DNA of 40,470 bases from NCBI GenBank assembly GCA_016213435.1, contig JACRAL010000093.1, positions 77,670 through 118,139 of the forward strand. The letters run 5' to 3'. Below are positions 1 through 40,470 of this stretch, piece after piece (within the stretch, counting starts at the first letter, position 1; every line of letters starts with the position of its first letter). Source of the stretch: Bacteroidota bacterium. Its GTDB lineage: Bacteria; Bacteroidota; Bacteroidia; Palsa-948. Both the position numbers and the translations under genes were made by a program. The notes beneath the pieces were generated by a model, which was not told the origin of the DNA, did no database searches, and saw nothing but the letters and a program-made list of their open reading frames with translations.

Positions 1-1
1 G

Positions 2-1687
2 AGTGATGGCTTTTCAAGTGGAGAGAGAACTCAAACGGTATGTACTCCTCCTGCAGGAATTAATTTTTATGTAGGGGGCAGTGCCGATGGTGCCGCCCAA
101 AGTGAAAACTCAAGAAATGCCAATCCTCCTGTGCCCTCTGTTTCGGGCAGATGTCTTAAAGATACGTTGACTATGCCGGCAGCCCCTGCAGGTATAGCAT
201 ATTACTGGCAAGGTACTACATGCGGAACCAATACTGCTTTACCAACTACTTCTCCTTATATTGTAACCGATTTTTCTTCTTTGCCAACTACTTATTATGT
301 TCGGACATACGATACTAATACCGGCTGTTTTTCAAGAGATTGTGATTCAATTGTTTTAATAGATGTTCCGCCTTGCCCTGCCACTTCCCAGTTTGCAATT
401 AATGATAGAATCTATTTTCTCAGAGATGACGATGCGCTGCCTGATGGAAGAGATATTCTTTCCTATATTACAGGCTATACCACCGGCTCACCGGTGGTAA
501 AAGATCTTTGCACAATGCCTTCTACCACGCTACCTATTAATGCACTGGCAGCCAATCCTGTAGATAGGTTTCTCTATTATGTGGAGTGGAATACTGCCGG
601 TACTGCTTCCACTATCATTCGTTTAGATACTAACTGTTATTCCACCCGATTATGCACAATTCCATATGCCCCATACAGGGCTACATTTGATAATTTTGGA
701 AGATTGTGGATAGCAACCGATAATGCGACTAATTCAACCCTGGTAGCTTATAATCCTTCTACCTGTGCTATATTAAAGGGACCATTTATTATACCAAGTA
801 TATTTGCTTCCAAGGACATGGCATATAATCAAAATGACGGTCGTATTTATTTTGCATATGATGGCAGTGTAGTGTCTTATGATACACTGGGTGTTCTGGG
901 TGCTACTTATTCCCCGGGATTTAATGGTGCCAGTACCTATGGAGGTTTTGCTTTTGGTGTTGATGGAAACCTGTATGGAATCGAAAATCAAACAGTCAGT
1001 AGTAATGTATTGAAATTTAATATGTCAACACACACACCCGGAGGAGTAATTTTAAGTATTTCTCCCGGTACCGCAGATCCCTGCGGCTGTGATGCAGCTT
1101 CCTTTTTAATGGGTCAATCGGGTTTACCTGTGGAGTTGCTCTCGTTCAATGCAGTATGCAGCGAAGAAAAAGTAAAACTACAGTGGAGTACAGCTACAGA
1201 AAGTAACAATGATTATTACAGCATTGAACGCAGCATAGATGGAGTAAATTTTTCGGTGATCGGGAAAGTAAAAGGCGCAGGCAACAGCAGCATAACAAGA
1301 CAATATACATTCACCGATCCTTCTGCTGCCGATGGTGTTTCCTATTACCGACTCAAACAAACAGATTATGACGGCAAGAGCAGTGTTTCAAAAACTGTCA
1401 GCTACAACAAGTCGAATTGCTTCATGTCTCTGTATCCAAATCCATTTGATAAAACACTGTATCTGAGCACCGGATCCGGAAACTCTGTAAATGCCCTAAT
1501 CAGGATTATAAATGTGCTTGGACAAGAAGTGTATTCACAGCACATAATCATCCCCGGAGACAACACCATCGTTGCAATTAATTTACCTGCATTAGCCAGC
1601 GGTATGTATTTCGTATGGATCAATGATACAGATAACTCAACCCTATTGATGGGCACAAAAGTGGTGAGAGCAGGAGTAACGGAGTAA
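2..1687 (+). CDS. T9SS-exported surface protein, 3' part (5' end outside window)
   Basis: The frame is open from base 2, so the gene begins left of the window and no start should be assigned; the GTG near base 131 is internal. The visible 561 residues begin with a Gly-Gly-Ser-Ala-Asp-Gly segment (FYVGGSADG) resembling the repeats of the adhesin at 33578. A Cys-containing region follows, then a propeller-like middle part with SMP/NHL-like strands (NPVDRFLYYV, DNFGRLWIA, VDGNLYGI). Near the C-terminus comes the common LPVELLSF...LQWSTATESNNDYYSIERS module, then a type A T9SS sorting domain beginning SLYPNPFDKTLYLS and ending in a short basic tail. Known role of that domain: recognition by the type IX secretion system and attachment or release at the cell surface. 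The ligand is unknown. The stop lies 3 bases before the tRNA gene. Confidence 0.85.
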   Translation, partial: SDGFSSGERTQTVCTPPAGINFYVGGSADGAAQSENSRNANPPVPSVSGRCLKDTLTMPAAPAGIAYYWQGTTCGTNTALPTTSPYIVTDFSSLPTTYYVRTYDTNTGCFSRDCDSIVLIDVPPCPATSQFAINDRIYFLRDDDALPDGRDILSYITGYTTGSPVVKDLCTMPSTTLPINALAANPVDRFLYYVEWNTAGTASTIIRLDTNCYSTRLCTIPYAPYRATFDNFGRLWIATDNATNSTLVAYNPSTCAILKGPFIIPSIFASKDMAYNQNDGRIYFAYDGSVVSYDTLGVLGATYSPGFNGASTYGGFAFGVDGNLYGIENQTVSSNVLKFNMSTHTPGGVILSISPGTADPCGCDAASFLMGQSGLPVELLSFNAVCSEEKVKLQWSTATESNNDYYSIERSIDGVNFSVIGKVKGAGNSSITRQYTFTDPSAADGVSYYRLKQTDYDGKSSVSKTVSYNKSNCFMSLYPNPFDKTLYLSTGSGNSVNALIRIINVLGQEVYSQHIIIPGDNTIVAINLPALASGMYFVWINDTDNSTLLMGTKVVRAGVTE

Positions 1688-1690
1688 TAT

Positions 1691-1762
1691 TGCGGAGTAG
1701 AGCAGGGGCAGCTCGTTGGGCTCATAATCCAAAGGTCACAAGTTCGAATCTTGTCCCCGCAA
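1691..1762 (+). tRNA. tRNA-Met (anticodon CAT), elongator type
   Basis: A full cloverleaf can be drawn: D stem GAGC/GCTC (1700-1703/1711-1714), anticodon stem TTGGG/TCCAA with loop CTCATAA and anticodon CAT at 1723-1725, T stem ACAAG/CTTGT around TTCGAAT, and acceptor 1691-1697 with 1755-1761. The acceptor has one A-C mismatch at the sixth pair. CCA is not encoded. The body resembles Bacteroidota elongator tRNA-Met; a tRNA-Ile(CAU) reading is possible but less likely. Confidence 0.9.
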
Positions 1763-1949
1763 CTTTATGATTTGCCATTTCAGATTTGTATGAATCAGTG
1801 ATACAGATACCTCCATTCAGACAGAAATAAAACAGCGAAGCTCCAGCTCCCTCTGATCGCAGATTCCTTTCCATAATAATCCTTCTAATGAGAACGAAGT
1901 CAATAAGGAACATTTGAAGCATAAATCCTTTCAATATCAAATCAGCTAT

Positions 1950-1957
1950 TATCTTTG
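1950..1957 (+). promoter_or_regulatory. Probable -7 box of the gap promoter
   Basis: TATCTTTG matches the Bacteroidota sigma-A -7 consensus TAnnTTTG and lies 48 bases before the chosen GAPDH start. A weak -33 candidate, TTTC at 1929-1932, is 17 bases upstream. The rest of the stretch from the tRNA to here shows no convincing gene. Confidence 0.4.
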
Positions 1958-2005
1958 TCTAATTCAATACCGACTCCGTACTCTGTCGGGGTGAATATTA
2001 TTCAT

Positions 2006-2998
2006 ATGAAAAAAATCAGAGTCGCTATAAACGGGTTCGGCAGAATAGGAAGAACCACCTGCCGCGTGATGCTGCAGAAAGAAAACATTGAGATCGTTGC
2101 CATCAACGACCTTGCTGACAGCCGCACACTGTCCCATCTTTTTAAATATGATTCCGTACACCGGACTTTTCAGGGAGAAGTGAAAAATGGAAAAGATTTT
2201 ATTTCTATTAATGGGAATGAAATAAAGGTTTTTTCTGAAAAAAATGCAGAGAAACTGCCTTGGGGGAATTTAGATATTGATGTGGTAATTGAATCCACCG
2301 GGCACAATCTCGACAAAGAAAGCGCGGGAAAACATTTAAAAGCCGGTGCAAAAAAAGTGATCATCTCCGCTCCAGCGCATGGAGATATCAAAAGTGTTGT
2401 GCTTGGAGTAAACAACAATATTCTATCAAAAGGTGACAAAATAATTTCCAATGCATCCTGCACCACCAACTGCGCAGCGCCCATGATAAAAGTGCTGGAC
2501 GAAAACTGGGGAATTGAAGACGCGTATATTTCCACCGTGCATTCTTACACAGGCGACCAGCGCCTGCACGATGCACCTCACAAAGATCTGCGAAGAGCAA
2601 GAGCCGCAGCGCTTTCCATCATCCCCACTTCCACAGGCGCGGCAAAAGCCATCACAAAAATTTTCCCTCACCTCGAAGGAAAAGTGGGCGGCTGCGGAAT
2701 GCGCGTGCCTGTTCCTAACGGCTCGCTCACAGATATTTCCTGCATTTTAAATAAAGATACCAACGTAAAAGAAATTAATGAAGCGTTCCGGAAAGCAGCA
2801 GAAACATCTCTGAACGGAATTCTCCAATATACCGAAGAACCTCTTGTGTCAGTGGATATTATCGGAAATACTTATTCCTGCGTTCTGGACGCTGAGTTTA
2901 CTTCTGTAGTGGGCAGAATGGTAAAAGTCATCGGCTGGTACGATAATGAAATGGGATATTCGAACCGACTGGCGGAATTGGTGGAGAAGATATCCTAA
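2006..2998 (+). CDS. gap: Glyceraldehyde-3-phosphate dehydrogenase, type I
   Basis: Glycolytic/gluconeogenic enzyme converting glyceraldehyde 3-phosphate, phosphate and NAD+ to 1,3-bisphosphoglycerate in the cytoplasm. The ATG at 2006 gives 330 residues, the usual family length, and starts directly with the Rossmann fold (KKIRVAINGFGRIGR). An upstream in-frame extension of 17 residues is not conserved-looking and was excluded. The catalytic motif SNASCTTNCAAP has its nucleophile at Cys152. The C-terminal signature WYDNEMGYSNR is present. The stop codon overlaps by a few bases the stop of the convergent gene on the other strand. A single-gene unit with its own promoter is likely. Confidence 0.97.
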   Translation: MKKIRVAINGFGRIGRTTCRVMLQKENIEIVAINDLADSRTLSHLFKYDSVHRTFQGEVKNGKDFISINGNEIKVFSEKNAEKLPWGNLDIDVVIESTGHNLDKESAGKHLKAGAKKVIISAPAHGDIKSVVLGVNNNILSKGDKIISNASCTTNCAAPMIKVLDENWGIEDAYISTVHSYTGDQRLHDAPHKDLRRARAAALSIIPTSTGAAKAITKIFPHLEGKVGGCGMRVPVPNGSLTDISCILNKDTNVKEINEAFRKAAETSLNGILQYTEEPLVSVDIIGNTYSCVLDAEFTSVVGRMVKVIGWYDNEMGYSNRLAELVEKIS

Positions 2999-4947
2999 CG
3001 CCTGTTGCTTTTCAAATAACTTTCTATTTCTGCCGGAATCTTATTATTGCTTTTTGAATATTCAACAGCAAATTTTTCCGTATTGCTGAAATCATGCAGC
3101 TTATAGTAGCAAATCATTAAGTTCCGCTGCAGGTCAATATCATCAGGGTAATTCTTGTATGCCTTGTTGAGATAAATTAGAGCATCAGAAATTTTCCCCT
3201 CGTTGAAATAAGAAATAGCCATCCATTTGAGTGATAAGAGATTATTGGGATTTGTATTTAAGGATTGTTCCAAAAACTTTCTCGCCTCAATATTTTTTCC
3301 TTTGCCGGTATAAATCACTCCAAGAGTTGCAGAAGCAAACTCATTATGAGGATTTATTTTCAAAGCATGCTCATACCAGATAATTGCATTTGCGGTATCA
3401 TGCAAAAAATTAAAATAAGCATCGCCAATGCTCACCGCTGCTTCAACAGAATTAGCATCAATGTCAATCGTTTTTTTAAACCATACGATCGCCTCCTTGG
3501 GATCATTAAGATTCTTCAAATAAATTTCAGCGATCTTCCCTGTTGTTTGTAAATCATCTAACTTATACTCGTGGCTTTTCTTAAATACTTCAACCGCTTC
3601 AAAATATTTTTTTTCTTCCAATAAAAATCTTCCATATCCATTATAAGCAAGCACTGATCTTGGCGAAAAAGAAATTGCTCTGCCATAAAAAGAATAAGAT
3701 TCAGAGAATGTTTTGCTGTAAGAAAAAGTGACAACAAAAAATAAAATGAGCAAAGCAGAGAAACCATACCTCTGGATGAATGGCTGCATATTTATCTGAG
3801 GAATATTCATCAACTCCATCGTGACAATTAAAATACCAATAAACGGCAAATAAAGCCGGTGTTCAAATGCGAAGAAATTCGCTTGGGGATTTTGTTGAAT
3901 GAAAGTAGGAAAAAGAAATACGATGAACCACAACAGACCGAACAAACTCATGCGCGTAAATCGTTTTTTAAAAACAAATAACACTATCAGAACCAGAACA
4001 ATTACTCCACCCATTATTAAATGAGCATCCTCACGCGAAGGAATCGGGCTTAAACGATACGGTAAAAATATTTTTTCGAAATACTCAAGAGCCAAAGGTC
4101 CGTTTACTTTAAAGGATTCAATAGCCGAAGCAATCAGATTTTCCTGCACCGGAGGAATGGCATTGTTTCTAAAAATAAAATACATGCCTGCAACACCACC
4201 CCACCCTACCGCAGTGATCAGCAGATTTTTAAATGCATGTTTGTTTTTGATAATAAATAAAAACCAAAATAAACAAATGGGAATCAGCACAATGGAAACT
4301 TCTTTGGAAAACAAAGCACAGCCAAGAAAGAATAAATGCAAAAGTCCCTGCCTTAAAGGGTGTGCTATCAGCGGGTGACTCCCTTTAGGGTCGGGGCTAT
4401 ACAATTTCATAAAATAAATTGCAGATAAAAGAGAAAACAGTGTTACCATCTGATCACCGATTCCGGCAATCCATACTACGCCCTGAACCAAAACCGGATG
4501 AACCGCATAGATCAAAGCAAACACAAGAGAAATCGATAAGTGATACTTCAACTCCTTAAAAAATCTGAACAGAACACAGGAAGTAATAATATGCAACAAC
4601 AATCCGGCAAGATGATATATCCATGCTTGTCCGCTTGCAATTGTATTGCAAATTGCGTACAGCACATTTTGCAGAGGACGATAAAAAACATCCTGATTCT
4701 GATTGGTGTCGCCCATTACCCAAAACACAGAATGATTAAAAAACTTAGGAATGTTGGAAAGCTTCAACGTGTCTGCTGAAAGGAGAACAAAACCATGGTC
4801 ATCAAAATGAACTAAGCCGAATGTAAGGATTTGCGCATACAGCAAAATACAAACAAAAAAAATAATCTTGTATGGATTAGAAGGATGATCTGCTAATCTT
4901 TCTATCCAACTGCTTTTTACCTGCCTTTGGGCTTTGGGTTTGCTCAT
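2995..4947 (-). CDS. GT-C-fold membrane protein with C-terminal TPR repeats
   Basis: A 650-residue polytopic inner-membrane protein with about ten hydrophobic helices (roughly residues 28-420), then a soluble TPR array (about 430-640, e.g. AIIWYEHALKINPHN). The first outer loop has an acidic pair (HFDDHGF), and later motifs (FYRPLQ, HPVLVQGVVWIAG, FSKEVS, EHRLYLPF) line up with the TMTC/PMT-like glycosyltransferase family. By family knowledge it may transfer a sugar from a lipid carrier to exported proteins; donor and target are unknown. Residues 184-201 (SPDPKGSHPLIAHPLRQG) look like an in-frame palindromic element inserted in a loop between membrane helices. A perfect hairpin ends only 6 bases before the start codon. 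The divergent neighbour at 5200 is a paralog. Confidence 0.85.
   Translation of the reverse strand: MSKPKAQRQVKSSWIERLADHPSNPYKIIFFVCILLYAQILTFGLVHFDDHGFVLLSADTLKLSNIPKFFNHSVFWVMGDTNQNQDVFYRPLQNVLYAICNTIASGQAWIYHLAGLLLHIITSCVLFRFFKELKYHLSISLVFALIYAVHPVLVQGVVWIAGIGDQMVTLFSLLSAIYFMKLYSPDPKGSHPLIAHPLRQGLLHLFFLGCALFSKEVSIVLIPICLFWFLFIIKNKHAFKNLLITAVGWGGVAGMYFIFRNNAIPPVQENLIASAIESFKVNGPLALEYFEKIFLPYRLSPIPSREDAHLIMGGVIVLVLIVLFVFKKRFTRMSLFGLLWFIVFLFPTFIQQNPQANFFAFEHRLYLPFIGILIVTMELMNIPQINMQPFIQRYGFSALLILFFVVTFSYSKTFSESYSFYGRAISFSPRSVLAYNGYGRFLLEEKKYFEAVEVFKKSHEYKLDDLQTTGKIAEIYLKNLNDPKEAIVWFKKTIDIDANSVEAAVSIGDAYFNFLHDTANAIIWYEHALKINPHNEFASATLGVIYTGKGKNIEARKFLEQSLNTNPNNLLSLKWMAISYFNEGKISDALIYLNKAYKNYPDDIDLQRNLMICYYKLHDFSNTEKFAVEYSKSNNKIPAEIESYLKSNRR
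4345..4398. repeat. Palindromic GC-rich element inserted in frame in the TPR gene
   Basis: This 54-base segment (18 codons) reads AGCCCCGACCCTAAAGGGAG at the start of its minus strand, and ends with a partly mirrored TTAAAGGCAGGGA. That layout matches the palindromic elements seen between genes elsewhere in the window. It keeps the reading frame and falls between two hydrophobic segments of the host protein. Confidence 0.6.
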
Positions 4948-4953
4948 ATAAAA

Positions 4954-4993
4954 AATAAAGGCATTTCCGCAAAAATACGGAAATGCCTTTATT
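4954..4993 (-). terminator. Perfect 16-bp hairpin with U tract, minus strand
   Basis: Arms 4954-4969 and 4978-4993 are exact inverse complements around an 8-base loop. On the minus strand the hairpin is followed by a run of T, so it reads as a rho-independent terminator for the relic at 5012. It lies 6 bases before the start codon of the gene at 4947. Confidence 0.75.
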
Positions 4994-5011
4994 GTGATTA
5001 CAGGATGGCGA

Positions 5012-5152
5012 TTAATTAACTACAACTAACTTATCACTGTATTTTATTTCTCCATTTACTTTTATATTGAAGAAATAAGCCCATGATTGTATGCCTGACA
5101 TGTATATCATGTTTAATACTTCCTCTGGCTGAGTAAGAATTATTCTTATTCG
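5012..5152 (-). pseudogene. Relic of a T9SS-protein C-terminus
   Basis: On the minus strand this stretch encodes LTQPEEVLNMIYMSGIQ and then WAYFFNIKVNGEI, KYSDKLVVVN and a stop. Both parts resemble pieces of a type A T9SS sorting domain (the PEEV...IY.M.G strand and the final NIKVNGEIKYSDKL tail), but the usual ~40 residues between them are missing, and a TGA stop closes the frame just upstream. The strong terminator follows the stop, as expected at the end of a former gene. I infer a deletion remnant; a very short expressed peptide cannot be excluded. Confidence 0.5.
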
Positions 5153-5199
5153 CCATCATCTATTTATATCATTATTATCTTTACAGAAATAACAAATGA

Positions 5200-7128
5200 A
5201 TGCTTAATGCAAAAAAGACACCTACTATACATCATAAATTAAAGCAGACAAAAACTCATAATAAAAAAGTGTTTTTTGAAAACATTCCTAGATGGGCAAT
5301 CTTTGTTGTTTTGTTTTTTACTGCTTTATTATACTCCAAAGCATTGTTTAATGATTTTGTTAATATAGACGATGATACGTATCTTTTTACGAATCCTTAT
5401 GTCACGAATTTTAGTTGGAATGGCATAAAAGATATTTTCTCAGTCTTTTTTAATGGGAACTATCATCCGCTAACCACAATCTCTTTCCTATTTGAATATA
5501 CTTTCTATGGATTAAATCCATTTCCATATCATTTACTAAACATAGTTCTTCACCTCTTAAATACATGGCTTGTATTTAAGTTTGTGGAAACATTAAGTAA
5601 TAAGCGTACTACTGCTTTTGTAGTTGCTATATTGTTTGCTGTGCATCCTATGCATGTTGAATCGGTGGCGTGGATATCGGAACGGAAAGATGTATTGTAT
5701 ACTTTTTTTTATTTATTATCTCTGTGGGTTTACATGCAGTATCTTCAATCAGGTTTTAAGATAAAATATTATTGGGGCGCTTTATTCCTTTTTGGTTTTG
5801 CTCTTCTTTCGAAATCAGCAGCTGTTACATTGCCTGTTCTTTTAATTGCAATAGATTTATACAACGGAAGAAAGTTTGACAAAAAAGCATTACTGGAAAA
5901 AATCTCCTTTTTTGTTCTATCCTTGTTTTTAGGGGTTATGGCTTTATTGTCGCAAGGCGTTACTGAAAGAACCAATGGTCTTTATCTTTCATATACGATA
6001 ATTGAAAAAGTATTTCTTTATTCATATTCCATTGCTTTTTATATTATCAAAGCTGTAGTACCATTTAATTTATCTGCTGAGCACTACTTCCCAGATACAC
6101 ATGGAGGAGCGCTGCCATGGGAGTACTATGCATCTTTGCCATTCTTACTTTTTGTTATCTGGTTAATTACAAGAAAGTCTTCCTTCCGAAAAGAAATAAT
6201 TTTCGGTGCTGCATTTTTCTTAATTACTCTTTCTGTTATGATATATGTGCCTGTTGGTTTCACTCTCACTGCCGAGCGTTACAGCTATGTGCCTTATCTT
6301 GGTTTGTTTTACATCGCAGGGCAATGGATTTCACTTGCGGGAAAAATACAAATAAAAAAGACAGGTATAGCTACACTCTTGATATTAATAATACTTTTTT
6401 CATGGCAAACCTATGAGCGCATAGGTGTGTGGAAAAACGGCATCGTTCTTTTCACAGATGTCATAAATAAAAATCCAACTGTTTTTCATGGTTACAAAGT
6501 AAGAGGAGATACTAAAAGCAACAATGGTGATTATCAAGAAGCTCTTAAGGATTATAATAAAGTGATGGAGTGCAAACCCGGATTTGTGGTCGGTTTTCAA
6601 AGAAGAGGTTATATACGAAATAAACTTAATGATTTTAAAGGGGCTTTAGAGGATTTGAATGCTGCTATCAGCATAGATTCTACAAATGCAGAATCATATA
6701 TGAACAGAGGAATTGCAAATGATGTATTGGGCAATACTGCACAAGCTCTAACTGACTATAACAATGCTGTCCGATTGGATCCTCAATTTGCAAAGGCATT
6801 TGATAACAGGGGTGTCCTTAAAGCAAAATCAGGTGATTTGCTTGGCGCAATGAAGGATATTAACACAGCGCTATCACTTAATCCAAATGATGCTGAAACA
6901 TACAGCAACCGCGGAAACCTTAAAGCCATACAAAAAGATTACACGGGCTCTATTGAGGATTTCAGCCATTCATTAAAACTTAATCCTAATAATGGCATGA
7001 ATTATTTTAATCGCGGACTTACACTTTTAAATCTGAAAGATACGATTGGCGCTTGTGAAGATTGGAAACGGGCTGAGAAACTAGGACATGCGCCAGCTAC
7101 GCAACTCATTATCCAATATTGTCATTAA
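5200..7128 (+). CDS. GT-C-fold (TMTC/PMT-like) membrane protein with TPR repeats
   Basis: A 642-residue protein with a basic N-terminus, about ten membrane helices (residues ~30-415) and five or six TPRs (about 430-625, e.g. NAESYMNRGIANDVLGNTAQAL). The first outer loop carries the acidic motif FVNIDDDTYL. The loop NGNYHPLT and the signature HPMHVESVAWISERKDVLY are typical of TMTC-like O-mannosyltransferase relatives, as is LTAERYSYVPYLGLF. Likely role by family: lipid-linked sugar transfer to exported proteins; this is not proven here. The ATG at 5200 was chosen because it opens the only long frame; an ATG at 5196 stops at once. It is divergent from the paralog at 4947. No clear terminator follows. 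Confidence 0.88.
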   Translation: MLNAKKTPTIHHKLKQTKTHNKKVFFENIPRWAIFVVLFFTALLYSKALFNDFVNIDDDTYLFTNPYVTNFSWNGIKDIFSVFFNGNYHPLTTISFLFEYTFYGLNPFPYHLLNIVLHLLNTWLVFKFVETLSNKRTTAFVVAILFAVHPMHVESVAWISERKDVLYTFFYLLSLWVYMQYLQSGFKIKYYWGALFLFGFALLSKSAAVTLPVLLIAIDLYNGRKFDKKALLEKISFFVLSLFLGVMALLSQGVTERTNGLYLSYTIIEKVFLYSYSIAFYIIKAVVPFNLSAEHYFPDTHGGALPWEYYASLPFLLFVIWLITRKSSFRKEIIFGAAFFLITLSVMIYVPVGFTLTAERYSYVPYLGLFYIAGQWISLAGKIQIKKTGIATLLILIILFSWQTYERIGVWKNGIVLFTDVINKNPTVFHGYKVRGDTKSNNGDYQEALKDYNKVMECKPGFVVGFQRRGYIRNKLNDFKGALEDLNAAISIDSTNAESYMNRGIANDVLGNTAQALTDYNNAVRLDPQFAKAFDNRGVLKAKSGDLLGAMKDINTALSLNPNDAETYSNRGNLKAIQKDYTGSIEDFSHSLKLNPNNGMNYFNRGLTLLNLKDTIGACEDWKRAEKLGHAPATQLIIQYCH

Positions 7129-7152
7129 ATTGGAATACTTGTTCACCCACAC

Positions 7153-7878
7153 TCAAAAATAAGTTTGTACTCCAAAAAACATGTTAAGATTAGACGAAGT
7201 CGTAATGCTTTTTGATGAAGGCGTTAGGGTAGGAGCGCCTGTTCCATATTGATTCCCCCCCCCACTACTTTCATCACCTGACTTATAATAATTATATGCA
7301 ATCATTATTTCAAAAGCTACATGCTTGGCAAACATGTAGGTATAACCTATTGCAATCTTAGGTCCGTACATATAACTGTATCCCTTCGCTGATTTACTCT
7401 CATAAATAAGAGTATTATTACTGGAATAGTTTGCATTAGCAAAACTGCCCCCTCTATTATAATAGCCTACGATTAATCCCTGCATAAAAAATGCAGACCT
7501 TCTAGTATTATCCTGACGGGTAAAAGCAAAGCAGCGCTTCTTCTGCATTAAATAATATCTTGCAAATAAAGTAGTGGGGAGAAAAGGAGCCGCATTTAAA
7601 GTATTCCAACCAGCTCCTATGCAAAAATTATTCCTGACAAAATAACCTCCGCTAATACCAAAACCAACACTTAAGCCATCGTTAGATTTACTTTTAGATG
7701 TGCTGGAAAGAGTGTCGGCAATGTAACCAGTTCGGGTGTTATAACCAAAAATATTATAACTCACAGGGCTTAAGCCAATAACCCATGTTCCTTTTACGCA
7801 ACGCGATTGCGCAGAAGCAGGTAAACAGTAAATAGTAAACAATAAACAGTAAATAATGTATTTCATATTTTTTTTCAT
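7153..7878 (-). CDS. Outer-membrane beta-barrel protein (OmpA/porin-like)
   Basis: A 241-residue protein with a signal peptide (MKYIIYCLLFTIYCLPASAQ) and alternating hydrophobic strands ending in the C-terminal Phe (NLNMFFGVQTYF) typical of outer-membrane barrels. The start may be Met1 or Met5 (7866). Codons for Ser-Ser-Gly-Gly-Gly-Asn contain a run of nine G on the coding strand (7255-7263), so slippage would remove the last strands. The signal peptide is encoded by a near-tandem TTTACTGTTTA repeat. Function beyond membrane location is unknown. It shares orientation with the next gene but is separated from it by a structured 190-base gap, so it is probably a separate unit. Confidence 0.8.
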   Translation of the reverse strand: MKKNMKYIIYCLLFTIYCLPASAQSRCVKGTWVIGLSPVSYNIFGYNTRTGYIADTLSSTSKSKSNDGLSVGFGISGGYFVRNNFCIGAGWNTLNAAPFLPTTLFARYYLMQKKRCFAFTRQDNTRRSAFFMQGLIVGYYNRGGSFANANYSSNNTLIYESKSAKGYSYMYGPKIAIGYTYMFAKHVAFEIMIAYNYYKSGDESSGGGNQYGTGAPTLTPSSKSITTSSNLNMFFGVQTYF

Positions 7879-8010
7879 ATAGAAGTTGTTTAAAGTTTGA
7901 TTTTTGATTGATTTTCAAACAAGTAAAGTTTATATGCTCATAGTGAGCTTGTTGGTTTGATTAGTGATTTTATTGTTTTTTAAGGATGACTTTAAACAAC
8001 TTCATATATA
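7877..8010. repeat. Long-range inverted repeat with nested stem-loops
   Basis: Arms of about 19 bases (ATATAGAAGTTGTTTAAAG at 7877-7895 and its near inverse complement at 7990-8009) enclose ~95 bases. Inside are two further inverted repeats, CAAAC/GTTTG (7916-7920/7955-7959) and GCTCA/TGAGC (7936-7940/7944-7948). It could be a MITE-like element, a cruciform, or the structured leader of the gene at 7878. No transposase is nearby. Confidence 0.5.
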
Positions 8011-8015
8011 AGTTT

Positions 8016-8049
8016 AAAAAAAACTCCCCGTAAATGTACGAGGAGTTTT
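8016..8049 (-). terminator. Rho-independent terminator of the S74/T9SS gene
   Basis: On the minus strand, arms AAAACTCCTCG and CGGGGAGTTTT (8039-8049 and 8020-8030) pair over 11 bases with one G-U, with an 8-base loop, and are followed by a T run (plus-strand A run 8016-8023). It begins 20 bases after the stop at 8069. Confidence 0.8.
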
Positions 8050-8068
8050 AATAGGAAGTAATACAAAA

Positions 8069-9961
8069 TTATTTCGATTTAATCATCTTCTTGGTATCCA
8101 CCGCCTTTCCATTCACAATAAGCGAGTAGGAATAAACCCCTACTGCGAGATTCATGGTGGAAAGATTAAGTTCGGCTGTAACTCCTGTGTTGGTGAGTTC
8201 CGCGTTTTTGATTTGGCTGCCGAATTCATCATAGAAGATCATACTTGCTCCAATGCTATTTTCAGGAACAAAGTAACGTATGGTTGTTCCATCGTCAAAT
8301 GGATTTGGAGCATTTTGATAAAGGATTGCTGAGTTGCCTGCAAGTTCCACATTGGTGGATGGTGTGATGGTGCTGTTTTGCGCCATGCGGAGTTGTGGTG
8401 ATGCTCCTTTCAAAGCAGCGATTTCATTGTGCTGTGCGGTAACAATAGAATCGAGCTGCTTTACAGAATTTATAAGCACATAAATTAATCCATCGTAATT
8501 ATAGGTTAACGCTTGTATAATATCATGCGCTTTTCCGGATGAGTCAGCAGGCAGTGATTTAACAACGTCTGCACCAAAATTCTGAGCATCTGCATGATCA
8601 ACAACAAGCTTTCCTGTACCCACACAATAGGGAGCCACCTTTTGAATATCCTGCGCAACAACTCCTATGTTTGTTTTTGTTGTTGGCAAATTACCGATGC
8701 CATTGAATTTATAGGATATAGGATTAACTTTTCGTAACACTTCGAGTCCATCAGTAAAAGGAATAATATCTTTCTTCAATCTTTTATCTGAATATCCTGT
8801 CCATGAACCTGAGTTTGGCTTTTGAGGTGAATCATTGGTGGTAAGAATTTGTCCTACAAAATACCCTGCATATTGTGCAGGGATAGATGGGAAACCACTT
8901 GTAGAACCAACAACTCCTGCCCCATTGCTGCTTCCATCCAGCCAACCGATTACTCCGATAGTTTGTCCGGATGATCCATTTTTTGCGTAACCATATACAC
9001 CAATAGCTGAACCAGATTGAGCAGTAGTACTAGCTGCAGATCCTGTTACTCCATACGTATTGCCAGCACCAGCTGGTACAGAACCAGTAATTCCATAATA
9101 ATTCCCACCTGCTGTTGGAGCAGGACAAGTAGCATAAATGATTCCTTGAGAAGAAGTAGTTCCCGGATTATAAGCATAGGCTGACCAGTTTGAGAAACCT
9201 GCTCCTCCAATGCTTAAAGGCGAAAGCGGGCTGCTTGCATTAATTCCAACCTTTGTATTAAAAATTCCGGCTGCCCCTGTTATTGTACCACTTGCAGTAA
9301 TAGTAGTTGCACCCGAGAATGCTCCACTTGCATTAATATCAGTTGCACCGTAGATTGCCCCTGTATTCAAAATACTGGCATTATTATTATTAATCCCATA
9401 TCCTGCTGATATTATTTGGCTCGCTGTAACATTAGTTGCACTAATAGTAGTTGCACCGGAAATTGCACCGGCATTTGTAATACCACCATTATTGTTGTTA
9501 TGCCCGGTTGACGTTATTGCACCACTTGCAGTAATAGTAGATGCACCGGAAATTGCACCGGCATTTGTAATACCGCCATTATTGTTGTTATGCCCGATTG
9601 AGATTATTACACCGGTTGAAGAAAGACTGGTTATACCGGAAATTGCACCGGCATTTGTAATACCACCATTGTTGTTGTTGTGTCCGGTTGAGGTTATTGT
9701 TCCATTTATAAAGGAGTTCCCATTTACATTCAACCTATATGGATAGGGAGAACTTTGACCAATTCCTACATAGCCAACATTATTAACTGTCTGATACATA
9801 AGCTGAGTTGGTTCAATATCAGTAGTAGTTATAGCATATGGGAAGGATCCAGCGGATAGACCAACAGTTGTAACAGGATTTTGGCTATACACTTTTAAAA
9901 TATTAAACATTCCTGCAATAATAATTGCAAGAAATGTTTTTGTGATTCTTGTTGTTTTCAT
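8069..9961 (-). CDS. T9SS-exported tail-fibre-like protein with peptidase S74 chaperone domain
   Basis: The protein has 630 residues. A signal peptide (to about residue 26) is followed by a Gly/Asn/Ser-rich region with three strong 30-residue repeats containing GHNNNNGGITNAGAISG, and further degenerate copies. A linker with small-residue turns leads to a peptidase S74 intramolecular chaperone domain at ~388-500, recognised by YSDKRLKKDI and GVVAQDIQKVAP. After it come a predicted coiled segment (LINSVKQLDSIVTAQHNEIAAL) and a T9SS type A domain (residues 547-630, from LYQNAPNPFDDG). In phage fibres and Bacteroidota surface proteins S74 domains assist trimer folding and may cleave themselves off. 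Here that would release the T9SS tail, which is an inference. A good terminator follows. Confidence 0.9.
   Translation of the reverse strand: MKTTRITKTFLAIIIAGMFNILKVYSQNPVTTVGLSAGSFPYAITTTDIEPTQLMYQTVNNVGYVGIGQSSPYPYRLNVNGNSFINGTITSTGHNNNNGGITNAGAISGITSLSSTGVIISIGHNNNNGGITNAGAISGASTITASGAITSTGHNNNNGGITNAGAISGATTISATNVTASQIISAGYGINNNNASILNTGAIYGATDINASGAFSGATTITASGTITGAAGIFNTKVGINASSPLSPLSIGGAGFSNWSAYAYNPGTTSSQGIIYATCPAPTAGGNYYGITGSVPAGAGNTYGVTGSAASTTAQSGSAIGVYGYAKNGSSGQTIGVIGWLDGSSNGAGVVGSTSGFPSIPAQYAGYFVGQILTTNDSPQKPNSGSWTGYSDKRLKKDIIPFTDGLEVLRKVNPISYKFNGIGNLPTTKTNIGVVAQDIQKVAPYCVGTGKLVVDHADAQNFGADVVKSLPADSSGKAHDIIQALTYNYDGLIYVLINSVKQLDSIVTAQHNEIAALKGASPQLRMAQNSTITPSTNVELAGNSAILYQNAPNPFDDGTTIRYFVPENSIGASMIFYDEFGSQIKNAELTNTGVTAELNLSTMNLAVGVYSYSLIVNGKAVDTKKMIKSK
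9459..9700. repeat. 90-bp tandem repeats inside the S74/T9SS gene
   Basis: Three near-identical copies of a 90-base unit begin near 9459, 9549 and 9639, each encoding GHNNNNGGITNAGAISG plus a variable Ser/Thr-rich half. The period is a multiple of three, so copy-number change keeps the frame and would alter stalk length. Confidence 0.85.
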
Positions 9962-10038
9962 TTTGATTTTAATTTTAGTTGTTACATGAATTTTATTTTT
10001 GTCACTGATGGGTTACCAGCCCTGAGTTTGGTATTTGG

Positions 10039-10110
10039 CCACCCCAACCCCCGCCTTCCCCAAAGGGGAAGGAGCTTCTCCCCCTTTGGGGGAGACATGA
10101 GAGGGGGTGG
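10039..10110. repeat. Intergenic GC-rich palindromic element
   Basis: About 72 bases with an outer pair CCACCCC/GGGGGTGG and two inner hairpins, CTTCCCCAAAGGGGAAG and CTCCCCCTTTGGGGGAG. It is the same type as the element at 21640 and resembles the in-frame copies in the genes at 4345 and 12671. It lies between two same-strand genes, just downstream of the stop of the 399-aa gene. Confidence 0.75.
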
Positions 10111-10116
10111 AGCTTT

Positions 10117-11316
10117 TTAATTAGTTGTTACCATCCATCCTCTGCTTCTTAATGCTATGAGTGCCGGGAATGCAGGATCGGGAACAGGCATGGTGCCTCC
10201 CGAAATATTAAGCATACCTCCGCTGGTGCCGTAATCGTTTATCTGGGTGATGAGTGCATACACATTGGTTAAGGTGAGATCGTTGCCATAAAAGTTAAAG
10301 GTTGTTGTTGTGCTGAAATCACCATCAAGCGTAATGACTGTTGCTTTCACATTGGGCAGCTGCAATGCGGCAACGGCATCAAACACTCCGGCAGTAACTT
10401 CGGCAACTGTTATGGTTTTTATTCCGGTGGCGGTGTAAACATGCTGAAAAACAATGGTGCCTCCGGCTGTGAGGTTTGCCGAGTTGGTAACACCGCTTTC
10501 CCATGTGGCAAGTATTCCGCCTCCGCTGGCGGAAAGGTTTCCGCTGATAATAATTTCCAGCGGCATGCCGCTGAGGCTGCTTTGATTGGAGGTGATGATG
10601 ATAGCGGATGATGGGGGAGGCGGGGGTGGGGGTGTTCCTCCACCAGCGGTGCCGGTGCGGCCAAGATATTGCTGGTCGAAGAAATCCATGCCCCGCGCTA
10701 CATTGCCCAGGTATTCGGTGGCTAAAATGAGCAGGTTTTTGTTTAGTTGAAATTCAAGTATAGTTCGTGTTTCTGAAATTTCGGTGCTCTCCAAATCGCT
10801 GTCTTCCATAGTTTGCAGCTGCATGCTGCGGCTGTTGTTGAACAAATTACGGGCAGCCGTAAATTCATCCACTACCGGTTGGGTGATTTCGGTTACATAT
10901 TTGGTGCATGCATTTATTAATCTGTCCATCAGGATTAACGCATTGGCTTTGTTCATTTTATCATATTCTGTTTCGCCACGCGGGAAAAATTCAAGATATT
11001 CGGGCGTATTCTGCGGATATTTATAAATAATCAGGTTATAATGTTTATTTGTTGCCGCTATGAATTGTGTTCGTGCATTGTCATTTATTAATGTCTGTGA
11101 TTTAAGCAGCGTTTTTGCCAAGTCCTTATCTTCCACATTTCCAAAATAATTAGTAAAAGCTGTAGTGGTAAGAGCAATTATTGTATCGTATTTCCCTCCT
11201 GTATTATCATTTATTAACGCAGCAAGATGTTTTTCGGTGAACCGTTTCAGATTTAGATTGCTTACAGGGTGTGTTGCAATGAAGATGGGCGTAAAAAATT
11301 TCTCAAGATTTATCAT
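10117..11316 (-). CDS. Unrecognised 399-aa protein with helical N-half and Pro-rich linker
   Basis: I do not recognise this family. Residues 1-225 look helical and soluble, with no signal peptide (MINLEKFFTPIFIATHPVSN). A Gly/Pro linker (GGGTPPPPPPPSSA) follows. The C-terminal part (about 240-399) is beta-rich, with an Ig/PKD-like stretch (FQHVYTATGIKTITVAE) and a final LRR/BspA-like tail (ALRSRGWMVTTN). No T9SS domain is seen. It begins 12 bases after the stop of the upstream repeat gene (11329-11625), so the two may be co-transcribed. An ATG start at 11316 fits. A structural or phage/particle-type protein is possible, but nothing in the sequence proves it. Confidence 0.7.
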   Translation of the reverse strand: MINLEKFFTPIFIATHPVSNLNLKRFTEKHLAALINDNTGGKYDTIIALTTTAFTNYFGNVEDKDLAKTLLKSQTLINDNARTQFIAATNKHYNLIIYKYPQNTPEYLEFFPRGETEYDKMNKANALILMDRLINACTKYVTEITQPVVDEFTAARNLFNNSRSMQLQTMEDSDLESTEISETRTILEFQLNKNLLILATEYLGNVARGMDFFDQQYLGRTGTAGGGTPPPPPPPSSAIIITSNQSSLSGMPLEIIISGNLSASGGGILATWESGVTNSANLTAGGTIVFQHVYTATGIKTITVAEVTAGVFDAVAALQLPNVKATVITLDGDFSTTTTFNFYGNDLTLTNVYALITQINDYGTSGGMLNISGGTMPVPDPAFPALIALRSRGWMVTTN

Positions 11317-11328
11317 AACTATACGGTA

Positions 11329-11625
11329 TTAAAGGGTTAATTGATTATTGTTAATTGCGTTTATAAAGCGAACTATATTATAATCGTTTCGAGTTGCACT
11401 TGCCAAACGGCTAAGGGCATCCGAAGGGTTTCGGGTGGCACTTGCCAAACGTCTAAGGGCATCCGAAGGGTTTCGGGTGGCACTTGCCAAACGGCTAAGG
11501 ACATCCCTAAGGTTTCGGGTGGCGCTTGCCAAACGGCTAAGGACATCCCTAAGGTTTCGGGTGGCACTTGCCAAACGGCTAAGGGTATCAGTAAGTTTCC
11601 CAAGCAGGTTCCGAATGTTCGGCAA
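11329..11625 (-). CDS. Small 14-residue-repeat protein (hypothetical)
   Basis: Ninety-eight residues are made mainly of five copies of a 14-residue unit, LSRLASATRN followed by LRDV or PSDA, that would form amphipathic helix with basic and small residues. The frame continues a plausible N-terminus (LLPNIRNLLGKL) and ends 12 bases before the next gene, which favours it over the other open frames. The start is doubtful: the first candidate here is TTG at 11625. An ATG at 11651 lies in another frame (Trp/Pro-rich, less protein-like). No Shine-Dalgarno is evident. Function is unknown, and non-coding status is possible because the repeat leaves several frames open on both strands. Confidence 0.45.
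   Translation of the reverse strand: MPNIRNLLGKLTDTLSRLASATRNLRDVLSRLASATRNLRDVLSRLASATRNPSDALRRLASATRNPSDALSRLASATRNDYNIVRFINAINNNQLTL
11388..11592. repeat. Five 42-bp tandem repeats
   Basis: CTTGCCAAACG recurs at 11399, 11441, 11483, 11525 and 11567, exactly 42 bases apart, inside units that also share GGCTAAGG and GGTTTCGGGTGGC. Variation is confined to a few positions (e.g. GGGCATCCGAAGGG versus GGACATCCCTAAGG, each shared by neighbouring copies), which suggests recent unit duplication. Confidence 0.9.
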
Positions 11626-11889
11626 TAGAATTTCAATGCTCCGGAGGTCATGATTTTATTGGTTTTTGTTTGCTTCTTATTTTTACCTTGAATGCAGTAA
11701 AACTATGTAAAGCATTTATGATTTGTCCTGCCATTTGCAGCACTTCTTGCTGCCGTAAAGAGTGATTTTGAGGTGCTGTGATTAGTACCGTATTGGGTAT
11801 TTATATTTATTCCGGCTGATTATAAAAAATATACCTTTACATATAATGAAAATCATTCCAATGCGTTCCACCCTTTAAATACATTGCTG

Positions 11890-12543
11890 ATGCAAACCAT
11901 TAAGGTTCTTATTACGGATGATCACTTAATAGTGAGGGAGGGGCTGCGCTCCCTGCTTACACAGAAGAACGATCAATATCATTTTCTAATTGAAGAAGCC
12001 GAAACCGGTGAGGAGGCAATAGCAAAAGTTAAAAAACAGGATTACGATATAATTCTTATGGACTACCGCATGCCCAAGATGAACGGTGCAGAAACCACAC
12101 AAGCTATTCTGGCTTTGAAACCGCGCATACCTATACTGGCATTATCCAATCACAATGAACTCCTCTATATAAAAAACATGTTGGAAGCGGGAGCTAAAGG
12201 GTATATAATGAAGGATATAAAAGCCGATGAATTGATTAAAGCCATTATAACAGTTTTGAGCGGGAAAAATTATTTTTCCAACGAGGTTGCTCAGAAACTG
12301 CTTCATGATAAAGAAGGTTCTTTCCGGAATAAAAAAACTCCTTCAGGAAAAGAATTATCTGAAAGGGAGGTTAGCGTTCTTAAATTGGTTGACCAAGGAG
12401 ATACAAGCACGGAAATGGCAGAAAAATTATTTATCAGCCTACACACCATTGCTAAATACCGAAAGCAGCTAAAGGCAAAAATGCAGGTGAAGAATGTTGC
12501 AAGTTTGCTTAAGCGGGCAAGGGATTTGGGTTTTCTTGAGTAA
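11890..12543 (+). CDS. NarL/FixJ-type response regulator
   Basis: A two-component transcription regulator of 217 residues. The receiver domain (3-120) has the acidic pair Asp10-Asp11, phospho-acceptor Asp58 in ILMDYRMPKMNG, Ser86 and Lys108. The LuxR/GerE helix-turn-helix (about 150-212) is recognised by LSEREVSVLKLVDQG and HTIAKYRKQLKAKMQVKN. The ATG at 11890 was chosen over the in-frame TTG/CTG codons just before it. No histidine kinase lies nearby, so it is an orphan here. The position where most NarL proteins have VETH is IAKY, a change in the recognition helix region. Its targets cannot be told from this window. It is oriented away from the repeat gene on its left. Confidence 0.93.
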   Translation: MQTIKVLITDDHLIVREGLRSLLTQKNDQYHFLIEEAETGEEAIAKVKKQDYDIILMDYRMPKMNGAETTQAILALKPRIPILALSNHNELLYIKNMLEAGAKGYIMKDIKADELIKAIITVLSGKNYFSNEVAQKLLHDKEGSFRNKKTPSGKELSEREVSVLKLVDQGDTSTEMAEKLFISLHTIAKYRKQLKAKMQVKNVASLLKRARDLGFLE

Positions 12544-12577
12544 TAGCAACCCCCTCCCCTGAAGATTGGTATTAATC

Positions 12578-13366
12578 TTACTCACGGAAATATTTTAATG
12601 AAAGCTCCTTTCCATCAAATACAGCATAAGAGAAATGACTGATCCACTCGCCAAGATTAATGTAGCGTGAAGCCCCCTTTCCCTGAGCTACGCTCGCAAC
12701 CTTCGGTTGTCCCGAAGGGGGAAAAGCTCCATGAGAGGTGAGGTTCATATCAATCGGAAGATGTCTGTGCCCGAAAATAAAATAATCAAAATATTCTTTC
12801 TTAAGAATTTCTCTTGAGTGAATGACAAGCCATTCTTTCTCTCCATGAAAATGCAACTCTTCTGTGAGTTTGCGGCTCTTGCCTGACCAAAATTGCGCTA
12901 TGCCAATTCCAAGATTGGGATGAATGCGCGCAAACAACCACTGACACACTTTACTCGCAAAGACCGCTTTGATGAATTTGTAACCAAAATCTCCGGGACC
13001 TAATCCATCTCCATGCGCTAAATAAAATTTCTTTCCGTTTATTTCTCGTGTAATGGGGTTGCGGTAAATTTTCAGGTTAAGTTCTTGGGGCAGATAGTCG
13101 AACACCCACATGTCGTGATTGCCTGTGAAGTAATGAAGTTTTATTCCTGCATCACTTAACTCTGCCAATTTCCCAAGCAAACGAACATATCCTTTCGGCA
13201 CCGCTTTGCCGTATTCAAACCAAAAATCAAACACATCGCCCATCAAATAAATTTCAGATGCATCCTTCTTAATGGAATCCAGGAAAGCAACTACCTTCTT
13301 TTCACGAACCAAGCTACGTGCGTAATCAGGAGCGCCAAGGTGGAAATCTGAAAGAAAGTAAATCAT
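12578..13366 (-). CDS. lpxH: UDP-2,3-diacylglucosamine pyrophosphatase (LpxH-type)
   Basis: Calcineurin-like metallophosphoesterase of lipid A synthesis; it cleaves UDP-2,3-diacylglucosamine to lipid X and UMP at the inner face of the inner membrane. Metal-binding motifs are in order: DFH (Asp7, His9), GDVFD (from Gly43), GNHD (82-85), HGD (118-120) and GHRH (199-202). Length is 262. Residues 212-232 (HGAFPPSGQPKVASVAQGKG and one Ala) are not expected in the family: orthologs normally run from the GHRH strand almost directly to SRYINLGEW. This 63-base segment is an in-frame palindromic insertion. It lies on the periphery, after the last metal ligand, so activity may survive. Bacteroidota also use LpxH-like paralogs, so the exact substrate is inferred. 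Confidence 0.85.
   Translation of the reverse strand: MIYFLSDFHLGAPDYARSLVREKKVVAFLDSIKKDASEIYLMGDVFDFWFEYGKAVPKGYVRLLGKLAELSDAGIKLHYFTGNHDMWVFDYLPQELNLKIYRNPITREINGKKFYLAHGDGLGPGDFGYKFIKAVFASKVCQWLFARIHPNLGIGIAQFWSGKSRKLTEELHFHGEKEWLVIHSREILKKEYFDYFIFGHRHLPIDMNLTSHGAFPPSGQPKVASVAQGKGASRYINLGEWISHFSYAVFDGKELSLKYFRE
12671..12733. repeat. Palindromic element inserted in frame in lpxH
   Basis: Sixty-three bases (21 codons) run from AGCCCCCTTTCCC to GAAGGGGGAAAAGCTCCATG. The outer halves are inversely complementary, and inside are GAGC/GCTC and CAACC/GGTTG hairpins. The segment interrupts an otherwise normal LpxH reading frame without a stop or shift. Confidence 0.7.
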
Positions 13367-13419
13367 ATTTTAAATCTTCGAAAAACGAAACTGTACGAAA
13401 AATACGAAAAAGGAATAAA

Positions 13420-13890
13420 TCATTTTCCTATTTCATTATGTATTGTTCGCACCAATTCATTTTTTGTGGATTTTTCTGTTTCATTAATAATTCTTTTGAA
13501 AGTAACTCCTTCTTTGCCAAAATTAATAAGAATGGCAAGTTTGCAATTACTTTCTCTTAGATACTTTACAACCTGATCTATGTGTGCTTTAGAAAAATGA
13601 AAATTCTTTTTTAATTCAACAACAACTTTTTCGTCCACAATAAAATCCAGAAACTTCTTATCGATTATTTTGTCATGAAATTTAAAAGGAATGTATACTT
13701 GCTCTTTGTGCGCAATGCCTCTTTCCTTAAACAAAACCGCCATTGCTTTCTGATAAATTTTCTCAGGATGCCCGTAACCTAATGCTTTAAATACTTCAAA
13801 TGAACATCCAACAATCTGATAGCTCAATTCAGGATACAATAAGTCTTTCTTTCTGACTTCCGGCTGTTTCATTTCGTATTGTTCGGACAA
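13420..13890 (-). CDS. GxxExxY family protein (PDDEXK-like)
   Basis: A 156-residue member of the GxxExxY family (PF13366-type). The family motif is present as GHPEKIY (Gly40, Glu43, Tyr46), with conserved YELSYQIVGCSFEV-like residues before it and the nuclease-like core LDFIVDEKVVVELK (Asp82, Glu92, Lys94). The biological role of the family is not established. An alternative start is the Met at residue 7. The gene lies between imperfect 43-base direct repeats (13431-13473 and 13867-13909), and its last codons (KNELVRTIHNEIGK) are re-encoded in another frame just before its start. It looks like a small inserted cassette between lpxH and the M1 peptidase gene. Confidence 0.85.
   Translation of the reverse strand: MSEQYEMKQPEVRKKDLLYPELSYQIVGCSFEVFKALGYGHPEKIYQKAMAVLFKERGIAHKEQVYIPFKFHDKIIDKKFLDFIVDEKVVVELKKNFHFSKAHIDQVVKYLRESNCKLAILINFGKEGVTFKRIINETEKSTKNELVRTIHNEIGK
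13431..13473. repeat. Direct repeat flanking the GxxExxY gene, copy 1
   Basis: Forty-three bases beginning TTTCATTATGTATTGTTCG match 13867-13909 at about 36 positions, in the same orientation 436 bases away. This copy encodes the C-terminus of the GxxExxY protein. Confidence 0.7.
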
Positions 13891-13909
13891 ATTCGTTTTT
13901 CGGGGATTT
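13867..13909. repeat. Direct repeat flanking the GxxExxY gene, copy 2
   Basis: Second copy, beginning TTTCATTTCGTATTGTTCGG. It spans the start region of the GxxExxY gene and reaches the stop codon of the M1 peptidase gene. Confidence 0.7.
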
Positions 13910-16900
13910 ACAAAGATATATTTCTAACCAACTCGAACGGATTCAGCTTATGAATATTAAAAGTAAAACGAATCATTCTTGTTAATCTTTTTACCATATC
14001 AGGATCCGGATTATTAGGCGTAGGATTCTTTAGATCAGTATTATTTGCATAAAATACATCCCTGATATCTTTTGACATCAACAATGGAAAATACACTTCT
14101 ACATACCCCTTTATGATGGGAAGGTAAATTCCTGCATCATACAACGTAGTTTGCTTAAGTGCAGCATCCTTAGGAATTACAGAGATATCAGCAAATAATT
14201 TAAATCGAATTTTTCCAGGCATCGGGCATTTCAGATTAAGAGATGCAAGCCATGTATTTGACCTGCCCAGCGGAGTATACACTTTCATATTGCCTTCTGT
14301 TTCCGCAAACTGGTGAGATAAAAATCCGCTCCTCTCTGATCTGCCGAGAAAAACGTTATCGTACATGTAATCATGCGATCCTGTTGCTCCACTTGCGTTG
14401 AAAAATAAATTTCCATCAGCCAAATTTTTATTATCAACGAATTCTCCTGCAAAGAATCGAACATCCAATACTTTTTTATTTTCCTTAAATGTCACCTGAT
14501 AATTTGCCGTAATGGAACTCCTCACAAAGTTTTCTCCCTGCTGAACATTCAGCGCAACATTGTAAGGATTTATCTTCCGTGAGTTATCAAGCAGGTAGGT
14601 AAAATCATTAATGACAACACGAGCAGTGTCATATTGGAATGAAGAAACATAGGTACTATCATAGGCAGCAACATCTTTCATGATATTCAGCTGACGAATA
14701 GCAATAGTTTGTTTCAAAGTGCTTCTCAAATGTTTTTTCTTTATCTCAAGCGTAAGTTCCGGAGTGATCTTGTTGAAGTCAAGATTTTGAAGCGGGTCAT
14801 TGCTATAGCAATATATTTCCGCATTCACACCAAAACGTATGGTCTGAAATATTTTATCCGGATGAATATTATAATGCGCACTCGCACCGCCTGCCAGATC
14901 TTTATTTCCGAAACCATACATCGGCATTACAACCCATTCCAGTTTTTTCTCCAGCAAAAGATTATTGTATACTGCCACACCCAGCATGAACTTGTTGTAA
15001 TTGTTCCATCCGATCACGGGTGACCAAAAAAGCTGCGTCTTATCCGTGTTATGCAGCACACCAAACATTTTGAGTTGAAAGGGTTCTGTCTTTTTGCAAA
15101 GCCCGCGCATCTTCAGTATATTGTTCTGACGATTGATGTCAGGCATTACATTTTGTGCGTCTATTTTCAGGTAGTCACAATCTGTAGTAGATGTAAAGCT
15201 TAAATTTTTATTTCCTACAAATCCGTCATACCATTGGGTGAAAATTACTTTTCCGTCCTTCACTGCTGAAATACTAAATGGAGAACTAATCTTTCCTTTA
15301 TTCTTCACTTTTATAGATGTAAAGAAATTGGGAGAAATTTCTAATCTCGGCTCAGAGCCAATCATGCGATCGCCTAATTTCGCTGAACAAATTTTATAAT
15401 CAATCTGTTTTGTTGTCGGAATCATATCATCAAAGAACCAACTCAATTTCTTTCCAGAAACTTCTTCATAAACTTGCTTAACATCCTCGGGATAAGGATG
15501 CTTGAATTTCCAATCCTCAAAATATTTCTGCGCGCATTTGTCAAACACGGTATCTCCAAGATACGCTCTGAGATAATCAAAAAGAATAGCTGTTCTTCCA
15601 TAAACGATAGTCCCATAATTTGTGGTGGTGTACTCACTTGAAGTTATGTCAACGGGCTGATCCAATTTCTGAACGGCATTAAAACGATATCCCAGATCGA
15701 AAAGATATTTTTCACTCAGATCCTCCACGCCAAGCAGCTTCCCGATATTTATTCCCTGCATTTGCAGAGTGGAAACGATTCCTGTTTTCTCAGGCGGATA
15801 TTTTGTATCCATGTATCTGTTCTCATTAAAGGAGTTAATTCCTTCGTCCATCCAGGCATGCTCGCGTTCGTTCGAGCCGAGCATTCCGTAAAACCAATTG
15901 TGTCCGACCTCGTGCGCAATCACGCGATCCAGCATGAGCGTGTCATCGGTTTTTCCAATCACCGTGATGTTCGGATATTCCATTCCGCCTCCGGCACTCA
16001 GCGCGCCATCCACAGCCGTTGCGTGGTTGTAGGGATAATCGCCATTCCATTTTGAATAATAATAAATTGCATCAGCAACATATTGAGCGGAATTTTTCCA
16101 GATGCGCGCTTCAGTTCCCGTAAACATCGCCCATGTTGTAACTTTTCTTTTCGAATACGGAAGCTCCACTTCCGCTTTTGTTACATAATATCTTTTATCG
16201 GCAAACCAGGCAAAGTCATGCACTTTTTCCTGATGATAGTGAAGCGTTTTAATTTCGGAAGAAGAAGGCTGAAAAGTGGTGTCGCGCGGGATTCGTGTCA
16301 TCTCATTGGTTTCTTCCGCTTTTTTGCTGAGCCATTCTGTTTCGGCTTCTCCATCCACTAAATCGCCTGTCGCACCCACCACATAATTTTTTGGGATCGT
16401 GATGAACACATCAAAACTTCCGAACTCGGAATAAAATTCTCCCTGATTCAAATACGGAATCGGATGCCATCCGTATTTATCATACACCGCGGGCTTTGGA
16501 TACCATTGTGTGATCTGATACTGCTGACCGATATGACCGAGACGCGAAAAAACTCCAATGGGGATTTTTACATGAAAGGGTGTGGTGATAGTTATTTTTC
16601 CTCCGGGCTTGAGAGGTTCGTTCAGATAAATTTTGCACATATCAATGCTTGTACCGTATTCCATTTTTACGGGCTGATCGTTCACTTTAAAATCCAATCC
16701 GTCAATGTACCCGCGGTCTTTTGCTTCAGCAAAATAAAAATTCCTGTTGCCTTCTTCAATCAATTGTTTGCCAAGAGGAGTGTTGTTATTCTTGTATCCG
16801 TTGGGCCAGAGATGAAACCAGATAAATGAAAGTTCATCGGGAGAATTATTAATGTACTCCATGCTTTCATCGGCAGCAAACTCATGCTTGATATCATCCA

Positions 16901-17015
16901 GCTTTACGTTTATTTTATACTTGACTTCCTGCTGGAAATAGGAACCCTCTCCACGCCCCTGTCCAAACGAGATGAAGGAAATACACACCAAAAGAAAAGA
17001 AAAATATTTTTTCAT
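13908..17015 (-). CDS. Secreted M1-family metallopeptidase (aminopeptidase N-like)
   Basis: A zinc peptidase of 1035 residues with a signal peptide (MKKYFSFLLVCISFISFGQG), acting in the periplasm or outside. An N-terminal beta domain is followed by the catalytic part: GGGMEYPNIT (the GAMEN-like exopeptidase loop) and HEVGH at 368-372 with the third zinc ligand Glu391 (HEXXH-X18-E) in NEREHAWMDEG. The C-terminal ~450 residues are beta-rich; their repeated barrel-like strands near the end are unusual for plain M1 enzymes and resemble Bacteroidota M1 proteins with an added C-terminal domain. No T9SS domain is evident. It probably trims peptides for nutrition; the substrate is unknown. The short gap from its stop to the GxxExxY gene suggests insertion of that gene at its 3' end. 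Confidence 0.92.
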   Translation of the reverse strand: MKKYFSFLLVCISFISFGQGRGEGSYFQQEVKYKINVKLDDIKHEFAADESMEYINNSPDELSFIWFHLWPNGYKNNNTPLGKQLIEEGNRNFYFAEAKDRGYIDGLDFKVNDQPVKMEYGTSIDMCKIYLNEPLKPGGKITITTPFHVKIPIGVFSRLGHIGQQYQITQWYPKPAVYDKYGWHPIPYLNQGEFYSEFGSFDVFITIPKNYVVGATGDLVDGEAETEWLSKKAEETNEMTRIPRDTTFQPSSSEIKTLHYHQEKVHDFAWFADKRYYVTKAEVELPYSKRKVTTWAMFTGTEARIWKNSAQYVADAIYYYSKWNGDYPYNHATAVDGALSAGGGMEYPNITVIGKTDDTLMLDRVIAHEVGHNWFYGMLGSNEREHAWMDEGINSFNENRYMDTKYPPEKTGIVSTLQMQGINIGKLLGVEDLSEKYLFDLGYRFNAVQKLDQPVDITSSEYTTTNYGTIVYGRTAILFDYLRAYLGDTVFDKCAQKYFEDWKFKHPYPEDVKQVYEEVSGKKLSWFFDDMIPTTKQIDYKICSAKLGDRMIGSEPRLEISPNFFTSIKVKNKGKISSPFSISAVKDGKVIFTQWYDGFVGNKNLSFTSTTDCDYLKIDAQNVMPDINRQNNILKMRGLCKKTEPFQLKMFGVLHNTDKTQLFWSPVIGWNNYNKFMLGVAVYNNLLLEKKLEWVVMPMYGFGNKDLAGGASAHYNIHPDKIFQTIRFGVNAEIYCYSNDPLQNLDFNKITPELTLEIKKKHLRSTLKQTIAIRQLNIMKDVAAYDSTYVSSFQYDTARVVINDFTYLLDNSRKINPYNVALNVQQGENFVRSSITANYQVTFKENKKVLDVRFFAGEFVDNKNLADGNLFFNASGATGSHDYMYDNVFLGRSERSGFLSHQFAETEGNMKVYTPLGRSNTWLASLNLKCPMPGKIRFKLFADISVIPKDAALKQTTLYDAGIYLPIIKGYVEVYFPLLMSKDIRDVFYANNTDLKNPTPNNPDPDMVKRLTRMIRFTFNIHKLNPFELVRNISL
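13911..13918 (-). promoter_or_regulatory. Possible -7 box for the GxxExxY gene
   Basis: TATCTTTG on the minus strand fits TAnnTTTG and lies about 20 bases before the start at 13890, inside the last codons of the upstream gene. No good -33 box is seen. Confidence 0.3.
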
Positions 17016-17060
17016 AGGAATTTCTATCTCCGAATAAATTAACTGGAATCCTCAGGCAAG

Positions 17061-17068
17061 CAAAGATA
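17061..17068 (-). promoter_or_regulatory. Probable -7 box of the M1 peptidase promoter
   Basis: TATCTTTG on the minus strand, 46 bases before the start codon at 17015, fits the Bacteroidota consensus. The -33 box is not obvious. Confidence 0.4.
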
Positions 17069-17186
17069 AATGTAAATATGAAAGAGGAGTACACAGTTAA
17101 GCTGAATCGACTCTCAGCAGATTAATTTGATATGCTTATGTTTGTGATGGAGTATAACAAGTTTGGTAACAAATTCAAAGGACACA

Positions 17187-17960
17187 ATGGCGAAATGTAA
17201 ACTATGCTTGCAAGACAAACAACTAATCGGAAAATCACACATCATTCCTGAATTCATGTATCAGGACTTATTTGACAACAAACATAAAATATATGTTTTT
17301 AGTCCCTATGCAAAACTACAAGGACAAGAACGAATAAAAAGACCTTCATCTGGAGAGTATGAAAACGGACTTCTTTGTGCAGACTGCGACAATAAATTAC
17401 TTGGCAGTTATGAAGACTACGCAAGCAAAGCTATCTATGGTGGTGAACTACCTGCAAATGAATGCCCGACTTGTGAAAATTATGAAAACCAACACGGAGT
17501 AAAATTTACTGGTTGTAAAAACATTAGTTATAAAAAATTCAAAATTTTTCTTTTATCAGTTTTATGGCGTTCAAGTATTTCATCACGACCACTCTTCAGC
17601 GAGATTTCACTTGGACCACATGAGGAGATAATTAGAAAAATGATTTATGAAGGAAACCCAGGAGAGGCATCAGACTATCCAATCTTCTTTATGACTTTTG
17701 TTAACGACAAATCTATGTCAAAAGATATAATTGCTCAACCACAAAGACGTAGAACAAAAGACGGTCACTCAATGTTTGTATTTATGATTGGAGGAATGCT
17801 TTATTGTTTTTATGTGAATGCTCGCAACCATACATTACCCGAATATGTTGTTACAGAAACTATAAAACCTACGAACGACATGAACATTTTTCATATTCCT
17901 CCTGGACAAGGATGGGACATAATATTAGGTTTTATGGGACTTAAAAGAAACAGTCATTAA
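17187..17960 (+). CDS. Cys-rich HNH-like hypothetical protein
   Basis: A 257-residue soluble protein starting at ATG 17187 with AAAGGA at a good distance upstream. Two in-frame codons before it were excluded. It has CKLC (Cys4, Cys7), then SHIIPEF (His18), then CADC (Cys64, Cys67), a layout resembling zinc-bound HNH/treble-clef nuclease domains, plus a third pair CPTC (Cys93, Cys96). The C-terminal half has alternating hydrophobic strands (MFVFMIGGMLYCFYV). I place it among the uncharacterised HNH-like accessory proteins that are often found in variable genome regions. Nuclease activity is only inferred. No partner gene is adjacent: the M1 peptidase is divergent and asnB follows with its own promoter. 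Confidence 0.7.
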   Translation: MAKCKLCLQDKQLIGKSHIIPEFMYQDLFDNKHKIYVFSPYAKLQGQERIKRPSSGEYENGLLCADCDNKLLGSYEDYASKAIYGGELPANECPTCENYENQHGVKFTGCKNISYKKFKIFLLSVLWRSSISSRPLFSEISLGPHEEIIRKMIYEGNPGEASDYPIFFMTFVNDKSMSKDIIAQPQRRRTKDGHSMFVFMIGGMLYCFYVNARNHTLPEYVVTETIKPTNDMNIFHIPPGQGWDIILGFMGLKRNSH

Positions 17961-18027
17961 CATGAGCATTTTACTGTCAGTCTGGATTGAATTGTTTCCT
18001 AAACCATCCTCAGTAAAATCTTAGCTG

Positions 18028-18035
18028 TATCTTTG
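18028..18035 (+). promoter_or_regulatory. Probable -7 box of the asnB promoter
   Basis: TATCTTTG matches TAnnTTTG and lies 22 bases before the asnB ATG, giving a very short leader. Confidence 0.4.
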
Positions 18036-18057
18036 TACAGCATTCAAGCAAACAACC

Positions 18058-19920
18058 ATGTGCGGCATTGCAGGCATATTTCATTTTGATACTTCACGCA
18101 GCGTGAATGAATCGCTATTGAAAAAAATGGCGGATAGTCTGGCGCACCGCGGTCCGGATGGAGAAGGATTTTATATCAAAAATAATATCGGGCTTGGTCA
18201 TCGCAGATTATCTATCATTGATCTTTCCACCGGTGATCAGCCGATGTTTAATGAAGATAAAAGCATTGCGATTGTTTTTAACGGAGAGATTTACAATTAC
18301 GTTGAACTGAAAGAGGAATTAAAAAACTTAGGCTACAAATTCTTCACCAACTCCGATACAGAAGTAATCATTCGCGCTTACGAAACATGGGGAACCGATT
18401 GCCAGAACAAACTGAACGGAATGTGGGCGTTTGCGCTGTGGGATGAAAGAAAAAATCAACTCTTTATTTCCAGAGACAGGATTGGCGAGAAACCCCTGTT
18501 CTATTCCACTCACGATAACACGTTGCTTTTCGGCTCGGAAATTAAAAGCATTCTTGCTTACGGCATTCCGAAAATTCCCAATCTCGAACTGACGGAGCTT
18601 TACCTCACGCTCGGATATATTCCTGCGCCTTATACTTTTTACAAGAATATTTCCAAGCTGCAAGCCGGACATTATTTAATCGTTACTCCAAATTCAGTTC
18701 AGGAAAAAAAATACTGGGATCTGCCGGAGATTGACGAAGAGAATATGATCTCGGACAAAAAATTAGTCTATGAAACTTTTGAAAGTCTGTTAAAAGATTC
18801 TGTGAGAATACGAATGAGAAGCGATGTCCCTTACGGAGCTTTTTTGAGCGGAGGATTGGATTCGGCAGGCATTGTGGCGCTGATGAGCGAGATAAGCAAA
18901 GAGAAAGTAAAAACTTTCACCATCGGGTTCAAGGAAAAAATGTTTGACGAACGCAAGCTCGCTGCGATGGCGGCAGAAAAATTCAAGACCGACCATCACG
19001 AATACATGATCGAACCTAATTCCTTTGATGAAGCGATTAAAAAAGTAATGCATCATTTTGACGAACCGTTTGGAGATTCATCGGCATTGCCCACCGGAAA
19101 AGTATCTGAGATAGCAGCGCAAAAAGTAAAAATGGTTTTAACAGGCGATGGCGGGGATGAGGTTCTTTCGGGATACAATTCAAACATGGTGGAAAAATTT
19201 GCGGAACAATATCAAAAGCTTCCTTTCTTTTTAAGAAGCCGATTGCCTGGAATGGTTTCTTCCGCAGGAAATTTATTCAAGGGAGATAATCGGCATAAAA
19301 TAAAACAAGTCGCACGGGCATTATCTTTTTCCAACGAAACGTTCAGCGACCGCCTGATGGCAAAATCATGGTGTAAGCCGGAGTTGGTAAAGCAAATTAT
19401 TTCTCATCCTGAAAAACAAATCAAGCTCGCAGATTTCATGAGCGATTTCTTTTCAAAATACAAAGTGAAGCATCCGTTTTATCAGCTCATGTTTTTTCAG
19501 TTCAAAGTTTTGCTGCCGGATGATTTCCTAACAAAAGTCGATAGAATGAGCATGGCGGCTTCGCTCGAGACCCGTGTTCCATTTCTGGATCACCGCTTGG
19601 TAGAATTCATGTCAAGAGTACACCGCGATATAAAAATGGAAGGATATGAACGGAAAAGCGTGCTGAGAAATACCATAGGGAAAAGATTGCCTCCTGCCCT
19701 GCTCCGCGCTCCTAAAAAAGGATTCGCCATTCCGTTGAGAGAATGGTTCAAGGAAAAATCCTTCGAACCAAAATTAGAATCGCTTTACGCATCTGATTTT
19801 GGATTGAACACCAAACTCATCCGCAAACTGGCAGAAGATAACAACAGCGGAAAAGAAGATAACGGCAATCTGCTGTGGATGATCTTTCTGCTGAAGAATT
19901 GGATGGATGGGGAACGATAA
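18058..19920 (+). CDS. asnB: Asparagine synthase (glutamine-hydrolysing)
   Basis: Makes asparagine, or amidates a related substrate, from aspartate, glutamine and ATP. The N-terminal class II glutaminase domain starts with the catalytic Cys2 (MCGIAGIF) and has AHRGPDGEG and FNGEIYNY. The synthetase domain carries the ATP-pyrophosphatase P loop SGGLDS from Ser264 and TGDGGDEVLSGY. The length of 620 residues is typical of the longer AsnB group found with exopolysaccharide or capsule genes as well as of general enzymes. No such cluster is present here, so a housekeeping role is the simplest reading. It is convergent with the gene at 19942, with only 21 bases between stops. Confidence 0.96.
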   Translation: MCGIAGIFHFDTSRSVNESLLKKMADSLAHRGPDGEGFYIKNNIGLGHRRLSIIDLSTGDQPMFNEDKSIAIVFNGEIYNYVELKEELKNLGYKFFTNSDTEVIIRAYETWGTDCQNKLNGMWAFALWDERKNQLFISRDRIGEKPLFYSTHDNTLLFGSEIKSILAYGIPKIPNLELTELYLTLGYIPAPYTFYKNISKLQAGHYLIVTPNSVQEKKYWDLPEIDEENMISDKKLVYETFESLLKDSVRIRMRSDVPYGAFLSGGLDSAGIVALMSEISKEKVKTFTIGFKEKMFDERKLAAMAAEKFKTDHHEYMIEPNSFDEAIKKVMHHFDEPFGDSSALPTGKVSEIAAQKVKMVLTGDGGDEVLSGYNSNMVEKFAEQYQKLPFFLRSRLPGMVSSAGNLFKGDNRHKIKQVARALSFSNETFSDRLMAKSWCKPELVKQIISHPEKQIKLADFMSDFFSKYKVKHPFYQLMFFQFKVLLPDDFLTKVDRMSMAASLETRVPFLDHRLVEFMSRVHRDIKMEGYERKSVLRNTIGKRLPPALLRAPKKGFAIPLREWFKEKSFEPKLESLYASDFGLNTKLIRKLAEDNNSGKEDNGNLLWMIFLLKNWMDGER

Positions 19921-19941
19921 CCAGTGTGTCTTCTCCTCACC

Positions 19942-21471
19942 TTACGAATCCATTCTATGGCGTAACCTCGTCACCTCTGCAAAAGTTTTATTCTGGATTT
20001 TACTTTCCACCCAGCTCAGAAAGTCAAAGTTCTCCATTGCCGCTTTCTCCAACGGATTTTTTCTCAGTTGCACCAAAGTTGTTTTAAATGCTTTAAACGC
20101 AGCACTGCGTTCTTTTCTGCTAATGGGTTTGCCTATGATTTGACGCATGCAATGCATCAATGCCTTTTCTACTTTGAAGAAGAGTTGGCGTGTGGAGAGA
20201 AAATGCTGAGTGCTTCGTTTCAATGAATCCAGCATTTGCTCATCGTCCTTGTGCAATTCGTAGTGGATGAGAAGATAGAGCATGCGCGCGCCCGCTTGCG
20301 CATCCTCCCTGAGCGCACCTGCCGGCTGATCAATGGCTTTTCTGAGCCAGCGTAATGCTTCGGTATAGTTACCTGCGCCAAAAAGCAAATAGGCGATATT
20401 AGAATAGAGCATGATCCGTGTAAAAACAGGAGCTTGATTTACTATATCTTCACTTCCTTCTATGGCTTTCAAAACAGGATATACTCTTTCAAAATCACCC
20501 GCCATTACGTATGCATTCAATTCATTGACGTGAGAATATATCCATAATTCTTCCTTGAGCGAACTGGAAATATTCGGGTAGCTGCGAATTTTGTGCAACA
20601 CCTCCTGCATCTCGCTATATATATTTCGGTTATCAGGCAAAAGGTATCCCATAAAGATCACCGAGAGATTCAAGGCGGCCAGATGTTTCTTCTCCGGGTC
20701 TCTTAACTGATGGAAATATGTTTCTATAAATTCGCATTGCTCCTTTAATGTTTTATACCCTTTAATAATATCCCGCTTCAAAAGATAGTAACGAGACCAT
20801 ATATCATAATAATATGCTTTTGCTTCTGCGCAGGATGCCTGATTGGAATTGCGCAAAAGAGGGTGCTGCATCAGTTTTTCAATAAATGATTTCTCCCTTC
20901 TTGTGCGCATGAATTCCGCTTTCTGAAACCGCTGTATTATCTCAAGGTGTATTTTCCGGTAGTCTTTAATGCTGTTTATCTTTTTCAGCACGCTTTCCAT
21001 TTCTTCGTTCAGATGAGGTATCGTCAATATATCCAGTGTCGCGTAAGGAGTTCTTTCCATGACCAATATTTCCATCAGCATCTCCCATTGCTCATGCTGA
21101 TAGGCAATCCGCTTGGCTTCCTTTAACAGCTTCAATGCCTGCGCAGTCAGCCCTTTGCGCAAAAGGATTTCGACTTTTCTGAGCCGGCTGTGCAGGTTTA
21201 TATCCGCACTGCTGTGGTAATTTTCCAAACTCCGGAGAATATTAGTATGCAAATCTCTTTTAGCAACAGAAAGATGGCGCAAAAACTTTTGTCCGTGGCA
21301 GGCGCTGCGAATGGCATCCTCATTATAAGTATGTTGTTTTGCTGTTGCATCGTATAATTTCAGGTAGCTTTTATCTCCGCCCTTTAGGGAAGAAAACATT
21401 TTGAAATACTTCTTTTCAGCCATCGTGAGTGAATGGATCAACTCGAAAAGATCAGTTCCTGTCTTTTTCAT
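19942..21471 (-). CDS. Paralogous helical-repeat protein, copy 1 of 3
   Basis: I do not recognise a named family. The 509 residues are predicted almost fully helical and soluble, with TPR-like helix pairs (e.g. ALRWLRKAIDQPAGALREDAQAGARMLYL). The N-terminus MKKTGTDLFELIHSLTMAEK and the C-terminal stretch FDFLSWVESKIQNKTFAEV are shared almost unchanged with the genes at 31747 and 38270. No signal peptide, membrane helix or catalytic motif is seen. Such multi-copy proteins are known as uncharacterised families in Bacteroidota. A scaffold or regulatory role is a guess from the fold. Its upstream region shares two motifs at fixed distances with that of copy 3. Confidence 0.8.
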   Translation of the reverse strand: MKKTGTDLFELIHSLTMAEKKYFKMFSSLKGGDKSYLKLYDATAKQHTYNEDAIRSACHGQKFLRHLSVAKRDLHTNILRSLENYHSSADINLHSRLRKVEILLRKGLTAQALKLLKEAKRIAYQHEQWEMLMEILVMERTPYATLDILTIPHLNEEMESVLKKINSIKDYRKIHLEIIQRFQKAEFMRTRREKSFIEKLMQHPLLRNSNQASCAEAKAYYYDIWSRYYLLKRDIIKGYKTLKEQCEFIETYFHQLRDPEKKHLAALNLSVIFMGYLLPDNRNIYSEMQEVLHKIRSYPNISSSLKEELWIYSHVNELNAYVMAGDFERVYPVLKAIEGSEDIVNQAPVFTRIMLYSNIAYLLFGAGNYTEALRWLRKAIDQPAGALREDAQAGARMLYLLIHYELHKDDEQMLDSLKRSTQHFLSTRQLFFKVEKALMHCMRQIIGKPISRKERSAAFKAFKTTLVQLRKNPLEKAAMENFDFLSWVESKIQNKTFAEVTRLRHRMDS

Positions 21472-21512
21472 AACACTTAGTTATACAAAGAGGAAAGGTA
21501 GTAATAATTCTA

Positions 21513-21533
21513 ATTATACATAGCAGAAAAGCA
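21513..21533 (-). promoter_or_regulatory. Conserved upstream motif of paralog copy 1
   Basis: ATTATACATAGCAGAAAAGC on the plus strand starts 42 bases from the start codon. Near-identical motifs stand at 41 bases (copy 2) and 42 bases (copy 3). Probably the core promoter of the paralog. Confidence 0.5.
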
Positions 21534-21596
21534 GATTAGTCTGAATAAGCATGCTAAATCATATACCTTATATAACAAGATAAGTTATTCCTCCTG

Positions 21597-21625
21597 CACC
21601 GCTTCTTTGACCGAACTTTGTTATA
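21597..21625. promoter_or_regulatory. 29-bp conserved element upstream of paralog copy 1
   Basis: The element begins CACCGCTTCTTTGACCGAAC and ends CTTTGTTATA. It matches 39946-39974 at 28 of 29 positions, and each copy begins exactly 126 bases from the start codon of its paralog. It contains GAACTTTG, close to a plus-strand TAnnTTTG box, so it could also drive the small plus-strand genes. Confidence 0.6.
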
Positions 21626-21639
21626 TAAAAAGAAACACC

Positions 21640-21722
21640 AAGCCCCCTGTCCCCCAAAGGGGGAAGGCTTAATGTGTCCCCCCTTTGGGGGAGTTAGAGG
21701 GGGGGGGGGGGGTCGGGGGCTT
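21640..21722. repeat. Intergenic GC-rich palindromic element with a G14 run
   Basis: Outer arms AAGCCCCC (21640) and GGGGGCTT (21715) enclose two palindromes, TCCCCCAAAGGGGGA and CCCCCTTTGGGGG, then a homopolymer of 14 G at 21699-21712. The family is the same as at 10039. Confidence 0.75.
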
Positions 21723-21736
21723 CTTAAAAGATTATC

Positions 21737-21895
21737 ATGATATTAAGATCAAGAAATCCTATAATCAAGAAAATCAAGATTCAGACAGGAGAGGATATGG
21801 GAGGGGCAAATAAAAAATCAACCGTAAAACGCAAGCAAAAAAGGGAGAAGCTAATTTCTGTTACTCCAAGAACCTTTAAATGGATGCCGCATTAA
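21737..21895 (+). CDS. Small basic protein (hypothetical, 52 aa)
   Basis: ATG at 21737 opens a 52-codon frame rich in Lys and Arg (e.g. KKSTVKRKQKREK), ending directly before the ATG of the next small frame. It lies downstream of the conserved element at 21597 and the palindromic repeat. No family is recognised. It may be real because it abuts the next frame without a gap. Confidence 0.4.
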   Translation: MILRSRNPIIKKIKIQTGEDMGGANKKSTVKRKQKREKLISVTPRTFKWMPH

Positions 21896-22003
21896 ATGAT
21901 GCTTGGCATTATTTGCCTCAGCGCCTTTGCAATATTTGTTATTGCGGCTTGGATATATGTAGGAGAAAGGGAGCTTTTAAAAGAAAAAAATATAAAACCA
22001 TAA
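21896..22003 (+). CDS. Small single-pass membrane protein (hypothetical, 35 aa)
   Basis: Starts at the base after the preceding stop and encodes MMLGIICLSAFAIFVIAAW followed by a charged tail (GERELLKEKNIKP), a clear N-in single membrane helix. It ends 5 bases before the start of the SBBP-repeat gene, so it may be translated in the same operon. Function is unknown. Confidence 0.45.
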   Translation: MMLGIICLSAFAIFVIAAWIYVGERELLKEKNIKP

Positions 22004-22008
22004 TCATC

Positions 22009-23691
22009 ATGAAGAAGATCAGCAAAATTATTTTTCTCGCATTGACGGGCATTTCGTTACACATTCAACTTGAATCTTTAAACTGTGCAGCCCAAACACC
22101 CAACTGGGAATGGGTTAAAACCTCAGGAGAGTATGATGATGACTATGGTGCAAGTGTAGTTACAGATGCAAAAGGGAATGTGTACGCGGCAGGATATTAC
22201 AGGGGTTTCAACGGAATTACATTTGGAACAATCACTTTAACAAACGCAGGACTGGGCGATATCTTTCTTGTAAAATATGATTCACATGGAAATGCCCTTT
22301 GGGCAAAAAGTATAGGAGGAACCAGCGAAGAACATGTTAAAAATATTGCAATAGATGGGAATGGAAATGTATATGTTGCAGGGAATTTTTCAAGCCAGAG
22401 CCTCCCCTTTGGAAATACCACGCTGACGAATGCCGGAAATTTTGATGCTTTCATTGCCAAATACGATGCCAATGGAAATCCGCTGTGGGCAAAAAGTGCG
22501 GGAGGAAGTGCCGGTGAAGGAGCGTATGGTATTGCCGCTGACAAAAGTGGTAATGTGTATCTGGCAGGCGATTATAACGGCACATCCATAACTTTTGGAA
22601 ATTTCACCTTGACGAATAGTAATTCTGCGGGAGGCACTTTTGATATTTTTACCGTGAAGTATGATGGCGATGGTAATGTATTGTGGGCAAAAAATATAGG
22701 AGGAACTCAAAATGATGATTGTATGTCTATTGCCACCGATACAAACGGAAACATTTACATGACGGGGTATTTTTTGGGATCAAGTACCTTTGGGAGTTTT
22801 ACGCTAAATAGCAGGAAGGGAACAACAGTAGATATTTTTACAGCAAAATATGATCCCAATGGTAATGTATTGTGGGCAAAAAGTGCTGGAGGAAGAGCTT
22901 TTGAATACGGAAGAAGCCTCACTGCCGATAATAGCGGAAATGTATATGTTACAGGAGAGTACTGGAGTAATTATTTAATAGACAGCACCATCATAACAAA
23001 TCTTGGAGGATATGATATTTTTATTCTGAAATACAATTCTATCGGAAATCTTGTATGGAGCAAAAATTTTGGAGGAACAGGAGACGATTATGGCAAAAGC
23101 ATCACTCTTGATGGGAAAGGATATTTATACCTGACAGGGTATTACAAAGGCACAAGCATGGCTTTCGACAGCATACAACTTACAAACCTCACCGGTTATT
23201 CCGACATTATAGTTGTTAAATGCGATACAAGCGGAAATGCGCTGTGGGCAAAAAGCGCGGGAGGAGCAGGAGATGAGAAAGGAACAGGCATCGCTGCCGA
23301 TACCAGCGGAGGCGTGTATATAACAGGAGATTTTTGGAGTTCTACTATTTTTTTTGACAGCACTCCTTTTTCGACCAATGGGAATGATGATTTTTTTATG
23401 GCGAAAATATCCTTTTCTACTACTGATATAGTTGAATGGCATGGAGATGATAATCTTATTCAGGTGTACCCCAATCCATTTCACTCTGCTGCCACTATTA
23501 AAACCAACACGGAATTGAAAGGTGCAGAACTGAAAGTTTATACTTTGATGGGGCAGGAAGTGATGCGTTTTTCTATTACTGATTCACAGCCGGTTACTAT
23601 TCAAAGAGGGATTTTGATTAATGGAATTTATTTGTACCAGATAAAAAATGAAAAACAGATAATAGGCACAGGGAAACTAATAATTGAATAA
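22009..23691 (+). CDS. SBBP-repeat beta-propeller protein with T9SS tail
   Basis: Start chosen at ATG 22009, which gives a proper signal peptide (MKKISKIIFLALTGISLHIQ); an upstream in-frame start would precede it with 43 unlikely residues. The mature protein holds about eight SBBP-type blades of ~55 residues, each with D..GN.Y..G.F and D.F..KYD..GN.LWAKS.GG. The T9SS type A domain is at 484-560 (from IQVYPNPFHSAATI). Known role of the domains: a surface-exposed propeller exported by type IX secretion. The ligand is unknown. It is probably followed in the same direction by the FISUMP and BNR-like genes, though 86-base gaps leave room for separate promoters. Confidence 0.9.
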   Translation: MKKISKIIFLALTGISLHIQLESLNCAAQTPNWEWVKTSGEYDDDYGASVVTDAKGNVYAAGYYRGFNGITFGTITLTNAGLGDIFLVKYDSHGNALWAKSIGGTSEEHVKNIAIDGNGNVYVAGNFSSQSLPFGNTTLTNAGNFDAFIAKYDANGNPLWAKSAGGSAGEGAYGIAADKSGNVYLAGDYNGTSITFGNFTLTNSNSAGGTFDIFTVKYDGDGNVLWAKNIGGTQNDDCMSIATDTNGNIYMTGYFLGSSTFGSFTLNSRKGTTVDIFTAKYDPNGNVLWAKSAGGRAFEYGRSLTADNSGNVYVTGEYWSNYLIDSTIITNLGGYDIFILKYNSIGNLVWSKNFGGTGDDYGKSITLDGKGYLYLTGYYKGTSMAFDSIQLTNLTGYSDIIVVKCDTSGNALWAKSAGGAGDEKGTGIAADTSGGVYITGDFWSSTIFFDSTPFSTNGNDDFFMAKISFSTTDIVEWHGDDNLIQVYPNPFHSAATIKTNTELKGAELKVYTLMGQEVMRFSITDSQPVTIQRGILINGIYLYQIKNEKQIIGTGKLIIE

Positions 23692-23777
23692 ACTCATATC
23701 TGACAATTTCAATTTTCACACTCGGAGATACAATATTCAAAAGGAAAATTATAAATATAAACTAAAACTAATTTCAA

Positions 23778-24773
23778 ATGAAATCTACACTCTCTTACAT
23801 TATCTGCAACCTGTTTGTCCTTAGCTTAATGATAGTTGTATTATTAAATGAAGGTTGTAAGAAAAAAGACAAAAGTACTCCTTCGTCAGTACCTGTATTA
23901 AGCACTGCTTCAATATCTGCAATAACACAAACAGCAGCACAATGCGGTGGTAATATTACATCTGATGGCGGAGCCGAAATAACAGCAAGAGGCGTGTGCT
24001 GGAGTACAGGACAAACACCAACCACAGGAGATAATAAAACAACCGATGGCACAGGAACCGGAAATTTTACAAGCGCAATAACCGGATTGACCGCCAATAC
24101 AACCTATTATGCGAGAGCATACGCCACAAATAATGCAGGCACGGCTTATGGAAGCACCTTTTCGTTTACCACACTGCAAAATACAGTAACAGATATTGAC
24201 GGAAATGTTTACAAAACCGTAACCATAGGCACACAGGAATGGATGACAGAAAATCTGAAAGTAACCCATTACCGCGATGGCACTCCTATACCCAATTTAA
24301 CGGATGGTATAGCATGGATGGATGCCCGAACAGGTGCATGGTGCAGCTACAATAATGACACGAATAATTTAAATACTTATGGTCGTTTATACAACTGGTA
24401 CACAGTGGTTGACAGCCGCAACCTTTGCCCAACAGGCTGGCATATACCAAGCGATGCAGAATGGGCAACACTTGCAACTTATCTTGGAGCAGACAGTATA
24501 TCCGGTGGCAAACTGAAAGAAACAGGAACTGCTCATTGGCTTAGTCCAAATACCGGAGCCACCAATGAAACCGGTTTTACAGCGCTCCCGGGTGGTTACC
24601 GATATTTTACCGGACAATTTAACTTCATTGGCAACTTTTGTTTCTTTTGGACTTCCTCCGCGGTGAGTACAAATTACGCTTATTACAGAGCCATAACTAA
24701 TAATAGCGCGTATTTATACTCCAATAATAATTTAAAGATGATTGGATGCACCGTGAGGTGCGTTAAGGATTAA
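23778..24773 (+). CDS. FISUMP-domain lipoprotein with Fn3-like domain
   Basis: A 331-residue protein. The signal peptide ends in a relaxed lipobox LNEGC with Cys27 followed by KKKDKS, so it is a predicted lipoprotein. Residues ~38-135 form a Fn3-like domain (ITARGVCWSTGQTPT, LTANTTYYARAYATN). Residues ~138-331 are the Fibrobacter succinogenes major paralogous (FISUMP) domain: DGNVYKTVTIGTQEWMTENL, GRLYNWYT, CPTGWHIPSDAEW, ALPGGYR and the closing GCTVRCVKD. The domain is common on Bacteroidota surfaces; its biochemical role is not known. No T9SS tail, in contrast to its neighbours. Confidence 0.92.
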   Translation: MKSTLSYIICNLFVLSLMIVVLLNEGCKKKDKSTPSSVPVLSTASISAITQTAAQCGGNITSDGGAEITARGVCWSTGQTPTTGDNKTTDGTGTGNFTSAITGLTANTTYYARAYATNNAGTAYGSTFSFTTLQNTVTDIDGNVYKTVTIGTQEWMTENLKVTHYRDGTPIPNLTDGIAWMDARTGAWCSYNNDTNNLNTYGRLYNWYTVVDSRNLCPTGWHIPSDAEWATLATYLGADSISGGKLKETGTAHWLSPNTGATNETGFTALPGGYRYFTGQFNFIGNFCFFWTSSAVSTNYAYYRAITNNSAYLYSNNNLKMIGCTVRCVKD

Positions 24774-24844
24774 TAATGTTTGACTGTTAGAGCTATACTT
24801 TGAATAAAAACTTGTTGTTAAACCAACTTTAAAACCAAATCAAT

Positions 24845-26041
24845 ATGAAAAAACTAATACTTCCAGTCCTGACAGTTATCGGCACATGGACTACCAACAT
24901 CTCAAATGCCCAATGGCAGCAAACCAGTTTGCCTTCCTCTTCAACTGTAATTTGTTTTGCCGTAAGCGGAAGCAATATGTATGCGGGAACTAAAAGCAAC
25001 GGCATATTTTTATCTACTGACAATGGAAATACATGGACTGCGAAAAATACAGGTTTGACAACAACAGTTAACTACGTCTATGCATTAGCCATAAGCGGGA
25101 ACAATATTTTTGCAGGAACAAGTGCATATGGAGTGTTTTTATCTACCGACAATGGAAACAATTGGACTCCGATAAATACAGGTTTGACAAATAAAGCTGT
25201 TCATACCTTAGCTGTAAGTGGAAGCAATATTTTTGCCGGAACTACCGGGGGAGGCATTTTCTTATCCACCAACAATGGCAACAACTGGACTGCAATGAAT
25301 AACGGTTTGACAAGCACTACTGTTACATCACTCACCATAAGCGGGAGCAATATTTTTGCAGGCACTACCGGAGGCATATTTTTATCTACCAACAATGGAG
25401 GGCTTTGGACTCAGATATTGTCAGGTAAATCTATCAATACCATTGCAATAAGCGGAAGCAATATTTTTGCAGGAACTTTAAATGGCGTGTATTTATCCAC
25501 CGACAATGGTAATACATGGAATTGGGCTAATGGTAATTTATCACAAGGTGTTACAACATTCGCCTTTAGCGGAACTAATGTTTTTGCAGGGCTTACTGAT
25601 GGATATACCCCAGGAAGCGGAGGTGTCTTTTTATCCACCAACAACGGAAACACATGGACTGCAGTAAATACCGGCTTAACAAATACAATGATTCTTGAAT
25701 TAGTCATAAACGGAAACTACCTGTTTGCAGGAACTCAAGGTGCCGGAGCCTGGAAGCGATTGTTATCTGAAATCGTGGGAATAGAAGAGCATACTGTACC
25801 AAGCGACTATTTCTCCTTATATCCCAATCCTGCTTCCGCCTACTTCATGATCAGAAATACAAACGATGCAATAAACTTACAATCGCTCAGCCTGACAGAT
25901 ATTTTAGGAAACGAAATTTTAAGTGCCAAAATAAAAGATGAAGAAACAAAAGTCAACATTGAAACTTTACCTAAAGGAGTTTACTTTGTACAGTTGACAA
26001 CCGACAAGGGTGTTTCTTCTCTGCGCTTGATCAAGGAATAA
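24845..26041 (+). CDS. BNR/sortilin-like propeller protein with T9SS tail
   Basis: The protein has 398 residues and a signal peptide (MKKLILPVLTVIGTWTTNISNAQ). Seven repeats of about 40 residues follow, patterned as ISGSNIFAGT...GIFLSTDNGN.WT, like BNR/photosystem-II-stability-factor propellers. The Asp/Asn box S.DNG..W is visible in each. The T9SS type A domain occupies 322-398 (YFSLYPNPASAYFMI). Surface location is expected; the ligand is unknown. Same direction as the FISUMP gene, 72 bases downstream. Confidence 0.9.
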   Translation: MKKLILPVLTVIGTWTTNISNAQWQQTSLPSSSTVICFAVSGSNMYAGTKSNGIFLSTDNGNTWTAKNTGLTTTVNYVYALAISGNNIFAGTSAYGVFLSTDNGNNWTPINTGLTNKAVHTLAVSGSNIFAGTTGGGIFLSTNNGNNWTAMNNGLTSTTVTSLTISGSNIFAGTTGGIFLSTNNGGLWTQILSGKSINTIAISGSNIFAGTLNGVYLSTDNGNTWNWANGNLSQGVTTFAFSGTNVFAGLTDGYTPGSGGVFLSTNNGNTWTAVNTGLTNTMILELVINGNYLFAGTQGAGAWKRLLSEIVGIEEHTVPSDYFSLYPNPASAYFMIRNTNDAINLQSLSLTDILGNEILSAKIKDEETKVNIETLPKGVYFVQLTTDKGVSSLRLIKE

Positions 26042-26175
26042 GTGAGAGGAGTTTTATATTTAATCAGGATTTGGCTTCTCTTCGTTCAGCTTTACTGATC
26101 TTAATCGTGTGCAATTGCAATATGGCAGCAAATGCTTATCAGCGAAGAAAAGATAAAGGAGGAATGGAATATGAA

Positions 26176-26207
26176 TTTGATGAAGCATATAAATACAATT
26201 ACATTTG
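26176..26207 (+). promoter_or_regulatory. Bacteroidota sigma-A promoter of the gene at 26272
   Basis: TTTG at 26176-26179, then 20 bases, then TACATTTG at 26200-26207, an excellent fit to TTG-N17-23-TAnnTTTG. The start codon follows 65 bases after. This is the best promoter match in the window. Confidence 0.6.
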
Positions 26208-26271
26208 TCGCCTCAAAAAGAAATGCAACCATTATGAGTTTTATATCATCTTGAATTGACACCCTCTATTT

Positions 26272-29115
26272 ATGAAAAGGCACCTGTTATTTTTACTCAT
26301 AACCCATCTTTTTACTCTGCAAATTTTTGCTCAGGTTCCTCAAAAAGAAACCAATATTTGGCATTTTGGCATCTGGGCAGCATTGGATTTTTCCTCCGGA
26401 ACACCTGTAGCAATAGCAGGGAGTAGGATGGTTACGAGGGAAGGTTGTGCTTCTATTTGTGACAAAACAACCGGACAAACTCTTTTTTATACCGATGGAA
26501 GAACCGTATGGAATAAAAACAACACAGTAATGCCCAATGGGACTGGTCTGTTAGGGCATGAATCATCCACAGAATCAGGAGTTATTGTTCCTATACCCGG
26601 AAATCCAAATCAATATTATCTTTTCACTGTAGCTGCTCAATTAGGATTAACTCCATTTAATGGGCAGATCCAAACATACTCAGGGGTTGCTTATTCTATT
26701 GTTGACATGACCCAGAACGGAGGATTAGGAGATATTCCTATTGCTACAAAGAATGTACATTTATTAGATACTGCATCTGAAAAGGTAACAGCGGTAAGGC
26801 ATGCCAATGGAGTAGATGTTTGGATTGTAGTACATAAGTATCACAGCGATGCGTTTTACGCTTACCTGGCAACATGCAATGGTATTCAATCTCCTGTTAT
26901 TACGCACTCAGGGGTTGTGCATACTGATAACTATCCAAACGATGGAACAAGAGGACACATGAAATTATCCCCTGATGGAAAAAGACTTGCCGTGAATGTA
27001 GATGCGCCCATTAACAAGGTGGAACTTTTTGATTTTAACAATGCAACCGGGGTTTTATCCCAGCCCATATTTAGCGACTATCTTCCTCCTGCAAGCGGCA
27101 ATGAAGGACCTTATGGCGCAGAGTTTTCTCCTGATGGAAGCAAATTATATGTTTCTATTCCAAAAGACAATAAAATATATCAATACGATTTAAATGCGGG
27201 CGGTGCTGCTGCTATTATTGCTTCCAAAACATTAATACAAACACCACATGTTATTTGGGGTCTACAACTTGCTAACGATGGAAAGATTTATATTGCGGCC
27301 TCACCAAATAATTGTTTTGAATCTTTGGATGCAATCAATACACCCAACGCTGCCGGACTTGCCTGTGGGTATCAATCAGGTGCAGTTTTCTTAGGGGTTA
27401 CTCCATCCGTTGGATGTGATTATCTTGAAGATTCTTATTATGGACTTCCTACATTTATTCAGAGCTTAATGCTTCCATATACTCCCCCTGCACATTTACT
27501 TGTTTCTGCTTGTGCAAATTCTTATCCCCTTGATGCAGGTACCGGATGGGATACCTATTTATGGAACACAACTGCAACAACACAAAGCATTAGCGTAAAC
27601 TCAGCAGGCACCTATTGGGTAAAAAAAACAGGCGTCAACTGCGGTGTTGTATCTGACACCATAGATGTTACACTCTCCACTCCTTTTAACCTCAGCATGG
27701 CTTCCACCCCTGCTGCCTGTAATTCTAACAATGGAACGGCTACTGCTACTACAGGAGCAGGATCATTTACTTATTTATGGAGCAATGGGCAAACTACATC
27801 TGCAGCCACCGGATTAGCTGCCGGAACTTATACAGTAACCGTCAGTAATAATCTTTGTTCCAATACAAGTACTGTTACTGTTGCCTCTCTGTCCGGGTTT
27901 ACTGTTCCTTCACCAACATCAACAAATGCTACCTGTTTTGGAAAAAACAATGGAACCGCTACTATTGCAACTCCTACCGGAGGAACGCCAAATTATACTT
28001 ACTCATGGGACACAAATCCTGTACAAACCAGCAAAACAGCTACCGGATTAAATGCAGGAAAACACATAATAACTATTAGAGATGCAAATGGCTGCCAGAA
28101 AAAAGACAGTGTTAGCATTACTGAACCCAACGCTATAGTTCTCACAACTAAAACAGACACCGCTTATTGCGACCATCCTGTAGGAACGGCAACTGTTACT
28201 GTTGTTTCGGGAGGCACCGGATCTCCTACGTATTCATGGAACTCAAGTCCGACACAAACCACCCGAACAGCTACCGGATTAACTGCCGGAACTTATACGG
28301 TTAAAGTGACCGATGCAAATGGCTGCAGTTCACAAAATACTGCCACTGTTCCTCCACCTGTTGCGCCTGTAACATTAAGCACAACTTCATCAAGCTCCGG
28401 CTGCGGAACAAGTGCAAATGGAAGCATTACGGCATCTACCTCAAGCGGCACTGCTCCTTTCACTTACACCTGGTCTCAGGGATCGCAAACTATATCCTCC
28501 ATTTCAAATCTTTCTGCCGGAACTTATACGGTTATGGTTACTGACGCTAACAAATGCACCGCGCAAACCACTGTGAATGTTGCTGCATCCATTCAACCCA
28601 GTGCAGTCTTTACTGCTACCCAGAATATTTCTTGTGAGGGAATCTCCGTGCAGTTTACAAACATAAGCACTCAGGCAAACAACTATACCTGGAATTTTGG
28701 CGATCAAACAACAAGCACGGAGCTAAACCCTTCTCATACATTTCCTGCCAGCGGAACTTTTGTTGTTACTCTCATAGCTGAAAGGCCTCCCTGCAAGGAT
28801 ACGCTTTCAACCGGAATTGTGATTGGAGCCATAGGTTCATCAGATGTTGGCATGTCAAACATATTTACTCCAAATGACGATGGTAAGAATGAATGCTTCA
28901 CGCTTACACCTGATACCGCTTTCATGATCAGAGAATGCCTCTACCTTGAAGTATTTGACCGATGGGGAGTTAAGGTTTTTGAATCCCTAGGGGCAGATAA
29001 CTGCTGGGATGGAAACAATAAAAAAGACAACAAGCAGGCAGCAAACGGCACCTATTTTTACGTTGCCAAGCTGGGAGAAACTACCATTAAAGGATACGTA
29101 ACCTTGGTAAGGTAA
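26272..29115 (+). CDS. Large adhesin-like protein with SprB-like repeats, PKD domain and CHU_C tail
   Basis: A 947-residue exported protein. The signal peptide is followed by an N-terminal propeller-like region with LSPDGKRLAVNVD and FSPDGSKLYVSIPKDNKIYQY (WD40/YVTN-like strands). An Ig-like segment and three to four SprB-type repeats come next (TPNYTYSWDTNPVQTSKTAT, LTAGTYTVKVTDANGCSSQN). A PKD domain is near 770-850 (YTWNFGDQTTSTELNPSHTF). The gliding-motility-type CHU_C domain (type B sorting) runs from about 862 (SNIFTPNDDGKNECF, FDRWGVKVFES). Known role of these parts: T9SS export and cell-surface adhesion or gliding in Flavobacterium. A specific role here is not shown. Confidence 0.92.
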   Translation: MKRHLLFLLITHLFTLQIFAQVPQKETNIWHFGIWAALDFSSGTPVAIAGSRMVTREGCASICDKTTGQTLFYTDGRTVWNKNNTVMPNGTGLLGHESSTESGVIVPIPGNPNQYYLFTVAAQLGLTPFNGQIQTYSGVAYSIVDMTQNGGLGDIPIATKNVHLLDTASEKVTAVRHANGVDVWIVVHKYHSDAFYAYLATCNGIQSPVITHSGVVHTDNYPNDGTRGHMKLSPDGKRLAVNVDAPINKVELFDFNNATGVLSQPIFSDYLPPASGNEGPYGAEFSPDGSKLYVSIPKDNKIYQYDLNAGGAAAIIASKTLIQTPHVIWGLQLANDGKIYIAASPNNCFESLDAINTPNAAGLACGYQSGAVFLGVTPSVGCDYLEDSYYGLPTFIQSLMLPYTPPAHLLVSACANSYPLDAGTGWDTYLWNTTATTQSISVNSAGTYWVKKTGVNCGVVSDTIDVTLSTPFNLSMASTPAACNSNNGTATATTGAGSFTYLWSNGQTTSAATGLAAGTYTVTVSNNLCSNTSTVTVASLSGFTVPSPTSTNATCFGKNNGTATIATPTGGTPNYTYSWDTNPVQTSKTATGLNAGKHIITIRDANGCQKKDSVSITEPNAIVLTTKTDTAYCDHPVGTATVTVVSGGTGSPTYSWNSSPTQTTRTATGLTAGTYTVKVTDANGCSSQNTATVPPPVAPVTLSTTSSSSGCGTSANGSITASTSSGTAPFTYTWSQGSQTISSISNLSAGTYTVMVTDANKCTAQTTVNVAASIQPSAVFTATQNISCEGISVQFTNISTQANNYTWNFGDQTTSTELNPSHTFPASGTFVVTLIAERPPCKDTLSTGIVIGAIGSSDVGMSNIFTPNDDGKNECFTLTPDTAFMIRECLYLEVFDRWGVKVFESLGADNCWDGNNKKDNKQAANGTYFYVAKLGETTIKGYVTLVR

Positions 29116-29352
29116 ACACACAAAACAGTCGGGGAATCATTGACCAATCTTTTCTGTCACCCCCTACAAATTGCGATATTGTTATTTAAATAGATTTTCA
29201 GGATACACGACTCGAAATATGAAAATTATTTCTTAACTATATCCTTACTTAGTAAATAATAGAACGGACATAAAAAATCTATCTTTAATACCTGAATTAT
29301 ATTTCCAAATAATTTATTCTGAAGATAATATTTCTAAAACTGAACAAACACC

Positions 29353-31683
29353 ATGCAGATGGCATTCAACAAAACCGCTAGAAAAAACAGCTTCTGTATT
29401 TTATTTTTAATTCCTCTGCTTAGTATTTTTCCCCACGTATCAAAAGCACAATTAAATATAGATACCAATGCCACCATTTCCCAGATCATTGCCAAACTGG
29501 TAGAGTCTGGAAATGCGGTTAGCAATGTTGTTATGAAGTGTCCTGCAGGAGCATCAGGAATTTTTACGAATGGAACATCCACTAACATAGGTATTTCCCA
29601 AGGAGTACTTCTTACTTCCGGAAGGGCTGTTTCTGTCAATGGAATAGCTGGTCAATCGGCATCTAACGTTTTGCTGGCTCCCGGAGATAGTATCCTTACG
29701 GCCATTTCAGGAAAAGGAACTGTTGATGCCTGCCGCATTGAATTCGACATTATTCCTATGGGCGATACACTTCAAATTCAATACGTATTCGGATCTGATG
29801 AATATTATGGAGCCGCAGATGGTTCCGGTTGGGAATTCACACAATTTATAGATATGTTTGGGTTTTTCATCAGCGGACCTAATCCTTCAGGAGGAAATTA
29901 CACTAACACCAATATTGCTTTAGTTCCAGGGACAAACCTTCCTGTTAATATTGACAATATTAATGGCTGGCCACCTGGTTTTTGCCCCGGAAGTTGTCAT
30001 AATAACTATTATATAGATAACGATTTTATTGCTAAAAATGACAGCACAATTACTTACAATGGCTTTACCGTTCCTTTAACTGCACAAGCTAAGGTTACTC
30101 CATGTGTTTCTTATCACGTAATCATTGTTATTGCTGATGTTGGGAATAACTTAGGTGCATACCTCTTTGATTCCGGTGTATTTCTCTCTAAAATAAAATC
30201 TTCTGTTCCTGCGGTGCATGCCACAGGAGCAACAACCATGTGCCCCGGAGATTTTACAACACTTTCTGCCACGAATGCAATAAACTATACATGGTCACCG
30301 GCAACCGGTTTAAACACGACTACCGGTTCAACCGTAACTGCATCTCCATCCGTAACGACAAACTATGTTGTAACCGGAACTTCCGGTTCTTGCAGAACAT
30401 CAAAAGACAGTGTTACTGTTACGATTGGACAAACTCCTTTTGCGCTTACGATTATCTCCAAGCCTGATACCTGCGGAAAACATGTGGGAAGCGCTACTGT
30501 TACACCCATCGGTGGGCAAGCTCCCTATATCTACACCTGGTCACCCAATGTCGGTAGCAGTGCTGTAGCAACAAGTTTAGGGCAAGGAACCTATGTTGTT
30601 ACCGTAATGGATGCTACAGGATGCCGAATGTCTACAAAAACAGTAACGATTGGTTCAGTAGCCGGTAACGGAAATTTTCCGGTTGCCACTTCCCTATCTT
30701 CTAACATAAAATGTAATGGAGATAGTAATGGGACTGTTGTTGCAACTCCTTTAGGCGGCACAGGTCCTTACACTTATTCCTGGACTCCGAAAGGAGGGCA
30801 AACGGCTACTGCAACAGGACTGAAGGCAGGTACTTATTCTGTTTCTGTAACTGATATAACAGGCAGTTGTCCTGCAATATCTACAATAACCCTAACACAA
30901 CCGAATCCATTATCCACGCAACTAAGCAGTACAGATGCAAATTGTAATAATAAGTTTGGCGTTGCAACAGTTACTGTTACCACAGGAGGAACATCACCCT
31001 ATACTTATTCATGGAATACAACGCCTACAAGAACAACACAAAGTGTTACTGATCTTTCGGCAGGAATATATTTTGTTACTGCAACAGATAATAATGGATG
31101 TACCGCTATTTCAAACAATGTAACAATTGCAGACATAAAAATACCTTCTGCCTTATTTACACCAACACCTGCGGAGGGAGAATCTCCTCTTGATGTAGCA
31201 TTTGCAAATGCAAGCACCGAATCCCTGTCCTATCAATGGAACTTTGGTAATGGAACCGGCTCTACTTCCAATTCCCCTACAACAACCTATACACAAGCAG
31301 GAGAATACACAGTAAAATTAATAGCATTAAGCACGAATGGCTGTACAGATACTACAATACATTTTATTAAAGTTAGTTCCATTTCCGGCTTAGAGTTCCC
31401 TAATGTGTTTACACCAAATGAGGACGGCACCAACGATCTATTTAAACCTATTATAGCCAAGAATGCTACTACCATGCAGATAACAATCTTCAACCGGTGG
31501 GGAGAAGAAGTTTATAAATGGGGCACTACCAGTGGAGAAACATGGAAGGGTTGGGATGGAACAGGTAAAAGCGGGAATAAAACTTCTGACGGAACATATT
31601 ATTACATCGTGCATGCTACGAAAGCTGACGGAACAGAATTCCCTTCGATGAAAGGATATGTTTCACTGATAGGCAAGCAGTAG
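29353..31683 (+). CDS. Choice-of-anchor L protein with SprB-like repeats, PKD domain and CHU_C tail
   Basis: A 776-residue exported protein; Met1 or Met3 may start it. After the signal peptide, residues ~35-270 form a choice-of-anchor L domain (GISQGVLLTSGRA, QYVFGSDEYYGAADGSGW, YNGFTVPLTAQAKVTPC). An Ig-like segment (LSATNAINYTWSPATGLNT) and two to three SprB-type repeats (YSWTPKGGQTATATGLKAGT) follow, then a PKD domain (YQWNFGNGTGSTSNSPTTTY) and a CHU_C domain from ~682 (FPNVFTPNEDGTNDLFKPI). It shares its tail architecture with the gene upstream and probably arose by domain shuffling. It is convergent with the paralog at 31747. A separate promoter is likely, as 237 bases without a gene precede it. 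Confidence 0.92.
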   Translation: MQMAFNKTARKNSFCILFLIPLLSIFPHVSKAQLNIDTNATISQIIAKLVESGNAVSNVVMKCPAGASGIFTNGTSTNIGISQGVLLTSGRAVSVNGIAGQSASNVLLAPGDSILTAISGKGTVDACRIEFDIIPMGDTLQIQYVFGSDEYYGAADGSGWEFTQFIDMFGFFISGPNPSGGNYTNTNIALVPGTNLPVNIDNINGWPPGFCPGSCHNNYYIDNDFIAKNDSTITYNGFTVPLTAQAKVTPCVSYHVIIVIADVGNNLGAYLFDSGVFLSKIKSSVPAVHATGATTMCPGDFTTLSATNAINYTWSPATGLNTTTGSTVTASPSVTTNYVVTGTSGSCRTSKDSVTVTIGQTPFALTIISKPDTCGKHVGSATVTPIGGQAPYIYTWSPNVGSSAVATSLGQGTYVVTVMDATGCRMSTKTVTIGSVAGNGNFPVATSLSSNIKCNGDSNGTVVATPLGGTGPYTYSWTPKGGQTATATGLKAGTYSVSVTDITGSCPAISTITLTQPNPLSTQLSSTDANCNNKFGVATVTVTTGGTSPYTYSWNTTPTRTTQSVTDLSAGIYFVTATDNNGCTAISNNVTIADIKIPSALFTPTPAEGESPLDVAFANASTESLSYQWNFGNGTGSTSNSPTTTYTQAGEYTVKLIALSTNGCTDTTIHFIKVSSISGLEFPNVFTPNEDGTNDLFKPIIAKNATTMQITIFNRWGEEVYKWGTTSGETWKGWDGTGKSGNKTSDGTYYYIVHATKADGTEFPSMKGYVSLIGKQ

Positions 31684-31704
31684 AAAAACTACTGTGCATG
31701 TAAA

Positions 31705-31767
31705 AAAAATAATTACAACCAACTTCTTTCCATAATGATTCGCAGATCAATTGGTGTAATTATTTTT
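31705..31767. terminator. Possible bidirectional terminator between convergent genes
   Basis: AAAAATAATTACA...CC (31705-31720) pairs with GGTGTAATTATTTTT (31753-31767) over about 13 bases plus CC/GG, with an AT-rich stem and a 32-base loop. It overlaps the last codons of the minus-strand paralog. Confidence 0.4.
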
Positions 31768-33285
31768 CTTTGCAATACGTTTCACTTTCTTTCTCACTAT
31801 CTCCGCAAAAGTTTTATTCTGAATTTTGCTCTCCACCCAACTCAGAAAGTCAAAGTCTTCCATCGCGATTTTCTCTATCGGATTTTTCCTTAATTTCAGC
31901 AAGGTTGTTTTAAATTCCTGAAAAGCAGTACTGCGTTCTTTTTTACTGATTGCCTTTCCCATAATTTGATGAAGGCAATGCATCAATGCCTCTTCCACTT
32001 TGAAAAGGCGGTGGCGTGTGGAAAGGAAATGCAGGGTGCTTCGTTTCAATGAATTCAGCAATTGTTCATCCTTGTGCAACTCGTAGTGAGTAAGCAGAGA
32101 AAGAAGGCGTGCACTTGCTTGTACATCCTGCCGGAATATACCCGCGGACCAATCAATGATTTGGAGCCAACGTAATGCTTCGTTATATCTGTCTGCGCCA
32201 AAATTCATGTAAGCGATATTGTAATAGATACTATTTCTTAAACTACTAGGCATCTGGCTCAACAGGTCTTGATTTTCTTCTATCGCTTTTATAACCGGAA
32301 TTACTTTTTCAAAATCCCCAATCTGCATAAGCGCATTTAATTCATTCACATAGGAAGCAACCCAAAATGTGACTAATGCATTGGTAATAGGGGGATAAGA
32401 GCGGAGTTTCTTCAACACCTCTTGCATCTCTCCATACAGACTACGTTTGAAAGGTAAAAGATACCCAATAAAGATTACTATACTATTTAACGCGAAAAGA
32501 TGTCTTTTCCCCGGATCTTTTAACTGATGAAAATGTGTTTTTATAAATTCGCAATGTTCTTTTGATGTATGGTATCCTTTAATAGCGTCCCGCTTAAAGC
32601 GATAATATTGAGACCATATTTCATAATAATATGTTTTTGCCTCTGCGCATAATGCCTGTTTGGAATTGCGCAAAAGAGGATGCCGCATCAGTTTTGAAAC
32701 AAGCAATAATTCCTTTTTTGTGCGCAGGGGTCCCGCTTTGTAAACCATGCGGGTTATTTCATGGTGTATTGTTTGATACTCATGAACATTGCTTAATTTT
32801 TCCAACACGGCTTTTTTTTCTTGGTTCAGATGAGACATATCCCTCAATTCTGCCACGTAAAGAATTCTTTCCATATCTAATAATTCTATCAATAACCCCC
32901 ATTTCTCATGCTGATAGGATAGGGGCTTGGCTGTCTTTAATAGTTTCAGCGCCTGATCGGAAAGCCCTTTGCGTAAAAGAATTTCGGATTTGTTAAGCTG
33001 ACTGCGCAGATTTATATCCGCACTGGTGTGGTAATTTTCCAAACTCCGAAGAATATTAGCATGAAGACGTCTTTTAGCAACGGAAATATGCCTCAAGAAA
33101 TTTTGTCCGCGGCATGTCGCATGAATGGCTTCCTCATTATATGATCCTTGTTTCTCTATCGCATCATACAATCTTAAATAGCTCTTATCTCCCCCTTTAA
33201 ATGAGGAAAACATTTTGAAATACTTCTTTTCCGCCATAGTGAGTGAATGGATCAACTCAAAAAGCGCAGTACTTGTCTTTTTCAT
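31747..33285 (-). CDS. Paralogous helical-repeat protein, copy 2 of 3
   Basis: The ATG at 33285 was chosen because it gives MKKTSTALFELIHSLTMAEK, matching the other two copies; the frame runs on upstream with no conserved residues. It has 512 residues, largely helical. The LRSLENYH, EILLRKGLSDQALKLLK and FDFLSWVESKIQNKTFAE blocks are conserved with copies 1 and 3, while the middle (residues ~160-400) diverges. No signal peptide. It faces away from the adhesin at 33578 and towards the one at 29353. Function is unknown, as for the other copies. Confidence 0.8.
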   Translation of the reverse strand: MKKTSTALFELIHSLTMAEKKYFKMFSSFKGGDKSYLRLYDAIEKQGSYNEEAIHATCRGQNFLRHISVAKRRLHANILRSLENYHTSADINLRSQLNKSEILLRKGLSDQALKLLKTAKPLSYQHEKWGLLIELLDMERILYVAELRDMSHLNQEKKAVLEKLSNVHEYQTIHHEITRMVYKAGPLRTKKELLLVSKLMRHPLLRNSKQALCAEAKTYYYEIWSQYYRFKRDAIKGYHTSKEHCEFIKTHFHQLKDPGKRHLFALNSIVIFIGYLLPFKRSLYGEMQEVLKKLRSYPPITNALVTFWVASYVNELNALMQIGDFEKVIPVIKAIEENQDLLSQMPSSLRNSIYYNIAYMNFGADRYNEALRWLQIIDWSAGIFRQDVQASARLLSLLTHYELHKDEQLLNSLKRSTLHFLSTRHRLFKVEEALMHCLHQIMGKAISKKERSTAFQEFKTTLLKLRKNPIEKIAMEDFDFLSWVESKIQNKTFAEIVRKKVKRIAKKNNYTN

Positions 33286-33325
33286 ACCTGTCAAATTATA
33301 GAAGTGAAAAATACACATAATCCTG

Positions 33326-33347
33326 CTTATACATAGCAAAAAGAAAA
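33326..33347 (-). promoter_or_regulatory. Conserved upstream motif of paralog copy 2
   Basis: CTTATACATAGCAAAAAG on the plus strand, 41 bases from the start, corresponds to the motif of copies 1 and 3. The 29-bp element is not found at the matching place. Confidence 0.45.
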
Positions 33348-33433
33348 CTCGATCGAATAAGAATGACTCATCACACATGTTAAATAAGAATATAAGTTAT
33401 TCGTAATTTTTAAAAAAATCCTCCTTTTATCCT

Positions 33434-33441
33434 TATCTTTG
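33434..33441 (+). promoter_or_regulatory. Probable -7 box of the adhesin promoter
   Basis: TATCTTTG fits TAnnTTTG, with a T-run at 33408-33411 in place of a -33 TTG, 22 bases upstream. It would give a leader of about 130 bases. The 293-base gap from the paralog start to the adhesin start holds only this box and the motif at 33326. Confidence 0.4.
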
Positions 33442-33577
33442 CTCTATCTGCTATTGTATTTAAGATACTTAGATTAGATAAGAATATAGATTAACAGAAA
33501 CCTTTGAATGTGAATTGCGTTCAAGCTAATGGCAGTAGAAAAAGTTTAAACTAAAGAGTTGTGTTATCTGTAATAAA

Positions 33578-36415
33578 ATGAAGATTAGAACTTTAATCAT
33601 TTCATTCTTTTTATCTCTTCTGTGGTTTCCTGTTGCCTATTCCCAAACCAATAATCAAATATTTACAGGAGGGAGTGCTTCAGGAAATGTTACAGGTTGT
33701 TATTCTCAGACAGATCCTGCTTTCACTCCTGTTGCTGTAAACAACAGCATTTTTGCAGGAGGCAGTGCTTCCGGAAATGTGGTAGGATGCTATGCACAGG
33801 CGGATCCACCTTCTTCGGGAGTGGTAAACAACAGCATTTTTACAGGAGGAAGTGCTGCTGGGAATGCGGTGGGATGCTACGCTCAGACAAGCCCTACCTC
33901 TACTCCCGCGGCAAGCAGCAACATATTTAGAGGCGGTAGTGCAGACGGTGACATCATGAGTTGCATTAGTCAAGGTCCGCTAGAATATTGCACAGGCCCT
34001 GCACTTGTGTTTGACAGCATCAGAACAACCAACGCAAGTTGCAGTACAAACAATGACGGTTCTGCCATTACTTATCCTTCAGGCGGTGTCGGCCCCTATG
34101 TATATCAATGGTATCCAGGATTTCAGACCACACAGACTGCTTCCAATTTGTATGCAAATACCTATTCAATTACTGTCAGAGACAGCAGAAATTGCTTAGT
34201 CAATTCCACTGCAACAGTGGTTGCCAATTCAACAGGAGCTTCAATAGCCGGCATTACCACTATCTGTTACGGACAAAGCACCACGTTGACTGCTTCAGGT
34301 GGAACAAGTTACTTGTGGAATACAACTGCAACCACAGCCTCTATAACAGTGAACCCTACAAGCAACACTAGTTATACCGTTACTGCTACTACAGGGTCGT
34401 GCAACAGCAATGCCGTTGCAACCGTAACTGTTAACCCTTTGCCAACACCTTCCATTTCGGGCACTACCACTATCTGTAACGGACAAAGCACCACATTAAC
34501 CGCTTCGGGGGGAGCAACGTATTTATGGAATACTGCTGCCACTACAACTTCCATAACAGTAAGTCCTGGCAGCAACACATCTTACACTGTAACTGCTACA
34601 AATGTTTATGGTTGCACAGCCAACTCCACAATTACTGTAACTGTTAATCCTCTTCCCTCTGTTTCAGTATCGGGCACCACCACTCTCTGTAACGGGCAAA
34701 GTACCACATTGACAGCTTCTGGAGGAGCAACTTATTTATGGGCACCGGGAGGTGCTACCACAGCATCCATAACGGTGAGTCCTACTAGCAACACTACATA
34801 CACAGTTACTGCCACCAGTGCTTTTGGTTGTTCCAGCACAACAACTGCTGCCGTAACTGTAAATGCTTTGCCTACTGTTTCAATATCAGGTACTACTGTT
34901 ATTTGCAACGGGCAAAGCACCGTACTCACCGCTTCCGGTGGAGCAACTTATTTATGGAACACAACAGCAACCACAACATCCATAACGGTGAGTCCCACAA
35001 GCAACACTTCTTATACTGTAACCGGCACCAGTGCGCTGGGTTGTTCTAATACCGCAAATGTTACCGTAACTGTTAATCCTGTTCCCACTGCTACCATTTC
35101 AGCAGCTACCACTATTTGCAACGGGCAAAGCACCACATTAACCGCTTCAGGAGGAGTAACTTATTTATGGGCACCCGGAGGCGCAACTACTACAGCGGTA
35201 ACTGTTTCTCCCGGAAGCACTACTACCTATACGGTAACCGTAACCAATGCCTCCTCGTGTACTGATTCAAAAACTACAACTGTTACAGTTAACCCCATAC
35301 CTGCTGTTTCCATTTCAGGAAACACTACTATTTATGTTGGCGACAACACCATATTAACTGCTTCGGGAGGTACAAGTTATGTATGGAACACAACGGCAAC
35401 AACAACATCCATTACAGTGAGCCCGACAGTTACTACATCCTATACGGTAACAGCCACTAATGCGTACTCTTGCACTGCTGCTGCTTCAGCAACAGTAACC
35501 GTATTGGCTACTTCACTGCAATCCATTTTTAACGGTGGTCCTGCCGCAGGTTCTACAGTAAACTGTTATGCACAGGCAAGCCCTCCTCCTCCATCTGGAC
35601 CATTCAATAATAATATTTATTCAGGAGGAATAAATTCAGGAGATATGGTGAGCTGTTATGGACAAATATCTCCCCCTCCTCCTGCCGGACCATTCAATAA
35701 TATTATTTACGCAGGTGGTACAAATTCAGGAGATGTCATGAGTTGTCATACACAGGCAGATATCGCTTCTCCCCCTCCTCTCCCTCCGAACGGAATTGGT
35801 GGTGGCGGACCTGGTGGAGGATCCATGATGGGATGTACCGGTTTATACACCCCCCTCGTTATGCCAATTTCCTTATTGCACTTTGACGCATTTGTACTGG
35901 AAGAAACTGTAAAAACAGAATGGATTACCGTTTCTGAAATTAATAACGATTACTTTACTGTGGAAAAATCATTAGATCTTTTTTCTTTTGAAGAAACAGC
36001 ACGTGTTAAGGGAGCAGGCAACAGTTCTACTAGACTTAATTATTCAGCCATTGACAAAAATCCTTATCCGGGCACTTCCTATTATCGTTTGAAACAAACC
36101 GATTATAACGGAGAATTCAGCTACTCTCAAGTTGTGCCGGTTAATTTCGGCAAGAACGGAGCACAAAAATTTGCTGTATTCCCAAATCCTAGCTTTGGAG
36201 ATATTTATGCTTATTTTTCCGGCATGAAAGACCAGAAAATACAATTGCTGATAACAGATCCTTTAGGAAGAGAAGTTTTTGCAAAAGAACTCGTACTGAA
36301 AGAAGATATTGTAAAATACCATTTATCAAAAGGCAGTGAATTAGCAAAAGGAATATATTTTATTAAAGTTATTGTAAACGAAAAAGCATTTACTGAAAAA
36401 TTGATTATACAGTAG
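33578..36415 (+). CDS. Large Ig-repeat adhesin with Cys/Gly repeats and T9SS tail
   Basis: A 945-residue exported protein. The signal peptide (to ~22) is followed by four ~27-residue repeats of the form IF.GGSA.GN...CYAQ (about 28-128). A SprB-like segment comes next, then six ~71-residue Ig-like repeats (about 222-645) with TICNGQSTTLTASGGATYLW. Three more GG..SGD...CY.Q repeats with Pro-rich spacers lie near 650-755, followed by a Gly-rich turn. The LLHFDAFVLEETVKTEW module and a T9SS type A domain (865-945, from FAVFPNPSFGD) close it. The Cys/Gly repeats frame the Ig array, an arrangement also hinted at in the gene at the left edge. The role is presumed adhesion. Confidence 0.92.
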   Translation: MKIRTLIISFFLSLLWFPVAYSQTNNQIFTGGSASGNVTGCYSQTDPAFTPVAVNNSIFAGGSASGNVVGCYAQADPPSSGVVNNSIFTGGSAAGNAVGCYAQTSPTSTPAASSNIFRGGSADGDIMSCISQGPLEYCTGPALVFDSIRTTNASCSTNNDGSAITYPSGGVGPYVYQWYPGFQTTQTASNLYANTYSITVRDSRNCLVNSTATVVANSTGASIAGITTICYGQSTTLTASGGTSYLWNTTATTASITVNPTSNTSYTVTATTGSCNSNAVATVTVNPLPTPSISGTTTICNGQSTTLTASGGATYLWNTAATTTSITVSPGSNTSYTVTATNVYGCTANSTITVTVNPLPSVSVSGTTTLCNGQSTTLTASGGATYLWAPGGATTASITVSPTSNTTYTVTATSAFGCSSTTTAAVTVNALPTVSISGTTVICNGQSTVLTASGGATYLWNTTATTTSITVSPTSNTSYTVTGTSALGCSNTANVTVTVNPVPTATISAATTICNGQSTTLTASGGVTYLWAPGGATTTAVTVSPGSTTTYTVTVTNASSCTDSKTTTVTVNPIPAVSISGNTTIYVGDNTILTASGGTSYVWNTTATTTSITVSPTVTTSYTVTATNAYSCTAAASATVTVLATSLQSIFNGGPAAGSTVNCYAQASPPPPSGPFNNNIYSGGINSGDMVSCYGQISPPPPAGPFNNIIYAGGTNSGDVMSCHTQADIASPPPLPPNGIGGGGPGGGSMMGCTGLYTPLVMPISLLHFDAFVLEETVKTEWITVSEINNDYFTVEKSLDLFSFEETARVKGAGNSSTRLNYSAIDKNPYPGTSYYRLKQTDYNGEFSYSQVVPVNFGKNGAQKFAVFPNPSFGDIYAYFSGMKDQKIQLLITDPLGREVFAKELVLKEDIVKYHLSKGSELAKGIYFIKVIVNEKAFTEKLIIQ
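34240..35510. repeat. Six ~213-bp tandem Ig-like repeats in the adhesin gene
   Basis: Units begin near 34251, 34461, 34674, 34889, 35102 and 35315 (period 210-216 bases). Each contains an ACGG(A/G)CAAAGCACC-type stretch encoding NGQSTTLTASGG, except the last, which has YVGDNTILTASGG. Confidence 0.85.
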
Positions 36416-36542
36416 ATGTAATTAAGAATGCAGAGTGCTATACGTATTATACGGAGCAAAGTAAAAAATAAAAATAAATAAATTCAATGAAACTCAAAAC
36501 CCAATCAACCAATTAATTATTAACCCTTAAACTCAAATAACC

Positions 36543-38147
36543 ATGATCACACAGCACAACCAACCGGGAATCACCGGAAAGAACGCAGCAGGAAATCTCT
36601 GCAGAAATTTCCTTATGGGACTATGCACCGCTTTAATGTTATTTGTCTTTGCTCCGCAAAAAATAGTTGCAAATAATATTGCGATAGCGAACATTACCTT
36701 AACGGGACAAAATACAGTGAGTGATTTCACACTTGCACAGTTTGATCTCAGCTGGGAAAACTCATGGCGCACCTCTACCTTAGAGAGCAACTGGGATGCG
36801 GCATGGGTATTTATTAAGTTCCGTAAAAAGGGAGCGATTTATAACTGGACTCATGCTACGCTGAACACGACAGGACACACTGCTCCTGCAGGAAGCACCA
36901 TTACCACACCAACAGACGGAAAGGGTGTTTTCATCTACCGCAGTGCCGATGGAACCGGAAACGTAAACTTTACAGGAGCACAGTTGCGATGGAACTATGG
37001 AGTAGACGGAATTGCCGATGCCGACAGCGTGGAGATATGCGTATTTGCCATAGAAATGGTTTATGTGCCCACAGGCACCTTTTATCTTGGGGATGGAACC
37101 TTTACCAATATACAAGGGCAATTTAGCAGGGCTGACAATACCACTATTCCTTTTACTATTTCTTCGGAAGGTGCACAAACACTGGGAGGAACAGTAGCCG
37201 CTAATATTGGCAATAACAACCGAGTTGGACAACAAGCCGCTCCATATCAAGATGATTTTAACAATACCACTACTGTGGCGCTTGCACCAGGTTTCCCAAA
37301 AGGTTATAACAAATTCTATTGCATGAAATATGAAATAACCCATGGGCAATGGGTAGACTTTTTAAATAAAATTACCTCTCCTCAGGAAGTTAACCGTACT
37401 AATAACATTGCATTATACAGGCAGAATATTGCGGGTGTTTGGCCCAATCATACCACAACTGTTCCTTACCGTGCATTGGGGTACATGAGTTTTGCAGATG
37501 TTGCTGCTTATTTAGACTGGGCTGCCCTGCGCCCCATGACAGAGTTTGAATACGAAAAATCCTGCCGCGGCACTTTGCCTGTGCTTGCCGATGAATGGGC
37601 ATCAGGAAAAGCAACTACTTCTCAGGTGGCTGTAACCTGTGCTGCATTAACAAATGATGGTTTAACCAATGAGGTTCCTGCAAATACCAACTCCAATATT
37701 CGTTTTAATTGTACCTCTGCCACCACTTCTTTGAGAGGTCCAATCCGTGTAGGAAGTTTTGCCCGTGTGGGTACCCTCACCAGGGATACTACAGGAGCAA
37801 GCTATTATGGTATTATGGAGCTGAGCGGAAACGTATGGGAAACAGTGGTAACTGTTGGTAATACAGATGGAAGAGGTTATACAGGAATTCATGGAAATGG
37901 TGGCTTGACCGTTGACGGGTATGCTGATGCTACACTATGGCCGACTTCTTTAAACACAACGTGGATACCAATGGGATGGGGACTTCGTGGTGGTGATGCA
38001 TATAACTCTGCAATTTACACACGGGTTTCTTCTCGTTATCATGTTGGTGAATCAGGAACCAATCCTACTCCAACACAAACTCGTCCTTATAATGGTTCGC
38101 CTTCCACTTTCTTTCAAGGAGGTCGCGGAGTGCGCACTGCGCCTTAA
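36543..38147 (+). CDS. Secreted SUMF1/formylglycine-generating-enzyme-fold protein
   Basis: A 534-residue protein with a long signal peptide (hydrophobic core NFLMGLCTALMLFVFAP). After a beta-rich N-terminal domain (about 45-190) comes the SUMF1/FGE fold: MVYVPTGTFYLGD, KFYCMKYEITHGQW, LRPMTEFEYEKSCRG, IMELSGNVWE and GLRGGDAYNS...RVSSRYH...GGRGVRT. The catalytic Cys pair of sulfatase-activating FGE is absent from the RGG segment, so it is likely not an FGE enzyme but one of the many bacterial members with other or unknown roles. No T9SS tail is seen. It ends with a strong terminator and is convergent with paralog copy 3. Confidence 0.85.
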   Translation: MITQHNQPGITGKNAAGNLCRNFLMGLCTALMLFVFAPQKIVANNIAIANITLTGQNTVSDFTLAQFDLSWENSWRTSTLESNWDAAWVFIKFRKKGAIYNWTHATLNTTGHTAPAGSTITTPTDGKGVFIYRSADGTGNVNFTGAQLRWNYGVDGIADADSVEICVFAIEMVYVPTGTFYLGDGTFTNIQGQFSRADNTTIPFTISSEGAQTLGGTVAANIGNNNRVGQQAAPYQDDFNNTTTVALAPGFPKGYNKFYCMKYEITHGQWVDFLNKITSPQEVNRTNNIALYRQNIAGVWPNHTTTVPYRALGYMSFADVAAYLDWAALRPMTEFEYEKSCRGTLPVLADEWASGKATTSQVAVTCAALTNDGLTNEVPANTNSNIRFNCTSATTSLRGPIRVGSFARVGTLTRDTTGASYYGIMELSGNVWETVVTVGNTDGRGYTGIHGNGGLTVDGYADATLWPTSLNTTWIPMGWGLRGGDAYNSAIYTRVSSRYHVGESGTNPTPTQTRPYNGSPSTFFQGGRGVRTAP

Positions 38148-38169
38148 TGGTTGAATGATGTTAGGATAG

Positions 38170-38225
38170 AAACAGTTTACAGTTGACTTAAATATTTGTA
38201 AAAGTTAATTGTAAACTGTTTTTTA
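38170..38225 (+). terminator. Strong rho-independent terminator
   Basis: Arms 38170-38189 and 38202-38221 pair over 20 bases (two G-U) with a 12-base loop, followed by a T run. It closes the gene ending at 38147. Confidence 0.85.
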
Positions 38226-38269
38226 TTTTGAGCATTCTACGTTACGCTATAAACTCGAAGATTTATAAA

Positions 38270-39820
38270 TCACTTCGCCTTCTCCCTCACCACCTCCGCA
38301 AAAGTTTTATTCTGAATCTTGCTTTCCACCCAGCTTAGAAAGTCAAACTCATCTATCGCTGCTTTCTCCATCGGGTTTTTCATCAGTTTCAGCAAAGTTG
38401 TTTTTAATTCTTGGAAAGCAAGAGTACGTTCTTTTCTGCTGACTGGCTTGCCCATGATTTGACGCAGGCAATGCATCAATGCTTTTTCTACTTTGAAAAT
38501 GCGATGGCGAGTGGATAGGAAATGCCTAGTTCTGCGCTCCAATGAATCCAGCATTTGTTCATCCTTGTGCAACTCATAATTGATAAGCAGATAGAGAATG
38601 TGTGCCAGTGCCTGTGTATCCTTTCGGAGTTCAATAGGATGATCGATGATTTTTATGATCCAGCGTAATGCTTCGTTATAACTCCCTGCTCCAAAAAGCA
38701 TATAGGCGATATTGTAATAGAGATTGTTTTTTGTAACAGAAGCAGCTTGGTTTAGAAGGATATGGTTTTCGTCTATCGCTTTCAAAGCCGGGAATACTTT
38801 TTCAAAGGCACCCTCCATCCGATACCCATTCAATTCATTTATGTAGGAATGTGTCCAGTATTCTGCCTTGAGCAAACTGGGAATAATCGGATAACTGCGA
38901 ATTTTCTGCAACACATCTTCCCTTTCGCCATATTTACCCGATCGAATATCGATTTTCTGCTTTTTATCGAAGTGACGTTTGGCAGATAAAAGATGTCCCA
39001 TGAAGATTGTTGAAATGTTCAATGCGAAAAGATGTTTCTTTTCCGGGTCTTTTAACTGATGGAAGTGTGTTTCTAGAAAATCACATTGTTCCTTTGCTGT
39101 TTCGAGCCCTTTAATAAAATCCCGTTTAAAGAAATAGCAAAGAGACCATATTTCATAATAATATGCCTTTGCTTCCGTGCAGGATGCCTGCTTTGAATTT
39201 CGTAAAAGAGGATGCTGCATTAACTTTTCGATACGGGATAGCTCTTTCTTGGTACGCATAGGACCTGCTTCCTGAATCCTCTGTATCATCTTATGGTGTA
39301 TTGCTTGGTAGTCATTAATGTTGCTTAGTTTTTGCAACACGGCTTTGCTTTCTTCGTTCAGACGAGGTATTTTCAATGTATCCAGTGTCGCGTAAGGAAT
39401 TCTTTCCATGTCTAATATTTCCATCAGCAATTCCCATTGCTCATGCTGATAGGCAATTGCTTTGGTTGTCTTTAATAGCTTCAGCGCATGCGCAGTAAGC
39501 CCTTTACGTAAAAGAATTCCGGCTTTGCGGAGCTGGCTGTGCAGGTTGACATCCGCACCGCTGTGGTAATTTTCCAAACTGCGGAGAATATTATTATAAA
39601 GACGGTTCTTTGTAGCAAAAAGCTGCCGCAAAAACTTTTGTCCGCTATATGCTGTGCGAATGGCATCCTCATTATAGCGGTGTTGTTTTTCCATTGCATC
39701 ATATAATTTCAGATAGTTTTTATCTCCGCCTTTCATGGATGAAAACATCTTGAAATACTTTTTTTCAGCCATGGTGAGCGAATGGATTAACTCGAAAAGC
39801 TCAATACTTGTCTTTTTCAT
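38270..39820 (-). CDS. Paralogous helical-repeat protein, copy 3 of 3
   Basis: It has 516 residues from the Met at 39820, which matches the MKKT start of the other copies; a Met two codons earlier is possible. It is helical throughout, with no signal or membrane segment. It shares SLTMAEKKYFKMFSS, GGDKNYLKLYDAMEKQ, LRSLENYH, LLRKGLTAHALKLLK, YYNIAYMLFGAGSYNEALRW and FDFLSWVESKIQNKTFAEVV with the other two copies. The middle carries an insertion (about ten residues near KKQKIDIRSGKYGE) relative to copy 1. The conserved 29-bp element lies 126 bases upstream of the start. Function is unknown. Confidence 0.8.
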   Translation of the reverse strand: MKKTSIELFELIHSLTMAEKKYFKMFSSMKGGDKNYLKLYDAMEKQHRYNEDAIRTAYSGQKFLRQLFATKNRLYNNILRSLENYHSGADVNLHSQLRKAGILLRKGLTAHALKLLKTTKAIAYQHEQWELLMEILDMERIPYATLDTLKIPRLNEESKAVLQKLSNINDYQAIHHKMIQRIQEAGPMRTKKELSRIEKLMQHPLLRNSKQASCTEAKAYYYEIWSLCYFFKRDFIKGLETAKEQCDFLETHFHQLKDPEKKHLFALNISTIFMGHLLSAKRHFDKKQKIDIRSGKYGEREDVLQKIRSYPIIPSLLKAEYWTHSYINELNGYRMEGAFEKVFPALKAIDENHILLNQAASVTKNNLYYNIAYMLFGAGSYNEALRWIIKIIDHPIELRKDTQALAHILYLLINYELHKDEQMLDSLERRTRHFLSTRHRIFKVEKALMHCLRQIMGKPVSRKERTLAFQELKTTLLKLMKNPMEKAAIDEFDFLSWVESKIQNKTFAEVVREKAK

Positions 39821-39861
39821 AACCATATTGATTATTGATCATAAAGATAGACATAATACGG

Positions 39862-39882
39862 ATTATATATAGTAGAAAAGCA
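39862..39882 (-). promoter_or_regulatory. Conserved upstream motif of paralog copy 3
   Basis: ATTATATATAGTAGAAAAGC on the plus strand, 42 bases from the start, matches the motif of copy 1 at the same distance. Confidence 0.5.
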
Positions 39883-39945
39883 TATTTGATAAAATAAACA
39901 TTCTAAATCATATTAGTAGAATAACCCTGAAAGTTGTTTCTCCGG

Positions 39946-39974
39946 CACCACTTCTTTGACCGAACTTTGTTATA
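39946..39974. promoter_or_regulatory. 29-bp conserved element upstream of paralog copy 3
   Basis: Matches 21597-21625 at 28 of 29 positions and stands exactly 126 bases from the paralog start. It is 17 bases before the plus-strand gene at 39991. Confidence 0.6.
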
Positions 39975-39990
39975 AAATAAACTAAGCTAT

Positions 39991-40251
39991 ATGATATCCA
40001 TAGGCATTGAACTACCTTCACCTCCGATCTCCGCGAAGGAGCTTCGTCAATGGCGCAAATGGAGAGATGGGATGAACATGCTGATGGACGCCACTCAGCG
40101 CAAGCAGAAAACAGTAAAAACTCGATACGAAGATTTATGGGCACTACCGCTTCTCAAGCAGGGAACCACTCTTCGTTCTTCTCCGAAGCCCTGCGAAGGA
40201 CGAAGCAAAAAGAAAAAGAAAGGCAATAGAAAACAAACATTACACAGATGA
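39991..40251 (+). CDS. Small basic protein (hypothetical, 86 aa)
   Basis: I do not recognise it. The protein has 86 residues, with a helical, Arg/Lys/Trp-rich middle (KELRQWRKWRDGMNMLMDAT) and a very basic tail (SKKKKKGNRK). The segment LRSSPKPCEGRSKK is encoded by a hairpin (40171-40205), probably another in-frame palindromic element. It overlaps the next frame by ATGA, a sign of coupled translation. It starts just after the conserved 29-bp element, like the small basic gene at 21737. Confidence 0.5.
   Translation: MISIGIELPSPPISAKELRQWRKWRDGMNMLMDATQRKQKTVKTRYEDLWALPLLKQGTTLRSSPKPCEGRSKKKKKGNRKQTLHR
40171..40205. repeat. Hairpin element inside the small basic gene
   Basis: CTTCGTTCTTC (40171-40181) pairs with GAAGGACGAAG (40195-40205), with a 13-base loop TCCGAAGCCCTGC. 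It is read through in frame near the C-terminus. It differs in sequence from the C-rich elements. Confidence 0.55.
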
Positions 40252-40470
40252 GAATACTAAACTCCTTATTCCGCGGAAAACTCTCTCAACAAACACAAGA
40301 GGAGAGTGTTCGGCTTCGTGCCCTGAGAAAGAACTTCCGTGACGAAAGAAATAAAATCTGGACAACAAGTGTCAGCATCTATGCCCAGAGTATCAGAACG
40401 CCCGATGAGAGGGATGCTATTAGTGCCGAGAGAGACAGCATTTGGAACGAGAGGGTTAGAACTTATAAAA
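40248..40470 (+). CDS. Hypothetical protein, 5' part (runs off window)
   Basis: ATG at 40248 overlaps the preceding stop (ATGA). The 74 visible residues are charged and helical (LRALRKNFRDERNKIW, DERDAISAERDSIWNERV), with no signal peptide, suggesting a coiled coil. No family is recognised. Translational coupling to the gene upstream supports it. Confidence 0.45.
   Translation, partial: MRILNSLFRGKLSQQTQEESVRLRALRKNFRDERNKIWTTSVSIYAQSIRTPDERDAISAERDSIWNERVRTYK

Follow-up and report, generated by a model that had tools for sequence, protein, structure and literature searches.

Results

An in-frame insert in an LpxH-like metallophosphoesterase gene

The window, by which we mean the whole 40,470-nt stretch of DNA that was analysed, encodes on its minus strand a 262-residue LpxH-like metallophosphoesterase (12578..13366), the host of the insert described here. 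The original prediction took this gene to be the essential lipid A gene lpxH. LpxH structures are the nearest solved structures in the PDB, yet the protein falls short of the curated cut-offs for LpxH (TIGR01854 and NF003743); the name LpxH is used here at the family level only, and the gene, because of that score, is no more than presumably essential. Elsewhere in the window, a tandem array of a 42-nt unit (4.9 copies) lies between two genes at 11386-11589, and three paralogous minus-strand ORFs (19942-21471, 31747-33378 and 38270-39826) have DNA that is ~76-82% alike over long blocks.

Alignment with orthologues places the inserted segment at residues 210-232 (TSHGAFPPSGQPKVASVAQGKGA; 12671..12739, minus strand), where 69 nt (23 residues) stand in place of the 9 nt of the orthologues, a net in-frame gain of 60 nt or 20 residues. 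The same-genus orthologues from genomes G001, G005 and G006 read ..L-SENS/SEKS-RYINLGEW.. (or QYINLGEW) and more distant relatives also have SEN/SEK at this site, while the window's protein reads ..L-TSHGAFPPSGQPKVASVAQGKGA-S-RYINLGEW, with SHGAFPPSGQPK forming part of the insert-spanning peptide region. The insert had been predicted as a 63-base, 21-residue addition that would face an orthologue gap at residues 212-232, which is right to within 1-2 residues: the gap is present in these three orthologues and in all outgroups inspected, so the insert is not a feature of all orthologues. The reading frame runs through the whole insert, and its net length is a multiple of three. Although it had been called a palindromic segment, it is palindromic only in part, with two perfect mini-hairpins, which are repeated genome-wide, set within imperfect GC-rich arms. 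Folded as a 96-nt RNA, the insert is only modestly better than shuffled sequence (z -1.7), and it has no Rfam match over the gathering score.

The host protein appears to tolerate this addition, as had been expected. Its metal motifs are intact, and comparison of the gene with that of G001 gives a dN of 0.046 and a dS of 1.53 (dN/dS ~0.03), which indicates strong purifying selection. In the AlphaFold2 model of the insert-bearing protein (mean pLDDT 78), residues 213-230 have pLDDT values <50 and lie between the strands at 204-208 and 234-238, and the insert is thus predicted to form a disordered, floppy turn. That the insert arose through faulty assembly or binning, or that the gene is decaying, is extremely improbable. 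The genomes are apparently metagenome-assembled, but the repeat family described below is found in seven separate genomes, and the frame of the LpxH-like gene is intact, under purifying selection and without a second copy: this is the only homologue found in the window's genome, which is 97% complete, so it is not a paralogue decaying beside an intact lpxH.

A conserved 26-nt twin-hairpin core

Within the insert lies a 26-nt twin-hairpin core, ACAACCGAAGGTTGCGAGCGTAGCTC (12685..12710, minus strand; family consensus ACAACCGNAGGTTGSGAGCGNAGCTC), which is delineated by BLAST, a covariance model and covariation. It consists of mini-hairpin A (CAACC-GAA-GGTTG; 12697..12709) and mini-hairpin B (GAGC-GTA-GCTC; 12685..12695), both on the minus strand and both with a covarying stem and a GNA triloop. 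Across 81 distinct rows, 97.8% of cells are paired, and changes on both sides occur at eight of the nine pairs; none of 500 shuffles did as well and slides were also far off. The alignment was fitted to the model, though the double changes are nonetheless plain in ungapped copies. Stem A varies between CAACC/GGTTG and CAAGC/GCTTG, and stem B among GAGC/GCTC, GACC/GGTC, GAAC/GTTC and GCGC/GCGC. Loop B is GNA in 70 of the 81 rows (GAA 27, GTA 25, GCA 14 and GGA 4), and all four bases occur at the N of the GNA loops. C(GNA)G closure of the loop typifies the exceptionally stable DNA mini-hairpins of the GCGAAGC type and suggests that the core folds as single-stranded DNA. In the outer arms, the left and right flanks of core copies pair no better than permuted flanks. 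A covarying three-way junction was dropped on these grounds, and structural constraint is therefore demonstrated for the 26-nt core only.

Distribution of the core family

A BLAST search with the LpxH insert gave 41 matches in the window's genome, and the covariance model identified 58 core copies there and 86 in six congeners (51, 15, 15, 2, 2 and 1). Among 395 genomes of the class searched at E<=1e-4, with 19 candidates per genome scored among the matches listed, the core is present in all 7 genomes of the genus and in none of the 388 others. Within this class sample, the family is restricted to one genus of Bacteroidota. A phage or plasmid origin was rejected, since the core has no match in viral contigs or plasmids. 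At four loci (L002, L006, L009 and L014), core copies lie within a MITE-like unit with inverted ends GGACTTACGCA and TGCGTAAGTCC.

Placed in context, 100 distinct core copies comprise 36 well within ORFs at least 180 codons long, 36 intergenic, 20 near N-termini, 7 ambiguous and 1 C-terminal, fractions that rest on sampled genome stretches. Several of the 20 N-terminal copies lie over predicted signal peptides, where the choice of start is uncertain; in L018, L183, L016, L007 and L020, the core overlaps apparent signal peptides, to which it would contribute basic residues and a portion of the hydrophobic segment. In 388 kb of the window's genome, 23 of 51 GC hairpins fall within ORFs.

Hosts confirmed by curated models are MurG, YidC, RecJ, UvrA, polyprenyl synthase, RibE, PolA, Der and a UvrD/PcrA-type helicase, of which several exceed their cut-offs; an IscS-type cysteine desulfurase scores below its cut-off. 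Pfam domains add Lnt, NIF3, FAH, PALP and SpoIIE. In-frame gaps are found in the orthologues of UvrA, Der, a PLP enzyme, FAH, RibE, MurG, RecJ, PPS, IscS and Lnt, and for the first eight of these the gap is clean in orthologues from the genus. For YidC, PolA and UvrD, the insert falls in a variable linker. Core genes for lipid A, the cell wall, DNA repair and protein secretion thus carry in-frame palindromes, from which their proteins would, judging by the sequences, acquire an extra floppy loop. In G003, an ORF with NuoN-like sequence (L212) holds two core copies and a permease-like ORF (L210) holds two in opposite orientations. These observations bear out the expectation that the LpxH insert is a palindromic, mobile-type element in frame, and place it in a family whose copies occur across the genome and enter genes in frame.

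The element is not evidently adapted to translation

A further proposal, that the element is adapted to be translated, found no support. Internal copies are read in sense frames 0, 1 and 2 (7, 5 and 11 copies, respectively) and in antisense frames 0 and 2 (11 and 2), so that five of the six frames are used. The LpxH 63-mer itself has stops in two of its six frames. Openness of all six frames was ruled out as a sign of adaptation, given that, in simulation, 60% of random twin hairpins built to this design lacked stops in every one of the six, and a stop-codon test on the loop base was dropped as circular, since copies had been classed by their open frame. In addition, ~36% of core copies are intergenic compared with ~13% of the sequence lying outside long ORFs. 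Because intergenic copies are over-represented in this way, those in genes look like survivors of a filter. The simplest reading needs only arrival in many places and the persistence of in-frame hits where a loop tolerates them.

The core is nested in older GC palindromes

Several kinds of GC palindrome harbour the core in their apical region. In the LpxH-like gene, it is nested inside a palindrome that we term type C, represented on the minus strand by a 5' arm, loop and first Gs (TTTTCCCCC-TTC-GGG; 12711..12733) and by a 3' remnant (AGGGAAAGGGGGCT; 12671..12684). The lpxH of G003 has the module-free form, TTTTCCCCCTTCGGG-GGAAAC-GGGAAAGGGGG (..CGGG-GGAAAC-..), and that of the window has TTTTCCCCCTTCGGG-(27 nt)-GGGAAAGGGGG (..CGGG-27 nt-..). 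A second background, type A, shows the same relationship: its core-free form is AAGTCCTCCCCCATGG-GGAGG-ATTTAGGAGGGGC and its core-bearing form is AAGTCCTCCCCAACGG-(26 nt)-ATTTAGGAGGGGC, which from the base reads AAGTCCTCCC..GG-GGAGG-ATTTAGG and ..GG-26 nt-ATTTAGG, respectively. In these two directly compared backgrounds, the core replaces 5-6 nt just 3' of the palindrome loop, for a net change of +21 in both. In type B palindromes (CCCCTCTCC..GGAGAGGGG), a core with an 11-nt longer loop is found in Der, IscS, RibE, RecJ and PPS. The LpxH insert is therefore nested, a 26-nt core within an older GC palindrome, an architecture that the original prediction missed.

Palindromes that lack the core are more widespread than the core and patchy outside the genus. 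Perfect type B hairpins number 97 in the window's genome, 9-90 in congeners and 0-35 outside the genus, and type A hairpins 37, 1-53 and 0-13, respectively; a reversed-pattern control gave essentially 0 for both. The window also contains a related module-free pair of GC palindromes between two genes (CCTTCCCC-AAA-GGGGAAGG and TCTCCCCC-TTT-GGGGGAGA; 10039..10110, no strand assigned).

The junctions bear on how such elements spread. The core and the GC palindromes could move without a dedicated enzyme if hairpins exchanged sequence by template switching or gene conversion while DNA is replicated or repaired. Such exchange would explain why 5-6 nt of the hairpin 3' arm are replaced and the insertion is not a clean one, and why elements of one type keep shared arms. 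Near-identical cores nevertheless occur in arms that differ greatly, and the 3' junction offers little homology that could guide conversion; we regard this route as rather unlikely.

Different inserts recur at the same sites

A GC-rich palindrome occupies the same turn of the LpxH-like protein in several species, with the apical 26-nt core in the window's genome. The LpxH site is filled in the window's genome, G002, G003 and G004, as is the IscS site, and the Lnt, RecJ, PPS and NIF3 sites are also filled in more than one species. This recurrence of different inserts in relatives had gone unnoticed in the original prediction. A concatenated tree groups the window's genome with G001, G002 with G003, and G004 with G005 and G006, the last grouping weakly supported. 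G001, the sister of the window's genome, is empty or has only non-palindromic sequence at all 14 sites examined; it ranks lowest or close to lowest in palindrome number for every class and is the poorest in types A and B. At least three changes are needed on the tree for the LpxH site, and inserts recur at the same sites across species more than the tree predicts. Given that the window's genome, G002 and G003 share the same palindrome architecture at LpxH, the pattern there may reflect either descent, followed by loss or allele replacement in G001, or repeated gain.

Filling of the same loops in several species could also mean that the inserts are functional, either as selected extra loops or as mRNA hairpins that regulate their host genes. 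We consider this very unlikely, as inserts at one site differ between species in sequence, type, orientation and frame, sister species lack the inserts, and the frames are mixed.

Discussion

Our analysis indicates, with a probability that we put at roughly 85%, that the LpxH insert is a single copy from a genus-specific family of small palindromic repeats, mobile yet non-autonomous, that behaves like the protein-coding palindromes of Rickettsia. We infer mobility because copies are dispersed and orthologous sites in other species are empty. The core would spread as DNA, folding on a single-stranded (e.g. lagging-strand) template into two C(GNA)G hairpins, and a hairpin-recognising enzyme might act on the folded core in trans. 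It would then land beside the loop of existing GC hairpins, and genic copies would persist as in-frame hits in tolerant loops, translation being no evolved function of the element.

A tentative candidate for the mover is a Y1 (HUH) transposase of the IS200/IS605-like or RAYT type, acting in trans through recognition of single-stranded DNA hairpins. Y1_Tnp matches number 5 in the window's genome, 0 in G001, which is also palindrome-poor, and 3-8 in the others of the genus. Y1 count correlates weakly with palindrome number (rank correlation 0.67-0.76, exact one-sided p 0.03-0.06, n=7), but the seven genomes, being related, are not independent data points, and for one class genome size correlates as well. 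Of the 23 Y1 loci examined, only one, a G003 gene with CAACC/GGTTG hairpins, has a core copy ~80 nt downstream, which is suggestive only. The hairpins that flank the Y1 genes are particular to each gene and none matches the core, so that no transposase could be tied to it; the core also lacks the GTAG/CGTC tag.

A bolder proposal is that the 26-nt twin C(GNA)G hairpin constitutes a hitherto undescribed single-stranded DNA mobile unit, nested in palindrome loops and in essential proteins, and gained and precisely lost at the same codon. We hold this to be doubtful; if true, essential genes in a single bacterial genus switch back and forth between occupied and empty states.

Comparison with known systems clarifies what is distinctive about the family. 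A MITE of a DDE transposon would bring terminal inverted repeats and a target site duplication, and neither is evident at the insert junctions. The intragenic GTAG/CGTC REPs (PMC3733652) resemble the core in that they are short palindromes also found in genes, with listed hosts including UvrA, UvrD and PolA, and sometimes occupy the same site in related species. The core, however, has no terminal GTAG or CGTC, and the GTAG that some copies contain is confined to the loop and its closing base. In addition, about one third of core copies lie well inside genes, whereas REPs are mostly extragenic (PMC3733652), and core copies beside a RAYT or other Y1 gene amount to the one G003 case noted above. 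REPIN/BIME doublets (PMC3116915, PMC8266576) are similarly hairpin doublets and probably non-autonomous, and RAYT-like genes are present in the same genomes; unlike in those systems, the RAYT-like genes of this genus are flanked by hairpins other than the core. Those at L207, L208, L307 and L308 carry twin hairpins of their own (GTAAGCNNNGCTTAC and ACCCACGAAGGnnnCCTTCGCGGGTA). Insertion sequences that target REPs (PMC1525189) offer a parallel for one element nested in another's palindrome, although the core is only 26 nt long and has no gene of its own.

The Rickettsia palindromic elements (RPEs; Ogata et al. 2000, 2002; described in PMC10969869) are likened here by description. Like the core family, they are dispersed palindromic repeats that lie in frame in unrelated protein genes, including housekeeping genes, and are absent from orthologues; they are also translated, as the in-frame core copies would be. 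RPEs are ~150 nt long, are found in Rickettsiales and encode one conserved peptide (PMC10969869), whereas the core family uses five of six frames and belongs to a Bacteroidota genus, with a conserved 26-nt twin hairpin, GNA triloops and nesting in GC palindromes. The literature searched yielded no paper on comparable elements inside Bacteroidota genes. Protein-coding palindromes are known chiefly from Rickettsia, and REPs elsewhere lie mostly outside genes. The Bacteroidota genus described here carries dozens of palindromes within core genes, with both filled and empty orthologues across seven related genomes, two levels of nesting and a conserved secondary structure. It thus offers a system in which to test the means by which such elements move and the frequency with which selfish DNA adds loops to essential enzymes.
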